Source of the DNA: Pseudoalteromonas gelatinilytica
GTDB taxonomy: Bacteria > Pseudomonadota > Gammaproteobacteria > Enterobacterales > Alteromonadaceae
Direction: 5' to 3'
Assembly (NCBI RefSeq): GCF_001641615.1
Contig: NZ_LRRU01000018.1
Coordinates: 62,001-126,000, forward strand
Length of the DNA stretch: 64,000 nt
Part shown: positions 1-64,000 of the stretch, in pieces
Layout: the number at the start of each line of letters is the position of its first letter
How positions within the stretch are numbered: position 1 is the stretch's first letter
Notes under the pieces: model-generated
The model's input: the letters and a program-made list of their open reading frames with translations, nothing else
Told to the model about the DNA's origin: nothing
Databases searched by the model: none
Made by a program: the position numbers and the translations under genes

Positions 1-66
1 TTAGAAAGCGGTGAATGGCCTGCAAACTTTAAAGTGTTGCCAATGCCACCGGGCTCACCAATTTAA
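1..66 (+). CDS. 3' end of an unidentified protein (partial)
   Basis: An open frame enters from the left edge and ends in TAA at 64-66, giving a 21-residue tail (..NFKVLPMPPGSPI). A strong hairpin terminator follows 17 bases later, which supports a real gene end. The tail is too short to assign to a family and I do not recognise it. Confidence 0.6.
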   Translation, partial: LESGEWPANFKVLPMPPGSPI

Positions 67-83
67 TCCACCTTTCTTTTAAG

Positions 84-107
84 ACGCCTAGCATAGCTAG
101 GCGTTTT
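84..107 (+). terminator. Rho-independent terminator
   Basis: A perfect 9-bp stem (ACGCCTAGC at 84-92, GCTAGGCGT at 96-104) with a 3-base loop is followed by a short T run. It ends the partial gene at the left edge and separates it from the yggN-like gene. Confidence 0.75.
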
Positions 108-171
108 ACTTGCATAAAATTGGATATTTGCTAATCTAGCGGCCTTCCTTTTTTGTCTTTTTGAGGTGTAT

Positions 172-954
172 ATGGCGTTCTTTTCTCGCTCGTTGTTAGC
201 AGCGGCCATTACATTCTCTAGCTTTTCCAGCTACGCAACCCTAGAAAAAAAACAATGCGATGTAGAGCTAAGCCATGGCTTGATCATCACTGATGATGTC
301 ATTCGTATTGTTGATAAAGGTCAAACTCGCGTACAGATCAACAACGATAACCAATTGTTTATACGAGGTTATTGGGTTGATTTAAGCCCTGAAGAAAGCA
401 AAGTTGTGGAGCAGTTCAGTCGAGGCATTAGGCAAACCGTCCCTGAACTTGTTGACCTGGCGACCGATGGTGTAAACCTTGGTTTAAGTGCCATCGAGCA
501 AGTTGTTGAGGGTATGTCAGACAAAGAGCCTGAAGTGCTAAAAACTCAGCTGCAATATGTTGAGCGTGCACTGATGGATAAATTTAAGCGTGGTGATGAC
601 TTTTTCTTTATTGCCCCGCAGTCGCTGTCGAAAATCGATGACTTTTTTACCAAAGAAATCAGCCAAAAAATTCACTCTGCAGTCCACGGTTCACTTGGCG
701 CTATTTTAGTTTCGCTAGGCGATGCTTTTAAATCGCGCGAAGGTAACATCGAAGACCGTATCAATGATATGGGGCAGCGTATGGATATCATCTCAAAAGA
801 AATTGATAAATCACTGCAAAAGAAAGCAGAGCAATTAGAGATGAAGGCCTCAGAGTACTGTGAGTGCTTGAACTCGTTAGATGTCACCGAATCACGATTA
901 CAACAAATGGTGCCGGGGATGGCCGATTTTGATTTGGTACAAATAAAGTCTTAA
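172..954 (+). CDS. YggN-like DUF2884 family periplasmic protein
   Basis: This is a 260-residue exported protein. The first ~22 residues form a signal peptide (FFSRSLLAAAITFSSFSSYA). The rest is mainly charged and helical, with CDVELSHGLIITDD near the mature N-terminus and a Cys-x-Cys (CEC) close to the C-terminus. The overall shape resembles the YggN/DUF2884 family, whose biochemical role is not established. The ATG at 172 is preferred over the in-frame GTG at 166, because the GAGG at 163-166 is well spaced for the ATG. The gene stands alone between two terminators. Confidence 0.7.
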   Translation: MAFFSRSLLAAAITFSSFSSYATLEKKQCDVELSHGLIITDDVIRIVDKGQTRVQINNDNQLFIRGYWVDLSPEESKVVEQFSRGIRQTVPELVDLATDGVNLGLSAIEQVVEGMSDKEPEVLKTQLQYVERALMDKFKRGDDFFFIAPQSLSKIDDFFTKEISQKIHSAVHGSLGAILVSLGDAFKSREGNIEDRINDMGQRMDIISKEIDKSLQKKAEQLEMKASEYCECLNSLDVTESRLQQMVPGMADFDLVQIKS

Positions 955-970
955 TACGAATTTAAAACGA

Positions 971-998
971 GAAAGCCCAGCAGTTGCTGGGCTTTTTC
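971..998. terminator. Bidirectional terminator
   Basis: The stem GCCCAGCA/TGCTGGGC (975-982, 985-992) is flanked by A and T runs. It lies between the convergent yggN-like gene and the chemoreceptor gene and can serve both strands. Confidence 0.8.
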
Positions 999-1015
999 GT
1001 TTTTACTTGTTTGAA

Positions 1016-2641
1016 TTAGCTAAACTTAGCGGTTTCAGTTTCTAAATCGCTAGTAAGGCCTTTGATCAAATCGGTTGCAGTATGAGCCTGATTAGATACA
1101 TTAGCCGTTTGTGAAGCCGTGTCGGAGATAGTTACGATGCGCTTGGCGGTGTCTTCACCAGCATCAAGCTGTTCTTTTGCAGCAATGGCTATTTGATGGC
1201 TCATTTGTGCAATTGCGCTGAGTGAGCTGGCAACCCGTTTTAGTTCTTCATTGGCTTTAGTCGACTTTTCAACGGTTTGTTCGCTGGTACTAATACTAAG
1301 CGAAACAGATGATTTGGCATCTTGGGTTGCAGCCTGCAGTTTGCCAATCATATTGCGGATTTCTTCAGTGCTGGTTTGTGTGCGCTGGGCAAGCCCGCGA
1401 ACTTCATCAGCGACTACAGCAAAGCCTCGTCCTTGCTCACCTGCACGGGCAGCTTCTATCGCCGCGTTAAGCGCAAGTAAGTTCGTTTGTTCGGCAATAC
1501 CTTGAATAACGGTAAGTACATTTGCGATGTTATTTACTTCATCATCAAGTACTTGAATGTTATTACCAGCGCTGTCAATTTGCTGCTCTAAAAGCGCGAT
1601 GGTATCAGCAGCCTCGCTGGTTAAGTGGCTAGCACTTTGACCTTGCTGCTCAGCTTCTTGCACTGAGTAAGCCGCTTGCTCAGCATGTTCTACAACGGTT
1701 TGTGCTGAGGCTGTTAACTCGGTGATAGCAGAAGCAACCATTTGTGTTTCTTCGTTTAGGCTACGAGTCAGTTTATCGAGCTCAACAGAGCGATATTCGT
1801 TATCGACACTTTGGTTTTTTAAGCTATCTGTAACACCTTTAATGCCGCCAACAACGCCACGTAAACCTTGCTGCATGTAATGCATGGCAGCAATAATGCT
1901 CTCAGGTGGAGCATCTTGGCGAATATGTGAGTTTAAGTTGCCGCGAGAGACGTTTTTAACAATACCAATTACTTCGTCAATTTCGCCGCCCAAGGCATTG
2001 GTGAGCGATGAGCCAAAGCGAGCAATGGCAAAAGTTAGCGCAATGGCTATAAGCATAGATAAGCCCAGCAACCACTTTGCAGTATTCCAATAACGTTCAT
2101 CAACTTCTTTGGCGCTAATGCCTGTACCAACATACCAGCCAAACAGCGGTGTTTTTTGCACGACAGAAGTTAGATCAACGGTTTCCCCATTACGCACCGA
2201 ATCCCAGTGATAGGTGATGATTTTATTGGTTGTGTTGCCTACTAGCTTTTCGACCATACGGCCGATGCTGTTGCCGCTGGCATCTTTAAAGTCGTTAAAG
2301 CTGGTGCCGTGCAGTTCAGGGTCGTGCGGCGTGGCGACAAAATCTAAGTTGTTGTCGACGACATACACATATTCTGAGTCGTGGTATTTATTTTCTCGAA
2401 GTACCTGAATAGCGAGTTTTTTTGCCTGTGCTTCTTCGAGTTGATTGTTTTTAACCATCAACTCAAATTGCTCAACAATATTAGTGGTGCTCTTCATGAG
2501 CTGGTTGATACGCGCGATGTTGTCGCTTTCGCTGGCATGGCGTAAAGATTGTAAGCCGAGTAACGCTATCGCAGATAACGCAATAAACATAGCAATAGCA
2601 AATAAGGTGATTTTTGTTTTTAAAGCTAATCCTGATAACAC
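1016..2641 (-). CDS. Methyl-accepting chemotaxis protein with Cache sensor domain
   Basis: A 541-residue transmembrane chemoreceptor. TM1 is at about 11-33 and a periplasmic single-Cache (sCache_2-type) domain spans about 40-185, with YVYVVDNN and [11 protein letters not shown] motifs. TM2 follows at about 188-208, HAMP at 209-265 and a cytoplasmic signalling helix to the C-terminus. The signalling tip carries [19 protein letters not shown] and the ADEVRGLA kinase-contact sequence. It should control CheA in response to a small ligand, and the family often binds organic acids, but the ligand cannot be read from sequence. The start is GTG at 2641, preceded by a strong AAGGAGG site. There is no C-terminal CheR-binding pentapeptide. 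It forms a monocistronic unit. Confidence 0.95.
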
Positions 2642-2744
2642 AGTCAGCCTCCTTTATTATTTCCCCTGTTAACTTCTACCACGTTTATCTGGTTTTATTA
2701 AGGAAAAATGACAGCGTTATCATGATTTTTACTCAAGTACCTAT

Positions 2745-3443
2745 TTAGAGCTTCAGTTCGGCTTCTGTTAGGGCACGATATTCACCGCTTGCAAGGTTTT
2801 CATCAAGGGTGATATCAGCTATTTTTTCACGATGTAATTCAACAACTTTATTACCTACAGCCGCAAGCATTCGCTTAACTTGATGGTATTTACCTTCGCA
2901 AATTGAAAGACGTAAGCTGTAGCTTGCAAGTTTTTCAACAATCGCAGGGCGAGTGAGCTCTTTTTCGTTGTGCAATTGCACCCCTTGCTCTAACGCTGCA
3001 ATCGCTTCATCATCAATAGTGTCTTGAATTTCAACTAAATATGTTTTGAATTTGTTGTGCTTTGGTGCTGTAATTTTATGTGACCAGTCGCCATCATTGG
3101 TGATGATCACTAACCCTGTGGTATCGATATCTAAGCGACCAGCAACATGAAAGTCGCTCATATTTGGTTCATCAAGTAAATCAAATACCGTTGGGTGAAG
3201 GTCATCTTTGTTGGCACATACATAGCCCGCAGGCTTATTAAGCATGTAGTAGCGCTTACCTAAAAATACCAGAGGCTCGCCTTGCCAGCGCACGTCGTCA
3301 TCTTGGTTGACAGAATAGTCAAATGAGGTGATCACCTCGCCATTAACGGTGGCGTATTTACGTTTGATACCTGCTTTGGTTTTACTGCGAGGTAACTCGG
3401 CAATATGGCTGATAAATTTATCTAAACGGCATGGAAATTTCAT
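2745..3443 (-). CDS. rsuA: 16S rRNA pseudouridine(516) synthase RsuA
   Basis: Converts U516 of 16S rRNA to pseudouridine during 30S maturation. An N-terminal S4-like RNA-binding domain (about 1-60, CRLDKFISHI) precedes the synthase domain with GRLDIDTTGL; the first Asp of that motif, about residue 105, is the catalytic one. The substrate-loop sequence GKYHQVKRML and the tail GEYRALTEAEL are typical of RsuA rather than RluB/E/F. At 232 residues it matches the family length. I chose the ATG at 3443; an in-frame GTG at 3452 would add three residues. It is divergent from zapE with a 58-base gap. Confidence 0.95.
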   Translation of the reverse strand: MKFPCRLDKFISHIAELPRSKTKAGIKRKYATVNGEVITSFDYSVNQDDDVRWQGEPLVFLGKRYYMLNKPAGYVCANKDDLHPTVFDLLDEPNMSDFHVAGRLDIDTTGLVIITNDGDWSHKITAPKHNKFKTYLVEIQDTIDDEAIAALEQGVQLHNEKELTRPAIVEKLASYSLRLSICEGKYHQVKRMLAAVGNKVVELHREKIADITLDENLASGEYRALTEAELKL

Positions 3444-3501
3444 TGGGATCACATTTTTAGTCGGCTACAATGGCGGCGAGTATAGCGGATACTAGTTACC
3501 T

Positions 3502-4608
3502 ATGACAGTACAGCAAGGACAAATATTACAGTATTACCAAGCGCAAATAGCCAAAGGTGATTTGCAAGAAGACCATGCCCAGCGCACAGCGATTAATGCT
3601 CTTGATAAACTAGCCACCGAACTGGCTGCACCAAGCCATTGGTGGCAAAGCGCAAAGCCAGTAAAAGGGGTTTATTTATATGGCCCTGTAGGGCGTGGTA
3701 AATCCATGTTAATGGACGTGTTTTTTAAGCTTGTTAATATTGACGCTAAGCAGCGTTTGCACTTTCACCATTTTATGAAGCAAGTGCATGAGCGCTTAAC
3801 TCAGCTGCAAGGGCAGAAAAACCCGCTGACGGTGATTGCTAAGGAGTGGGCAGAGCACATTCGCTTGATTTGTTTTGATGAGTTTTTTGTGTCTGATATT
3901 GGCGATGCCATGATCTTAGGTGGCTTGTTCAACGCCTTGTTTGAGCAGCAAGTAGTGTTGGTGGCGACCTCAAATTGCCAACCGGAGCAGTTGTATCGCA
4001 ATGGTTTACAGCGAGCACGATTTTTACCGACAATCGATTTATTAAATGAGCATTGCCATATTTTGAGTGTCGAAGGCGACAAAGATCATCGTTTTCGCTT
4101 TGGCAAACAAACCGAACACTACTTTATTGATAACAAAGAGGCGCTAACAGAGCGCTTTTTAAAGCAAGAGCAAGCGGTACAAAAACAAACAACGATAGAA
4201 GTTTGCCATCGCGAGCTTAGCTGTATCTTGCTCGCTCAAGACGCCATTATGTTTGATTTTATGGCGCTTTGCTCAGGACCTAGGAGCACCGCGGATTATA
4301 TTTATTTGGCTGAGCGTTTTCAGCGCGTTTATTTAGTCAACGTGCCGGTCATGGGGCGCGGAGCCACGGGCAAACAAATTGTGCATGGTATTGAAGATAG
4401 CTATCAGCGAGAAAAGCAGGATTTACAAGAACACTTTTTAGATGATGAAGCACGGCGCTTTATTGCTTTGGTTGATGAGTTTTATGATCGCAGCCGGTTG
4501 CTGGTGATTTCGGCTGAAATGGGTATTAGCGATTTATATCAAGGCCAAAAGCTGGCATTTGAGTATGCGCGTACCGAGTCTCGATTAGTTGAGATGCAAA
4601 ACTGGTAG
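3502..4608 (+). CDS. zapE: Cell division ATPase ZapE (AFG1-like)
   Basis: A P-loop AAA-type ATPase of 368 residues. In Escherichia coli ZapE associates with the Z ring and affects it under stress and low oxygen. Walker A is GPVGRGKS at 61-68, followed by MLMDVFF; Walker B is LICFDEFFVSD near residue 125; VATSNCQPEQLY is the sensor region. The C-terminal half keeps the family sequence PVMGRGATGKQI. In many gammaproteobacteria zapE lies beside rplM-rpsI, whereas here it is divergent from rsuA and alone in its unit, closed by a terminator. A second paralogue elsewhere in the genome cannot be excluded. Confidence 0.9.
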   Translation: MTVQQGQILQYYQAQIAKGDLQEDHAQRTAINALDKLATELAAPSHWWQSAKPVKGVYLYGPVGRGKSMLMDVFFKLVNIDAKQRLHFHHFMKQVHERLTQLQGQKNPLTVIAKEWAEHIRLICFDEFFVSDIGDAMILGGLFNALFEQQVVLVATSNCQPEQLYRNGLQRARFLPTIDLLNEHCHILSVEGDKDHRFRFGKQTEHYFIDNKEALTERFLKQEQAVQKQTTIEVCHRELSCILLAQDAIMFDFMALCSGPRSTADYIYLAERFQRVYLVNVPVMGRGATGKQIVHGIEDSYQREKQDLQEHFLDDEARRFIALVDEFYDRSRLLVISAEMGISDLYQGQKLAFEYARTESRLVEMQNW

Positions 4609-4622
4609 AATTCGAAAAGATA

Positions 4623-4650
4623 AAAGGCGCATTAAAAATGCGCCTTTGTT
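4623..4650 (+). terminator. Rho-independent terminator of zapE
   Basis: A 10-bp stem AAAGGCGCAT/ATGCGCCTTT (4623-4632, 4638-4647) with a 5-base loop. Its A-rich left arm could also stop the convergent TonB-dependent receptor transcript. Confidence 0.75.
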
Positions 4651-4680
4651 GTCAGCCTAGCTGGGGATCTTCATATGTGC

Positions 4681-7600
4681 TTAAAAGCTATATTGAGCAC
4701 CTACATACACGTAGCGACCTGCACCACCGCCGTATGCGCTATAGTAATTACCGCGTCCTGAAGGGTAGAAATCCCCTTTATTATCGAACACGTTATTTAC
4801 ACCACCGAATACGCGCAGTTGGCTCTGCTCACTCAGTGACATGGTGTAAGACGCTGAAATGCTGTGTTTTAAGAACGAGCCATAATCTTGGTAGGCAAGT
4901 TTCTCTGGATTACTGATACAGGTATCTTCACCAGCCTCACAGCGGGCATCATTTTCGGCAATATACTCTTGGTAATCCTCTTCAAGACTTTGGCTTGCAA
5001 TGAATGAGCCTAAGTAATTAGTGCGCCAGCGAATACGTAAGTTGTCGTTACGCCATGTTACTGACATTGAAGCTTTATCTTTGCTGCTACCGTAACCTGC
5101 GTAGTGGCTAGTCACTAAGCTGCCATCAAGCCCTTCATAGGTTTGTGAGTTTTCGATTACATGGTTGTAATCTAGTTTAAACGATAACTGACCTAGGTTA
5201 TCTAAATCGAGTTTGTACTGTGCAACTATATCGTAACCGCGAGCAGTTAGCTCATCGAGGTTATATTGACGTTGTAAGATTTTAATAATATTACCTTCGC
5301 TGTTGCGGGTAATGTCATTACAAAATACGTTGTCTTCGCCCCATGCAGCTTCAGAGTTGTAGCACTCACGCATGATGTTTTCATTACTGATCTGCGAAAT
5401 CGCATCAACAATGGCAATATCGTAGTAATCAACGGCAAGATTAAAGTTTTCTAAAAATGCTGGAGCGACGGTGATACCAAAGGTGTAAGTATCTGCGGTT
5501 TCCTCCTTTAGATTTTCGTTACCAGTCCCCGGTGAGTAGCTGTTGTTCTCATCGCTAAATTCAAAGTCTGGATCAGCAGCAAGTTGCGCAGCTAACGTCG
5601 GCTCTTTGCGGCAGTTATCGTGACCTGGTTTGGTTGATGTTGCCGTTAAACCGTCACAAATATCATCATAGCTGTCGTAATCGCCACGCGGTGGTGACAT
5701 AAGCTCTGTGATTGTTGGCGCACGTTGAGCTCGGGCGTAGTTTGCTCTAAATGCATAGCCTTCGACTGGCTCCCAAAATACGCCTAGCTTGTAGCTGGCA
5801 ACGGTATCCACATTATCCATGCTGTAATTTGCTAAACGTAATGAGGTTTCTGCGCTTAGGCTTTTTGCTAAAGGGGCATCTTTTAACAGCGGGATTGCAA
5901 GTTCTGCAAAGGCTTCATAGACTTCAACTTCACCATAAAAATTTGGTACATAGTTAAAGGTAATGCCGCCGCCTTTCATATCGTCGCTGGTTGAAAGGTC
6001 CTGACTATCTTTACGGTATTCACCACCAAATACAGCAGATACGGAGCCAGCTGGTAATTCAAATAAGTCACCTGTGATGTAGCCAACCACGCCATATTGT
6101 TTTATTTCAGTATCAATAATTGGGTTGGTGCGGATCCAAGCAGCCATTTCCTCGGTGACAGAGCCTTCACCAAATAGGTTAATTGGTACACAGCCCTCTG
6201 CGCGAGCTGCTTCATCAATACATTGAATGGTGCCATCTGCTAACTGTTCAGCTTGCAAAGCTTGATTAAGTTTTACGGTATTTAACTCATTGCTACGAAC
6301 TTGGTGCTGGGTGAAACGACCATAACTTGCTGATAGATCCCAGTCCCACTCGCCGTTAAATAGGGTGCCTTGAAGACCTGCCCAGCTACGAATCGTTTTA
6401 CGGGTATTATCTGTACTGATATTACCCACTTCACTGAAGCGGCGATCCCAATAAATGCGATTTTTATATGGGTTAGCATCAAGGATTTCTTGTGGCACAT
6501 ACGGGTTGTCGATTGGGATATAACCCGGTGCCACATCTGCAAGGGGCTCGCCAGTGGTAGGGTCGTAACGTGGTACATAGGCACCTTCGTATTCATCTTC
6601 AGGTGACTTATCGTTAAACGAACCGCTTTCACTGTATTGTACTTGTGCGTAGAACATTACATCGTCAGTTAAGTCGTAATCGATTTTCACTGCCGCTGAC
6701 ACGTTATCGCTTGGAACATCAAGCATCACGTATTGATTTGAATTCACACCGTAAATTTCTTCGTTGTCTTTCCAATCATCACGTAGAGTTTGACCGTCAT
6801 ACCAAAACTGAGTGTCGTTGTTACTATTTTCTAAGAACACACCGCCCGGAATACCGTCGCTCTTACTCACCCAATCAGCTTGTGTGATATCGCGCATACA
6901 CTGATAACCATCTTTAGTCAGCATTTGGTTACACATCTGCTCATCATCATAGCGATAAGCGTCTTCTACTTGCGCGCGTTTACGGTCGTAATAGCTCATA
7001 CCGAAATCACGGTCCCAGTTGGCACTGAAGTAAGCATAACCACGTTCGTCAGCAAACGAGCTGCCGTAGTTTAAATCAAGGGTAAACTCTTTACCGCCGC
7101 CATCGGTGGTTTCACCTGTGTTCGCTTTAAAATCAAAGCCTTCTTTTTTTGATTGGGTGATGATATTCACTACACCTGCTACAGCATCGGCACCATAGGT
7201 TGCAGATGCGCCACCACTGATTATTTCAACGCGCTCAACCATGCCGCTCGGAATGGTATTTAAACTTACATAGTTGCCGCTATAGCTATTAGAAACAACA
7301 CGACGACCATCAATCAGTGTGAGGGTACGGTTTGCGCCTAAATCTCGAAGTTGAACCGTCGATAAACCGGTCGCTGAAACACTTGATTGGCTGGTGGTAT
7401 TACCTATGCTCTCGCTAAGAGCAGGCATGTTATCAACCAAAATATCAGATAAGTTGGTTAAACCTGTATCGGCAATGGCTTCACGGTCCATTGTGACCAG
7501 CGGTGTCGGAATTGAAAAGCTATCGCGTTTAATACGTGAACCCGTTACAACGATTTTTTCCGGCTCTTCAGTTTGTTCATTGGCTGTTGGGGTGGTGTTG

Positions 7601-7701
7601 GCAGTGCGGGCAATCTCAGCCTCATTGGCAAATGCATGTTGGCTAAAACCACTGGCAACAGCAAGTGCAATAGCACAAGGTTTGGTTAGTAGATTTCTCA
7701 C
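4681..7701 (-). CDS. TonB-dependent outer-membrane receptor
   Basis: A 1006-residue receptor for energy-dependent uptake across the outer membrane. A signal peptide ends near FSQHAFA|NEAE. A TonB-box-like EKIVVTGSRIKRD (about 48-60) is followed by a plug domain with LRDLGANRTLTLIDGRR and the ATYGADAVAGVVNI motif. The long barrel ends in YVYVGAQYSF with a terminal Phe. Paired Cys residues in extracellular loops suggest disulfides. There is no N-terminal STN signalling extension, so a FecA-type sigma/anti-sigma relay is unlikely. The substrate is unknown; this subclass in marine Alteromonadales often takes up peptides or glycans. The start is GTG at 7701 with AGGA upstream. It diverges from the regulator gene at 8010. 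Confidence 0.93.
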   Translation of the reverse strand: MRNLLTKPCAIALAVASGFSQHAFANEAEIARTANTTPTANEQTEEPEKIVVTGSRIKRDSFSIPTPLVTMDREAIADTGLTNLSDILVDNMPALSESIGNTTSQSSVSATGLSTVQLRDLGANRTLTLIDGRRVVSNSYSGNYVSLNTIPSGMVERVEIISGGASATYGADAVAGVVNIITQSKKEGFDFKANTGETTDGGGKEFTLDLNYGSSFADERGYAYFSANWDRDFGMSYYDRKRAQVEDAYRYDDEQMCNQMLTKDGYQCMRDITQADWVSKSDGIPGGVFLENSNNDTQFWYDGQTLRDDWKDNEEIYGVNSNQYVMLDVPSDNVSAAVKIDYDLTDDVMFYAQVQYSESGSFNDKSPEDEYEGAYVPRYDPTTGEPLADVAPGYIPIDNPYVPQEILDANPYKNRIYWDRRFSEVGNISTDNTRKTIRSWAGLQGTLFNGEWDWDLSASYGRFTQHQVRSNELNTVKLNQALQAEQLADGTIQCIDEAARAEGCVPINLFGEGSVTEEMAAWIRTNPIIDTEIKQYGVVGYITGDLFELPAGSVSAVFGGEYRKDSQDLSTSDDMKGGGITFNYVPNFYGEVEVYEAFAELAIPLLKDAPLAKSLSAETSLRLANYSMDNVDTVASYKLGVFWEPVEGYAFRANYARAQRAPTITELMSPPRGDYDSYDDICDGLTATSTKPGHDNCRKEPTLAAQLAADPDFEFSDENNSYSPGTGNENLKEETADTYTFGITVAPAFLENFNLAVDYYDIAIVDAISQISNENIMRECYNSEAAWGEDNVFCNDITRNSEGNIIKILQRQYNLDELTARGYDIVAQYKLDLDNLGQLSFKLDYNHVIENSQTYEGLDGSLVTSHYAGYGSSKDKASMSVTWRNDNLRIRWRTNYLGSFIASQSLEEDYQEYIAENDARCEAGEDTCISNPEKLAYQDYGSFLKHSISASYTMSLSEQSQLRVFGGVNNVFDNKGDFYPSGRGNYYSAYGGGAGRYVYVGAQYSF

Positions 7702-8009
7702 AGGCGTTCCTAGTTGTTTTATTTTTAGTTTTTGGAACCAGAGTGATGCTCTTTTAAGGGCAGTTAAAATATACAGTGAGCAGCACTCTGGTTGGTCGGT
7801 ATTGACGTGAAAATATTTATAGAAATGTGAACTTAACTACAATATTAGGTGGCTCGTTTATGTCTCTATTTTACATCTATTGAATATCTATTCTTTATAA
7901 ATCAGTTGTTTGCATGGTTGGTGTTGTTAACTGTTTTGCAACGTTAAAGCTGGTGAAAGGGCCATTTTTAAGATAAATTGTTAGGGCTTTATACTGCTGT
8001 ACTTCTAAA
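7702..8009. other. Divergent intergenic region between receptor and regulator
   Basis: This 308-base AT-rich stretch separates two divergently transcribed genes and must hold both promoters. I see no convincing pair of -35/-10 boxes, no clear palindromic operator and no small ORF with a ribosome binding site. A binding site for the adjacent CadC-like regulator would be expected here, but I cannot identify it. Confidence 0.5.
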
Positions 8010-10160
8010 ATGGGGTTTTATTTAGAGTTAATGGAAACATTTAATCGCGCTTATCAGCTGGGCTCATGCATTGTTAACCCGCTCGAAAATAAACTGATCT
8101 GTAATGGCAGTGAACAGCTTTTGCAGCCTAAGTTTATTGAGCTGTTAGCTTGCTTAGTGGCGCGATACCCCGAACCAATCACCCGTGAAGAGCTCATCAA
8201 TCATGTATGGGAAGGCAATTTTTACGTGGGTGAAAAAGCCCTAACAAATGCAATTTGGCATTTACGAAAAGCATTCAAAGAACTCGATCCAGAACAAACT
8301 TACATAGAGACATTACGTAAAACGGGTTATCGCGTTTTGTTAAAGCCCGAGCCAATAGACGCAGCGGATAAAGAAAACCCTATAGGCTTTAGTGTAACAG
8401 GGGCGCAAATTCGCCAGCTGTTTGTGGCTTTGTGTGTCATTAGCTTGGTGGTGATGTATTGGTTGTTCTCTTCGCCTGCTAAGCAAACAAATACAAGCTT
8501 TGTGCTACCGCTTAATAGCATCGAAAGCGTGACGGCAAGCCCCGGTCGTGAGATTTATCCTTCAATTTCTAATGACCAACACTATTTGGTGTATTCATGG
8601 CGACAGCTTGGTAAACAAAATAATCTATATTTACGGGATTTACATTTTCCTGAGCACCCAGCAAAGCAATTAACAGACTCACCGTTTACCGAAGGACGCT
8701 CAGTGTTTAGCCCCGATGCCAATACTTTGTACTATTACCGCACGGCCTCTGATGTTTGTGAAATTGTAAAACTGTCTTTGATAAACGCCACTAGTGTCGT
8801 GCTAGGGCAGTGCAGTAATAACTATGCGCCTGATCTTGATATCAGTAGTGATGGTAAAACCTTAGCCTACATTGCTGATCACACTAGCGAGTCTGGTGAC
8901 TATGTCACTCGTATCAAACTGCTTGATTTACAGGCAAAACAAACAAAAGAAACCGTTATTCCTTGTAATGATGATTGCGGCACTGTATATGAGTCTGTGT
9001 CGTTTTCGCCTGATGCACAGCGAGTTGTGGTTACACGTAATGTTAAAAACAATCAAAAAGCGCTGTTTTTAATTGATGTAAAAACAGGACAAAGCCAACG
9101 CTTAACTCATGACTTTGTTGATATTCATGGTGTGGATTGGCATCCATCTAAGGAGCAACTGGCGTTTAGTGCTGTTGAGGGTGGTAAACGTTATGGTTAT
9201 TTCTACGATATTAATAATCAGACCCTAATCAACACGCAAATTGCTGGCATGAGCTCACCTAATTACAGTAGCGATGGCAGTGTTTATTATCATCAGTGGG
9301 ATTTAGATAAGGTGATCACGCGGCTGAAAATCGACGAACAAGTGGCCAATTCGCCGTTTTCTATGTTGTCGACCAATTTTAGCTCGCTATTCCCTGAATA
9401 TAATCAGCAGCAAAATAAACTGCTGTATGTGTCGAATGAATCGGGCAGTTCACAGCTTTGGATTGTTAACCCCGATAGCAGCTCGCGAAAGCAGCTTACT
9501 GACTTTGCTCATAACACCGGGGAAATTCGTGATCCAACTTGGTCAGCCGATGGACGCTATATTTTGTTTTCATTGTATGACAATGGCAGCACCCGCTTAT
9601 ATTTTTATGATTTCAAAGTAGAGCAAAGCCAACAAATCAAACTGCCATTTAGTCATGCAGTTAAACCCAAATTTAGCGCGGATAGCCAGCATATTTTGGT
9701 GTCTGATGGAGACTATCTTTACCGTTATGACTTAACAGGTAAAAGCCTCGGCAAAGCAATTGAGGTGCCAGCGCAGTATGGCGTAGAAACACAAACGGGC
9801 GATTTTTTATTTACTAATTCCCGCCATGCTATTTGGATTAAACATCATGATACGGGTGTTGAAGAAATGCTGGTGAATGATATTAAATTAGCGCGCAGTT
9901 ATGCCTGGTTGCTGGTGGCAAAGAACGCGTACCATGAGGGGCGTATTTATTATTATAAAGAGCGCCTAGGTGATTACCGGATTAGCTACTACGACTTAGC
10001 AAGTAAGCAGCATCATGATTTAATTGCCTTACCTGAGCGAGCTTATAGTCGCTCATCGGGTCTGACCTACATACCCAATGAGCGTTGGCTAGTTTACACT
10101 GCGTACTTATCGCCTGAGATAGAAATCAAGCGCTTACCGGCAGCCTATTTGCCAAAGTAA
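8010..10160 (+). CDS. Membrane-bound CadC-like regulator with TolB-like beta-propeller
   Basis: A 716-residue one-component regulator. Residues about 10-110 form an OmpR/PhoB-type winged helix (ITREELINHVWEG, then TNAIWHLRKAFKE and IETLRKTGYRV). A single membrane helix lies at about 128-150. The rest is a presumed periplasmic region built of TolB/PD40-type repeats (YPSISNDQHYLVYSWR, FSPDAQRVVV, WSADGRYILFS). The layout suggests direct coupling of an envelope signal to DNA binding, as in CadC/ToxR proteins. Divergence from the TonB-dependent receptor suggests it controls that gene (inference). ATG at 8010 or 8031 is possible; neither has a strong ribosome binding site. The stop codon directly abuts that of the convergent gene at 10161. 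Confidence 0.85.
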   Translation: MGFYLELMETFNRAYQLGSCIVNPLENKLICNGSEQLLQPKFIELLACLVARYPEPITREELINHVWEGNFYVGEKALTNAIWHLRKAFKELDPEQTYIETLRKTGYRVLLKPEPIDAADKENPIGFSVTGAQIRQLFVALCVISLVVMYWLFSSPAKQTNTSFVLPLNSIESVTASPGREIYPSISNDQHYLVYSWRQLGKQNNLYLRDLHFPEHPAKQLTDSPFTEGRSVFSPDANTLYYYRTASDVCEIVKLSLINATSVVLGQCSNNYAPDLDISSDGKTLAYIADHTSESGDYVTRIKLLDLQAKQTKETVIPCNDDCGTVYESVSFSPDAQRVVVTRNVKNNQKALFLIDVKTGQSQRLTHDFVDIHGVDWHPSKEQLAFSAVEGGKRYGYFYDINNQTLINTQIAGMSSPNYSSDGSVYYHQWDLDKVITRLKIDEQVANSPFSMLSTNFSSLFPEYNQQQNKLLYVSNESGSSQLWIVNPDSSSRKQLTDFAHNTGEIRDPTWSADGRYILFSLYDNGSTRLYFYDFKVEQSQQIKLPFSHAVKPKFSADSQHILVSDGDYLYRYDLTGKSLGKAIEVPAQYGVETQTGDFLFTNSRHAIWIKHHDTGVEEMLVNDIKLARSYAWLLVAKNAYHEGRIYYYKERLGDYRISYYDLASKQHHDLIALPERAYSRSSGLTYIPNERWLVYTAYLSPEIEIKRLPAAYLPK

Positions 10161-10490
10161 TTAACACTTACGGTAAATATCAGCATCCATATCGTAAATA
10201 TTAACGCTTAGGCTATACGAGCGGCGACAATATGTTTTTAAGCAACTTAGCAATTGCTCACTGAGCATTTGCTTTTGCTCTATGGTTCTGCCTGCCATGA
10301 TTGATGCGCCGATGTGGATAAAGCCATCTTTACCTTCTCCTAATTCGTAATGCTGATAAGCAATTGCACGAGTCTTTATGGTCGAAAGTTCAAATAAGCC
10401 AGAGTCAAACGCAGCTTTATGGACTTTTTCAACTAACACTTGTGGCAGAATTGGTAAGTCTTCTGAGTGTTCTATAACAATGTGCGGCAT
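10161..10490 (-). CDS. 5-carboxymethyl-2-hydroxymuconate isomerase family (MIF-like tautomerase)
   Basis: A 109-residue protein matching the CHMI family of the tautomerase superfamily. It begins MPHIVIEHS, so Pro becomes residue 1 after Met removal, which is the catalytic general base in this superfamily. In homoprotocatechuate degradation the enzyme isomerises 5-carboxymethyl-2-hydroxymuconate. No other hpa pathway genes are in the window, so its substrate here is uncertain. It is followed upstream on the same strand by an outer-membrane barrel gene only 10 bases away, so the two probably share a transcript. Its TAA is back-to-back with the stop of the regulator gene. Confidence 0.85.
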   Translation of the reverse strand: MPHIVIEHSEDLPILPQVLVEKVHKAAFDSGLFELSTIKTRAIAYQHYELGEGKDGFIHIGASIMAGRTIEQKQMLSEQLLSCLKTYCRRSYSLSVNIYDMDADIYRKC

Positions 10491-10500
10491 GGGGTCTTCC

Positions 10501-11088
10501 TTAAAAGCGGTAACTAAAACCGATGTTTGTTTGAAATTGGTTTAACACATCACCATCAAAGTGCCATAGACATTGATTGTCTTCTGAGGTTGGCAATGTG
10601 CACGATACGTTACTTGCATTATTTACAATAGTTGCCAGCCAGCGAGTTTCAACATAAACCCGGGCTTGTTCGGTAATTAAATAATCTGCGCCGGCATAAA
10701 GGCCTGAGGTAAAAAACGTATCGGAGTCGGCAAAGTCAGTACTGACATGATTTGCGCCAATTTGGGCACCCACAAAACCAACTACACGGTCAGCTAATGG
10801 CACTTCTACAGCACTTTGAAAGAGCAGGTATTGCATCTCGACTTGATTTTTGGTTTGGTCTTTCATATCTAGTTCGGTTGCTGAATAAAAGAACCCATAG
10901 CGAGCATTATCAATGGTTCTATCTAGGCTGACTGTAAAATGGCTGTCATCCTCAAGCTCAATTTTTAGGTTTTCTTCGGTTTGCACCGAGTTAGTAAAGT
11001 TTTTGCCGAAACCAGCGCTAATAGAGTAGCCAGCGTGAGCGGTACTACTTAAGAACATTAAACACAGTAAACCAAGCGATTTTTTCAT
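10501..11088 (-). CDS. Small outer-membrane beta-barrel protein
   Basis: 195 residues. A signal peptide (MKKSLGLLCLMFLSSTAHA) is followed by alternating beta-strand sequence (GYSISAGFGKNF, ARYGFFYSATELDM, GLYAGADYLI, RVYVETRWLA). The C-terminus NIGFSYRF ends in Phe, typical of an outer-membrane barrel recognised by the BAM machinery. The size suggests an eight-strand OmpW/OmpX-like barrel. Two Cys near the C-terminus may form a loop disulfide. The function is unknown. It is the first gene of a two-gene unit with the tautomerase gene. Confidence 0.8.
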   Translation of the reverse strand: MKKSLGLLCLMFLSSTAHAGYSISAGFGKNFTNSVQTEENLKIELEDDSHFTVSLDRTIDNARYGFFYSATELDMKDQTKNQVEMQYLLFQSAVEVPLADRVVGFVGAQIGANHVSTDFADSDTFFTSGLYAGADYLITEQARVYVETRWLATIVNNASNVSCTLPTSEDNQCLWHFDGDVLNQFQTNIGFSYRF

Positions 11089-11191
11089 TGTTTAGGTGCT
11101 CGTTGTTGAAGATATTTTGAGATAGTATTGAAACATAGCAAGCAAATCGTTGTAAACGGACAACTATCGCTTTTTAATAAGGAACACTAGG

Positions 11192-11662
11192 ATGAAGTTA
11201 CTAAAATTAGCGGCACTTACTGCGCCATTGATTTTGTTGAGCGGTTGCTCGGATGACGCTGCTTCGGTGAGTTTAGGATTATTCACGACCAAAGATATTA
11301 AAGTGGTATCACAACAAGATCCGCTTATAAGCGGTGTTACTTGCCACATCAGCCATATTGAAGCGAATCTTGATTTTGCTGATCCATCTGATATGTCTAT
11401 TGCATGTCGTCAAACTGGCCCCATTACCGCTGAACAATTACAGCAAATTGACCGTAGTAAATCGGGCGAAGTGGTTTTTAAGTCATCGAAAAGTATTTTG
11501 TTTAAATCGTTAAAAGTACGTCGTATTTATGATGCGCCAACACGTACTCTTTTATATTTGTCTTATTCAACGAAAGAGTCGAGCGGCAGCCATCATCATG
11601 CTTTATCAACTGTGCCTCTTTACAATACGGATGCATGGCAATGGGCACAATCACAAGAGTAA
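11192..11662 (+). CDS. CreA family lipoprotein
   Basis: 156 residues. A signal peptide ends in a lipobox LSGC with Cys19 as the lipidation site; Asp-Asp follows at +2/+3. The body matches CreA: DPLISGVTCHIS, SIACRQTGPI, GEVVFKSSKSILFKSLKVRRIYDA and LLYLSYSTK. E. coli CreA is a periplasmic protein of unknown biochemical role encoded beside creBCD; this copy is lipid-anchored and far from any two-component system. TAAGGA at 11178-11183 is the ribosome binding site. It is the first of five closely spaced genes running to 15142, followed after 3 bases by the next gene. Confidence 0.85.
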   Translation: MKLLKLAALTAPLILLSGCSDDAASVSLGLFTTKDIKVVSQQDPLISGVTCHISHIEANLDFADPSDMSIACRQTGPITAEQLQQIDRSKSGEVVFKSSKSILFKSLKVRRIYDAPTRTLLYLSYSTKESSGSHHHALSTVPLYNTDAWQWAQSQE

Positions 11663-11665
11663 TTT

Positions 11666-12448
11666 ATGTTAGCGTTATTTAAGTCAGCTCCAGTTGTTGA
11701 TGAGCAAGAGCAGCAGTGGTTAATCGATACCTTTTTATGGGCAGTTGAGCACTTTGATAGTGAATATTTTTTAAAACACACACAAATCATTTTACCTAAC
11801 GGGCAGTTCTTTCCGGATAGGGTGTCGAGCGTCAGTGAAATGGCTGAAAAGGTATTTAGTCGGGTTGTTGAGTATGCGGGTATGCAGGCGTGGCCAATTA
11901 ACTTAGTTGCGCCATCTGGGCTTACACCGCAGGTGTTTCCGCATTTTGAGTTTCAAGACAGTTTACGCGGTAGCGAGGCAAGTTTAATTGTACCGGCAAA
12001 TCATCCGGTGAATATCTCGTTTAACCCGAACCAAATCAATCAACCACAAGATTTAGTGGCAAGTTTTGCTGGTACCTTAGCGACTATTTTGATTCACCAT
12101 GTGGGTGTCTTACCGCCCGGCGGTAAAGAGTACTTACCGCAAGCGAGCGATGCATTGGCATGCTATTTAGGCTTTGGGGTAATGATGAGTAATACGGTGT
12201 ATCAATTTAAAGGAGGCTGCGGCTGCGGTTATAACCCTTATGCCAATCGCCAAGCGGCGCTGACTGAGCCACAAACGCTATTTATGCATGCGCTAGTTAC
12301 GCATTTTAAAGGGGATAATCAGTCGAAGAAGTTTTTAAAACCCCATTTACGCAGCCAATATAAAAAAGCGCAAAAGCAAATTAAAGCATTGGTGAGTGAC
12401 AGTGCAAATCCGTTGTTATTGGCATTAGATGAACAAGCAGTAGGGTGA
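11666..12448 (+). CDS. Conserved protein with a GGCGCGYNP cysteine motif, unknown function
   Basis: 260 residues, no signal peptide and no membrane segment. I do not recognise a family. Visible features are an N-terminal helical part (WLIDTFLWAVEHFD), a middle region with DALACYLGFGVMM, then FKGGCGCGYNPYANRQ, where two closely spaced Cys could bind a metal, and a basic Lys-rich helix near the C-terminus (RSQYKKAQKQIKALV). It sits 3 bases after the CreA-like gene and 6 bases before the LysE exporter gene, so it is almost certainly co-transcribed with them. Possibly a degenerate metal-binding enzyme, but that is a guess. Confidence 0.75.
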   Translation: MLALFKSAPVVDEQEQQWLIDTFLWAVEHFDSEYFLKHTQIILPNGQFFPDRVSSVSEMAEKVFSRVVEYAGMQAWPINLVAPSGLTPQVFPHFEFQDSLRGSEASLIVPANHPVNISFNPNQINQPQDLVASFAGTLATILIHHVGVLPPGGKEYLPQASDALACYLGFGVMMSNTVYQFKGGCGCGYNPYANRQAALTEPQTLFMHALVTHFKGDNQSKKFLKPHLRSQYKKAQKQIKALVSDSANPLLLALDEQAVG

Positions 12449-12454
12449 TATTGA

Positions 12455-13075
12455 GTGCAGTATTTAGATGAGTTTTTATTGATAGCCATTGCTCACTTTT
12501 TTGCAGTAGCAAGCCCAGGCCCTGATTTTGCAATTGTACTCAAGCAAAGTATTCAACAGGGTCGTAAAAATGCGCTGTGGACCAGTGCCGGTGTTGGTGC
12601 GGCTATTCTTTTGCATATTGCTTATTGTGTATTAGGTGTGGCGTTAATTTTATCGCAGTCGCCTAGCTTATTTATGGCTTTAAAATACCTTGCAGGGGCT
12701 TATTTGGCATACTTGGGTGTGCAAGCTTTACGAAGCGCAAAACCTAGCGATAGTAAACAGCAAACCCTTGCCCCTGCTGAGCCTGAATCTGTGTATAAAG
12801 CATTTCGACGCGGTTTTTTTACCAATGCCCTTAATCCCAAAGCAACACTGTTTTTTATGTCGTTGTTTACTCTTGTAATAAGCCCTGAAACACCTGTTGT
12901 AGTGCAGGCTGGTTATGGCGTGTATATGGCAATGGCGACTTGGCTGTGGTTTTCATTTTTATCATTGGTGTTATCAAAAGCATCAGTGCGAGCATTTTTC
13001 TTAAAAAGCGGATACTGGTTTGATAGAGGCATTGGCGTGATCTTAATTGCCTTAGCTATTCGCGTTGTTGTGTGA
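12455..13075 (+). CDS. LysE/RhtB family amino-acid exporter
   Basis: A 206-residue inner-membrane protein with about six hydrophobic segments. The family signature ASPGPDFAIVLKQSIQQGRK appears at about 19-38, and NPKATLFFMSLF is the second conserved motif. LysE/RhtB proteins export amino acids or derivatives such as threonine and homoserine lactone; the substrate cannot be told from sequence. The start is GTG at 12455 with AGGG upstream. It lies in the operon between the Cys-motif protein and the gamma-glutamylcyclotransferase-like gene. Confidence 0.9.
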   Translation: MQYLDEFLLIAIAHFFAVASPGPDFAIVLKQSIQQGRKNALWTSAGVGAAILLHIAYCVLGVALILSQSPSLFMALKYLAGAYLAYLGVQALRSAKPSDSKQQTLAPAEPESVYKAFRRGFFTNALNPKATLFFMSLFTLVISPETPVVVQAGYGVYMAMATWLWFSFLSLVLSKASVRAFFLKSGYWFDRGIGVILIALAIRVVV

Positions 13076-13082
13076 GGTAAGT

Positions 13083-13598
13083 ATGGCGCTATATAACTTT
13101 TCATTTGGTTCTAATATGTCATCGAGCAGATTGCTGGCAAGGTTGCCTGAAGCAAAGCGGGTAGGCACAGCTATTTTAAAAGGCTATGAGCTGACGTTTG
13201 ATATGGTAAGTACCGACGGCTCTGCAAAGTGTAGCGTGCGCAAAACAGATCAGGCAGATGCCTTAGTGTATGGCGTGGTGTATCAGTTAAACGAAGCTGA
13301 AAAGTCGATTCTAGATGACATTGAAGGGCCGCGTTATGACTGTGTGGATATTACAGTTGAACTCATTGATGGCGAGCAACTTGCTGCCCATTGTTATATT
13401 GCTAACACCTTAGATGAGTCTTTACTGCCATTCGACTGGTATCTTCAGCATGTTCATCGCGGAGCGCTTGAAGCAGGTGTACCAAATCATTACAGTGAAG
13501 CAATACTCGCAAGACCAAGTTGCGATGATCCAGATAAAACCCGAGCAGCGAGAGAGTTCGCTATTCACAACAATAAAAATCACCAAGGGACATTATGA
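13083..13598 (+). CDS. Gamma-glutamylcyclotransferase-like protein
   Basis: 171 residues with the AIG2/GGCT fold signature. It begins MALYNFSFGSNMSSSRLLARLP, where YNFSFGSNM corresponds to the substrate-binding Y-x-x-Y/F-G-S-N loop. VYGVVYQLNEAEKSILDDIEG includes the usual D-x-x-EG region with the conserved acidic residue. Family members release 5-oxoproline from gamma-glutamyl compounds. ATG at 13083 is chosen because GAGG at 13075-13078 is well placed; an upstream in-frame TTG at 13065 lies inside lysE. The last four bases overlap the next gene (ATGA), indicating translational coupling. Confidence 0.85.
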   Translation: MALYNFSFGSNMSSSRLLARLPEAKRVGTAILKGYELTFDMVSTDGSAKCSVRKTDQADALVYGVVYQLNEAEKSILDDIEGPRYDCVDITVELIDGEQLAAHCYIANTLDESLLPFDWYLQHVHRGALEAGVPNHYSEAILARPSCDDPDKTRAAREFAIHNNKNHQGTL

Positions 13599-15142
13599 CA
13601 TTTCGTAAATTAGCCGTTGCCGCGGCGCTGTTATCAAGCTGTTCGTTTTACAGTTATGCTGATATCGATAGTAAGAAAATTGAAAAAGTAATCGAAACTT
13701 CAATGGCACGTTTTGATGTGCCGGGTATGGCAGTGGCGATTGTTGAAAATGATAAAGTCGTATTAGCTAAAGGCTTTGGTATCGCAAACCTTGATACGGG
13801 TAAAAAAGTAAATAAAGACACCTTATTCGGTATCGCGTCAAACACCAAAGCATTCACCGCAGCAGCGTTAGCTAAATTAATTGATGAAGGTAAGCTGAGT
13901 TGGGATGACAAAGTGATTGATCATCTACCAGAGTTTCGTCTTTATGACCCTTATGTCACGCGTGAAATGACCATTCGCGATTTACTAAGCCACCGTAGCG
14001 GTTTGGGGTTAGGACAAGGCGACTTAATGATTTGGCCTGATACTGACAAATCAATTGAGGAAATCATCGCAGGTCTAAAATACTTAAAACCAGCGAGTAG
14101 CTTTCGCAGTAAATACGCGTATAACAACTTAATGTTTGTAACAGCCGGTGAGGTAGTAGCCCGTGTTTCAGGCATGAGCTGGAATGATTACATCGAGAAG
14201 AATATTCTTCAGCCACTTGATATGAAAAACTCACGTGCAGGTTTTTCACGTATTCCTAGTAGCAATAAAAACTGGGCGACAGGTCATATTCCAATGGATG
14301 GCCAACTTCATCCATTTTTTGTGAACTACCTTGAAGATTTTCGTGGCGCTGGTGCGATTGCATCAAGCGTGAGCGACATGAGCCAATGGCTACGCACGCA
14401 GCTTGCTCATGGCAAAATGCCAAATGGCCAGCAGTTATTCACTGAAAAGCAGCAGCAACAAATGTGGCATCCGCACATTACCTCAATGGCATCAAAAAGT
14501 GCTTATGAAGCTTACCACCAACAATTTAGAGGTTATGGTTTAGGTTGGAGCATTGAAGATTTCCACGGCATTAAAAAGCTAGGCCACGGTGGTGGTATCT
14601 TAGGTATGGTGTCTCAAGTGACTTTAGTACCTGAGAAAAACCTTGGTATTGTTATTCTGAGTAACCAGCAAGCATTCAGCGCGCTCTCTGCAGTGACCTA
14701 TGAAGTGCTCGAAGATGCATTAGATCTTGAAGATAAAGACTGGGTTGAAGATCTTGCTAAAAAGCACTTTGAAGGTAAAAAAGAAGCTTACGCAAACGCA
14801 AAACCAGAAACACCTGCGGATTATCAACCAAAATTGCCGAACATCAACTACACAGGCACGCTGCACGATAACTGGTATGGTGATGTGGTTATTGAAGAGT
14901 TAAATGGCCAGCTACGTATTGATTTTACACATACAAAGCGTTTGAAAGGTCAGCTTGAGCATTACACAGGCAATACGTTCATTGTTAAGTGGGATGAAAA
15001 GTTACTTGAAGCCGATGCTTACATTGAGTTTCAAATGAGCCCTGATAACCGAGTGAGTAGTGCGAAAATGCGCGCTGTCTCAACGGCGGTCACAGACTTT
15101 AGTTTTGACTTTAGAAATTTAGATTTACGCGCTAAAAAGTAA
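13595..15142 (+). CDS. Exported serine hydrolase, beta-lactamase/class C family (PF00144) with DUF3471 tail
   Basis: 515 residues. An N-terminal signal (LAVAAALLSSCSFYSYA) could be cut by signal peptidase I or, through LSSC at 13-16, lipidated. The catalytic motif S82-N-T-K85 follows FGIA; YNN occurs near residue 165 and HGGG in KLGHGGGILG takes the place of the KTG motif. A C-terminal beta domain resembles DUF3471. Such proteins are peptidases, esterases or D-aminopeptidases more often than true beta-lactamases. It overlaps the preceding gene by ATGA and closes the five-gene operon with a terminator. Neighbouring exporter and cyclotransferase genes hint at peptide or amino-acid turnover (inference). 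Confidence 0.9.
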   Translation: MTFRKLAVAAALLSSCSFYSYADIDSKKIEKVIETSMARFDVPGMAVAIVENDKVVLAKGFGIANLDTGKKVNKDTLFGIASNTKAFTAAALAKLIDEGKLSWDDKVIDHLPEFRLYDPYVTREMTIRDLLSHRSGLGLGQGDLMIWPDTDKSIEEIIAGLKYLKPASSFRSKYAYNNLMFVTAGEVVARVSGMSWNDYIEKNILQPLDMKNSRAGFSRIPSSNKNWATGHIPMDGQLHPFFVNYLEDFRGAGAIASSVSDMSQWLRTQLAHGKMPNGQQLFTEKQQQQMWHPHITSMASKSAYEAYHQQFRGYGLGWSIEDFHGIKKLGHGGGILGMVSQVTLVPEKNLGIVILSNQQAFSALSAVTYEVLEDALDLEDKDWVEDLAKKHFEGKKEAYANAKPETPADYQPKLPNINYTGTLHDNWYGDVVIEELNGQLRIDFTHTKRLKGQLEHYTGNTFIVKWDEKLLEADAYIEFQMSPDNRVSSAKMRAVSTAVTDFSFDFRNLDLRAKK

Positions 15143-15152
15143 ACCAAAGTCG

Positions 15153-15179
15153 CAAAGCCACCGTTAGGTGGCTTTGTTA
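15153..15179 (+). terminator. Rho-independent terminator of the 11.2-15.1 kb operon
   Basis: A 10-bp stem CAAAGCCACC/GGTGGCTTTG (15153-15162, 15167-15176) with a GTTA loop lies 10 bases after the serine hydrolase stop. The T run is short. Confidence 0.7.
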
Positions 15180-15210
15180 TACTGGGGAAAAATAATTCAA
15201 GGAGCGTATT

Positions 15211-16131
15211 ATGAGAACGGCAGTTATCTCACATCCATTTTGTCGTAAACATAAAATGATTGAGGATCACCCCGAATGCCCCGCGCGTTTAGATGTGATC
15301 ACCGACCGCTTGCTAGCAAGTGGTGTTGATGTGGCAATTACTCACTTACAAGCTCCTAAAGCCAGCCGCGACGATTTTTTACGTGCTCATGATGAATCTT
15401 TGGTTAGTCATGTAGAGCAAACAATTCCCGCTGAAGGGCTTGCTGAATTAGACGGCGACACATGGCTGTGCCCAGATTCAATGAAAGCGATTGAACGAGC
15501 CGTTGGCGCTGGATTACTCGCCGTTGATGAAATCCTTGATGATAAGCTGGATGCCGCGTTTTGTTCTGTTAGACCACCAGGACATCATGCAAACCGCAGT
15601 ACCTCTGCAGGATTTTGCGTTTTTAATAACCTAGCCATTGCCGTGAAGTACGCGCAAAGCAAAGGTGTAAAACGCATCGCTATTTTGGACTTTGATGTAC
15701 ACCATGGCAACGGCACACAAGATATCTTTTTAGATGATGACACTGTGTTGTTTTGCTCTTTGTTTCAACACCCGTTTTACCCAAATACCGCCGTTGAAAA
15801 TAACGCGACGTTAGTGAACTCACCGCTGCCAATTGCCAGTGATGGTAATGACTTAAAAGCTGTTTATCTTGAGCAGTGGTTGCCAAAACTCAATGAATTT
15901 AAACCTGAACTATTGTTTATTAGCGCCGGGTTTGATGCTCATCTTGAAGATGACATGGCAAGCTTGAAGTTTGTTGAAGACGATTACGCATGGCTAACCA
16001 CACAGCTAGCAGAGTTTTGTCAGCAACAAGATTGCAAGGGGATTATCTCTTATCTTGAAGGGGGCTATGCTTTATCAGCCCTTGGTCGCAGTGCCGTTGC
16101 GCACATTAAAGCGCTGGTGGATGCCCCTTAA
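15211..16131 (+). CDS. Histone deacetylase family (HDAC-like) amidohydrolase
   Basis: 306 residues of the zinc-dependent HDAC/acetylpolyamine amidohydrolase superfamily. Visible motifs are RPPGHHANRSTSAGFC (His pair of the charge relay), DFDVHHGNGT (zinc Asp and His), SAGFDAH (second zinc Asp) and LEGGYALSALG. Bacterial members deacetylate acetyl-polyamines, acetoin-related or other small amides, or protein lysines; the class cannot be fixed here. A ribosome binding site AAGGAG lies at about 15199. Its final TTAA is shared with the stop of the opposite-strand gene at 16128. Confidence 0.9.
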   Translation: MRTAVISHPFCRKHKMIEDHPECPARLDVITDRLLASGVDVAITHLQAPKASRDDFLRAHDESLVSHVEQTIPAEGLAELDGDTWLCPDSMKAIERAVGAGLLAVDEILDDKLDAAFCSVRPPGHHANRSTSAGFCVFNNLAIAVKYAQSKGVKRIAILDFDVHHGNGTQDIFLDDDTVLFCSLFQHPFYPNTAVENNATLVNSPLPIASDGNDLKAVYLEQWLPKLNEFKPELLFISAGFDAHLEDDMASLKFVEDDYAWLTTQLAEFCQQQDCKGIISYLEGGYALSALGRSAVAHIKALVDAP

Positions 16132-16421
16132 TCTACCAGCATCGCAAAGGCTTGCGGTGGTGCAAGCCGAGTAACCTTACTTAAGCAGCACACTCCTTCT
16201 TGTGCTAGATATTCTGTCACTCTATTCGCAAGTTCAACGTCACTTAACGCTTTCACGCTTTCTCCCTGCAAGTTGACATACTGCCCTGTTGTTAAAAGCA
16301 AGATAGCTTCTTGCTGCTGCTCTTCACTCAAACCATATACAAAGCTTTCTATATCGGCTTCATCTTCTACTAATGCTATTTCATGAGCAGAAAAGATAAT
16401 CTTAGGAAATGATGAGTGCAT
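16128..16421 (-). CDS. Small conserved hypothetical protein
   Basis: 97 residues, acidic N-terminal half (IALVEDEADIESFVYGLSEEQQ) and a Cys pair in EGVCCLSK near the C-terminus. I do not recognise a family. An AGGA ribosome binding site sits 6 bases before the ATG at 16421, which supports translation. The stop codon overlaps that of the HDAC-like gene in a 4-base TTAA. No membrane segment or signal peptide. Confidence 0.65.
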   Translation of the reverse strand: MHSSFPKIIFSAHEIALVEDEADIESFVYGLSEEQQQEAILLLTTGQYVNLQGESVKALSDVELANRVTEYLAQEGVCCLSKVTRLAPPQAFAMLVD

Positions 16422-16499
16422 TTATTGTCCTGTGTCAAAGTTGCCAAGGTTGAAATGATTATAATTGCCAATTCATGTAAGAACTAGGAAAGTCGACTT

Positions 16500-19004
16500 A
16501 TGAATCAACCAAGACGACATCAAAAGGTCAGTGATGTCTTTTCGCAAAAGCTGGTATCGTGTCCTGCGCATACGCCTTTGGTCGATGCGGTGAGGTTGAT
16601 GCATGTTCACAATGTGACGGCGATTTTTATCAAGCATGAGCAATCCGTGGTTGGGATTTGGACGGAAGCTGATTGTTTGAAAATTGACATCAGTAGCCCG
16701 CTTTATAAAAACCTAGCCATTCACGAGGTCATGTCAGCGCCTGTTATTACGGTGCCAAATCAATGCTCAGTCAGTGATGCAACCTTGCGTTTTCAACAGC
16801 ATGGCATTCGCCATTTATTGGTGATGGATAGCGAGAACCAGCCTGCAGGTATGTTAAACCTTTCAGATATTGTGCATAACCAAGGTTTGGACCACTACCT
16901 ACAATTTCGGCCTATTCATGAGCAGTATCGCACTGACCTAAAGATAGTTGATGCGCAAACACCGATAGAAGAGGTTGTGCAACTGATGCGGGCAGGCCGC
17001 CTTGATAGTGTACTGGTTTATAACCAAGAGCTTGAACTGCACGGTATTATTACTCAGCGTGATATTGTTGAGCTGATCATTCAAACCGAGTGGCTAAATC
17101 CTTGTTGGCAATATGCTAGCTACCCGCTCATTGAAATTGATTGTGAAAGCAGTTTATTTGATGCGTATCGCACTATGACAGAGCGTAATGTGCGTCATTT
17201 GGTGGTCAGAGATGATGAAATTTGCGGGGTGATTTCATTTGCTGATTTGATCACTGAGATTGAATCAGCTTATTGCTGCGAACTTGAGCGGGCAATTGAG
17301 CAGCGTGATATTGCTTTGCAAAAGTCACAACGTAACTTGTTTTTGGCAAATAAAATTATTGATGCTTCACTCGATGGCATCATGCTAACCCGTAAAGACG
17401 GCACGATTATTCAAGTTAACCCTGCTTTTACTAAACTGACCGGCTTTGCCGAGCATGAAGTAATTGGTAAGCGCCCCAATATTTTAAGCTCTACAAAACA
17501 TAGTCGCTCGTTTTATCAAAAAATGTGGCATGCCATTGAATACGAAGGGGTCTGGCAAGGAGAGATCTGCAATTGCAAAAAAGATGGTGAAGAGTATGTT
17601 GAGTGGCTCACCATTATTCAAATAAAAGATCCTAACTTTGATGAAGTACTTTATGCGGCAATTTTTAGCGATATTACAGAGCGCAAACGTGCAGAAGAAA
17701 AAATTGCCCAGCTCGCCTATTACGATGAGCTAACAGGCCTGCCTAATCGCCGCTTATTTCATGACAGACTCTCAATTGCTCTTAGCACCGCCAAGCGAAA
17801 CCACGATCTATTAGCGGTGATGTTTATCGACTTAGACCGCTTCAAAGAGGTGAACGACAGCTTAGGGCATGACGCTGGTGATAACTTATTGCAGCAAGTG
17901 GCAGAGCGTATTTTATCAATTCTACCTGAAGGGGATACTCTTGCACGCTTAGGTGGCGATGAGTTTGTTCTTCTATGCGAAGTAAATCGGGTTGAAACAC
18001 TTCTAAACTTTGCCGAGCAAGTCTTGCAGCAAGTGAGTATGCCGCTTGCTATTAACGAGCACGTGGTTGCGATTACAGCCTCTATTGGCGCGGCGGTTTA
18101 CCCTGATGATGGCGTAGATAGCGCTACACTGCTTAAGCATGCTGATATTGCTATGTACCGTGCTAAGGAGGTGGGCCGTAATTCATTTCAATTATTCAAA
18201 CCGGCGATGAATGCACGCTCTTTAGAGCGATTGGCTATGATGAGCCGATTACAAAGCGCCATCGAAAGCGATGAGTTTGAGCTTTATTTCCAACCTAAGC
18301 AGCAATTAAATTCAGGCAAAATTTTAGGAGTAGAGGCACTGTTACGTTGGCATGAGCCAAACCTTGGAGTGATTTCACCTGCTAAGTTTATCCCTCTTGC
18401 TGAAGAGCTAGGCCTAATTGTGAAACTTGATTTATGGGTCATCGAGCAGGCCTGTAAAGAGTTAGAAAAATGGCAGCAACAAGGCATTGAAGCAGGGCGC
18501 TTAGCAATTAATATTTCGGCTAATCACTTACGTCAGGGGCAACTAGCATCAAATGTTGAGCGCTTACTTGAGCGTTACAATGTAGACCCACACAAGCTTG
18601 AAGTAGAGCTAACTGAAAGCTGTTTTATCAGCCACTTTAGTGAGGCTAAGCAAGAGCTACTCGCGCTTAAAAAACTAGGTGTGCATATTACGTTAGATGA
18701 CTTTGGAACGGGCTATTCGGCTTTAAGTTACTTAACCAAACTGCCAATTGATACGTTAAAAATAGATGCCAGCTTTATCGCAAAAGTGCCCGATGAATAC
18801 GGCAATAGTGAAATTGTCACGGCGATTATTAGCCTGGCAAAAAGCTTGAGTATCCATGTTGTCGCAGAAGGGGTAGAGAAGGTAGAGCAGTTAAATTACT
18901 TACGTTCACTTAACTGCGATACCATTCAAGGCTATTACTTTTGCCGTCCAATAGCGAAGCAGCAATGGTATGACTTTTATCTTAATACCGAAACAAGTGC
19001 TTAA
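16500..19004 (+). CDS. CBS-PAS-GGDEF-EAL cyclic-di-GMP signalling protein
   Basis: 834 residues, no membrane segment. Four CBS motifs (about 8-60, 68-125, 138-195, 203-255) form two Bateman modules that usually bind adenine nucleotides. A PAS domain (about 280-395) precedes GGDEF (about 400-560) and EAL (about 575-825). The GGDEF motif is intact (LARLGGDEFVLL), but the inhibitory I-site position reads PEGD instead of RxxD, so product inhibition is probably lost. The EAL domain keeps EALLRW, NISANH, ELTES, DDFGTGYSAL and EGVE, consistent with active phosphodiesterase. It may be bifunctional, tuned by nucleotide charge through CBS (inference). Confidence 0.93.
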   Translation: MNQPRRHQKVSDVFSQKLVSCPAHTPLVDAVRLMHVHNVTAIFIKHEQSVVGIWTEADCLKIDISSPLYKNLAIHEVMSAPVITVPNQCSVSDATLRFQQHGIRHLLVMDSENQPAGMLNLSDIVHNQGLDHYLQFRPIHEQYRTDLKIVDAQTPIEEVVQLMRAGRLDSVLVYNQELELHGIITQRDIVELIIQTEWLNPCWQYASYPLIEIDCESSLFDAYRTMTERNVRHLVVRDDEICGVISFADLITEIESAYCCELERAIEQRDIALQKSQRNLFLANKIIDASLDGIMLTRKDGTIIQVNPAFTKLTGFAEHEVIGKRPNILSSTKHSRSFYQKMWHAIEYEGVWQGEICNCKKDGEEYVEWLTIIQIKDPNFDEVLYAAIFSDITERKRAEEKIAQLAYYDELTGLPNRRLFHDRLSIALSTAKRNHDLLAVMFIDLDRFKEVNDSLGHDAGDNLLQQVAERILSILPEGDTLARLGGDEFVLLCEVNRVETLLNFAEQVLQQVSMPLAINEHVVAITASIGAAVYPDDGVDSATLLKHADIAMYRAKEVGRNSFQLFKPAMNARSLERLAMMSRLQSAIESDEFELYFQPKQQLNSGKILGVEALLRWHEPNLGVISPAKFIPLAEELGLIVKLDLWVIEQACKELEKWQQQGIEAGRLAINISANHLRQGQLASNVERLLERYNVDPHKLEVELTESCFISHFSEAKQELLALKKLGVHITLDDFGTGYSALSYLTKLPIDTLKIDASFIAKVPDEYGNSEIVTAIISLAKSLSIHVVAEGVEKVEQLNYLRSLNCDTIQGYYFCRPIAKQQWYDFYLNTETSA

Positions 19005-19810
19005 GCTAGGCTAATTTCGTAAGAAGTAAACTTACGAATATTAATGACGCCAGTATCAAAAATTAAGTACTGGCCCTTAATGCCTTTTAAAATACCTGAT
19101 ACTTCTGGTGCTTTATCAAAATTAAAAGAGCTGATTTTGCTTGGGTATTCACTTACTGGGTAGTCTAGCTCAACCACCTCTTCATCGAGCTTTTCAATGG
19201 CTGTTGCGCCAAATAGCTCTGCAAGCTCACTCAGCTTAGCATCAATTTGTGGGATCAACTCTCTGGCAGCGGCTTTTAAATCAATCGCTTCAGATTGGCC
19301 TTTTAGCATGTTTCGCCAATTGGTTTTATCAGCAATAAACTCGGCTAAGGCAACCTCAACTAAACCCGATTGAAGACGGGTTTGTACTTTGAAGATAGGT
19401 AAAGCTTGCGTCGCACCTTGGTCAATCCAGCGTGTAGGAATTTGAGTATGGCGGGTAATACCTACTTTTAGGCCTGAAGTGTTGGCTAAATACACGTAAT
19501 GCGGGATCATGCAGTTTTCTTCACCCCACTGTGGCTCACGACAGGTGCCCTTATCAAAATGGCACGTTTCAGGTTTCATGATACACATGTCACAGCTAGC
19601 CAGTTTACGCATACAAACAAAACAGTGACCTTGAGAGTAGCTTTTCTTGGTTTTCTTACCACAGTTACAGCAAAAAATATTGCCGGTGAAAGTCAGCGTG
19701 AGCGGCTTACCAATATAGTCATTTAATGAAACTAGCTCATCACCGATAGGTAATTGATATTCGACAGGAGAGGTCAGTGTCGACTTTAATTTTCTGATCG
19801 TACCTTGCAT
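19001..19810 (-). CDS. DUF2797 family Cys-rich protein
   Basis: About 269 residues. The N-terminal part has a cluster of Cys and His (FCCNCGKKT, GHCFVCMRKLASCDMCIM) that should bind zinc, followed by HYVYLANTSGLKVGITR, which resembles a GIY-YIG-like strand pattern, and KVQTRLQSGLVEVALAEFI. This fits the DUF2797 family of unknown function. I chose the ATG at 19810 (MQGTIRKLKS); an upstream ATG at 19876 would run into the neighbouring gene and has no better ribosome binding site. The stop is shared, TTAA, with the CBS-PAS-GGDEF-EAL gene. Confidence 0.8.
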   Translation of the reverse strand: MQGTIRKLKSTLTSPVEYQLPIGDELVSLNDYIGKPLTLTFTGNIFCCNCGKKTKKSYSQGHCFVCMRKLASCDMCIMKPETCHFDKGTCREPQWGEENCMIPHYVYLANTSGLKVGITRHTQIPTRWIDQGATQALPIFKVQTRLQSGLVEVALAEFIADKTNWRNMLKGQSEAIDLKAAARELIPQIDAKLSELAELFGATAIEKLDEEVVELDYPVSEYPSKISSFNFDKAPEVSGILKGIKGQYLIFDTGVINIRKFTSYEISLA

Positions 19811-19856
19811 CTTTACATGGCCCCTAAAGATGTTAAAAAAGGCAGTGTAACACGGC

Positions 19857-22355
19857 CTATTTAAATTGTGAGGCAATAAAGCTTAGATACTCATTAATCG
19901 GCACCGCTTTGCTGTAATAATAGCCTTGCCCTTGATCTGCGCCCATCTTGATCAGCATTTTTTCTGTTTCTTGGTCTTCAATGCCTTCGATGGTGATATT
20001 CATATCAAGGTTATGGGCCATATCAATGGCCGTTTTTACTACCACTTGGTTGGTGGTGTTATTCACTAAATCCAGAATAAAGCTCTTATCGACTTTAATC
20101 GTGCTAAATGAATAATTTACCAAGTAGTTTAACGACGAGTAACCAGTACCAAAATCATCGAGTACCACCTTGCTACCGAGTTTATTAAGTTCGCTGATAA
20201 AGCTAACCATTTCATCATGGTTTTTTATAAGCGCAAACTCAGTTAACTCAAACTTTAACTGACTCGCAGTAATGCCATGTTTTAAAATGGTGTTTTCGAC
20301 CTTTTCGACAAGCTTAGGGATCGCGAGATTCTTGGCACTTAAATTAACGCTAATGGTATGGTCGCGATAGCCTTGTCGATTAAGCTGGGCAGCGGCTAGG
20401 CAAGCCTGATCAATCACCCATAAGCTCAACTCGTTAATTAAACCAGTACGTTCAGCCAATAAAATGAGTTGCTCAATATCCAGGTATTTCCCTGCTGTAG
20501 GCCAGCGTAACAATGCCTCTGCGCCACAGATAGCACCGCTGCGTAAATTGATAATGGGCTGTAAGTAAATGGCTAAGGTATTGCTTCGCATTGCTTGTTG
20601 TAACTCGGCGGCAAGGCTGACATCCATATCGATATGCGGTGTGTTAAAGTCGATGTTTTGCTGCTTTTGTGACAGACCTAAGTAGCCACGTTGTAGCCAA
20701 ATATCAAAGCCATCATCACTCACCGGTTCGGTAATGCTATGGCGGTAGTAAAGCTGCAGGTCTAAGCCTGCCACTTTATATTGCTTAGGCAGCTGTTTGC
20801 ATAAGTTGCTAAGTTCTTGGTGTAGCTCTGCTTGTGATTGAATTTTGGTAGAAATAAAAGCCAGTACACCATTGCCTAAGTCAGCTATTTTTGGACTGTT
20901 ATCTAACGCCGATTCTAAATTAATAAATTGCCTATTCTTATTAATTTGGTGCTCTAGCGATTGGGCAACAGTGATAATTATTTGGCTGCTTTGGCTTGGC
21001 TTTAGAATACTCATTAGGGCATTAAATTGCTCGATTTTCACTAAGCAAAGGTTAGCAAGTCTTTGCTCCGAGGTAATTGCCATATAGGCTTGTTTGAGCA
21101 TTGCTTGGTTAAGTAGCTCAGTCTGTTGAGTATGGGTTGCATGATACAGCGCTTTTTCACGTTGATAACGAACGCGGTCTGCCAGCGCCATTGCCATGAG
21201 CACAATCTCACAGAGAATGGCGACTAAAAATATGTGCCTCACGGCAAAGCTGTAGGGAATAAAGCCTGTAAGTTCTAACGGCTGAATGGCTGCGCCTACA
21301 ATCAGTGGCACCCACGACATGACATAAAACTTTGCCCACCGAAAACCGCTCACCAACTTTTTGTAAATCATGCAAATACATAAAATGTATAACGGCACCA
21401 TGATGGCAAAAAAGATTTTTGAAGAATGGTATTCCAGCATAAAAAAGCTGATAAGACTGAGACTAAACAGCAGGGCTAAAAAGCTGATACTGAGCTTGTA
21501 TAGGCGACAATTATCTTTATGGTAGCGTAAGAACATGGTGCAGAACGCGACGGTGAAAAATGCAATCGCATAGTTACTGAAGACCACTTGCTCATTAAAA
21601 AAGATTTGCCACGATAACGGCCATAAATAAAAACCAAAGCCGAGCACTGAGCCCATAAGTAGCAGTGCTGAGATGATGTAGCCTATATAAATAAGGTAGA
21701 CGCGGTCACGGATCCCTAAAAATAATACCAAGTTATACAGAGCTGCCATGATCAGCACACCAATGAAGATCCCCCAAATTCCTGATTGCGAACGTAGTAG
21801 GTCTTGAAACTCTTTTTCACCATAAATATTAATAGGTGTTTTGCTAATCCCAACTGTATCTATTTTTATAATGAGGGATGTTTGTTCATAGCCCTGCATT
21901 GTAAGCATGCTGTGCGGTGTACTGTACTGAAACAAACTAAGACCAGATACTTTATCACCCAACTCGGTTGTATCTATAAGCTGCCCCTTATCATCAACAT
22001 GATAAACGCTAAGGTAATCAACCATAGGGTTATCAAAGTGAATTGCCAGCTCCACAGGTTTTGCTTGGCGGTTTTCTAAATCAAGCTTTAACCAATAATC
22101 TTGCGCCGCTAAATCCCATTCAACATCTTTAAAAGGGCGATGTTTAAGCTTGTCTGGCTCTGCTAAAAACTGCTCGAGAGTCAGCGCTTTACTGGTATCA
22201 ATTCGATACGCCGTATTACTGTAGATGGGGGCTGTTTTATCTATGGTGTAGCGGGTAGGGCTGGCTAAATGTGCAGCTAGGGTAGCAATGATAAAAAACA
22301 AAATTGTCAGAATAAGAAATGAAACAAAGTTATATTTCAGTGCTTTATTATTCAA
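19857..22355 (-). CDS. 7TMR-DISM sensor with degenerate GGDEF and intact EAL domain
   Basis: 832 residues. An N-terminal membrane anchor (about 11-30) is followed by a periplasmic 7TMR-DISMED2-like domain (about 45-175), seven membrane helices (about 190-395), then a cytoplasmic GGDEF-like region in which the active-site motif is replaced by LGNGVLAF, so cyclase activity is not expected. The EAL domain is complete: AEALLRW, NLSAKNL, ELTE, DDFGTGYSSL, VDKSFI, EGIED. It should hydrolyse c-di-GMP in response to an extracellular, possibly carbohydrate, ligand. It has its own transcription unit upstream of the DUF2797 gene, with a 46-base gap. Confidence 0.9.
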   Translation of the reverse strand: MNNKALKYNFVSFLILTILFFIIATLAAHLASPTRYTIDKTAPIYSNTAYRIDTSKALTLEQFLAEPDKLKHRPFKDVEWDLAAQDYWLKLDLENRQAKPVELAIHFDNPMVDYLSVYHVDDKGQLIDTTELGDKVSGLSLFQYSTPHSMLTMQGYEQTSLIIKIDTVGISKTPINIYGEKEFQDLLRSQSGIWGIFIGVLIMAALYNLVLFLGIRDRVYLIYIGYIISALLLMGSVLGFGFYLWPLSWQIFFNEQVVFSNYAIAFFTVAFCTMFLRYHKDNCRLYKLSISFLALLFSLSLISFFMLEYHSSKIFFAIMVPLYILCICMIYKKLVSGFRWAKFYVMSWVPLIVGAAIQPLELTGFIPYSFAVRHIFLVAILCEIVLMAMALADRVRYQREKALYHATHTQQTELLNQAMLKQAYMAITSEQRLANLCLVKIEQFNALMSILKPSQSSQIIITVAQSLEHQINKNRQFINLESALDNSPKIADLGNGVLAFISTKIQSQAELHQELSNLCKQLPKQYKVAGLDLQLYYRHSITEPVSDDGFDIWLQRGYLGLSQKQQNIDFNTPHIDMDVSLAAELQQAMRSNTLAIYLQPIINLRSGAICGAEALLRWPTAGKYLDIEQLILLAERTGLINELSLWVIDQACLAAAQLNRQGYRDHTISVNLSAKNLAIPKLVEKVENTILKHGITASQLKFELTEFALIKNHDEMVSFISELNKLGSKVVLDDFGTGYSSLNYLVNYSFSTIKVDKSFILDLVNNTTNQVVVKTAIDMAHNLDMNITIEGIEDQETEKMLIKMGADQGQGYYYSKAVPINEYLSFIASQFK

Positions 22356-22399
22356 AATTAGTTCTTTATCTAGGTAAATGTTCTTAACAGTGTAGCATT

Positions 22400-22429
22400 A
22401 AAAAAGCGCAGATAAACTGCGCTTTTTTC
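22400..22429 (-). terminator. Rho-independent terminator of purD
   Basis: Stem AAGCGCAG/CTGCGCTT (22404-22411, 22417-22424) with a 5-base loop, flanked by A and T runs, 21 bases past the purD stop on the minus strand. Confidence 0.8.
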
Positions 22430-22449
22430 AGAATTAGACTGGTTTGACC

Positions 22450-23736
22450 TTAATTCTGTTCGCGAGCAATAGCACGGTAAGCGATATCAGTACGATATTC
22501 CATGCCTTCCCAGCTGATTTGATCAACCAGTTTATAAGCACGTTGCTGCGCTTCAGTTACTGTGTTGCCAAGTGCCGTAGCACACAGTACACGACCGCCA
22601 GCTGTTACTACGTTGTCGCCGTCTTGCTTAGTCCCTGCGTGGAATACTTTCTCACCTTCAGGGTAAGTAACTTGCAAGCCATTGATAGTGTCACCTTTCG
22701 GGTAGCTATCTGGGTAGCCTTTAGCTGCTAATACAACACCGACTGCTGCACGTGGGTCGAACTCGATTGCTGTTTTATCTAGTTCTTCACGGTTAGCCGC
22801 TTCGATAAGTTCAACAAGATCAGACTTAAGACGAAGCATCATAGGTTGTGTTTCAGGGTCGCCAAAACGACAGTTGTATTCGATTACTTTTGGCGTGCCA
22901 TCAGCGGTGATCATTAAACCTGCGTATAAGAAACCAGTGTAAGGGTGGCCTTCTTTTGCCATGCCTTCAACCGTTGGGTAGATCACTTCGTTCATAATAC
23001 GTTGGTGAATTTCATCAGTCACTACTGGTGCCGGTGAGTATGCACCCATGCCGCCAGTGTTTGGACCTTGGTCACCATTGTAAGCGCGTTTGTGGTCTTG
23101 GCTGGTTGCAAATGGCAGTACGTTCTTGCCATCAACCATCACGATGAAAGAAGCTTCTTCACCTTCTAAGAACTCTTCGATAACTACACGGCTACCCGCT
23201 TCACCGAAGCTGTTGCCTGCAAGCATATCGCGGATAGCTTCTTCAGCTTCAAGCTCTGTCATCGCAACGATAACGCCTTTACCAGCTGCTAAGCCATCAG
23301 CTTTAACAACAATTGGCGCACCTTTTTCTTTTAGGTAAGCCAGTGCAGGGTCGATTTGTTCAAACGTTTGGTAATCAGCTGTTGGAATGTCGTGACGTGC
23401 TAAGAAGTCTTTAGTGAATGACTTCGAGCCTTCTAGCTGTGCAGCACCTGCTGTTGGGCCAAAGATAGCTAGACCGTTTTCACGGAATGTATCAACTACA
23501 CCTAAAACAAGCGGTACTTCTGGACCAACAATGGTTAATTCAACGTTGTTTTCTTTAGCAAAAGTAACTAAACCTGCTAGGTCTTCAACATTGATAGCAA
23601 CGTTTTCTAGTTTTGGCTCAAGTGCAGTACCTGCGTTACCTGGTGCGACGAAAACGGTGTTTACTTTAGTATTTTGTGCAGCCTTAAACGCAAGAGCGTG
23701 TTCGCGGCCGCCACTGCCGATGACAAGTACATTCAT
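22450..23736 (-). CDS. purD: Phosphoribosylamine-glycine ligase PurD
   Basis: 428 residues, the usual length. Catalyses ATP-dependent ligation of glycine to phosphoribosylamine, step two of purine synthesis. It begins MNVLVIGSGGREHALAFKAA, has VVKADGLAAGKGV and the ATP-grasp sequences EEFLEGEEASF and GPNTGGMGAYSP, and the metal-ligand region EYNCRFGDPETQ. It lies 15 bases downstream of an exported methyltransferase gene and in the same orientation as purH, so purH and purD are linked but not adjacent as in E. coli. Confidence 0.98.
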   Translation of the reverse strand: MNVLVIGSGGREHALAFKAAQNTKVNTVFVAPGNAGTALEPKLENVAINVEDLAGLVTFAKENNVELTIVGPEVPLVLGVVDTFRENGLAIFGPTAGAAQLEGSKSFTKDFLARHDIPTADYQTFEQIDPALAYLKEKGAPIVVKADGLAAGKGVIVAMTELEAEEAIRDMLAGNSFGEAGSRVVIEEFLEGEEASFIVMVDGKNVLPFATSQDHKRAYNGDQGPNTGGMGAYSPAPVVTDEIHQRIMNEVIYPTVEGMAKEGHPYTGFLYAGLMITADGTPKVIEYNCRFGDPETQPMMLRLKSDLVELIEAANREELDKTAIEFDPRAAVGVVLAAKGYPDSYPKGDTINGLQVTYPEGEKVFHAGTKQDGDNVVTAGGRVLCATALGNTVTEAQQRAYKLVDQISWEGMEYRTDIAYRAIAREQN

Positions 23737-23751
23737 GGCGTATAATCCTAT

Positions 23752-24573
23752 TTATAGCGGTTTTTTAAACTTCAGCGTCATACGATCACTTTCACCAATT
23801 GCTTTATACTTCGCGGCATCTTGCTCGCCTAAACGAAGGCTTGGTGGTAGTGTCCACACCCCTTTAGGGTGATCTGCTGTATCAAGTGGGTTTGCATTAA
23901 TGTCACTGCTTGCCACCAGTTCAAAGCCAGCTTGCTTTGCAATATCAACTACATAGCTTTGCTTCATATAACCTGATGATTTCTGATCTTCATCACTGCG
24001 CGCTTCAGGTAGGCGGTGTTCAACCACACCTAAAGTGCCGCCAGGTTTAAGTGCTTTATAAAATGCTTTAAACGCACTTAACGCGCCTTCTTTATCTTTA
24101 CCCATGTACCAGTTGTGTACATTTCTAAATGTTAAGACAAGATCTGCGCTACCCGCTGGTGCAATATCAAGATGCGTCACTGGCGCAAACTCAGTCAGTT
24201 TTACTTCACTGAAGCGTGCGTCATCGCTCATCTTTTTCTTAAAACCAGCTAATGAACGTTGGTAATAACCCACGTCAGAATCAGCAGGGAAATGTGCCGC
24301 GTAGTAAACACCATGGCCTTTAACAGCCGGTGCAAGGATTTCACTGTACCAACCACCGCCCGGTGCAATTTCAACAACGGTCATGCTTGGCTTGAAGCCA
24401 AAGAACTCAAGTGTCTCAACTGGATGGCGATATTGATCACGTGCGCTATTTTTAGCATCACGTTCGCTTGATTGCACGGCTTGTGTAAGCGCTGATTCAT
24501 GGCCATGGCTTAAAGCCTGTGCTGATGTCAGTGCGAGGCCTGCAACAAGTAACGACTTAACGGCAAATTTCAT
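23752..24573 (-). CDS. Exported SAM-dependent methyltransferase-like protein
   Basis: About 273 residues. A clear signal peptide (MKFAVKSLLVAGLALTSAQALS) precedes a class I methyltransferase fold: motif I VVEIAPGGGWYSEIL, then LVLTFRNVHNW and KPGGTLGVVEHR. This matches the predicted exported methyltransferases (COG4798-like). SAM is not known to be available in the periplasm, so the function is puzzling. The start at 24573 is preferred because AAGGA lies 7 bases before it; an adjacent ATG at 24576 and another at 24588 are possible. It sits between purH (a terminator intervenes) and purD (15-base gap), so it probably shares the purD transcript. Confidence 0.85.
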   Translation of the reverse strand: MKFAVKSLLVAGLALTSAQALSHGHESALTQAVQSSERDAKNSARDQYRHPVETLEFFGFKPSMTVVEIAPGGGWYSEILAPAVKGHGVYYAAHFPADSDVGYYQRSLAGFKKKMSDDARFSEVKLTEFAPVTHLDIAPAGSADLVLTFRNVHNWYMGKDKEGALSAFKAFYKALKPGGTLGVVEHRLPEARSDEDQKSSGYMKQSYVVDIAKQAGFELVASSDINANPLDTADHPKGVWTLPPSLRLGEQDAAKYKAIGESDRMTLKFKKPL

Positions 24574-24640
24574 CATCTGTTCCTTCATTATATGGGTAAT
24601 TATTATTATTAATCAGAATACGTGAATTTGTGGCAAACAA

Positions 24641-24670
24641 AAAGGGTTAAGCTATTTGCTTAACCCTTTA
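24641..24670 (-). terminator. Rho-independent terminator of purH
   Basis: A 12-bp stem AAAGGGTTAAGC/GCTTAACCCTTT (24641-24652, 24658-24669) with a TATTT loop begins 7 bases past the purH stop; the A-rich flank gives a U run on the minus-strand RNA. Confidence 0.8.
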
Positions 24671-24675
24671 TGTGA

Positions 24676-26262
24676 TTAGTGGCGGAAATGGCGCATACCT
24701 GTAAATACCATTGCCATACCAGCTTCGTCAGCTGCAGCGATAACTTCTTCATCGCGCATTGAACCACCTGGTTGAATAACAGCGGTGATGCCAGCTTCTG
24801 CAGCTGCATCAATACCGTCACGGAATGGGAAGAATGCATCCGATGCCATAACTGAACCTTTTACTTCAAGGTTTTCGTCAGCGGCTTTGATACCTGCAAT
24901 TTTAGCTGAGTAAACGCGGCTCATTTGACCTGCGCCTACACCAATCGTCATACCATCACGTGCATAAACAATCGCGTTAGACTTAACGAATTTAGCTACT
25001 TTCCAGCAGAATAATAAATCTTTTAATTCTTGCTCAGTTGGTTGACGCTTAGATACAACTTTAAGGTCGCCTTGCGTTACCATGCCTAGGTCGCGGTCTT
25101 GAACTAGAATACCGCCATTAACACGCTTGATGTCGTGACCTGTTGCATTACCCGTCCATTCACCACATTCTAATAAACGAACGTTTTGCTTAGCAGATAC
25201 GATTTGTGCAGCTGCTTCAGATACTTTAGGTGCAATGATAACTTCAACGAATTGACGAGAAACAATTGCTTCAGCTGTGTCTGCATCAAGCTCTTTGTTG
25301 AATGCGATGATGCCACCAAATGCTGATGTAGGGTCAGTTTTGAATGCACGATCATAGGCTTCAAGAATGTTGTCACCAATTGACACACCACAAGGGTTCG
25401 CATGTTTTACGATAACACACGCTGGTACGTCGAATTCTTTTACACACTCTAATGCTGCGTCAGTGTCAGCAATGTTGTTGTAAGAAAGAGCTTTACCTTG
25501 CAGTTGAACCGCAGTCGCAACAGATGCTTCAGTTAAGTCGTTTTCAACATAAAAAGCAGCGTCTTGGTGTGAGTTCTCACCGTAGCGCATATCTTGCTTT
25601 TTAGTGAACTGCATGTTGATAGTGCGTGGGAATTTAGTCTCTTCAGCAGCTTCTTCTGTGTAGTCAGGAACCATTTTGCCGAAGTAGTTTGCAATCATGC
25701 CATCGTACTGAGCTGTGTGCTCGTAAGCTGCGATAGCTAGATCAAAACGTGTTTTATACGTTGTTGAGCCGTTGTTGCTTTGCATTTCGCTGATTACACG
25801 GTCGTAATCTTTTGCATTTACCACGATAGTCACGTCTTTATGGTTTTTCGCCGCAGCGCGAACCATAGTTGGGCCACCGATATCAATGTTTTCAATCGCA
25901 TCTTCTAGGCTGCAGTCTTCTTTCGCAACAGTGTTTGCGAAGGGGTATAAGTTAACTACAACGATATCGATAGCAGAGATGTTATTCTCGCTCATTACGT
26001 CTTCATCTTGACCGCGACGCGCTAGGATGCCGCCGTGAATTTTTGGATGAAGTGTTTTTACGCGACCATCCATGATCTCAGGGTGACCAGTATGGTCAGA
26101 TACTTCAGTGACTTTGATGCCGTTATCAGCAAGTAATTTGCAAGTACCGCCAGTTGATAAAATATCCACGCCTTGTGCTTCAAGAGCGCGAGCAAATTCA
26201 ACGATACCGGTTTTATCTGACACACTTAATAGTGCGCGACGAATTGGACGATGTGTATCCAT
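24676..26262 (-). CDS. purH: Bifunctional AICAR formyltransferase/IMP cyclohydrolase PurH
   Basis: 528 residues, standard length. Carries out the last two steps of IMP synthesis. The N-terminal cyclohydrolase domain (about 1-200) begins [20 protein letters not shown] and has [16 protein letters not shown]; the C-terminal formyltransferase domain has the catalytic Lys-His in [12 protein letters not shown] and the ending [10 protein letters not shown] terminator lies directly downstream, separating it from the methyltransferase and purD. I could not find a convincing PurR operator upstream. Confidence 0.98.
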
Positions 26263-26378
26263 TGTAGTTTTGATTACCTCAATGTTTGAGCTAGCTTAGA
26301 AAGGCGGTATTTTAACTGAATATGCTTTAAAAAACGACGTTTAAAGCGTGAGGATTTTGCATAGTTTTTAACAGCTAT

Positions 26379-26407
26379 AAAAAAAGCACCTTAAGGTGCT
26401 TTTTTCA
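26379..26407 (-). terminator. Rho-independent terminator of dusB-fis
   Basis: A fully self-complementary A-AAAAGCACC-TTAA-GGTGCTTTT sequence with A and T runs on both sides, about 85 bases past the fis stop, before purH. Confidence 0.75.
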
Positions 26408-26491
26408 ATAACTTATTACCAGTTACTATGAAGCTGTAAGCAATTATAACGATAGCTCGTTAGAATGATTACGGATTCAATATAACGGGTA

Positions 26492-26782
26492 TTAGTTCAT
26501 GCCGTATTTTTTAAGCTTTTTACGTAAAGTACCACGGTTGATACCTAGTAAGATTGCAGCACGAGTTTGGTTACCACGTGTGTACGTCATTACTTCTTCA
26601 AGTAATGGTGCTTCTAGCTCAGAAAGAACAAGGTCGTACACGTCTTGTACGTCTTGACCATTAAGTTGCTTTAAGTAGTGATGAACAGCTTTTTTCACTG
26701 CATCACGCAACGGCTGTGGTTTCTCGTGTGACTGTACATGAGGGTTTGTGATAAATGGAGAAGTCACGTTTTGTTCGAACAT
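26492..26782 (-). CDS. fis: DNA-binding protein Fis
   Basis: A 96-residue nucleoid-associated protein that bends DNA, activates stable-RNA promoters and aids site-specific recombination. The C-terminal helix-turn-helix [27 protein letters not shown] is nearly invariant, and [14 protein letters not shown] forms the dimer core. It lies 21 bases downstream of dusB, the standard dusB-fis operon of gammaproteobacteria, in which fis is expressed strongly in early growth from the promoter ahead of dusB. Confidence 0.98.
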
Positions 26783-26803
26783 CGTTATATGTCTCTTTCT
26801 TTC

Positions 26804-27775
26804 TTAGTTAGCTGCTAGTGTTTTAAAGTATTCTTCTAATGCGTCGACTTGTGCCTGTGGGTTATCTAACGCATTAAATACTCGCCTAAACTGACCGTCA
26901 CTGTCATGGGTTTGCAAATACCAAGATACATGCTTTCGAGCGATACGCGCTCCCATTGGCTCCCCGTAAAACTGATGAAGATTGTCTAAATGCTCCATCA
27001 AAATGCTACGCACCTCTGCAATTTCAGGTGCTGGCAAATGTTCTCCAGTTCGCAAATAGTGGTCTATCTCCCTAAAAATCCAAGGGCGACCTTGGGCGGC
27101 TCGACCAATCATAATGGCATCTGCACCCGTATAATCCAAAACCTGCTTTGCTTTTTCTGGTGAAGTAATATCACCATTGGCAACTACAGGGATAGACACT
27201 GAACGTTTTATTTCCCTAATCGTGGCGTATTCTGCTTCACCTTTATACATACATGCGCGCGTTCGCCCATGTACCGCCAGTGAGGCAATGCCATAACGTT
27301 CAGCAATTCTCGCAATCTCGACACCATTACGGTTATCCTGATCCCATCCAGTACGGATTTTTAAAGTGACAGGGACATCAACAGCGTTTACAACGGCATC
27401 GAGTATCTCTTGTACTAATTCAGGAAACTGTAATAAGGCAGAGCCTGCGAGTTTCTTATTCACTTTTTTAGCAGGGCACCCCATATTAATATCTATGATC
27501 TGTGCACCATTGCTGACATTGAATTGTGCTGCCTGCGCCATAAGGTCAGGATCGGCTCCGGCGATTTGCACCGAGCGAATTCCCGACTCACCGCTGTGAT
27601 CCATACGGTTCATCGATTTTTCGGTTTTCCATACTTTCGGGTTTGACGAGAGCATTTCAGAAACAGCTAGGCCTGCACCTAAGCGACGGCAAAGTTGTCT
27701 AAATGGTCTGTCTGTAATGCCTGCCATTGGCGCGACAATTACGTTGTTCTCAAGTTGGTATGAACCGATACGCAC
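26804..27775 (-). CDS. dusB: tRNA-dihydrouridine synthase B
   Basis: An FMN-dependent reductase that makes dihydrouridine in the tRNA D-loop. N-terminal TIM-barrel sequence [13 protein letters not shown], catalytic Cys in [13 protein letters not shown], flavin-site GRAAQGRPW and a C-terminal helical domain. I chose the GTG at 27775 ([11 protein letters not shown]): it gives 323 residues, matches the family N-terminus and puts the catalytic Cys at residue 100. Upstream in-frame TTG codons at 27784 and 27799 are alternatives; AGAGG sits just before 27784. First gene of the dusB-fis operon, with an AT-rich upstream region of about 270 bases. Confidence 0.95.
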
Positions 27776-27983
27776 GTTATTCAATAGGCCTCTTTTCAAG
27801 GGGCGCTAAGTTTACGGTTTTTTTTGCAAAAATCAAAGGCTATAAATTGAACAAAAGTGACTTTTTTTTGCCCTTTTTGTATTGACATTTGATAACAGTT
27901 TGACGGAAAGGTTGATTTGTTTGATATTTGAACAAAAATATTTTTGCTGTTTGAAAAGTGAGAATCTACTAACTGTAAAAATA

Positions 27984-28014
27984 AGGTAAAGCCTGTTAAA
28001 TACTGGCTTTACCT
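27984..28014 (-). terminator. Probable terminator of prmA
   Basis: A 10-bp stem AGGTAAAGCC/GGCTTTACCT (27984-27993, 28005-28014) with an 11-base loop lies 30 bases past the prmA stop; on the minus strand it is followed by a T-rich stretch. The long loop makes it weaker than the others. Confidence 0.5.
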
Positions 28015-28043
28015 ATTAGATTAGAGTAAATACTCTTTAGCTG

Positions 28044-28925
28044 TTAAGCGTGCTTAGTACCACTGACTCGGGTCCATTCACCTTCAACTGCAATCTCATC
28101 AAGCGCTAAAAATGGCGCATAAACGTCGGCTACAGACTGAGCTTGTTCTTCTAAAATACCCGACATGGCAATTTTACCATTCGGTTTTAAAAGACCTAAG
28201 ATCACTTCATGTAGTTCGCGAAGCGGTTGCGCAAGAATATTCGCCACGACAATATCAGCCGTAAACTCAGGCTGATCTTCTGGTAAATAGACTTCTAGTT
28301 TATCTGCAACGCCATTACGCTGCGCGTTATCTCGGCTAGCTTCAAGAGCTTGAGGATCAATATCGATACCAATCATACGCTCAGCGCCTAGTTTGATCGC
28401 TGCTATTCCTAAAATACCCGAGCCACAACCAAAGTCGACCACGGTTTTACCTGTTAAATCTTGGCTTTCGAGCCATTTTAAACAAAGTGCAGTCGTTGCA
28501 TGGGTACCGGTGCCAAAAGCAAGGCCCGGATCAAGCAATACATTAACAGCATTAGGATCGGGAATATCACGCCAGCTTGGGCAGATCCATAAGCGCTCAC
28601 CGAATTGAATTGGGTGGAAGTTATCCATCCATTCACGTTCCCAATCTTTATCTTCTAGCTGTTCAATTTTATAAACAAGCTGATCGGCAAGTGTTGCTTC
28701 AGCTTTAAGTGTCTCTACAACGCTGTCCATATCGTGGTTTGCGTCATAAAGGCCAATCACAGTGGTATCAGCCCATAGTTGAACAGTACCAAGCTTTGGC
28801 TCATAAATTGGGGTATCTTTGGCGTCAACATAGGTTACTGACGCACTGCCAGTGTCCATTAATAAGTCGCTGATTAATTCTGCGTTGTCAGCGTTTGCAT
28901 TGATGCGAATTTGGATCCAAGCCAT
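28044..28925 (-). CDS. prmA: Ribosomal protein L11 methyltransferase PrmA
   Basis: 293 residues, standard length. Trimethylates lysines and the N-terminus of ribosomal protein L11 using SAM. N-terminal ferredoxin-like L11-binding domain (about 1-70), then [18 protein letters not shown], motif [20 protein letters not shown] and the motif IV region [10 protein letters not shown]. Transcribed alone here, downstream of the rpoD terminator. In several gammaproteobacteria prmA directly precedes dusB-fis, and the order is kept here although a terminator-like hairpin and AT-rich region intervene. Confidence 0.97.
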
Positions 28926-28942
28926 GAATATCTCTCGAATAG

Positions 28943-28969
28943 AAAAAAGGCCGCAACAGCGGCCTTTTA
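28943..28969 (-). terminator. Rho-independent terminator of the rpsU-rpoD operon
   Basis: A 10-bp stem AAAAGGCCGC/GCGGCCTTTT (28945-28954, 28959-28968) with an AACA loop and flanking A/T runs, 21 bases past the rpoD stop. Confidence 0.85.
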
Positions 28970-28989
28970 GTTAATAACGCGATACTAAA

Positions 28990-30858
28990 TTACTTAGCAT
29001 CTAAGAAGCTTTTCAGTAAGTCAGAACGAGAAGGGTGACGTAATTTACGTAACGCTTTCGCTTCGATTTGACGAATACGCTCACGTGTTACGTCAAACTG
29101 TTTACCTACTTCTTCTAATGTATGGTCAGTGTTCATATCGATACCGAAACGCATACGTAATACTTTAGCTTCACGGGCTGTTAAGCCTGCTAATACGTCG
29201 TTTGTAGCGCCACGTAATGATTCCATTGTTGCAGAATCAATAGGTGAGTCGATAGTGGTATCTTCAATGAAGTCACCTAAGTGCGAATCTTCATCATCAC
29301 CGATTGGTGTTTCCATTGAAATTGGCTCTTTTGCGATTTTAAGTACCTTACGGATCTTGTCTTCAGGCATTAACATACGCTCAGCTAATTCTTCTGGGCT
29401 CGGCTCACGACCCATCTCTTGTAGCATTTGACGAGAGATACGGTTTAACTTGTTGATCGTCTCAATCATGTGCACAGGAATACGGATGGTACGTGCTTGG
29501 TCAGCAATCGAACGCGTGATTGCTTGACGGATCCACCATGTCGCATAAGTTGAGAACTTATAACCACGGCGGTATTCGAACTTATCAACCGCTTTCATTA
29601 GACCAATGTTACCCTCTTGGATAAGGTCTAAGAATTGTAAACCACGGTTGGTGTATTTTTTCGCAATCGAAATTACAAGACGTAAGTTCGCTTCAACCAT
29701 TTCTTTTTTCGCACGACGAGCTTTCGCTTCACCGATACTCATACGACGGTTGATGTCTTTAATACGCTCGATGCTAAGACCTGTGCTTTCTTCAATTGCA
29801 CATAACTTATTAATACAACGAATGATCTCTGGCTTAACTTCTTCAAGTGCTACTGAGTATTTCTCGTTTGCAGCAATTTCAAGGTCAATCCAGCTTGAAT
29901 CTGTTTCGTTGTTAGCAAAATGCTTGATGAAGTTCTTTTTCGGTAACTTCGCAATTTGTACAGCTTGCTTCATGATGATACGTTCTTGAACGCGAACGCG
30001 GTCCATCATATCGCGCATGTTGTTTACCATGCGGTCAAACTGTTTTGGCACTAATTTAAATGTTTTAAATAGTTCGCCGATTTCTGCAATAGCTGCTAGT
30101 GAATCAGGGTGTGAGCGACCTTTCTCTTCGAATGTATCACGTGCTTTATTATAAAGGTTACGTAAGTTTTCAAAGTGAATGCGGGCTTCTTCAGGATCAG
30201 GGCCTGTATCGCCGTCGCCATCACCGTCACTATCATCATCGCCATCTTCATCTTCGTCTTCGTCATCAGCTTCGTCGTCTTCGTCGTCAAGCTGTTCTTC
30301 GTTTAACTCTGAACCGATATGAGTAGCAGAAATTTGTGATTCGTCTTCATTATTAGGATCAAAGAAACCTGAAATAATGTCGCTTAAGCGCATTTCTTCA
30401 GCTTCAAATTTGTCCCATTGCTCTAGTAGATAAGTGATTGCTTCTGGGTATTCAGCAACAGAAATCTGTACTTGGTTAATACCTTCCTCAATACGTTTAG
30501 CGATTACGATTTCGCCTTCACGTGTAAGAAGTTCAACAGTACCCATTTCACGCATATACATACGGACAGGGTCAGTTGTTCGACCGATCTCTTTTTCTAC
30601 AGTCGCAAGTGCAGCGGCCGCGGCTTCTGCTGCGTCTTCGTCTGTCGTTGTTTCTTGCATCATTAATTCATCAGCATCAGGTGCGCTTTCGCTTACCTGG
30701 ATACCCATGTCATTAATCATGCTAATGATATCTTCTACCTGATCTGAGTCGATAATGTCTTGTGGAAGGTGATCATTAACTTCTGCAAAAGTTAAATAAC
30801 CTTGCTCTTTACCTTTTTGAATCAGAAGCTTTAATTGTGACTGAGGAGTTGGATCCAT
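28990..30858 (-). CDS. rpoD: RNA polymerase primary sigma factor RpoD (sigma-70)
   Basis: 622 residues. Directs RNA polymerase to housekeeping promoters. Region 1.1 (about 1-80), region 1.2 ([21 protein letters not shown]), the non-conserved insertion with a run of Asp/Glu (about 190-225), then 2.1-2.4 ([35 protein letters not shown]), 3 and 4 ([20 protein letters not shown]). The acidic run resembles that of E. coli and is not unusual. Last gene of rpsU-yqeY-dnaG-rpoD, 123 bases after dnaG; that gap contains a small hairpin at 30905-30923. Confidence 0.99.
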
Positions 30859-30904
30859 AGAGATTTATTCTTCCACTCTGAAAGTTGATACAACAGGCGC
30901 CAGC

Positions 30905-30923
30905 TCGCTTATTAATTAAGCGA
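30905..30923 (-). other. Intergenic hairpin between dnaG and rpoD
   Basis: Stem TCGCTTA/TAAGCGA (30905-30911, 30917-30923) around TTAAT. No T run follows, so it is not a typical terminator. In E. coli the dnaG-rpoD junction contains an RNA processing site; this hairpin could mark an equivalent, which is inference. Confidence 0.35.
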
Positions 30924-30981
30924 CACGAAAACTAACTAGACGCAGTGAATAGCACAGTATAACAGCATTATTCAATTCTGA

Positions 30982-32733
30982 CTAGCTGTTGCTGCCTTTT
31001 AACGCTTGTGTCAGTAAGTGGCATTCTAGCCTTTCTTCGCTGCTTAAGCCTTGGGTTTTGTCTTTTATTAATAGGGTCTCTAGTCGATAATTTAAACACT
31101 GGTCTTCAATAAATTTAAAAGTATTTTTAAAAACCGTCTCTAAACGATCGTCATTTATTTGGTGCTGCCAAGTTGCTAACTTCACTAGCGCGTCATATTC
31201 AGCGCCACCCCTAAATGACTCTAAAATTTGTGCGGTGGTGACACCTTCACGCTCTAGGGCTAAATGCTGAATGCGTAAAAATAATTCAATACCCGCGATT
31301 TTCATTTCTGCTAATTCTGGCATATAGGCTATGCTGGTCGCCAAATTAGGGTGTTGCAATAAAATCCCAATGGCTTGGCGCATCGGTGTGATTTTAAATT
31401 TTCGTTCAATAGCATGTTGCTGTTTTGGCGATTTAACGCGGTTATTTAATTGCTCCCGCGTACGACCAATTAAACGGCCAAGATGTTCCAAAATATTTTC
31501 TTGGTAAAAATCACTGGGGATTTTTTCAATTAGCGGTAGGGCATCACTGAGTAGTTTTGCTTTACCTGCATCTTGAGTGAGATCAACCTCTTGGCTGAGC
31601 TTATTAAACAGCACCTTGGTAAAATCATCTGCTTCATTTAATCTTGCTTCAAAAGCGTCTTTACCTTCTTTTTGTACTAGCGAATCAGGGTCTTCACCGT
31701 CTGGTAAAAAAACGAACTTCAATGATTTACCATCTGCAAGATAAGGAAGCGCATTCTCAAGCGCTCGCCATGCTGCATCACGACCAGCGCGGTCACCATC
31801 GTAACAACAAATCACTTTATCTGTGGTTCTAAATAACGTGTGCATATGCTCTGCAGTGGTGGCTGTGCCAAGGGCTGCGACAGCATATTCAATGCCTTGC
31901 TCGGCTAGAGCAACGACATCCATGTAGCCTTCAACAATTAAAATATGGTCGAGCTTTTTGTGAGCTTGCTTTGCTTCGTATAATCCATAGAGCTCAAAGC
32001 CTTTGTGGAAGATACGGGTTTCTGGTGAGTTAAGGTACTTAGGACCTTGATCCGCCTGCATAACTCGGCCACCAAACGCAATAACTCGACCACGTTTATC
32101 GCGAATAGGGAACATGAGTCGGTCACGGAAAAAGTCAAATTGACGACCTGGCGATTTTTCAGACGCAAGCTTTAGCTCAATGAGCTGCTCTTTTTGATCT
32201 TTATTGCGGCCAAGTTGCTGGCATAGCGCTTCCCATTCGCTCGGGGCATAGCCAATCATGAACTTTTTCGCTGTTTCTCCGCTTAAGCCACGACCTTTGA
32301 TATAGTCGATAACCGTTTTCGAGTTGGCATGATGCTTTAATTGATGCTGATAAAAGCGTGCTGCGTGTAACATTAAATCGTAATCAGAGCGCTTTTGTTC
32401 GGCTGTACGTTGTGGGCCTGAGCTGCCCCCTTTTTCACGAGGTACGTCTAAATTGAGCATACTCGCTAACTCTTCAATGGCATCAACGAATTCTAATTTG
32501 TCGTATTCCATAACAAATGAAATTGCATTGCCATTGGCACCACAACCAAAGCAGTGGTAAAACTGTTTATCTTGAGAAACGGTAAAAGAGGGTGACTTTT
32601 CGTTGTGGAATGGGCAACAGGCTTGGTAGTCTTTACCTGCTTTTTTTAGGCCAACTCTCGAATCAATTAACTCAACAATATCTGTGCGGGCGAGTAAATC
32701 ATCAATAAACTGTCGAGGGATCTTTCCGGCCAT
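30982..32733 (-). CDS. dnaG: DNA primase DnaG
   Basis: 583 residues. Makes RNA primers for replication at the fork. The N-terminal CHC2 zinc ribbon uses Cys40, His43, Cys61 and Cys64 (CPFHNEKSPSF, FYHCFGCG). The TOPRIM core has ILIVEGYMDVVALAEQG and CYDGDRAGRDAAWRAL. The C-terminal helicase-binding domain is present. Lies between yqeY and rpoD in the macromolecular-synthesis operon. Confidence 0.98.
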   Translation of the reverse strand: MAGKIPRQFIDDLLARTDIVELIDSRVGLKKAGKDYQACCPFHNEKSPSFTVSQDKQFYHCFGCGANGNAISFVMEYDKLEFVDAIEELASMLNLDVPREKGGSSGPQRTAEQKRSDYDLMLHAARFYQHQLKHHANSKTVIDYIKGRGLSGETAKKFMIGYAPSEWEALCQQLGRNKDQKEQLIELKLASEKSPGRQFDFFRDRLMFPIRDKRGRVIAFGGRVMQADQGPKYLNSPETRIFHKGFELYGLYEAKQAHKKLDHILIVEGYMDVVALAEQGIEYAVAALGTATTAEHMHTLFRTTDKVICCYDGDRAGRDAAWRALENALPYLADGKSLKFVFLPDGEDPDSLVQKEGKDAFEARLNEADDFTKVLFNKLSQEVDLTQDAGKAKLLSDALPLIEKIPSDFYQENILEHLGRLIGRTREQLNNRVKSPKQQHAIERKFKITPMRQAIGILLQHPNLATSIAYMPELAEMKIAGIELFLRIQHLALEREGVTTAQILESFRGGAEYDALVKLATWQHQINDDRLETVFKNTFKFIEDQCLNYRLETLLIKDKTQGLSSEERLECHLLTQALKGSNS

Positions 32734-32818
32734 AGCTGTTGTTTTTTCCTGCGCTATCTTTGCGTTCTAAAATAAGATTTGAACACAATTACTGTGTTTA
32801 TGAAAGACTAAAAGCAAG

Positions 32819-32841
32819 AAACCGAGCACTAGGCTCGGTTT
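32819..32841 (-). terminator. Hairpin between yqeY and dnaG (attenuator-like)
   Basis: Stem AAACCGAGC/GCTCGGTTT (32819-32827, 32833-32841) with a 5-base loop. On the minus strand it falls 28 bases past the yqeY stop and before dnaG. The following sequence is only partly T-rich, so it may allow readthrough. E. coli has an attenuating terminator at the comparable rpsU-dnaG position. Confidence 0.6.
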
Positions 32842-32869
32842 GCTTGAATCATACATCTGTATGTGGGGG

Positions 32870-33316
32870 TTAGGCAGTTAATCGTTGCTTGATTAAGCCA
32901 GAAATCTTACCTAAATCGGCACGACCTTCAGCTTTGCTTTTGATAACTCCCATTACCTTACCCATGTCTTGCATACCCGCTGCATTTGTATCAGCAATAG
33001 CCGAGTCAATAAGAGCAATGATTTCTTCTTCACTCAGTTGTTGAGGTAAGAATTCTTCAAGTGCTTTAATCTCATTGGCTTCAATTTCAGCTAAATCTTC
33101 ACGACCCGCATCAATGTACTGGGTGTAAGAATCGCGACGTTGTTTTACAAGCTTCACTAGAACAGCGGTAATACCGTCATCATCAAGTGTAATTTGCTCG
33201 TCAATTTCACGTTGCTTGATTGCTGCAAGTACCATGCGGATTGGCTTAAGACGTTCTTTGTCTTTTGCCTTCATCGCATCTTTTTGCGCATCTTTTAGCG
33301 TTAATAAAAGGCTCAT
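32870..33316 (-). CDS. GatB/YqeY domain protein
   Basis: 148 residues, standard for the YqeY family. Begins MSLLLTLKDAQKDAMKAKDKERL and has EEFLPQQLSEEEI and MGKVMGVIKSKAEGRADLGKISGLIKQRL, the C-terminal helical domain related to the tail of GatB, which is proposed to bind tRNA. No free-standing activity is firmly established. It lies 21 bases after rpsU and before dnaG, an insertion seen in many gammaproteobacteria other than E. coli. Confidence 0.93.
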   Translation of the reverse strand: MSLLLTLKDAQKDAMKAKDKERLKPIRMVLAAIKQREIDEQITLDDDGITAVLVKLVKQRRDSYTQYIDAGREDLAEIEANEIKALEEFLPQQLSEEEIIALIDSAIADTNAAGMQDMGKVMGVIKSKAEGRADLGKISGLIKQRLTA

Positions 33317-33337
33317 TTATACAAGACCAAATACTGA

Positions 33338-33553
33338 TTAGTATAATTTAACGCGACGTGCGTTATCGCGAGAAAGCTTCTTCATGTGACGCTTTACTGC
33401 AGCAGCTTTTTTACGCTTACGCTCAGCTGTTGGTTTTTCATAGTGTTCGCGACGACGAACTTCTGAAAGGATACCTGCTTTTTCACATGAACGCTTGAAG
33501 CGACGAAGTGCTACGTCAAACGGTTCGTTCTCTCTTACTTTAATTACTGGCAT
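33338..33553 (-). CDS. rpsU: 30S ribosomal protein S21 (bS21)
   Basis: 71 residues: [21 protein letters not shown] followed by a Lys/Arg-rich tail ([27 protein letters not shown]). It belongs to the small subunit platform and helps initiation. First gene of the operon and therefore controls primase and sigma-70 supply together with translation capacity. A promoter is visible 79-108 bases upstream. Confidence 0.99.
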
Positions 33554-33631
33554 TAAAAATTCACCTACCTAAATAATGAGCGTTGCTCAAGTTGATCAAA
33601 TAACGATCAAGTGGTTCAAAAATGGTGCGGT

Positions 33632-33661
33632 ATTGTAATCCGAAGCAACACCACATGTAAA
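33632..33661 (-). promoter_or_regulatory. Predicted sigma-70 promoter of the rpsU operon
   Basis: On the minus strand TTTACA (33661-33656) and TACAAT (33637-33632) are separated by 18 bases. Each box matches the consensus at five of six positions, and the site lies upstream of rpsU within the gap to rsmD. Confidence 0.6.
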
Positions 33662-33698
33662 GGATAATATTAACAGAAACTACGTTTGCAAAACAGTG

Positions 33699-34316
33699 TT
33701 AATTTACCTCTCGCTGATATAAGCGGCAAATCACTTGTCCGGCGGTTTTTTCTTTTAAAAGCATCCAGTTATCTGGAATGTCAAGGCTGTTTAATTCGCT
33801 TTCGACTTCAACATATATTAGCGCTTGGGCAGTTAACCAGTTATTTTCTTCGAGTAAAAAACAAGTTTTTTCAGCTAAGTTTTGTCGAAATGGCGGGTCA
33901 ACAAAAACCAAATCAAATTGCTCGTTTTGCGCATTATTAGCTAATAGAGAAAGGCTATTATCTTGTTTAATCACTGCATTATCTAATTTAAGCGTGCTAA
34001 TGTTTTCTTTTAGCTGAATAGCGGCACCTTTATCGAGCTCAAAAAAGGTAGCGCGTTGAGCAAAGCGAGATAAAGCTTCAAACCCTAAGCCGCCAGAACC
34101 GGCAAAGCAGTCAAGAACAGCTGCGCCTCGGGTATCTTGCATTAGCCAGTTAAACACCGTTTCTTTAATGCGATCTGTGGTTGGACGTAACCCTTGCACA
34201 TCTTTTACAGGGAGTTTCCTACCTCGAAATTGTCCGCTAATGATACGAATAAAGCCATTTGCTGATTTATTGTTCGTTGCTTTCACTTGGCGGTTAGCTG
34301 TTGATTTTTTTCTCAT
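33699..34316 (-). CDS. rsmD: 16S rRNA (guanine(966)-N2)-methyltransferase RsmD
   Basis: 205 residues. Methylates G966 in 16S rRNA with SAM. RIISGQFRGRKLPV near the N-terminus, GLRPTTDRIKETVFNWL, motif I VLDCFAGSGGLGFEAL (about 67-82) and catalytic DPPF at 140-143 in LVFVDPPFRQN. Divergent from ftsY, the usual gammaproteobacterial arrangement. Its basic N-terminal extension (about 20 residues) precedes the conserved start. Confidence 0.96.
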   Translation of the reverse strand: MRKKSTANRQVKATNNKSANGFIRIISGQFRGRKLPVKDVQGLRPTTDRIKETVFNWLMQDTRGAAVLDCFAGSGGLGFEALSRFAQRATFFELDKGAAIQLKENISTLKLDNAVIKQDNSLSLLANNAQNEQFDLVFVDPPFRQNLAEKTCFLLEENNWLTAQALIYVEVESELNSLDIPDNWMLLKEKTAGQVICRLYQREVN

Positions 34317-34525
34317 TTAACTCACTAATCATTGGTAACTGACCCCTAGCTCAGATAATATTGTATGCAATAGCTAGCGTGTCATTTTTCTACTGCGCTA
34401 AAAGTGATAGTATTGCGACCTTAGCGATAGATGGTACCTGTTTATGTTTGGCTAAAATGCTGAACTGTCACCAAACTATTATTCATGTAAGTTTATCAGA
34501 TTTTTATAAGTGGTTATTAGCAAGT

Positions 34526-36667
34526 ATGGCAAAAAAAAGTAAATTCCTGTCTTGGTTTGGTTTTGGCAAATCAGATAAGCAACAAGCAGAGCAAGCAGCA
34601 AAAGAGGCTGATAACCAGAAGCAAATAGAAGAACAACAGCGAATTGAAGCCGAAAAGGCAGAAGCTGAACGTTTAGAACAAGAACGCATTGCTGCAGAAA
34701 AGTTAGAAGCAGAACGTTTAGAGCAAGAGCGTATTGCTGCAGAAAAGGCAGAAGCTGAACGTGTAGAGCAAGAGCGTATCGCTGCAGAAAAGTTAGAAGC
34801 AGAACGTTTAGAGCAAGAGCGTATCACTGCAGAAAAGGCAGAAGCTGAACGTGTAGAGCAAGAGCGTATCACTGCAGAAAAGCTAGAAGCTGAACGTTTA
34901 GAACAAGAACGTATCGCTGCAGAAAAGGCTGAGGCGGAACGTATAGAACAAGAACGCATTGCGGCAGAAAAGGCAGAAGCGGAGCGTTTAGAGCAAGAAC
35001 GCATTGCTGCAGAAAAAGCAGAAGCTGAGCGTTTAGCTCAAGAGCAGCAAGCGGCAGAACAACAACGTCAAGAACAACAAGCTCGTCTTGCTGAGCAAGA
35101 AGCAGCAATGAAATTAGAGCAAGAACGTGCTGCAGCAGAACAGGCGCAGCGTGAAGCCGAGCAAATTGCTGCAGAAAAGGCAGAGGCAGAGCGTTTAGAA
35201 CAAGAACGCATTGCGGCAGAAAAGGCAGAAGCTGAACGTCTAGAGCAAGAACGCATTGTTGCAGAAAAGGCAGAATCGGAACGTTTAGAGCAAGAACGTA
35301 TCGCGGCAGAAAAGGCAGAAGCTGAACGTGTAGAGCAAGAGCGTATCGCGGCAGAGAAAGCACAAGCGGAACGTTTAGAGCAAGAACGCATTGCGGCAGA
35401 AAAAGCAGAAGCTGAGCGTTTAGAACAAGAGCGTATTGCGGCAGAGAAAGCAGAAGCGGAACGTTTAGAACAAGAACGCATTGCGGCAGAAAAAGCAGAA
35501 GCTGAGCGTTTAGAACAAGAGCGTATCGCTGCTGAAAAAGCAGAAGCGGAACGTTTAGAACAAGAGCGCATTGCTGCTGAAAAAGCACAAGCGGAGCGCT
35601 TAGAGCAAGAACGTATCGCGGCAGAGAAAGCAGAAGCGGAACGTTTAGAGCAAGAGCGTATCGCGGCAGAAAAAGCGGAAGCGGAACGTTTAGAGCAAGA
35701 GAAAGCTGCTCAAGCAGCTGCTGAAAAACCTAAGAAAGAAGGTTTCTTTGCACGTCTTAAAAAAGGTCTATTAAAAACTCGCGTTAATATCGGTTCTGGT
35801 TTTGCGTCTATATTTAGCGGTAAGAAAATTGACGATGAGTTATTTGAAGAACTAGAAACACAATTACTGACAGCCGATTTAGGTGTTGATACAACAATGA
35901 AGTTGATTGATAACCTAACCGATGCAGCCGATCGTAAGCAGTTAAAAGATGGCGATGCTTTATACGAGTTAATGAAGCAAGAAATGGCAAGTATGCTTAA
36001 AACCGCTGAGCAGCCGTTGGTTGTAAGCGGTGAGAAAAAGCCATTTGTTATCTTAATGGTGGGTGTAAATGGTGTAGGTAAAACCACCACGATTGGTAAA
36101 TTAGCGAAGCAGTTCCAAAACGAAGGTAAGTCAGTGATGCTTGCTGCGGGTGATACCTTCCGTGCTGCAGCGGTTGAACAGCTGCAAGTATGGGGTGAGC
36201 GTAATAGCATTCCTGTGATTGCTCAACATACAGGTGCAGACAGTGCGTCAGTGGTTTTTGATGCATTTCAGGCGGCAAAAGCCCGTAATGTTGACGTGTT
36301 AATCGCCGATACAGCAGGGCGCTTGCAAAATAAAGATAACCTAATGCAAGAGCTTGAAAAAATTGCCCGTGTAATGAAGAAAATTGACCCAGATGCACCG
36401 CATGAAGTTATGTTAACTATTGATGCAGGTACAGGTCAAAACGCAATTAGCCAAGTTAAATTATTTAATGAATGTGTTGGTTTAACGGGCATTACTTTAT
36501 CTAAACTAGATGGTACCGCTAAAGGTGGTGTGATTTTCGCCGTTGCAGATAAATTTAATATCCCAATTCGTTACATTGGTGTTGGTGAAGGTATTGATGA
36601 TTTACGTACCTTTAATAGTAGTGACTTTATTGATGCACTATTTAGCCAAGACGAGGATGACGCATAA
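34526..36667 (+). CDS. ftsY: Signal recognition particle receptor FtsY with long repeat domain
   Basis: 713 residues, far longer than E. coli FtsY (497). GTPase that docks SRP-ribosome complexes at the inner membrane. The start ATG at 34526 gives [15 protein letters not shown], a basic amphipathic membrane-targeting start. Residues about 40-395 are the A domain, mostly 15-residue [15 protein letters not shown] units that predict a long charged helix. The NG domain follows: [15 protein letters not shown] (G1), [20 protein letters not shown] (G3), [12 protein letters not shown] (G4/G5). An in-frame ATG at 34361 is rejected because the intervening residues are unlike FtsY. First gene of ftsYEX, with a terminator-like hairpin before ftsE. 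Confidence 0.97.
34649..35053 (+). repeat. In-gene tandem repeat block 1 (45-bp units)
   Basis: Eight units of 45 bases (34649-35008) plus a degenerate ninth to 35053. Each encodes a variant of [15 protein letters not shown]; Leu/Ala alternate at position 4 and Leu/Val/Ile at position 9. The reading frame is kept throughout. Confidence 0.93.
35171..35710 (+). repeat. In-gene tandem repeat block 2 (45-bp units)
   Basis: Twelve consecutive 45-base units, the last one degenerating to ..EQEKAA. The units are more alike than in block 1, suggesting more recent expansion. A Gln-rich spacer of 39 residues (35054-35170) separates the two blocks. Confidence 0.93.
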
Positions 36668-36673
36668 TTAACT

Positions 36674-36697
36674 AAAGGGAGCTTGCTCCCTTTTTCG
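36674..36697 (+). terminator. Hairpin terminator between ftsY and ftsE
   Basis: Stem AAAGGGAG/CTCCCTTT (36674-36681, 36686-36693) with a 4-base loop and a T run, 7 bases past the ftsY stop. It could reduce ftsEX expression relative to ftsY. Confidence 0.65.
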
Positions 36698-36720
36698 CTG
36701 CAAGATGATTGATAACTAAA

Positions 36721-37398
36721 ATGATAAATTTTCAGCAAGTCAGTAAAACATACCCAGGCGGCCATCGTGCCCTTGAAAAAGTCAGCTTTCATATCAAGCC
36801 TGGCGAACTGGCCTTTTTAACCGGGCACAGTGGTGCAGGTAAAAGTACCCTATTGAAGCTTATTAGCTTGATGGAGCGCCCATCGGCAGGGCAGGTGCTT
36901 ATTAATGGTGTTGATTTGAATGCGGTTAAATCACGCCAGATCCCTTATGTGCGCCGCGACATTGGTATCATCTTTCAGAATCACCGCTTACTAGAACGTT
37001 ACTCTGTGTTTGATAATGTTGCCTTACCTTTAATTATTGAAGGCACGCACCACAAGCAAATAGCTAAACGTGTTCACGGTGCGCTTGATAAAGTTGGGTT
37101 ACTTGATAAAGCGAAGTGTAATCCAGCAACCTTATCAGGTGGTGAGCAGCAGCGTGTTGGTATTGCTCGTGCTATCGTCAATTCACCGCCAATTCTATTA
37201 GCTGATGAGCCAACCGGTAACTTAGACCCTGAGCTTTCAATGGACATATTACGTTTATTCGAAGACTTTAATAATCATGGCACAACCGTACTGATTGCAA
37301 CCCATGACATTGGCTTAATTGCGCGTATGCGTTATCGCAGCCTAACACTGAAAGATGGCCGTATGATTGACGATCCGTTAGCTGAGGGGGCACTATGA
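36721..37398 (+). CDS. ftsE: Cell division ABC-type ATPase FtsE
   Basis: 225 residues. With FtsX it regulates septal peptidoglycan hydrolases through EnvC-type activators. Walker A is GHSGAGKST, the signature LSGGEQQR, and Walker B ILLADEPTGNLDP. ATG at 36721 (MINFQQVSKTYPGG) fits the family; an in-frame TTG at 36709 is less likely. Overlaps ftsX by four bases (ATGA), indicating coupled translation. Confidence 0.98.
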   Translation: MINFQQVSKTYPGGHRALEKVSFHIKPGELAFLTGHSGAGKSTLLKLISLMERPSAGQVLINGVDLNAVKSRQIPYVRRDIGIIFQNHRLLERYSVFDNVALPLIIEGTHHKQIAKRVHGALDKVGLLDKAKCNPATLSGGEQQRVGIARAIVNSPPILLADEPTGNLDPELSMDILRLFEDFNNHGTTVLIATHDIGLIARMRYRSLTLKDGRMIDDPLAEGAL

Positions 37399-38381
37399 GT
37401 TTATTGTTTAAAAGCCGCAACAGCCAAAACGAACGTCAGAAAAAGTCATTTTTAGCAGCGCCTTATTTCTTCTTTATTAATCTTATTCGTCAAGGTGTGC
37501 ATAGCTTAGGTGAAATGTGGCGAACACCTCTTGCTTCATTGATGACCATTGCCGTATTAGGATTAAGCTTAACGCTGCCAGCGACACTTTATTTAGTGGT
37601 TAAAAATGTCTCGCAAGTAAGCACTGGCTTTGAAGATGCTGCAGAGATTTCGTTGTTCGTAAAAGAAACTATGAGCGAGCAACAAACACAAACCTTGGTT
37701 AAGCGTTTAGCACTCTACCCTGAAGTAGATAAAGTGGAGTTTGTTTCAAAGGGCGACGCCCTCACTGAATTTAAACAAGTATCAGGATTTGGCCAAGCAC
37801 TTGAATATTTAGATGCGAACCCGTTACCAGATGTTGTTATTGTTACACCGACAGCACGATACCGTCAGCCAAATACGGCAAAACAATTACTGCAAAAGCT
37901 TGAAGCCGAAAGAGAAGTTGATTTTGGTAAACTCGATATTGCTTGGCTTGAGCGATTAAATGCACTTTTAAGTTTATTAAAAGAAAGCGTGATCACCATT
38001 GCTCTACTATTATTAACCTCCGTCACCCTGATCATTGGTAATACTATCCGCTTATCAATCATGGATAAGAAAGATGAAATTCAAGTGATGAAGTTAGTAG
38101 GGGCGACAAACACCTTTATTCATGCGCCATTTTTATGGACAGGGATTTGGTACGGTATTATTGGCGGTTTGTTCTCTTTTATTTGTGTTGCATTAATGAT
38201 GTGGTGGCTTGGTGCTGCTGTAAGTGATGTTGCGGGTGTTTATGAAACCAGCTTTGACTTAATTGGTTTAACACTCTCAGAGTTTGGCATTTTAGTCGCG
38301 CTTGCAACAGGCTTAGGATTTGTTGGTTCTTACCTATCAGTTAACCGCTACATAAAAGAAATTGAACCCGATAAAGTGTAA
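37395..38381 (+). CDS. ftsX: Cell division protein FtsX
   Basis: 328 residues, inner-membrane partner of FtsE. A basic cytoplasmic N-terminus, TM1 near 50-72, a periplasmic loop of about 100 residues that in relatives contacts EnvC, then three membrane helices with the FtsX/MacB-type region SIMDKKDEIQVMKLVGAT. The tail NRYIKEIEPDKV is cytoplasmic. The last base of the stop codon is also the first base of a fold-back repeat element (38381-38542). Confidence 0.97.
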   Translation: MSLLFKSRNSQNERQKKSFLAAPYFFFINLIRQGVHSLGEMWRTPLASLMTIAVLGLSLTLPATLYLVVKNVSQVSTGFEDAAEISLFVKETMSEQQTQTLVKRLALYPEVDKVEFVSKGDALTEFKQVSGFGQALEYLDANPLPDVVIVTPTARYRQPNTAKQLLQKLEAEREVDFGKLDIAWLERLNALLSLLKESVITIALLLLTSVTLIIGNTIRLSIMDKKDEIQVMKLVGATNTFIHAPFLWTGIWYGIIGGLFSFICVALMMWWLGAAVSDVAGVYETSFDLIGLTLSEFGILVALATGLGFVGSYLSVNRYIKEIEPDKV

Positions 38382-38542
38382 TACCAATCGACTTAAGTAT
38401 TTAACCAATCTAGCGAGCTAAATAAAGCGCTAACTGCGTTATAAATTTTTCATGTAGAACTACTATATGTCAAAATATATGCCTTGTTATCACTTCATTT
38501 ATCTGTCGCTATAATTGGTCAGTAACTTAACACGATTGGTAT
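38381..38542. repeat. 162-bp fold-back (MITE-like) intergenic element
   Basis: The ends ATACCAATCG (38381-38390) and CGATTGGTAT (38533-38542) are perfect 10-bp inverted repeats. Inside, the arms remain imperfectly complementary (TTAAGT, ACCAAT, TAGCGA and a central TAGAACTACTATATG palindrome-like stretch), so the element can fold into one long hairpin. It has no ORF. This fits a nonautonomous MITE or an extragenic palindromic repeat; no second copy was noticed in the window. Confidence 0.7.
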
Positions 38543-38673
38543 GAATTTTTTGTTACACTGCTCTTTTAGCGATAAATAGTAGTCGCTGTTAATTTATCAA
38601 AATATCACTCCAAGCTAGAATTCATCGCTTATTCAGCGTGTTAGCGTAGACTAAAAATAGATACAAAAACCAC

Positions 38674-38702
38674 TTGATTTGAACTTTAAAAAAGTTTTTA
38701 AT
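38674..38702 (+). promoter_or_regulatory. Predicted sigma-70 promoter of rpoH
   Basis: TTGATT (38674-38679) and TTTAAT (38697-38702) are separated by 17 bases. The start of transcription would fall near 38709, inside the CIRCE operator. The bases GAACTT at 38681-38686 also equal a sigma-E -35 box, but no good sigma-E -10 follows. Confidence 0.55.
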
Positions 38703-38707
38703 TGAAG

Positions 38708-38734
38708 TTAGCACTCTCGCTTAAAGAGTGCTAA
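38708..38734 (+). promoter_or_regulatory. CIRCE operator (HrcA-binding site) upstream of rpoH
   Basis: TTAGCACTC (38708-38716), nine bases, then GAGTGCTAA (38726-38734): identical to the canonical CIRCE inverted repeat with its 9-base spacer. It ends 33 bases before the rpoH start and overlaps the predicted transcription start. In other bacteria the HrcA repressor binds CIRCE ahead of groESL and dnaK operons. Placement here implies HrcA repression of rpoH. Confidence 0.93.
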
Positions 38735-38767
38735 GATGGTTTCAAATGTTTATCACTGAGGTGAAAA

Positions 38768-39631
38768 ATGAGTAAAGATTTATACGCAATGGCACTTACT
38801 GCAGGTCAACAGAGCGCAAGTATGGACGGCTACCTTCAAGCGGTTAGCACTATTCCTATGCTTGATGCAGAGAAAGAAAAGCAGTTGGCGACACGTCTTC
38901 AGGAAGAAGGTGATCTTGAAGCTGCGAAGCAACTCATTATGTCGCATCTACGCTTTGTTGCTCATATTGCGAAAAGCTATTCAGGTTATGGCTTACCGCA
39001 AGCTGATTTAATTCAGGAAGGTAACATTGGTCTGATGAAAGCGGTAAAACGTTTCGACCCAAGTGTAGGTGTTCGCTTAGTTTCATTCGCAGTACACTGG
39101 ATCAAAGCCGAAATTCATGAATACGTACTTAAAAACTGGCGTATCGTGAAAGTTGCAACAACAAAAGCGCAACGTAAATTATTCTTCAACCTACGTAAAA
39201 ACAAAAAGCGTTTAGGTTGGTTTAACCAAGCAGAGGTTAGCACCGTTGCTAATGAGCTAGGTGTAAGTGAAAAAGAAGTACGTGAGATGGAATCACGTAT
39301 GAGTGGTCAAGATATGGGCTTTGACTTAACGGGCGACGACAATGACGACGCACCGACAAGCACATACTCGCCAGTACAGTATTTAACAGATGGCAGTGCT
39401 GACCTTGCTGATGATATCGAAGAACAGCAATGGCAAGAACAGTCTCATGCACGTTTATTCAGCGCGTTAAAAACCCTTGATGAGCGCTCACAAGACATCG
39501 TAAGTGCGCGTTGGTTAGCTGACGACAAAGCAACACTGCAAGAGCTTGCTGAAAAGTATAACGTTTCTGCAGAGCGTGTTCGCCAGCTAGAAAAAACAGC
39601 GATGAAAAAGCTGCAATCAGCAATGAGCTAA
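38768..39631 (+). CDS. rpoH: RNA polymerase heat-shock sigma factor RpoH (sigma-32)
   Basis: 287 residues. Directs transcription of chaperone and protease genes. Region 2 ([48 protein letters not shown]), the RpoH box QRKLFFNLR just after region 2.4, and region 4.2 ([19 protein letters not shown]). GAGGTG precedes the ATG. The gene follows ftsYEX as in E. coli but is separated by a fold-back element and has its own CIRCE-marked promoter. A strong terminator follows. Confidence 0.99.
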
Positions 39632-39668
39632 TAGCAATCGCTATAGCAAACCATCTTTAGTAGACTAC

Positions 39669-39697
39669 AAAGCCTCGCAAATGCGGGGCTTTTTGTT
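39669..39697 (+). terminator. Rho-independent terminator of rpoH
   Basis: Stem AAAGCCTCGC/GCGGGGCTTT (39669-39678, 39683-39692, one G-T pair) with an AAAT loop and T-rich tail. Confidence 0.8.
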
Positions 39698-39711
39698 TTA
39701 AAGGACGCGGT

Positions 39712-40632
39712 ATGTCACAGATTGATTATCAACAAGTATTAGATGAAATCACAAGAGAAGTTCAACCATTACTGAGCCAAGGTAAGGTTGCTGATTATAT
39801 TCCTGCGCTTGCAGAGGTTGAGCCAAACCAGTTCGCTATTGCGATTCATACAGTGGATGGGCAAACCTATTGTGCGGGTGATTGTGGTGCGCGATTCACG
39901 ATTCAATCTGTGTCTAAGGTAATGACCTTAACCTTAGCACTTCAACGTTATGGTGATGAGCTGTGGCAACGAGTTGGTAAAGAGCCTTCAGGCACTGCTT
40001 TTAACTCTCTTACACAGCTTGAATTTGAACAAGGCATACCACGCAACCCGTTTATCAATGCTGGTGCGATTGTTACCTGTGATGCTTTATGTAGCCGTTT
40101 ATCTGCACCGATGCATTCAATGCTTGAGTCATTTCGTCAGTTATCAGGGAATGCTCAGGTTGTTATTGATAAGAAAGTGGCAAATTCTGAGTATGAGTTT
40201 CGTCATCGTAATGCCGCGATGGCGCATCTAATGAAGTCATTCGGCAACTTTAATAATGAAGTGGATGATGTGTTATGGGCCTATTTTAACTTCTGTGCTA
40301 TTGAACTGAACTGTTTAGAATTAGCAAAAGCTTACAATTACCTTGCTAATCAAGGCAAAGATGCCAACGGCAATAAAGTGTTGAGTGCAAGACAAAATAA
40401 ACAACTAAACTCGTTATTGTTTACCAGTGGTTTATACGATGCTGCAGGGGATTTTGGCTACCGTGTTGGCATGCCGGGTAAGTCAGGGGTGTCGGGTACC
40501 ATATTAGCTGTGCTACCGAATCAATTTACTGTGGCTGTTTGGGCACCAAGACTTAACTCGTATGGTAATTCAGTGGCTGGGATAGCGGCCCTTGAGCGTT
40601 TATCCCAGAAACTGGATATTTCGATTTTTTAG
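39712..40632 (+). CDS. glsB: Glutaminase
   Basis: 306 residues, the length of bacterial glutaminases, which hydrolyse glutamine to glutamate and ammonia. The catalytic Ser66-x-x-Lys69 lies in TIQSVSKV; NPFINAGAIVTCD, YEFRHRNAAMA and MPGKSGVSGTILAV are further family motifs. AAGGA precedes the ATG. The symbol follows the E. coli paralogue that it resembles in length, but glsA/glsB cannot be separated with certainty. Ends 6 bases before the stop of the convergent gsk gene. Confidence 0.95.
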   Translation: MSQIDYQQVLDEITREVQPLLSQGKVADYIPALAEVEPNQFAIAIHTVDGQTYCAGDCGARFTIQSVSKVMTLTLALQRYGDELWQRVGKEPSGTAFNSLTQLEFEQGIPRNPFINAGAIVTCDALCSRLSAPMHSMLESFRQLSGNAQVVIDKKVANSEYEFRHRNAAMAHLMKSFGNFNNEVDDVLWAYFNFCAIELNCLELAKAYNYLANQGKDANGNKVLSARQNKQLNSLLFTSGLYDAAGDFGYRVGMPGKSGVSGTILAVLPNQFTVAVWAPRLNSYGNSVAGIAALERLSQKLDISIF

Positions 40633-40638
40633 TGGAGA

Positions 40639-41943
40639 TTACTGATCCCAGTAAACTTGCTCTAAACAATCTTCACGTTCAGGTAAACCACGCGATAAAC
40701 GTGGCGAATGCTGAACAAGTACTTCATAACTTGCACGGTTAGCGTATTTACTAATTTGTGCAAGCGATGAATACGTCATAGCAGGCTGCTGATGTTTCGC
40801 TGAGTTTGCCACATTAAGTTTGTGATAAACGTTTGCTGATAAGTCATGCAGTACCGCAGCTAGCGCACAGTCGCCCGCACCATTGGTATTTTTAATGCTG
40901 TCTGGACCACCCATAAACGGTGCGGTGTGGCTGTATGCACGAATTGGGTGTTGGCAGTCCTCTTTACGCATTGCGCGCGAAAATTCATAACGGTTAAAGT
41001 CAGCAATAGCGCCTGGCAAGAGCGGGTACTCTGTCTCACGTTTGAAAGATTCGTCTACGTAACCGGCCATAAACAAGCCTTTTTCGCCGGCCGTACAAAT
41101 AACTAAATCAGTCCAGTCTAGTGCTTTGTCAGCAGCTAAAAGTGGATCTTCAAAGCCAGTGATAGCTAAACCTTCTTCTTCGTTCATAGCAAGAATGTCG
41201 ACATGCTTTTTGACAAACTCTGCCCACCAAGTTGGGTCTTGTTCAATCAAGAACTTAGTACCGAGTGTTAAAACCACAGGCACACCCGCATCATTGGCAT
41301 ATTTCACTGCCTGCATGGTAGCTTCAGTCATGGTTTCATCACCTTGCGTACGCATTAAGTATGCGCTGATCACCAATGCTGAAGAGTTCTCGATGAGTTC
41401 TTTATCGATAGATTCAGGACGAAGGTGATTCATAAGTCCTGCGCTGATCGCGAAGGTACGTTCACCGGTTTCGTCAATAAGAGTAAAACAGCGACCAATT
41501 GGGCCATCGACAGGTTGAAGATAATCAAGATCAACGCGGCTAGAGGTATTACATAAAAAACGATATGCATAGCTGCCGATTTTGATATTTTCACTCATTA
41601 CCCCTAACAGCACCGAGCGGTCATCAGCTAGGGTTGAGTAGTTGTGCATGGTGTTACCCACCGTACCACCGGCAAACTCATAGTCGATCATGTTGTCGAG
41701 TTTCAGTCTGTCGTATAACGCATTGGTAATATCGCTATCGATCACTTGCGACATGCCACGGCGCAATTGAAATTCATCTAGGAAAGCTTGATCAACTTTC
41801 GCTTCAATATCCACCACAATTTGGTCGATACCCGTAATATAACTACGTTGTAGTCGTTCGGTTGAGTTAAGTTGATTTGTTAGTGGATCTTTGGCTTCCA
41901 CCGGAAAATAATGTTTATGCCTGCGGCGTCCAGGAAATTTCAT
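40639..41943 (-). CDS. gsk: Inosine-guanosine kinase
   Basis: 434 residues, a PfkB/ribokinase-family enzyme phosphorylating inosine and guanosine in purine salvage. MKFPGRRRHKHYFPVEAKDP opens the protein; EFAGGTVGNTMHNYS contains the nucleoside-site Gly pair, and KNTNGAGDCALAAVLHD carries the catalytic Asp of the family GAGD motif. Monocistronic, on the opposite strand to glsB. Confidence 0.97.
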   Translation of the reverse strand: MKFPGRRRHKHYFPVEAKDPLTNQLNSTERLQRSYITGIDQIVVDIEAKVDQAFLDEFQLRRGMSQVIDSDITNALYDRLKLDNMIDYEFAGGTVGNTMHNYSTLADDRSVLLGVMSENIKIGSYAYRFLCNTSSRVDLDYLQPVDGPIGRCFTLIDETGERTFAISAGLMNHLRPESIDKELIENSSALVISAYLMRTQGDETMTEATMQAVKYANDAGVPVVLTLGTKFLIEQDPTWWAEFVKKHVDILAMNEEEGLAITGFEDPLLAADKALDWTDLVICTAGEKGLFMAGYVDESFKRETEYPLLPGAIADFNRYEFSRAMRKEDCQHPIRAYSHTAPFMGGPDSIKNTNGAGDCALAAVLHDLSANVYHKLNVANSAKHQQPAMTYSSLAQISKYANRASYEVLVQHSPRLSRGLPEREDCLEQVYWDQ

Positions 41944-42120
41944 TTGCTACCCGTGTTGTAAGCTAAATAAAAAAAGCGCGAGATTATAGCGCAATATGGG
42001 TCCATTGAGCCATGAAAAAGCCGCTAAAATTTGCGTTAATTTTTTAGTGTAGCAGTATTTATTGCCCTTTTTATTTACTAACTAGGTATAATTACTCACA
42101 GTTTTACAAGATTTGTGTGA

Positions 42121-42621
<501 letters not shown>

Positions 42622-42792
42622 TTATACAACCGGCGTTGCAGGAATTTGAGCTTCCATTAACTGCATCGCAAATAAGCGGCGACGCCAAATAACTTTTTTA
42701 TGCGTGTTACGCAGCATGATACGACGGCGTGTCGCTGTCGAGTAAATAACATTACGCTTGAACTTATGTGTCTTGCGTCTTCTTTTTAACAT
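42622..42792 (-). CDS. Very basic 56-residue protein, unknown
   Basis: A short gene of 56 residues that begins MLKRRRKTHKFKRNVIYS and continues TATRRRIMLRNTHKKV, then IWRRRLFAMQLMEA. Nearly 40 percent of the first 40 residues are Lys or Arg. AAGGAG lies 6-7 bases before the ATG at 42792, one of the best ribosome binding sites in the window. The composition resembles small ribosomal or nucleic-acid-binding proteins, but I do not recognise a family. It lies 102 bases downstream of mltF on the same strand and ends flush against tadA. Confidence 0.75.
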   Translation of the reverse strand: MLKRRRKTHKFKRNVIYSTATRRRIMLRNTHKKVIWRRRLFAMQLMEAQIPATPVV

Positions 42793-42894
42793 GTGTGCTC
42801 CTTAAGTGAGAGTAAAGCATGGCATGGTCCATTCCATTTCTACTAGAAGATAATGATCATTTGATGACAAGTAAACAGATTTCGGTGCTTGAAG

Positions 42895-44364
42895 TTAGTT
42901 GTTTTCTGACTTCTGTTGCTCTGTATTGCTTTGTTGAGTGTTGTCGCTTGGTTTTATTTCGCTCGCCTCTGTTGCAGGTTTTGCTTCTTCAGCGGTTTGT
43001 TGCTCGATCTCGGGATCCGCAATTGCATCATTTTCGTCAAGCCAAACCAAGGCATCGTAATAACGACGAATGTTATCAACATACTGTACAGCAACATCGC
43101 CCCGAGCATAACCATATTTGGTTTTACGGTAATAACGTTTTTTAATTAAAAGCGGTAAGCGTTTTTTTACATCAGCCCATTTGTCGGGGCTTGCCCCTTC
43201 TTGTTCGGTAATAATCCGCGCGTCATTGACGTGTCCCCAGCCGACATTGTAAGACGCTAAGGCAAACCAGGTTCGATCGGGTTGCGGAATACGGTCTGGA
43301 ATGCGAGAAATTAATTGTTCTAAATACTCAGCCCCCCCTTTGATATTTTGCTCTGGAGCTAGGCGGTTGCTTACACCAACATGTTTTGCCGTTGCTTGAG
43401 TGAGCATCATTATGCCACGCACACCCGTTGGTGACTTCGCTTTTGGGTTCCACATTGATTCTTGGTAGCTCAGCGCGGCGAGTAGTCGCCAATCTATGTT
43501 ACCTGCGTATTGCTCGAACCAAGGTTGGTACTTAGGTAAAGTGTCTTTTATTGCTTCGATATACGCTAGCGTATTCACATAATTGAATTGGCGAACATGA
43601 CCGAAGTATTTTTCTTCTAGCACATAAAGCTGGTTGCTTTGTTTTACATCGCCAAAAAATGGCACCATTAAGGCATATAATGAGTCGTCACCATCTTTTC
43701 TAAGTAGCCAAGCGATAGGGTCATTGCGGGTAACCGAGAAACCTATACTCAAATTTGGGTGATAGCGGCGAAATAGTGATAGGGTGTGTGAATCTGCTAA
43801 GGTGTAATCAATTTCACCGTCGATGACAGCTTGTAAAAGCTCTTCTTCATCCATGTCTTCTGTTTCGTTCCAGCTAAGTTCTGGATTGAGCTGTTTTAAT
43901 TGTTGTAGTGCCAGCGAGTGACTGCTTTTGGCTAGAACAGTCAGGTTGCCTGTTAAATCTGCAAACTCACGTGGTCTATTACGGCCTTGTTTATAAACTA
44001 GTTTTTGGCTAATGCTACGATAGGTGGGGCCAAACCGATAATGCTCAGCACGAATTGTATTATAGGTAAGACCCGAGGCAATAAGATCTAAATCACCACT
44101 TTCTAAACGCGCAAACATATCGGAGAGATTGAAAAAAGGCACCATTTCGAGTTCAACACCGACATAGTCAGCAAATTCTTGCGCTAACTCATATTCAAAG
44201 CCTTGCACACCTTGTGGTGCTTGATAGTAATTACTCGCGCCAGCTAATGTGCCGACTCTAATTTTGTTCTGTGCCTTGATATGTGCAAGCTGCGAAGATT
44301 GCTGTTGCATATCGCACGCACATAACATGAGCACTAAACTAAAAATAGCGAGTAACTTTTGCAT
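42895..44364 (-). CDS. mltF: Membrane-bound lytic murein transglycosylase F
   Basis: 489 residues. A signal peptide ends in the lipobox LCAC with Cys17 lipidated. Residues about 30-265 are a solute-binding (SBP_bac_3-type) regulatory domain (RVGTLAGASNYYQ), and about 290-430 an SLT lysozyme-like domain with catalytic Glu in ALSYQESMWNPKAKSPTGVRG. MltF cleaves peptidoglycan glycan strands with 1,6-anhydro ends, at the outer membrane. The C-terminal 45 residues are a low-complexity Glu/Ser/Gln tail. Confidence 0.96.
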   Translation of the reverse strand: MQKLLAIFSLVLMLCACDMQQQSSQLAHIKAQNKIRVGTLAGASNYYQAPQGVQGFEYELAQEFADYVGVELEMVPFFNLSDMFARLESGDLDLIASGLTYNTIRAEHYRFGPTYRSISQKLVYKQGRNRPREFADLTGNLTVLAKSSHSLALQQLKQLNPELSWNETEDMDEEELLQAVIDGEIDYTLADSHTLSLFRRYHPNLSIGFSVTRNDPIAWLLRKDGDDSLYALMVPFFGDVKQSNQLYVLEEKYFGHVRQFNYVNTLAYIEAIKDTLPKYQPWFEQYAGNIDWRLLAALSYQESMWNPKAKSPTGVRGIMMLTQATAKHVGVSNRLAPEQNIKGGAEYLEQLISRIPDRIPQPDRTWFALASYNVGWGHVNDARIITEQEGASPDKWADVKKRLPLLIKKRYYRKTKYGYARGDVAVQYVDNIRRYYDALVWLDENDAIADPEIEQQTAEEAKPATEASEIKPSDNTQQSNTEQQKSENN

Positions 44365-44675
44365 AGATTATAAATGCCCCTTAAACCATTACCTTACCGT
44401 TATAGCAAAACTTCAAAGCCGCGTCACTTGGCGAATAGTTTTAGTTATCTATTTAAAAATTAATAACAATAACAGGGTTGCTGATAGATAAGTCATACAG
44501 AACAAGAACCTGCAGAGAAATAAAGAGTACTAAGTTGGTTAATTGTTGCGACCATAATAGCGGTTATGAAGATTATTTAAATAAAAGCGTAATTTTGAGT
44601 TAAATCTAGACGTTATTTGCACTATAATATGCGCCTAAAATATCGTTCAATCCCTAACCCCGGATGAAAATACCT
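44365..44675. other. Divergent mltF/purL intergenic region
   Basis: About 310 AT-rich bases. A perfect TATAAT at 44623-44628 lies about 50 bases before purL, with a weak -35 (TTAAAT at 44600-44605, 17-base spacer), and is the best candidate purL promoter. The bases GCAAATAACGT on the minus strand near 44610-44620 look like half a PurR site only. No small ORF or stable hairpin seen. Confidence 0.4.
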
Positions 44676-47600
44676 ATGTTGATCCTTCGTGGTGCACCAG
44701 CACTTTCCGATTTTAGAGTTCAGAAAATTTTAGCGCGTTGCCAACAGGCACAACTTCCAGTCACTGACGTTTACGCTGAGTTCATGCATTTTGCTGATCT
44801 TACAGCTGAGCTTTCAGCTGATGAGCAAACAAAGCTTGAAAAGCTGCTTACTTATGGTCCAACGATTGCTGAGCACACCCCTGCTGGCACGTTAATTCTT
44901 GTAACGCCGCGTCCTGGTACTATCTCGCCTTGGGCATCAAAAGCAACTGATATCGCACATAACTGTGGCTTAAGCCAAGTTCACCGTGTTGAGCGTGGTA
45001 TTGCATACTACGTTGAAGGTAATCTATCAGCTGAGCAAACAGCTGAAGTTGCAGCGTTATTACATGACCGTATGACTGAAGCAACGCACGCGGATATGGC
45101 TGATGCAGCTAAATTATTCCGTCACGACGAACCACGTCCAATGTCATCAGTTGACATTTTAGGTGGTGGCCGTGAAGCGCTTGCAAAAGCAAACGTTGAG
45201 CAAGGTTTTGCCCTTGCTGAAGACGAAATTGATTACTTGGTAGAAAACTTCCAAAAGTTAGGGCGTAACCCGAACGACATCGAATTATTCATGTTTGCAC
45301 AAGCAAACTCTGAGCATTGTCGTCACAAAATCTTTAACGCTGATTGGACAATTGATGGCATCGAACAGCCAAAATCATTGTTCAAAATGATCAAAAATAC
45401 CTATGAGCAACACCCTGAAAACGTGTTATCTGCATATAAAGATAACGCTGCGGTAATGAAGGGTTCAGTAGCGGGTCGTTTCTTCCCGAATAGTGAAGGC
45501 GAGTACGCATACCATCAAGAGAACATCGAAATCTTGATGAAAGTTGAAACGCACAACCACCCAACAGCGATTGCGCCATTCTCAGGTGCATCAACAGGTT
45601 CTGGTGGTGAAATTCGTGATGAAGGTGCTACAGGCCGTGGTTCTAAGCCTAAAGCTGGTTTAGTTGGTTTCACTGTATCTAACCTACGAATTCCTGGTTA
45701 CGAGCAACCATGGGAAACCGATTTTGGTAAGCCAGGTCGTATCGTTAATGCACTGGATATCATGACTGAAGGTCCATTAGGTGGCGCGGCATTCAATAAC
45801 GAATTTGGTCGTCCTAACTTACTTGGTTACTTCCGTACATACGAAGAAAAAGTATCAAGCCATAATGGTGAAGAAGTACGTGGTTACCACAAGCCAATCA
45901 TGCTTGCAGGTGGTTTAGGTAACATTCGTTCTGAGCATGTTCAAAAAGGTGAAATCCCTGTAGGTGCAAAACTTATCGCACTAGGTGGTCCAGCAATGAA
46001 CATCGGTCTTGGTGGTGGTGCTGCATCTAGTATGACATCAGGCCAATCAAACGAAGAGTTAGACTTTGCATCGGTACAACGTGAAAACCCAGAAATGGAA
46101 CGTCGTTGTCAGGAAGTTATCGACAAATGTTGGCAGCTAGGTGATGCAAACCCAATCGCTTTCATCCACGATGTGGGTGCAGGTGGTCTTTCAAACGCAT
46201 TCCCTGAGCTTGTAGACGACGGTGGTCGTGGTGGTAAATTCCAACTTCGTGATATTCCAAACGATGAGCCGGGTATGGCACCACACGAAATTTGGTGTAA
46301 CGAATCTCAAGAGCGTTACGTATTAGCGGTTGCTGCTGAAGACTTCGCGCGCTTTGAAGCAATCTGTAAACGTGAACGTGCACAATATGCGGTTATTGGT
46401 GAAGCGACAGAAGAGCGTCACTTAACGGTTGAAGATAGCCACTTCGGTAACAACCCTGTTGATCTTCCGCTTGATGTTTTACTTGGTAAAGCACCAAAAA
46501 TGCACCGTGAAGTGGAATCTAAAAAAGCGCAATCACAGCCATTAGACGTTGCTAACATTGATGCGGCAGATGCTGCACAGCGTTTATTACGCTTACCAAC
46601 GATTGCTGAAAAAACATTCTTAATCACCATTGGTGACCGTACGGTAACGGGTTTAGTTGCGCGTGACCAAATGGTCGGTCCTTGGCAGGTGCCAGTAGCA
46701 AACTGTGCGGTAACAGCCGCTGCGTTTGATACTTACCACGGTGAAGCAATGTCACTAGGTGAACGTACACCAGCTGCACTTTTAAACTACGGTGCTTCTG
46801 CTCGTTTAGCTGTGGCTGAGTCACTAACGAACATCGCGTGTGCGAACATCGGTGGCCTTGAAAATATCAAGCTATCTGCAAACTGGATGGCCGCAGCTGG
46901 TCACCCTGGCGAAGATGCAGGTCTTTACGAAGCTGTTAAAGCGGTGGGTGAAGAGCTTTGTCCGGCGCTTGGTTTAACTATCCCTGTCGGTAAAGACTCA
47001 ATGTCGATGAAAACTCAATGGGATGAAAACGGTGAGCAAAAATCAGTTACTGCACCATTATCACTGATCATTACTGCTTTTGGTCGTGTTGAAGATGTGC
47101 GTAAAACAGTGACACCAGAACTTCGTACTGATAAAGGTGAGTCATCACTACTATTAGTTGATTTAGGTGCGGGTCAAAACCGTATGGGTGCATCAAGCCT
47201 TGCACAGGTTTATAAGCAACTAGGTGATGTGACACCTGATGTTGATAACCCAGCACTATTAAAAGGTTTCTATGAAGCAATGCAAGCGCTTGTTGCTGAT
47301 AACAAGTTACTTGCTTACCATGACCGTTCTGATGGTGGTTTATTCACGACTATCGCTGAAATGGCATTTGCTGGTCACACGGGTGTAACTGTTGACCTTG
47401 CTGGCTTAACAGGTTCAGACATCGAAGCGCTTTATAATGAAGAGCTAGGTGCAGTTATCCAAGTGGCAAACGCTGACTTAGACGCAGTGAAAGCAGTTCT
47501 TGCAGATCACGGCTTAGCAGCTATCAGCCATGAAATTGGTGCACTAAACGCTGATGACCGCGTGCTATTCACTCGTGGTGATGATGTGGTTCTTAACCAT

Positions 47601-48560
47601 ACGCGTACTGAGCTTCGTACGATTTGGGCAGAAACAACTTATCAAATGCAGGCACGTCGTGATAACCCTGAGTGTGCTAAGCAAGAGTTTGACGCTAAAT
47701 TTGACGCAAAAGACCCAGGTCTTAACGTAAAACTAAGCTTTGACTTAAACGAAGATGTTGCAGCGCCTTACATTGCAACTGGTGCGAAGCCGAAAATGGC
47801 GATTCTACGTGAGCAAGGCGTTAACTCTCACTTAGAAATGGCTGCGGCATTTAACCGTGCAGGCTTTGCAGCGGTTGACGTGCACATGAGCGACATTCTT
47901 GAAGGTCGTTTAACACTTGAGCAATTTAAAGGCTTAGTGGCATGTGGTGGTTTCTCTTACGGTGACGTATTAGGTGCAGGTGAAGGCTGGGCTAAGTCAA
48001 TCTTATTTAATGAGATGGCGCGTGAGCAGTTCCAAAGCTTCTTCCACCGCGAAGATACATTCAGCTTAGGTGTGTGTAATGGCTGTCAAATGCTTTCAAC
48101 ATTGAAAGAATTGATCCCAGGCACTGAGCATTGGCCACGTTTCGTAACGAATAAGTCAGAGCGTTTTGAAGCTCGCTTTAGCCTTGTAGAAGTGCAAGAA
48201 AACCCATCGGTATTCTTTAATGGTATGGCTGGTTCACGTATGCCTATCGCTGTTTCACATGGTGAAGGTCATGCTGAGTTCGCAAACGCTGATGCAGTTA
48301 AAGCAGCGCTTGAGTCAGGTACTGTGGCAGTGAAGTTTGTTGATAACTACGGTAACCCAACAACGCAATACCCAGCTAACCCGAATGGCTCACCAGAAGG
48401 TATCACAGGTATTACTTCTACTGACGGTCGTGCAACGGTGATGATGCCGCACCCAGAGCGTGTATTCCGTACGGTTGCTAACTCATGGCACCCAGATGAG
48501 TGGCGCGAAGATAGCCCATGGATGCGTATGTTCCGCAACGCTCGTAAAAACGTTGGCTAG
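44676..48560 (+). CDS. purL: Phosphoribosylformylglycinamidine synthase PurL
   Basis: About 1294 residues, the large single-chain gammaproteobacterial form. Catalyses glutamine-dependent FGAM formation, step four of purine synthesis. N-terminal PurS-like part, two AIRS-like synthetase halves ([36 protein letters not shown]) and a C-terminal class I glutaminase with Cys in GVCNGCQML and His in [12 protein letters not shown] at 44676 ([13 protein letters not shown]) matches the family; an in-frame ATG at 44664 adds four residues. Followed by a hairpin and terminator. Confidence 0.98.
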
Positions 48561-48614
48561 AACTTAGTTATGTACCTAGCTATACAAGCTAGGTTCATAC
48601 AAACCGTTTAAACT

Positions 48615-48650
48615 AAAAAGGCTGCACTATCATGTGTGGCCTTTTTGTTT
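48615..48650 (+). terminator. Rho-independent terminator of purL
   Basis: Stem AAAAAGGC/GCCTTTTT (48615-48622, 48639-48646), extended inward by weaker pairs, with a T run. A second hairpin without T run (ACCTAGCT/AGCTAGGT, 48574-48581 and 48587-48594) precedes it. Confidence 0.75.
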
Positions 48651-48701
48651 ATAATGACGCTAGTTGCTAGTAAGTGTAAGTTCAAAGGCAAGGAGAGTTT
48701 T

Positions 48702-51170
48702 TTGAGTTTTAAGCGAGCGTGTATTGGGTTGCTAGGGATCGTGCTAAGCATGGCACTGCTGGCGTATCTGTTCAGACTGCCACTGACATCGTGGTACTTA
48801 ACGCCTATGCTCAGTAAAAATGGCGTTGCGCTTCACTGTGTTGATTGGTCATTAACTCGCAAGCTTGATTTGAATATCGAGAAATTATGCTTAACCTACC
48901 AAGGACAGCAAATTGAGTTAGCTGGCATTATTGCGAATAAGCAACAGGTTAGTGTTTCTCGCGCTAACCTCATCGTTAGTGACCTTATAAATAAACAACA
49001 ACCAGACGCTTCACAGACTGAATTTAAAAAGCTTGCCTTGGTATTACCCGAGCAAAGACCGCTAATAAACATTGAGCAGCTTGATGTAGTCTCACCGTTT
49101 ACCGACACCCCTGTTAGGTTGGCGATACAAGAAAAACGCCTAAACCATTTTACGATTTCGCGGGATCTTAATGCAGACGTTGCAATATCTAATTATGAAG
49201 TCAAAGCCAACATCACGTTTGATGAGCAAGTGGCAGAGCGATTCGTAACATTGCCAACAAGCAGCCATTTTACCACTCAATCACAGATTACGTTTGATGG
49301 AATTACAGTTGCAATTGAAAGCTCAATCAATGCAAGTTATCAGCATGCTCTAGCGCAATGCGACTTAGGTTTTGCTAGTGAAGGGCAATTGAGTGCTAAG
49401 TATCAATTAAATCAACAGCATTTATACGCGGATTTATCAGCTTTACAAAATCAACTTAGTGCAAACCGAGACTGCTTAAACACCATCGCAGACCAGCAGC
49501 ATCAATCATTTGTTGAAGCGCAGTTACCGCTTACTTGGCAGTTACACATTGAAAAACCAGTTAGTGTAGAAGGTAAGTTGCTATCAATCCCAACTGTAAA
49601 GCTGCAAGCTATAGAAGGGCAAAGTGAGGTGACAGTCAGTAATACGACCCTTTCTTTACAGGATCCGCTGGCATCACTTAATAGCCAAGTTAGCATTGAT
49701 TTTAATAGTAAAGATATTGATGAGCTTAAGCTAAACGCACATTTGCATGAAGAGAACGTCAGCGCTGATTTTCAACTGTCGTTGGATTCACTCCCTGCAT
49801 TTTTAGATTTTCAGGCTGATGGCGCTCTGGTTAAGGGGATTGGGGCTAAAGGAAAGCTAAATATCGATGACTTATTTACTAGCCCTACAGCTAAACTGAA
49901 TACTAATATCAGTGTTAAAAATGCCCTAATATCGGGTGCACAGATAGCTGATTTTAGCAGCGTAATTGACGCTGAGCATAATGCCCAGCGGCACCTAGTT
50001 GTTAACGCTAATAGCAAAGTTAAATCATTAACTTATGATGATATGAATGCAGCAAAAATCAGCAATGAGCTTACTCTTAGTACAGATCTCAGTGTGGGGG
50101 AGTTATTTGTTGATATTGATGCCAAAACCACGGCCGCTAAATTATCAACAGCAGAGCTCACCTTAAATAAGTTGTCAGTCGTTTCAAAGGCTCTTCAAAG
50201 CCGCGCCTTGCAGGCAACGCATCATGTATTTGCAGATGGTTTTGAAGCACTTGTTAGTCATCATATGTCTGAGGTTGCGCACCCATTTGAATTGGTGATA
50301 CCAGAGCAGGCAGTATCCAAGCTAAACCCGATAATTGCTCAGTTTGAGCCGCTTGCTACCGTCACTGATGGGGTTGTTTCAGGCATTATAAAAGGGGATG
50401 TAAATCTTCAACAAGCACAAGGGCGCGTGCAAATAAGTAAATTCAGTGCGCTTTATAATGATTACCTAGCGAATGATTTTGCAGTGAATTTGAACGGCAC
50501 GTTTAATTCAGGGCAGCTTAATATTGCAGCGACTAAATTTACACTCAATGAACTGCGCGCAGGTGCCGTGGTCAAAAATATACAAGGTCAGTTGCAGGTA
50601 ACGGCTAATCAGCCTTGCGCAGCTAATCTAACTGGTCAGGTTATGGGCGGGGCATTTGTGGTGAATAAGTACTGCCCACTCAGTGATAACCAAACAGCGA
50701 CTGTTAAATTTGAAAATATTGATGCCAGCAAATTGGTCACCCTTGATGCTGAATCAGGGATTAGCTTAAGTGGGCGCTTAGCAGGCACCTTACCCGTAGT
50801 AATAAGTAAACAGGGCATTGAGGTAAAGCAAGGGCAGTTAGTTAATCAGGGTGATGGTAAATTACTGATCACCAATAATGCGGGTTTTGACGCTGTAAAA
50901 GCGCAGCAACAGGAACTGAGTACCACGCTGAGTTTACTCGAGAATTTAGATATTAAAAAACTACGTAGCAGTGTTAACCTCAAACCGGATGGATGGTTGC
51001 ATTTAGGTGTTAATTTAGAGGGTTATAATGAAGCCCAGCAGCAAGCAGTGAACTTTAATTATAATCATGAAGAGAATGTATTTACTTTACTTAGAGCGCT
51101 GCGTTTAAGTGATGAAATTACTCAAAGAGTTGAGAAAGAGTATGCAAAAAAAGGAAGCAATGATGGCTAA
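48702..51170 (+). CDS. ydbH: AsmA-like intermembrane lipid transport protein YdbH
   Basis: 822 residues. In E. coli YdbH, with TamB and YhdP, moves phospholipids towards the outer membrane. An N-terminal membrane anchor (about 5-25, RACIGLLGIVLSMALLAYLF) is followed by long periplasmic beta-rich repeats expected to form a hydrophobic groove, with the conserved C-terminal DUF748-like region (VNLKPDGWLHLGVNLEGYN). TTG at 48702 is chosen as start because AAGGAG lies 7 bases upstream; the in-frame ATG at 48636 has none. Overlaps ynbE by eight bases, first of ydbH-ynbE-ydbL. Confidence 0.92.
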   Translation: MSFKRACIGLLGIVLSMALLAYLFRLPLTSWYLTPMLSKNGVALHCVDWSLTRKLDLNIEKLCLTYQGQQIELAGIIANKQQVSVSRANLIVSDLINKQQPDASQTEFKKLALVLPEQRPLINIEQLDVVSPFTDTPVRLAIQEKRLNHFTISRDLNADVAISNYEVKANITFDEQVAERFVTLPTSSHFTTQSQITFDGITVAIESSINASYQHALAQCDLGFASEGQLSAKYQLNQQHLYADLSALQNQLSANRDCLNTIADQQHQSFVEAQLPLTWQLHIEKPVSVEGKLLSIPTVKLQAIEGQSEVTVSNTTLSLQDPLASLNSQVSIDFNSKDIDELKLNAHLHEENVSADFQLSLDSLPAFLDFQADGALVKGIGAKGKLNIDDLFTSPTAKLNTNISVKNALISGAQIADFSSVIDAEHNAQRHLVVNANSKVKSLTYDDMNAAKISNELTLSTDLSVGELFVDIDAKTTAAKLSTAELTLNKLSVVSKALQSRALQATHHVFADGFEALVSHHMSEVAHPFELVIPEQAVSKLNPIIAQFEPLATVTDGVVSGIIKGDVNLQQAQGRVQISKFSALYNDYLANDFAVNLNGTFNSGQLNIAATKFTLNELRAGAVVKNIQGQLQVTANQPCAANLTGQVMGGAFVVNKYCPLSDNQTATVKFENIDASKLVTLDAESGISLSGRLAGTLPVVISKQGIEVKQGQLVNQGDGKLLITNNAGFDAVKAQQQELSTTLSLLENLDIKKLRSSVNLKPDGWLHLGVNLEGYNEAQQQAVNFNYNHEENVFTLLRALRLSDEITQRVEKEYAKKGSNDG

Positions 51171-51345
51171 GTGGTTAGTAATGCTGACGGCAGTAGGCAT
51201 GCTGAGTGCCTGTACGCACCGTGTTGAGGTGGCAGCAAAAGAGCCGATTACAATCAACTTAAATGTAAAAGTTGACCATGAGATCCGCGTAAAAGTGGAT
51301 AAAGAACTTGATACCTTATTCAGTGATGACAGCGAATTATTCTAA
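51163..51345 (+). CDS. ynbE: Small outer-membrane lipoprotein YnbE
   Basis: 60 residues. Signal peptide with lipobox LSAC, Cys17 lipidated, then THRVEVAAKEPITINLNVKVDHEIRV, a beta-strand-like tail typical of YnbE. In E. coli it partners YdbH, probably completing the groove at the outer membrane. ATG at 51163 is 7 bases after AAGGA and lies within the end of ydbH. Alternative ATG at 51160. Confidence 0.92.
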   Translation: MAKWLVMLTAVGMLSACTHRVEVAAKEPITINLNVKVDHEIRVKVDKELDTLFSDDSELF

Positions 51346-51354
51346 GGAGCACAC

Positions 51355-51690
51355 ATGCGTAAATTACAACTTAAAAAACTAAATGTGATCACCTTGATCA
51401 GTGCTGTTTGTTTATCTTTCTCTGCTTGGGCTATCAGCCTTGATGATGCAAAAAGCCAAGGCTTAGTAGGTGAAGACAGCTCAGGCTATTTAGGTTTAGT
51501 GGTTAATAACAGCGAAGCAAAAGCGGTCGTTGATGAAATTAATGCAAAGCGTAAAGAGCAATATTTAAAACTTGCGAAAAAGAACAATCTTTCGTTAGCG
51601 CAAGTTGAAGCCCTTGCAGCTGCTAAAACTATCGAAAAAACGAAGCCGGGTCACTACATTGAAGTGAACGGTGAGTGGGTAAAAAAATAA
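51355..51690 (+). CDS. ydbL: YdbL family DUF1318 periplasmic protein
   Basis: 111 residues. Signal peptide (about 1-26, ending AWA|ISLDDAK), then KSQGLVGEDSSGYLGLVV and a helical segment, ending GHYIEVNGEWVKK. E. coli YdbL acts with YdbH and YnbE, apparently modulating their assembly. Third gene of the operon, 9 bases after ynbE; a terminator follows. Confidence 0.95.
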   Translation: MRKLQLKKLNVITLISAVCLSFSAWAISLDDAKSQGLVGEDSSGYLGLVVNNSEAKAVVDEINAKRKEQYLKLAKKNNLSLAQVEALAAAKTIEKTKPGHYIEVNGEWVKK

Positions 51691-51720
51691 CTCACTAAAT
51701 TTAATCGCTATAAAAAACAA

Positions 51721-51745
51721 AAAGCCAGCATTGCTGGCTTTTTAT
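51721..51745. terminator. Bidirectional terminator between ydbL and the DUF1415 gene
   Basis: Stem AAAGCCAGC/GCTGGCTTT (51721-51729, 51733-51741) with a 3-base loop and A and T runs on both sides. Confidence 0.85.
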
Positions 51746-51765
51746 CTTTATAACGCCGGTAGGTG

Positions 51766-52326
51766 TTAGCGCTTATCGATGCAGTTTTGCAGCAGCTGCT
51801 GCCAAAAGTCGATGCCTTTGCGTCTTGCAAGTTTAATATTGTGCTCTGGGATCGATTCAGGTTCATCGTAGTTATCTAACGCTTCGCTCATACTGGCTTC
51901 GCGGATCAGATGCAGTGTTGGGTAAGGTGCACGATTCGTATAGTTTGCAGCATCGCTGTCATCGCTATCAGCAAATACATAGTCAGGATGAAAGTTGGCT
52001 ATTTGATACTTACCTTCATAGCCTTGTGCAGCTAAAAGCGCATTGGCTAAATCGACTAAATCTAAGAACTCTTCAAAATCCTTAAAGCCTTGCTCAAACA
52101 TTAACAAAGTAGTTTCGCGCTCAGCTTGTTGGTCTAACGCGCTACATTGCTCAAGCATATCCATTACTGCATCATCAAGCGTAATAGACTGACTGATTTG
52201 ATAATGAATGCAATTGCTTTCTACTTCTTTACGGGCAAACGGGCAGAAATTGTATTTTACGATTACGCTTGATACCCATTCGCGCATTTGTATTTCTGGG
52301 CGATTCATCGCTTGCTTTGAAGTCAC
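51766..52326 (-). CDS. DUF1415 family protein
   Basis: 186 residues. Motifs VIVKYNFCPFARKE and NFHPDYVFADSD, YTNRAPYPTLHLIRE are characteristic of DUF1415, a cytoplasmic family of unknown function with conserved Cys-Pro-Phe. Start GTG at 52326 with a moderate GAG site; ATG at 52308 is the alternative. Lies 32 bases downstream of waaA, so probably in the same transcript. Confidence 0.9.
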   Translation of the reverse strand: MTSKQAMNRPEIQMREWVSSVIVKYNFCPFARKEVESNCIHYQISQSITLDDAVMDMLEQCSALDQQAERETTLLMFEQGFKDFEEFLDLVDLANALLAAQGYEGKYQIANFHPDYVFADSDDSDAANYTNRAPYPTLHLIREASMSEALDNYDEPESIPEHNIKLARRKGIDFWQQLLQNCIDKR

Positions 52327-52358
52327 ATTATTTCTCTATTCTATTTTACTTTTCTATC

Positions 52359-53618
52359 TTACTTTTCTAAGTAATGCTCAATTAAATTAACCGTTTTACT
52401 GATGGCGCCTTGATTGTTAGTAACGCATTTCTGAGCTTGCTGACCGAGCTTAATCGTCTTTTGTACATCAGTACTCAAAGCGATAAGTGTGTCAGCAAGG
52501 TGATTTTCATCGGTAACGGTTTTAGCTCCTTGAGCACTAATCAGCTCAGGATAAATATGGTCAAAGTTATAGGTATGAGGACCTGCTAATACGCCAACAG
52601 AAAACGCTGCTGACTCTAACGGATTATGGCCGCCTCGCTCGATTAAACTACCACCAACATAGCTGATGTTTGCCACACCATATAAGCATTGTAACTCACC
52701 TAACGTGTCAGCTAACACAACTTGTTGGTTGTTATAGTTATCTTCACTGCGACGACTAAAGCTCAAATTTGAGTTTTTTAATATCTCCGCGACTTTATCA
52801 AATTGCTCTGGGTGACGTGGAGCAATAATCAAAAGTGCGTGGGGTAACGCTTTTAACAGCTTTTCATGAGCAGTTAAAATAAGCTCATGTTCAACAGGGT
52901 GAGTGGAGCCTGCAACCCAGATAAAGCGCTCGTTGTTATACTGTTTTTTTAGTGCTGCAACTTTATTTAATTGCTCTTCTGTAGGTGTGATATCAAATTT
53001 AATTGAGCCAAATACGCGTGCCTTTTCAGGCTTTAAACCAAGTTCAATAAAACGTTTGGCATCATTTTGATTATGACTAGCAAGATCGCTAATAGACTGC
53101 ATTATCTCCTTAGTTAAAGGCATTACCTTTTGGTAGCCTTGCTGTGATTTAGCTGAAAGCCGGGCATTTAGAACAAGTACTTTTGTACCGGTGTTGTTGC
53201 TTTGTGCCATAAGGTTTGGCCAAAGCTCAGTTTCTAAAATACACAGTACCTTTGGCTGGATACGTTTTAAAAATCGATTCGTAGCGAAGAAAAAATCAAT
53301 CGGTAAATAACAGCAGCTAACTGCATCTTTAAAGTTATTTTTTATTTGCTCGCGACCCGTTGGGGTATTACAGGTTACTAAAATAGTAAGTGTTGGATTT
53401 TCTGATTGAACGGCCTTAATAAGCGGCGTTGCTGCTAACACTTCCCCTACAGAGGCACAATGGAAAACAACATCGTGATGCGACAAATTCGAAAAGCCAA
53501 AGCGCTCAGCAAAATGCTCACGGTAACCCTTATTCTTTTTGCCACGTAAAACATACAGGTAAAAAACAACCAGTGGGCTTAGTAGGTATAAAAGTAAAGA
53601 GTATAAAATGCGCGCCAT
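52359..53618 (-). CDS. waaA: Lipid IV(A) 3-deoxy-D-manno-octulosonic acid transferase (Kdo transferase)
   Basis: 419 residues, GT30 family. Adds Kdo from CMP-Kdo to lipid IVA, the first step of the LPS core. An N-terminal membrane anchor (LLLYLLSPLVVFYLYVL), FHCASVGEVLAATPL with the catalytic-site Glu, LETELWPN, FVGS-like GSIKFD, and IAPRHPEQFDKV, IERGGHNPLESAAF near the nucleotide site. Presence of kdkA nearby suggests this enzyme adds a single Kdo, as in Vibrio and Haemophilus (inference). Divergent from gmhA. Confidence 0.96.
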   Translation of the reverse strand: MARILYSLLLYLLSPLVVFYLYVLRGKKNKGYREHFAERFGFSNLSHHDVVFHCASVGEVLAATPLIKAVQSENPTLTILVTCNTPTGREQIKNNFKDAVSCCYLPIDFFFATNRFLKRIQPKVLCILETELWPNLMAQSNNTGTKVLVLNARLSAKSQQGYQKVMPLTKEIMQSISDLASHNQNDAKRFIELGLKPEKARVFGSIKFDITPTEEQLNKVAALKKQYNNERFIWVAGSTHPVEHELILTAHEKLLKALPHALLIIAPRHPEQFDKVAEILKNSNLSFSRRSEDNYNNQQVVLADTLGELQCLYGVANISYVGGSLIERGGHNPLESAAFSVGVLAGPHTYNFDHIYPELISAQGAKTVTDENHLADTLIALSTDVQKTIKLGQQAQKCVTNNQGAISKTVNLIEHYLEK

Positions 53619-53806
53619 AATTTTTAATATACAGAGTTTTAGGGTAGTTTAACGTTAATCGAGCTGTTGCCAATAGTTAGTCTGCAGATAACTGTAATTA
53701 TCCAGTCGATATTCATAAAAGTACGATAAACTGAACACAAAGAAATAAATCTGTGGAATAATAACATTATTACTCCTGCCAAAGTTTGTTCCAAAGAGGG
53801 ATATTC

Positions 53807-54397
53807 ATGCCTGAATTAGATTCTGTAGCAGCAAGCTACTTAGAAAGTTTGAACCGCCATCAAATGTTATTTGAAACGATGGATACTTATCACCCAGAAG
53901 TGATGCAATTACTTGAAGCATGTCACAGCGCTTTGCAAGCAGGTGGTAAGGTAATTTGGTTTGGTAATGGCGGTAGTGCGGCTGATGCACAGCATTTAGC
54001 TGCTGAGTTTGTCGTGCGTTACAAATTGGAGCGCGGTCCACTAGCTTCAATCGCATTGACAACAGATACCTCAATTTTAACCGCTCACAGTAACGACTAT
54101 CATTTTGATACTGTATTTGAGCGCCAAGTGCAGGCGTTATGTAAACCTGAAGATTTAGTGATTGGCTTAACCACCTCTGGTACTAGCCCTAACATCAACT
54201 TAGCACTGGCAGCTGCAAATGAAATTGGTGCCTTTACAGTGGCATTAACAGGCCGAGATGGCGGTAAAGTAAAAGATATCGCTAAGCTACCTATTATCAT
54301 TAAAAATGATGAAACAGCGCGTATCCAAGAAGCGCATATGTTCATCGGACATTGGTTATGCGAAGCCATCGATATGGTTGTAGCGGAGCAAAAGTAA
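53807..54397 (+). CDS. gmhA: Sedoheptulose 7-phosphate isomerase GmhA
   Basis: 196 residues. First step of ADP-heptose synthesis. A SIS-domain protein with [18 protein letters not shown] near residue 50, [17 protein letters not shown] and the C-terminal [13 protein letters not shown]. It resembles DiaA as well, but direct linkage to hldE supports GmhA. ATG at 53807 follows AGAGGG; 53786 is a weaker alternative. Shares an A with the hldE start (TAATG). Confidence 0.92.
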
Positions 54398-55836
54398 TGG
54401 ATTTAGCGTTACTAAAAAACCTTTCAAAGGCACGTATTTTGGTTGTTGGTGATGTCATGCTAGATAGATACTGGCATGGCGATTCAGGACGTATTTCGCC
54501 TGAAGCCCCAGTACCTGTTGTCAAAGTCAGTAAATTTGAAGACAAAGCTGGTGGTGCAGCAAACGTAGCAAAAAATATTGCCCGTTTAGATGGTAAAGTA
54601 GGCTTATTAGGTTTAGTTGGTGAAGACGAAAGCGGGCAAATCCTCGAAACAATTTTAAGTTCAGAAAAAATTGATTCGCAATTAGTGAGTGTTTGCGATT
54701 TACCGACTATTTCAAAAATGCGTGTAATCAGCCGTCATCAGCAAGTTGTTCGTTTAGATCTTGAAGAGAACTTTACTGAGCAACACAGCCAATTGTTATT
54801 AAACCGTTTAGAGCTGGTTTTAGATGACTACGATTTTGTGTTGTTTTCTGATTACAACAAAGGCTCTCTGAGTTTAATTCAACAAATGATTCAGGTTGCA
54901 AAGAAAGCGGGTAAAACGGTACTTATTGATCCTAAATCATCTGATTTAAGCTTATATCGTGGTGCTGATTATATAACCCCTAACTTAAACGAATTTAAGC
55001 TTGCTGGTGGTTTGACAGACTCTGAGCAAAACTTGACTGACAGCGCTCGTAAGCTAATCAGTGAAGCGGGCATCGCTGCGATGCTATTAACGCGCTCAGA
55101 GCAGGGGATGTCGTTAATCAGCCAAGCAGAAAAACATGATTTTGCAGCCCAGCAGCTTGAGGTCAGCGATGTTACTGGCGCTGGCGATACCGTAATCGCG
55201 ACGCTTGCAGTGATGCTTGGTGCGGGAATGGCTGCAAAAGATGCGGTTGAAATTGCTAACCTCGCTGCTGGTATTGCAGTGAGTAAACTGGGTGCCGCAA
55301 CTGTGTCGCCAGAAGAGTTGAGCCGTAAGCTTGGTCAATACTTGCAGCAAACCGGCGAGCACTACCAAACGCCGTTTGAGGATGTGCTTCAGCATATTGA
55401 GTTTGCTAAGCAAAATGGTGAAAAAATAGTTTTCACTAATGGTTGTTTTGATATTCTTCACGCAGGCCATGTACGCTATCTTGCTCAAGCTAAAGCGCGA
55501 GGTGACAGACTTGTTGTTGGCTTAAATAATGATGAATCAATCACTCGCTTAAAAGGTCCAGAAAGACCGATTAATCCATTGGATGAACGTGCCATGGTAT
55601 TAAGTGCACTGGCATCAGTTGACTGGGTTATTCCATTTGGCAGCATTGAAGAAAATGACACGCCAGCTAAGCTTATTGAGCAAATTAGCCCTGATGTACT
55701 TGTAAAAGGCGGCGATTACACTGTCGATCAAATTGCCGGTGCCGATCATGTTTTACGCCATGGCGGAAAAGTCGAAGTACTTGAGTTTCTTAATGGTTGC
55801 TCAACATCAAATGTAATTAGCAAAATTAAAAGTTAA
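54397..55836 (+). CDS. hldE: Bifunctional heptose-7-phosphate kinase/heptose-1-phosphate adenylyltransferase HldE
   Basis: 479 residues. The N-terminal ribokinase-like domain (about 1-320) has [15 protein letters not shown] and [13 protein letters not shown]; the C-terminal nucleotidyltransferase domain (about 340-479) has [17 protein letters not shown] with the HxGH motif. Makes ADP-glycero-manno-heptose with GmhA and GmhB; the epimerase HldD is not in the window. Start overlaps the gmhA stop by one base. Confidence 0.98.
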
Positions 55837-55837
55837 T

Positions 55838-55866
55838 AAAAAAGCCAACATTTGTTGGCTTTTTTG
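55838..55866. terminator. Bidirectional terminator between hldE and wzi-like gene
   Basis: Stem AAAAAGCCAACA/TGTTGGCTTTTT with a short loop, A and T runs on both sides, directly after the hldE stop. Confidence 0.85.
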
Positions 55867-55869
55867 ATT

Positions 55870-57444
55870 CTAAAAGTTCATTTCATATTTCATAAATGCG
55901 GAGGTTTCAGTGTCTGATTCCCCCAATGATTTATTTTTAGCAGCAAGAGCACCGAAAGAGATTCTTCCTTGTAATGCTAACATTCTGTAGCGCAGCTCTA
56001 ATTGTGTGCTATCAATGGCATTTTTAGTGATTGTATGCCCTAAATCTGGGTTGCTAGGGTAAAGATCTACATTGTCGTTGTTGTAATCAACCTGACGCAG
56101 TTTAACTTGCCAATCGTTACCATTTCTATGTTGCCCAAGCACTGTGAGTACCAGGGATTCTGTGTCGTTATCAAATGTAGAACCAATTGTTCTCCCTTGA
56201 TAGCGATAACCAGAATTGTATTTACCATGCTCGTAATAGCAGTTATAGGAGATCACAGCGCCAGGCACTGATTCATCACCAGAGCATGAAACTACAGTAT
56301 CAATGTATTCAATGTTTACTTTGATATTTTGCTCTGCAAATGGAACTGTTGTCTCTACACCCGCTAAATACGCTCTGTCTGCGGGCTTAAAGTAGCTACT
56401 AGCATCTTCGCCAATCGTACTTACATAAATAGCGTACGGGTATGAATAGAGAGTATCTGACCAGCGTAAATCAATACCTGCCAGTTGGTTGCCTAATTTT
56501 GACTTCTCAGCTTCAGTACAGTCTTGCGACCCATCAGGGCAAGTACTTTTACCTGAAACCATATCAAAAAATTCTGAGATAGATTGGGGTTCACCATCCC
56601 CGCCCCATTGTGCAGACCAGCTTAGAGCAACCTCAAGTTGCTGAATTGGTCTAAAGTTCACTCGGCTACTCCAAAGTAGCGCATCAGGGACTGCTCGGGT
56701 AGATTCAAGCTTAGCCATTTGAGTTGTTAAGCTCCAAGGGCCAATCCAACTCAACCAAGCTGATTCAAAAGCAGTGGCTTTTTCACGACTAATGCTGAAA
56801 GCTTGTAAAGGTTTACTATTCGCTGTGAGAATTAGACTGTTGTCAACACCAGGTCCCCAGAATTGTTCAACTGCACCTGCACGAAAGACCCAATTGCCAA
56901 TTTTATAGGCAAGGTAACTATGGTCAAAAGTAATATCATCACAATCAGTAAGCGCTTGATGATCTTCAGCTATATCTGATTGAACCATGCCCTCTAAGTA
57001 GCATTTTCGACCATCAGAACGATAATTAACTGCTAGTTTACCAGCTAAACTTTCACCTAAATAACTATAAGCGACGGTCGCTTCTGATTTTTGTGTGTTG
57101 GTAGCGCCAAAACTCGTGGCTGGTAATGTATCTGTTGATAGAAAAACTTCGCTATGGAAATTGTGCTGTTCGGTATTTTCGGCTTTATATCTGTGCTTTA
57201 CACGAAGTAAAGCATCTTGAACAAAACTAGGTAATTGCTCTAATGTGGTGTCATTTAGTTCATCAATAAAGCTATTCCACATTAGTGGATATGTAGTTAC
57301 AGGGGCTTTAATTACTCCTGTATCCGCTAATAATTGAATGTCGGCTCGTAAGCCATAATCGTCTGGTTTAACCCAAGGTTCAGCAGCTAGAGGTAGACTA
57401 AATGCGCTAGCAAGAGCGAGTAATAAAAGTGTTTTTTTAGGCAA
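55870..57444 (-). CDS. Capsule assembly Wzi family outer-membrane protein
   Basis: 524 residues. Signal peptide (LLLLALASAFSLPLAAE), then WVKPDDYGLRADIQLLADTGVIKAPVTTYPL, the N-terminal helical bundle sequence of Wzi, and a beta-barrel region (NWVFRAGAVEQFWGPG, ISREKATAF) ending FMKYEMNF with terminal Phe. Wzi is an outer-membrane lectin that anchors group 1 capsule. Four Cys in loops may form disulfides. No wza-wzb-wzc genes are in the window. Convergent with hldE; divergent from the glycosyltransferase gene at 57597. Confidence 0.88.
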   Translation of the reverse strand: MPKKTLLLLALASAFSLPLAAEPWVKPDDYGLRADIQLLADTGVIKAPVTTYPLMWNSFIDELNDTTLEQLPSFVQDALLRVKHRYKAENTEQHNFHSEVFLSTDTLPATSFGATNTQKSEATVAYSYLGESLAGKLAVNYRSDGRKCYLEGMVQSDIAEDHQALTDCDDITFDHSYLAYKIGNWVFRAGAVEQFWGPGVDNSLILTANSKPLQAFSISREKATAFESAWLSWIGPWSLTTQMAKLESTRAVPDALLWSSRVNFRPIQQLEVALSWSAQWGGDGEPQSISEFFDMVSGKSTCPDGSQDCTEAEKSKLGNQLAGIDLRWSDTLYSYPYAIYVSTIGEDASSYFKPADRAYLAGVETTVPFAEQNIKVNIEYIDTVVSCSGDESVPGAVISYNCYYEHGKYNSGYRYQGRTIGSTFDNDTESLVLTVLGQHRNGNDWQVKLRQVDYNNDNVDLYPSNPDLGHTITKNAIDSTQLELRYRMLALQGRISFGALAAKNKSLGESDTETSAFMKYEMNF

Positions 57445-57596
57445 TGCTTAATTCTCGGTTTGTTTTTTGGGACTAGAAGTCTATCAACCCTACATGATGA
57501 TTGCAGTAAATAATTCACAACGAGCAATTCGTCTAGGTATCGTAAAAGGAACTCAATTTGATGTATAATCTGGCAAATTTTATAATTTAAAGTGTA

Positions 57597-58670
57597 ATGG
57601 AAAAAAAACGCCTTTTATTTATCCCCGTGTCATCATCTGAAGGAATAGGTGAATACATGCGTTCGTTATCATTTGCTCATTATTTAGATGAGTGTTTTCC
57701 CGATCGTTTAGACATCCACTTTTTATTAAATAAACATACAAATTACGCCCTTGATTGCCCGTTTGATACAACACTCATAGAGCAATCAGCGACAAAAGAA
57801 ACACGTAAAGTTAATCAATTAATTGAAGCATTTAAGCCTAACTTGGTGGTTTTTGATTGTGCAGGTAGAGCCGCCCAAATGAAAACAGCAAAGCGTGCTG
57901 GGGCTAAAGTGGTGTTTATTTCACAGCATAATAAAAAAAGAGCGAAAGGCTTAAAGCTAAATCGTTTAAATTTAATCGATAGACATTGGGTTGCCCAACC
58001 CGATTATTGTATTGAAAAAATAAGCTTCAGTGAGCGACTAAAGCTTAAGCTTTTTCCTTTGTCACCTCCGGTAAATGTGGGTCCTTTTTTCTCTCAATCA
58101 TCAAGTACCGAAACGTACCAATTGTTAGCTCAGTTAAATCTTACGAATGAAGCTTACTTTTTAGTCAATGCTGGGTCAGGTGGGCACGGTGAAAAGAACC
58201 AGTTATTTGCTGATGTTTTTTATCAAGCAGCCAAGAAAATAGCGACAGAAACAGGGCTTAAAGGTGTTGTTGTTTTTGGTTCAAACTACCCAAATAATCT
58301 ACCCGAAGATGATAACCTGATCATTTTAAAAAGTTTACATGCAAGTGAATTTGTTGGTGTATTAGCAAATGCTAAATTTGCAGTGTTATCAGCAGGGGAC
58401 AGTTTATTACAAGCTATTTCACTTAAAGTCCCGACGGTTGCTGCAGCAATTTCAAAAGACCAACCGAAACGTTTGCAAAACTGTGTAGACAGTAACTTAA
58501 CCTTAGCTGCAGATCCAACGTTAGCCAGTTTGAGTGATGCTGTTAAGCAATTATTGGTACCAGCAACGTATCAAGCAACTAAAAACGTTTTGGCGAAAAT
58601 AAAGCCTCATAATGCCAAAAAAGAAATGCTGCAAGGGGTGTCTGAGTTATTGTTTGGGGTTTCTAAATGA
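57597..58670 (+). CDS. GT-B fold glycosyltransferase (MurG/PseG-like)
   Basis: 357 residues. Begins KRLLFIPVSSSEGIGEYMRSL, a glycine-poor version of the N-terminal loop, and the C-terminal half has FLVNAGSGGHGEKNQ and AVLSAGDSLLQAISLKVPTV, resembling the nucleotide-sugar site of GT28/PseG proteins. Sugar and acceptor are unknown. Overlaps the next gene by ATGA, so the two are coupled and probably work on the same glycan. Confidence 0.7.
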   Translation: MEKKRLLFIPVSSSEGIGEYMRSLSFAHYLDECFPDRLDIHFLLNKHTNYALDCPFDTTLIEQSATKETRKVNQLIEAFKPNLVVFDCAGRAAQMKTAKRAGAKVVFISQHNKKRAKGLKLNRLNLIDRHWVAQPDYCIEKISFSERLKLKLFPLSPPVNVGPFFSQSSSTETYQLLAQLNLTNEAYFLVNAGSGGHGEKNQLFADVFYQAAKKIATETGLKGVVVFGSNYPNNLPEDDNLIILKSLHASEFVGVLANAKFAVLSAGDSLLQAISLKVPTVAAAISKDQPKRLQNCVDSNLTLAADPTLASLSDAVKQLLVPATYQATKNVLAKIKPHNAKKEMLQGVSELLFGVSK

Positions 58671-59758
58671 AGGTTGCCATAGTTATTGATTCTTTGGTTG
58701 GCGGTGGGGCTGAGAAAGTGATGCTGACGCTGGCTGGCGAGCTTTTGGCTCAACAACATGAAGTTGTCATGCTTAGTTTAGCGAACTCGATTGAATATAC
58801 CTTACCATCACAACTAAATGTTGAATGTTTGTTTGACCATAAAGCAAAAAAAGTTGATAGGTTCTGGCAACTAAAAAAAAGCGTAAAACGTATCGAAAAT
58901 TGGTTTGCACAATACCAATCTAAAAACGGGGAATTTGATCTCGTTTTATCAAATTTAGATCGCAGTAATAATTTGCTAATTTGCAGTACTATTAAACATG
59001 TTTTCTATGTCATTCATAACTCAATTACGGCTGAGTTAGATAGACAAAAGAAACTTGGACCATTTGCTTATCAATATTTACTGAAAAGTAAAAAGCGCTT
59101 GTCAGGACAAAACTTAATTTGTGTTTCTGAAGGTATTGAAAGTGAAATTAAGCAGCAAAAGTTGATTACTCCCCAAAGTATCACAACAATTTTTAACCCG
59201 TTTAATATTCAAAGCATAGTCAAAAAAGCGAGTGAAACTGAGTTAGGATTACCACGTGAGCCCTATATTATTCACGTAGGTCGTTTAGCAAAACAAAAAA
59301 GACATGATGTTTTATTTTCAGCATTTGCTAATTTAAATACATCCCATAAGCTTGCTTTATTATGTAATAAAGTTAATAAAGCCGCCAAACTTGGTCGCCA
59401 ACATGGTATTGAAGATAGGCTTATTTTGCCTGGCTTTCAGCAAAACCCATATGCTTGGATTAAAGGTGCTGATGCTTTGGTACTGAGTTCTGATTATGAA
59501 GGATTACCTACTGTTCTCATTGAGGCGCTCATACTGGGTACGCCAGTTGTAAGCACCGATTGTACTCATGGACCAAAAGAAATCTTAACGGGTAATTTAG
59601 CCAAGTATTTAGTTCCTACAAATAACCCTGAGGCTTTAACCCAAGCTATTGAATCTGTGTTAAACGATAAGCCAGAGGTTATTGATGCAGAAATACTATC
59701 AAAAATATCAGCAACACAAGTTGCTGAAAGTTATTTAGCATTGGCCCAAAATCGATAA
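58667..59758 (+). CDS. Family 4 glycosyltransferase
   Basis: 363 residues, GT-B fold. VIDSLVGGGAEKVMLTLAGEL at the N-terminus is the acceptor-side Gly loop, IIHVGRLAKQKRHDVLFSAF opens the C-terminal domain and SSDYEGLPTVLIEAL is the EX7E nucleotide-sugar motif. The donor sugar is unknown; position among LPS-core genes suggests a role in core or surface glycan. Stop codon abuts that of kdkA on the other strand. Confidence 0.9.
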   Translation: MKVAIVIDSLVGGGAEKVMLTLAGELLAQQHEVVMLSLANSIEYTLPSQLNVECLFDHKAKKVDRFWQLKKSVKRIENWFAQYQSKNGEFDLVLSNLDRSNNLLICSTIKHVFYVIHNSITAELDRQKKLGPFAYQYLLKSKKRLSGQNLICVSEGIESEIKQQKLITPQSITTIFNPFNIQSIVKKASETELGLPREPYIIHVGRLAKQKRHDVLFSAFANLNTSHKLALLCNKVNKAAKLGRQHGIEDRLILPGFQQNPYAWIKGADALVLSSDYEGLPTVLIEALILGTPVVSTDCTHGPKEILTGNLAKYLVPTNNPEALTQAIESVLNDKPEVIDAEILSKISATQVAESYLALAQNR

Positions 59759-60478
59759 TTAGTTCAGCAATGCTTGGTAGTCACACACCAGTGACTGCCA
59801 ATCACTTTGCTGCCAATGCATCACTTCATTACGGCCTTGCTCTTTCGCAAATGAACGGGCAAGGCGCTTAATGTTCTCTGTTTGCCAGCTAGCATGTGGC
59901 TGTTTGATTTCACCGCGATCAAAGTCGATGATAAACACCTTACCTGTATCATCGAACAAGATGTTATTGATGTTTAAATCTGCGTGATAGACGCCATGAT
60001 TGTGAAACTCGCTGAGGGTGACTGCAATCGCTTTGAGTTCAGATTGGTTAAGTGGACGCGTGATTAAAATATCTAACACGCTTTTTGCGCCTGTTACTGC
60101 TTCGGTGATGATATCGCCGCGATAGATTAAGCCGTGGGTGGTCACTTTTGCCGCAATGGGTGTCGGCACGTTTAGGCCAAGCTCAAGTAAGCGCATCATC
60201 AGTGTAAACTCTTTATAGACACGAGTTTGCTTTAAACCAACATATAGGTACTGATCGCTCAGTAACTTACCTACTAACCCACCGCGCCAATAGTGACGCA
60301 GAACGCCTGTAAGCTGTTGATGTTTAAAAAACCATGCTGTTGCGCGGCCTTTTTTTGCGCCAACTATTTTATCTTGTTGTTGCCAATAATTGGCATCGAA
60401 CCACTGTTGCGTGAGCTCATCTTTGTAAGCTGGGTGACACAAAAGGGTGGTGTTTTGCAGATGCTGAGTTTCAAACAT
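59759..60478 (-). CDS. kdkA: 3-deoxy-D-manno-octulosonic acid kinase
   Basis: 239 residues, protein-kinase-like fold. YHADLNINNILFDDTGKVFIIDFDRG carries catalytic Asp and the metal Asp. Phosphorylates Kdo of the LPS core at O-4; typical of species whose core has one phosphorylated Kdo. Alone on its strand within the LPS cluster. Confidence 0.94.
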   Translation of the reverse strand: MFETQHLQNTTLLCHPAYKDELTQQWFDANYWQQQDKIVGAKKGRATAWFFKHQQLTGVLRHYWRGGLVGKLLSDQYLYVGLKQTRVYKEFTLMMRLLELGLNVPTPIAAKVTTHGLIYRGDIITEAVTGAKSVLDILITRPLNQSELKAIAVTLSEFHNHGVYHADLNINNILFDDTGKVFIIDFDRGEIKQPHASWQTENIKRLARSFAKEQGRNEVMHWQQSDWQSLVCDYQALLN

Positions 60479-60602
60479 AACAACTTCAAGATTAAATAAA
60501 ATTAGCGCTATCTTACCGTATTTTTAGCTTTTCGCATAAGTGCTTGCATTAGCATCAAGTTAATTTAAGATCGCATATTATTTGCTGTAGCTAAGGGCGC
60601 AC

Positions 60603-61661
60603 GTGACTCAAACAACCTCCTATTCAGATATTTGTATTTTAAGGCTTTCGGCTATTGGTGATGTATGTCATGCCGTATCAGCAGTGCAAGCAATTCAAAA
60701 GGCACATCCGAAGGCAAAAATTACCTGGGTGATTGGTAAAGTTGAGGCCATGTTACTGGCCGATTTACCCGGTGTTGAGTTTGTTGTATTCGATAAAAAA
60801 CAAGGCAAACAGGCTTATCAGCAACTAAAAGACACGTTCAAGGGGCGTAAATTTGATGTGCTCTTACATATGCAAGTCGCACTCAGAGCGAATCTAGCAG
60901 CCCGCTGTATTCCGGCAAAGGTCAAAGTGGGGTTTGATTGGGCTCGCTCAAAAGAGTTACATAGCTTGTTTATTAATAAGCGTATTGCCCCGCAATCTGA
61001 AGCGCATGTATTAGAAGGCTTTAAAGGCTTTGCTCAAGCAATTGGGTCGCCTGATTACAAACCTCAATGGCAAATGCCAATTACCGAGCAGCACCAACAA
61101 GCAGCCGATGCGCTATTAGGTGAAGAACGTTTAGCCGGGCGTATTTTTGTTATCTCGCCTGCGGCAAGTAAAAAAGAGCGTAATTGGTTACCTGAGCGTT
61201 ATGCTGCACTTGCTGAACATGCTCATCAACAAGGCTTTTCGGTAGTTATAACTGGCGGTCCAACTCCTTTAGAAATTGAACTTGCCGAGCAAATTATCGC
61301 GCATAGTTCGACACCTGTGCTTAACTTAGTAGGGAAAACTCAACTAAAAGAACTGTTATGTGTTTTGAAGCGTGCGGCGTTAGTGTTAGCTCCAGATACA
61401 GGGCCTGCGCATATGGCTGTAACGGTTGGAACACCTGTTATTGGTTTGTATGCCCACTCAAACCCAAAACGCACAGGGCCTTATTTGTATCAAGAGTATG
61501 TTGTTGAGGTGTATCACCAAAACTTACGAGAGCAAACAGGTAAAACGGCGCAAGAGCTGCCATGGGGAACACGTGTTAAAGGGGCTGACCTAATGGCGCA
61601 AATCAGTGTTGAAAAGGTGATTTCGATGTTTGACCACGTGGTAGATAAAGAGCAATTGTAA
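60603..61661 (+). CDS. Glycosyltransferase family 9 (heptosyltransferase-like)
   Basis: 352 residues. CILRLSAIGDVCHAVSAVQAIQ is the N-terminal WaaC/WaaF signature and LVLAPDTGPAHMAVTVGTPVIGLY the C-terminal one. Probably transfers heptose to Kdo or to the first heptose, but WaaC, WaaF and related transferases cannot be told apart from sequence alone. Starts with GTG at 60603, AAGGG upstream. Overlaps gmhB by one base (TAATG). Confidence 0.88.
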   Translation: MTQTTSYSDICILRLSAIGDVCHAVSAVQAIQKAHPKAKITWVIGKVEAMLLADLPGVEFVVFDKKQGKQAYQQLKDTFKGRKFDVLLHMQVALRANLAARCIPAKVKVGFDWARSKELHSLFINKRIAPQSEAHVLEGFKGFAQAIGSPDYKPQWQMPITEQHQQAADALLGEERLAGRIFVISPAASKKERNWLPERYAALAEHAHQQGFSVVITGGPTPLEIELAEQIIAHSSTPVLNLVGKTQLKELLCVLKRAALVLAPDTGPAHMAVTVGTPVIGLYAHSNPKRTGPYLYQEYVVEVYHQNLREQTGKTAQELPWGTRVKGADLMAQISVEKVISMFDHVVDKEQL

Positions 61662-62212
61662 TGAGCAAAGTTTTATTTTTAGACCGTGATGGTGTGGTCA
61701 ATATTGATCATGGCTATGTATACAAACCCGAAGAGTTTGAATTTGTACCCGGTGTATTTGAGGCGTGTAAAGCCTTCACTGATGCCGGTTATAAAATTGT
61801 GGTGGTAACTAACCAGTCAGGTATTGGCCGTGGTTATTATTCAGAACAAGATTTTTCCAACCTCACTGAGTGGATGAAGGGCGAATTTTTACGCCATGGC
61901 GTTACTATTCTTGATGTCTATTTTTGTCCGCATCATCCAAGCAAAGCAGAACCTGCTTATTTGCAAGAGTGCAACTGTCGCAAGCCTGCCCCGGGTATGC
62001 TTTTACAAGCCATTGATGAGCATCAAATCGATCCATCTCAAAGCATTATGGTTGGTGATAAGCTTGGCGACCTTATTGCCGCTGAAAGAGCCAACATCGC
62101 GACCCGCGTTTTAGTTCGCTCAGGGCAAAGTTATGCCGAGTCAACAGAACAACACGCCGATGTAGTTTGTGAGTCTTTAGCTGAGTTACCAGCTTTAATT
62201 TTACAGTCTTAG
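61661..62212 (+). CDS. gmhB: D-glycero-beta-D-manno-heptose 1,7-bisphosphate 7-phosphatase
   Basis: 183 residues, HAD family. Nucleophile and acid-base Asp8 and Asp10 in FLDRDGVV, VVTNQSGIGRG, the zinc loop CPHHP..CNCRKP and MVGDKLGDLIAA. Removes the 7-phosphate in ADP-heptose synthesis. Coupled to the GT9 gene, which uses the pathway product. Confidence 0.97.
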   Translation: MSKVLFLDRDGVVNIDHGYVYKPEEFEFVPGVFEACKAFTDAGYKIVVVTNQSGIGRGYYSEQDFSNLTEWMKGEFLRHGVTILDVYFCPHHPSKAEPAYLQECNCRKPAPGMLLQAIDEHQIDPSQSIMVGDKLGDLIAAERANIATRVLVRSGQSYAESTEQHADVVCESLAELPALILQS

Positions 62213-62361
62213 CAGGTAAGACCAGTTTTATTTCGCAACCCTTACGGTCTGCGACGAACTGCAAACAGTGCAATTGTTCGGCTAAGCTTTTACAATAGGC
62301 GCAAAATTTAAAGTCACGCTAATCATTTCTGGTTAGATACAAGAATATGTGGAGATTACAG

Positions 62362-63558
62362 ATGAGAGCATCTGCGTTTTTTAATCAATTGCAGCAGCAA
62401 ATTGATGAAGTGAAAGCTGAAGGCTTATACAAAAGCGAGCGTATTATCACGTCACAGCAACAAGCTCAAATTGAAGTTGCCTCTGGTGATAAGGTTATCA
62501 ACTTTTGTGCTAATAACTACCTTGGCTTAGCAAATAGCCCAGAGTTAATTAAAGCTGCTCAACAAGGCCTTGACGATCACGGTTTTGGTGTTGCCTCTGT
62601 ACGCTTTATTTGCGGTACTCAAGATATTCATAAAACTTTAGAACAAAAGATCTCTGAGTTCTTAGAAACAGAAGACACTATTCTTTACTCATCATGTTTT
62701 GATGCCAACGCAGGTTTATTTGAAACAATCTTAGGCCCAGATGATGCAATCATCTCTGACGCGCTAAACCACGCTTCGATCATTGATGGTGTGCGTCTTT
62801 GTAAAGCAAAGCGTTTCCGCTATGCAAATAACGACATGAGCGACCTTGAAAAGCAACTTATTGCTGCTGATGAAGCGGGCGCGAAAACTAAGCTAATCGC
62901 TACTGACGGCGTTTTCTCAATGGACGGCGTAATTTGTAATCTTGAAGCGGTTTGTGATCTAGCTGATAAATATGATGCATTAGTGATGGTTGATGACTCT
63001 CACGCTGTTGGTTTTGTTGGTGAAAATGGTAAAGGTACGCCAGAGTACTGCGGTGTACTAGACCGTGTTGATATCATCACAGGTACCCTTGGTAAAGCAC
63101 TTGGTGGCGCATCAGGCGGTTACACATCAGGTAAAAAAGAAATTGTTGAGTGGTTACGTCAGCGCTCTCGTCCTTACCTTTTCTCAAACTCACTTGCACC
63201 ATCAATTGTTACTGCATCAATTAAAGTACTTGAGATGCTAAGCAATGGCGGCGAGTTACGCGCTAAACTTTGGGATAACGCAAAGTATTTCCGTGAACAA
63301 ATGGAAGCTGCAGGATTTACCTGTGCAGGTAAAGACCACGCTATTATCCCTGTCATGTTAGGCGATGCTAAAATTGCCTCAGCCATGGCTGACAAATTAC
63401 TTGCTGAAGGTATTTACGTAACAGGTTTCTCATTCCCTGTAGTACCTAAAGGCCAAGCACGTATCCGTACGCAAATTTCTGCGGCGCATACAAAAGAGCA
63501 ATTAGATACCGCTATTGCTGCCTTTACCCGTATTGGTAAAGAAATGGGTGTTATCTAA
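62362..63558 (+). CDS. kbl: Glycine C-acetyltransferase (2-amino-3-ketobutyrate CoA ligase)
   Basis: 398 residues, PLP enzyme of the alpha-oxoamine synthase family. Splits 2-amino-3-oxobutyrate with CoA to glycine and acetyl-CoA. [34 protein letters not shown] and the PLP Lys in [16 protein letters not shown] at 62362 ([10 protein letters not shown]) follows GGAG; an in-frame ATG at 62347 is less likely. Separated from tdh by a terminator-like hairpin. Confidence 0.98.
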
Positions 63559-63569
63559 TTTTATTCCCT

Positions 63570-63597
63570 AAACCGAAGCTTTTGCTTCGGTTTTGTT
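63570..63597 (+). terminator. Hairpin terminator between kbl and tdh
   Basis: Stem AAACCGAAGC/GCTTCGGTTT (63570-63579, 63584-63593) with TTTT loop and T-rich tail. It may attenuate tdh relative to kbl. Confidence 0.75.
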
Positions 63598-63613
63598 TAA
63601 TTGAGTGTAAATC

Positions 63614-64000
63614 ATGAAAGCATTATCTAAATTAAAAGCAGAACCAGGGATCTGGATGACTGATGCGCCAAAGCCTGAAGTTGGCCATAACGATCTGCTT
63701 ATTAAAATCCGCAAAACAGCAATTTGTGGTACAGATGTCCATATTTATAAATGGGATGAGTGGGCACAAAATACAATTCCTACGCCAATGGTTGTTGGCC
63801 ACGAATATGTAGGTGAAGTGGTTGATATGGGTCAGGAAGTACGTGGTTTCCAAGTGGGTGACCGTGTTTCTGGCGAAGGCCATATTACCTGTGGTCACTG
63901 TCGTAACTGTCGCGCTGGTCGTGTGCATTTATGTCGTAATACAACAGGTGTTGGTGTAAACCGTGAAGGTGCATTTGCTGAATACCTTGTGATCCCAGCT
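63614..64000 (+). CDS. tdh: L-threonine 3-dehydrogenase (5' part)
   Basis: The first 129 codons, cut by the window end. A zinc medium-chain dehydrogenase: [16 protein letters not shown] has the catalytic-zinc Cys, [11 protein letters not shown] the His-Glu, and [15 protein letters not shown] the four structural-zinc Cys. Oxidises threonine to 2-amino-3-oxobutyrate, the substrate of Kbl encoded just upstream. Confidence 0.98.

Follow-up and report, generated by a model that had tools for sequence, protein, structure and literature searches.

A perfect CIRCE operator at the rpoH promoter of Pseudoalteromonas gelatinilytica points to HrcA as a probable governor of sigma32 synthesis

The repressor HrcA and its operator CIRCE control the groESL and hrcA-grpE-dnaKJ operons of Bacillus subtilis and many proteobacteria, and HrcA/CIRCE and the heat-shock sigma factor sigma32 are usually presented as parallel strategies. 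What, then, could a CIRCE element be doing in front of rpoH, the gene for sigma32? We addressed this question in a 64,000-nt stretch of DNA from the marine bacterium Pseudoalteromonas gelatinilytica (the window; positions 62001-126000 of one contig in a 4.8 Mb genome of 23 contigs), in which an earlier note had described a perfect CIRCE ahead of rpoH. The description proved exact: a pattern scan of the window matched TTAGCACTCTCGCTTAAAGAGTGCTAA to the CIRCE pattern TTAGCACTC-N9-GAGTGCTAA without a mismatch (Table 1), and the downstream ORF is RpoH according to the profiles NF005143 (443 bits, cut-off 241) and TIGR02392 (419 bits, cut-off 323). With 33 nt between CIRCE and the rpoH ATG, it is a heat-shock gene whose promoter or 5´ leader holds the site. 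It was the sole CIRCE match in the window with up to three mismatches allowed; shuffled windows held a mean of 0.04 such matches (4 of 100 shuffles had one). A search of the whole genome, as the earlier note had proposed, gave no other site with two or fewer mismatches. At three mismatches, eight further places appeared (five for the reversed-pattern control), six of which repeat a single 27-mer, with one base altered in one of them. The gene order in the window is ftsY-ftsE-ftsX-rpoH, with fts names that we presume from the sequence, and comparison of rpoH with a plasmid collection returned only homologues at 60-80% identity. Within the ORF read as ftsY, a 45-bp tandem repeat in 24 copies (34630-35701) codes for a long protein repeat.

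Table 1. Features at and upstream of rpoH, in window coordinates
Feature	Position	Strand	Basis
ftsE and ftsX, upstream of rpoH	36709..38381	+	ORFs; names presumed
-35-like hexamer TTGATT, proximal rpoH promoter	38674..38679	+	sequence; genus footprinting
-10-like hexamer TTTAAT, just upstream of CIRCE	38697..38702	+	sequence; genus footprinting
CIRCE (HrcA operator; perfect 9-9-9 inverted repeat)	38708..38734	+	pattern scans; genus conservation
Possible second, extended -10 (TGC-TAAGAT), overlaps CIRCE 3´ arm	38729..38737	+	comparison of rpoH and groES loci
Shine-Dalgarno-like GAGGTG	38758..38763	+	read from sequence
rpoH, sigma32, 287 aa	38768..39631	+	profile matches NF005143, TIGR02392

A promoter had likewise been proposed at CIRCE. 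Both hexamers are present, with a spacer of 17 nt, and are supported by footprinting across the genus, but the TTGATT/TTTAAT pair was not reported by a generic promoter scan in which A is required at position 2 of the -10. Among 53 distinct loci of the genus, a TTG hexamer was found at -34 or no more than 2 nt away in every case (TTGATT at -34 in 21); positions -11 to -5 relative to CIRCE form a T/A-rich, -10-like block. With this block next to CIRCE, the rpoH transcription start would fall inside the operator, in line with the earlier note. The region resembles other Pseudoalteromonas loci: P. lipolytica UCD-48B (L170) shares without change the CIRCE together with 42 bases on its upstream and 36 on its downstream side (locus comparison with blastn). 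For the possible second -10, the hexamer is weaker in this genome. A T at position 29, the last of the hexamer, makes the extended form TGCTAAaAT; it was present at 110 of 119 named rpoH loci, among the matches listed, compared to 4 of 35 groES-CIRCE loci, and its rarity at the latter implies that this T lies outside the HrcA site proper. Further upstream, between ftsX and rpoH, we also noted a near-palindromic, MITE-like insertion of ~162 bp (38382-38543) that matches its reverse complement at 70.7% identity. In close relatives without the insertion, its flanks are 1 nt (L315, L309, L253) or 14 nt (L325) apart, and Pseudoalteromonas entries in the plasmid collection hold related copies.

The proposal of HrcA control turned on the presence of hrcA, and the genome holds one such gene, encoding 314 aa, between grpE and the divergent nadK. 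The protein scores above the gathering threshold for Pfam PF01628, the C-terminal domain (33.8 bits, gathering 22.2), and below the cut-off for PF03444, the DNA-binding domain (14.8, cut-off 21), while residues 2-85 align to HrcA 1STZ in a phmmer search (E 2.7e-12). The match to NCBIfam TIGR00331 is almost full length (profile positions 2-329 of 338, E 3e-34), and because its 119 bits fall under the equivalog cut-off of 197.2, we filed the protein as a divergent HrcA-family protein rather than a TIGR00331 equivalog. When 40 hrcA loci were compared, nadK adjoined the gene in 38 and grpE in 37; two loci (L015 and L028) had neither gene in the stretch examined and one (L029) was without grpE. That these neighbours are kept in most loci points to vertical inheritance of hrcA with losses rather than recent transfer. 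E. coli, which the earlier note had given as lacking HrcA, was not among the PF01628 matches when included as a control genome.

We then asked how far the site and the repressor gene go together. The operator is conserved in the genus, where 59 of 60 genomes sampled had a strong CIRCE, every one before rpoH (57 without a mismatch, 2 with a single one), and a strong site was not found in G682. The two findings that the earlier note had named as contrary to its proposal, a genome without hrcA and relatives without the repeat ahead of rpoH, were thus not borne out. In a sample of 197 genomes of the order, hrcA was detected in 23, all of which had CIRCE with at most one mismatch, while none of the 174 genomes scored as hrcA-negative had such a site anywhere (Fisher P 1.7e-30, a value inflated by the disregard of relatedness). 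Here and in the family sample, a genome was scored as hrcA-negative if this divergent HrcA found no match in it at E 0.001, a query and threshold with which a distant hrcA could be missed. CIRCE precedes rpoH in all 23 hrcA-positive genomes (14 in family f7, 4 in f20, 3 in f14 and 2 in f1), in agreement with a recount by motif. Eight other sites were read in the order sample (seven with at most one mismatch, one with two), all before groES in families f7 and f14; for f1 and f20, rpoH was the only strong CIRCE target found. The family sample of 118 genomes gave a similar picture, with CIRCE (at most one mismatch) in 19 of 19 hrcA-positive and 1 of 99 hrcA-negative genomes and all 20 sites before rpoH. 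The one genome with CIRCE and no hrcA match, G293, is a congener of two hrcA-positive genomes.

The association is not peculiar to this genome. Across 370 genomes of the class, at least 57 had an exact CIRCE before rpoH, at least 126 had one before groES and at least 19 had both, all lower bounds since the patterns were strict. PF01628 was matched in 277 of the 370, including 56 of the 57 with the exact rpoH site (G418 is the sole exception). The exceptions G682, G293 and G418 possibly stem from assembly gaps. A scan of named contigs revealed at least 120 CIRCE-rpoH stretches, with Pseudoalteromonas, Rheinheimera, Alishewanella, Dyella, Methylocaldum, Aromatoleum, Thauera, Polynucleobacter and Geobacteraceae among the matches listed. 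We also noted tandem pairs of CIRCE before rpoH (L036-L038, L041-L047, L086, L088, L098, L337-L339, L342 and L343) that repeat at an almost constant interval of 31 bp in most cases, 30 bp in L338 and 33 bp in L086 and L339, which suggests two HrcA dimers side by side. CIRCE-like sites at two mismatches only, seen in 11 genomes of the order sample and 3 of the family sample, were set aside as noise, as the reversed control pattern likewise gives scattered matches; four genomes of the genus had one extra two-mismatch site each.

These distributions bear on two alternatives to an HrcA operator in current use. The site might be a relic of an older circuit whose repressor has decayed, a reading encouraged by the divergence of HrcA and its score under the NCBIfam cut-off. 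We regard this as very unlikely, given that 57 of 59 genus sites keep all 18 arm positions, the arms being invariant where N9 and the flanks vary, that no internal stop interrupts hrcA in the four genus genomes inspected and its N-terminal region is conserved, and that genomes of the order sample without an hrcA match are also without the site. Alternatively, a different repressor might recognize the palindrome in place of HrcA, whose binding here is predicted from the sequence. The exact CIRCE consensus and the split of 23 of 23 hrcA-positive against 0 of 174 hrcA-negative genomes leave such a repressor a barely credible candidate.

Comparison of the rpoH loci also revealed a second element at the operator. 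A profile of 117 named loci, among the matches listed, shows GGAACTTT at -16 to -9, followed by TC of the CIRCE left arm and then T (0.60), A (0.46) and A (0.74). We take the GGAACTT-type element to be that of a sigmaE promoter, and at the named loci a predicted sigmaE-type promoter would thus have a -10 that starts in the CIRCE left arm. Among the matches listed, GGAACTT with at least six of seven bases lies at exactly -16 in 38 of 119 loci, compared to 10, 9 and 4 of 119 at -17, -15 and -14; at groES-CIRCE loci it was found at -16 in 0 of 35, even at five of seven. The sigmaE-type -10 is looser: it reads exactly TAA in 20 of 119 loci and ends in A in 87 of 119, again among the matches listed. 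When the whole promoter was scored (at least 10 of 12), the -10 fell inside CIRCE in 48 of 82 named loci among the matches listed, with 1.6 expected from shuffled flanks; the other 38 of the 120 loci were omitted under a stricter RpoH motif, as duplicates or for short flanks. The arrangement (GGAACTT, ~N16, TC and onwards, running through the rpoH CIRCE) recurs in many beta- and gamma-proteobacteria among the matches listed (L100-L219), including species of the Halieaceae or Dyella type.

The arrangement differs closer to the window. In the order sample, a sigmaE-type promoter was found nearby in 19 of 23 loci (0.5 expected), but only 4 place its -10 within the rpoH-proximal CIRCE; at other loci, it lies within the upstream CIRCE of a tandem pair, above it, or ~30 bp upstream, and in genera of f1, such as that of L091, a -10 of TCAAA sits in N9. 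A scan of 34 loci for sigmaE-type promoters gave no match in 9, and GGAACTT at exactly -16 was seen in 0 of 30 loci of the order and family samples, even at five of seven. Within the genus, a sigmaE-type promoter was seen at about -40 to -44 in 7 of 53 distinct loci, with 0.1 expected. These do not include the window's own rpoH, which gave no sigmaE-type match in the scan around CIRCE.

An inverted repeat in a 5´ leader could also act mainly as RNA, as a hairpin that governs how stable the rpoH mRNA is or serves as a thermometer. CIRCE is known to affect mRNA stability in Bacillus, and a 10-bp stem was predicted in both the MFE and the centroid folds. However, the leader folded no better than shuffles (z -0.23), and among 71 distinct rpoH-linked sites none of the 15 deviating pairs was compensated (9 broken, 6 G-T). 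The 48 of 82 named loci, among the matches listed, with a sigmaE-type -10 inside CIRCE also speak against the hairpin, since transcripts from that promoter would lack the left arm, as does the close tracking of hrcA by the repeat. RNA structure as the main function is thus quite unlikely, and was rejected on the missing compensation and the shuffle-like folding.

If CIRCE at rpoH serves HrcA, how are the chaperone genes controlled? In this genome, neither groESL nor hrcA has a CIRCE, and groESL is preceded by a sigma32-type promoter, CTTGGAT-N13-CCCCAT, which would leave rpoH as the only strong site for HrcA. Thirty groES loci of the genus were fetched and 23 could be read (the pattern missed the other 7, or their upstream sequence was too short). 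A sigma32-type promoter scoring at least 10 of 13 precedes each of the 23 (1.92 expected), and none has a CIRCE with fewer than six mismatches in the 200 nt upstream. The groES of this genome does have TTAGCACTC, a perfect left half of CIRCE, ~69 nt before the ATG (L220), with the right arm gone. This half-site was found in only 4 of the 23 genus loci read and, being unconserved by that count, was rejected as an operator and taken as chance or a relic. Of 38 loci, 19 hold a sigma32-type promoter scoring at least 11 of 13 in the gap between nadK and hrcA, where mononucleotide shuffles predict 0.19; the match for this genome's hrcA is 11 of 13, with a weak -10. A sigma32-type promoter at hrcA-grpE suggests negative feedback and, together with that at groESL, likely forms a loop in which sigma32 would raise both HrcA and GroE and HrcA would repress rpoH. 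These data lend support to the hierarchy put forward in the earlier note, in which HrcA would repress sigma32 synthesis and sigma32 would drive the chaperone genes.

Taken together, CIRCE very probably serves HrcA as a functional operator at the rpoH promoter. HrcA made from the nadK-hrcA-grpE locus elsewhere in the genome would bind CIRCE over the rpoH start and block RNA polymerase. When unfolded protein occupies the chaperonin, HrcA would become inactive and rpoH would be derepressed; sigma32 would then drive groESL, which is without CIRCE, and probably hrcA-grpE too, closing a negative feedback loop. GroE-dependent HrcA activity is known from Bacillus subtilis; at this locus, we infer HrcA binding, the transcription start, repression, GroE dependence and feedback from the DNA. 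We also lean, with only modest confidence, towards a broader reading: in much of the beta- and gamma-proteobacteria, HrcA would be mainly a governor of sigma32 synthesis, with an rpoH operator interlocked with a sigmaE promoter, so that HrcA would also gate the envelope-stress input to heat shock. In Pseudoalteromonas and fellow members of its family, control would be narrowed to rpoH in a closed loop in which sigma32 makes HrcA and GroE and GroE-activated HrcA shuts rpoH, so that all chaperonin control would run through the sigma factor.

HrcA/CIRCE and sigma32 would thus form a series circuit here, with one well-known heat-shock switch apparently placed under the control of another. The arrangement is seen in 23 of 23 hrcA-positive genomes of the order sample, where the constant target is rpoH and not groESL. 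In E. coli and other lineages that lack HrcA, a brake on sigma32 at the level of transcription may have been lost. The E. coli rpoH gene has sigma70 promoters, the sigmaE-dependent P3 and an mRNA thermosensor. It lies in the same ftsYEX-rpoH neighbourhood, and its P3 has the sigmaE spacing seen at many CIRCE-rpoH loci, but E. coli is without HrcA, whereas the proximal rpoH promoter of the window is without a sigmaE-type match. The classic HrcA/CIRCE system at groESL and hrcA-grpE-dnaKJ shares its operator sequence and repressor family with the circuit described here; unlike in that system, the target is rpoH, groES and hrcA are without CIRCE, and HrcA is divergent. CIRCE before rpoH is already known as a kind from Geobacter sulfurreducens, where a site at -51 was predicted in 2004 (Table 8 of PMC545781); there, too, a perfect CIRCE directly before rpoH was recognized by sequence prediction. 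Titles and abstract openings in the literature searched, whose scope did not take in the 2003 survey of Permina and Gelfand (cited in PMC545781), held nothing on HrcA control of rpoH in Pseudoalteromonas, and within that literature the single-target regulon, the divergent HrcA and the sigmaE interlock look new. According to PMC545781, G. sulfurreducens has CIRCE also at groESL and hrcA-grpE-dnaK-dnaJ, whereas rpoH is the only strong site in this genome. The same source gives groESL as the only constant HrcA target of the delta-proteobacteria, as earlier in other bacteria; in our order sample, by contrast, the constant target is rpoH.
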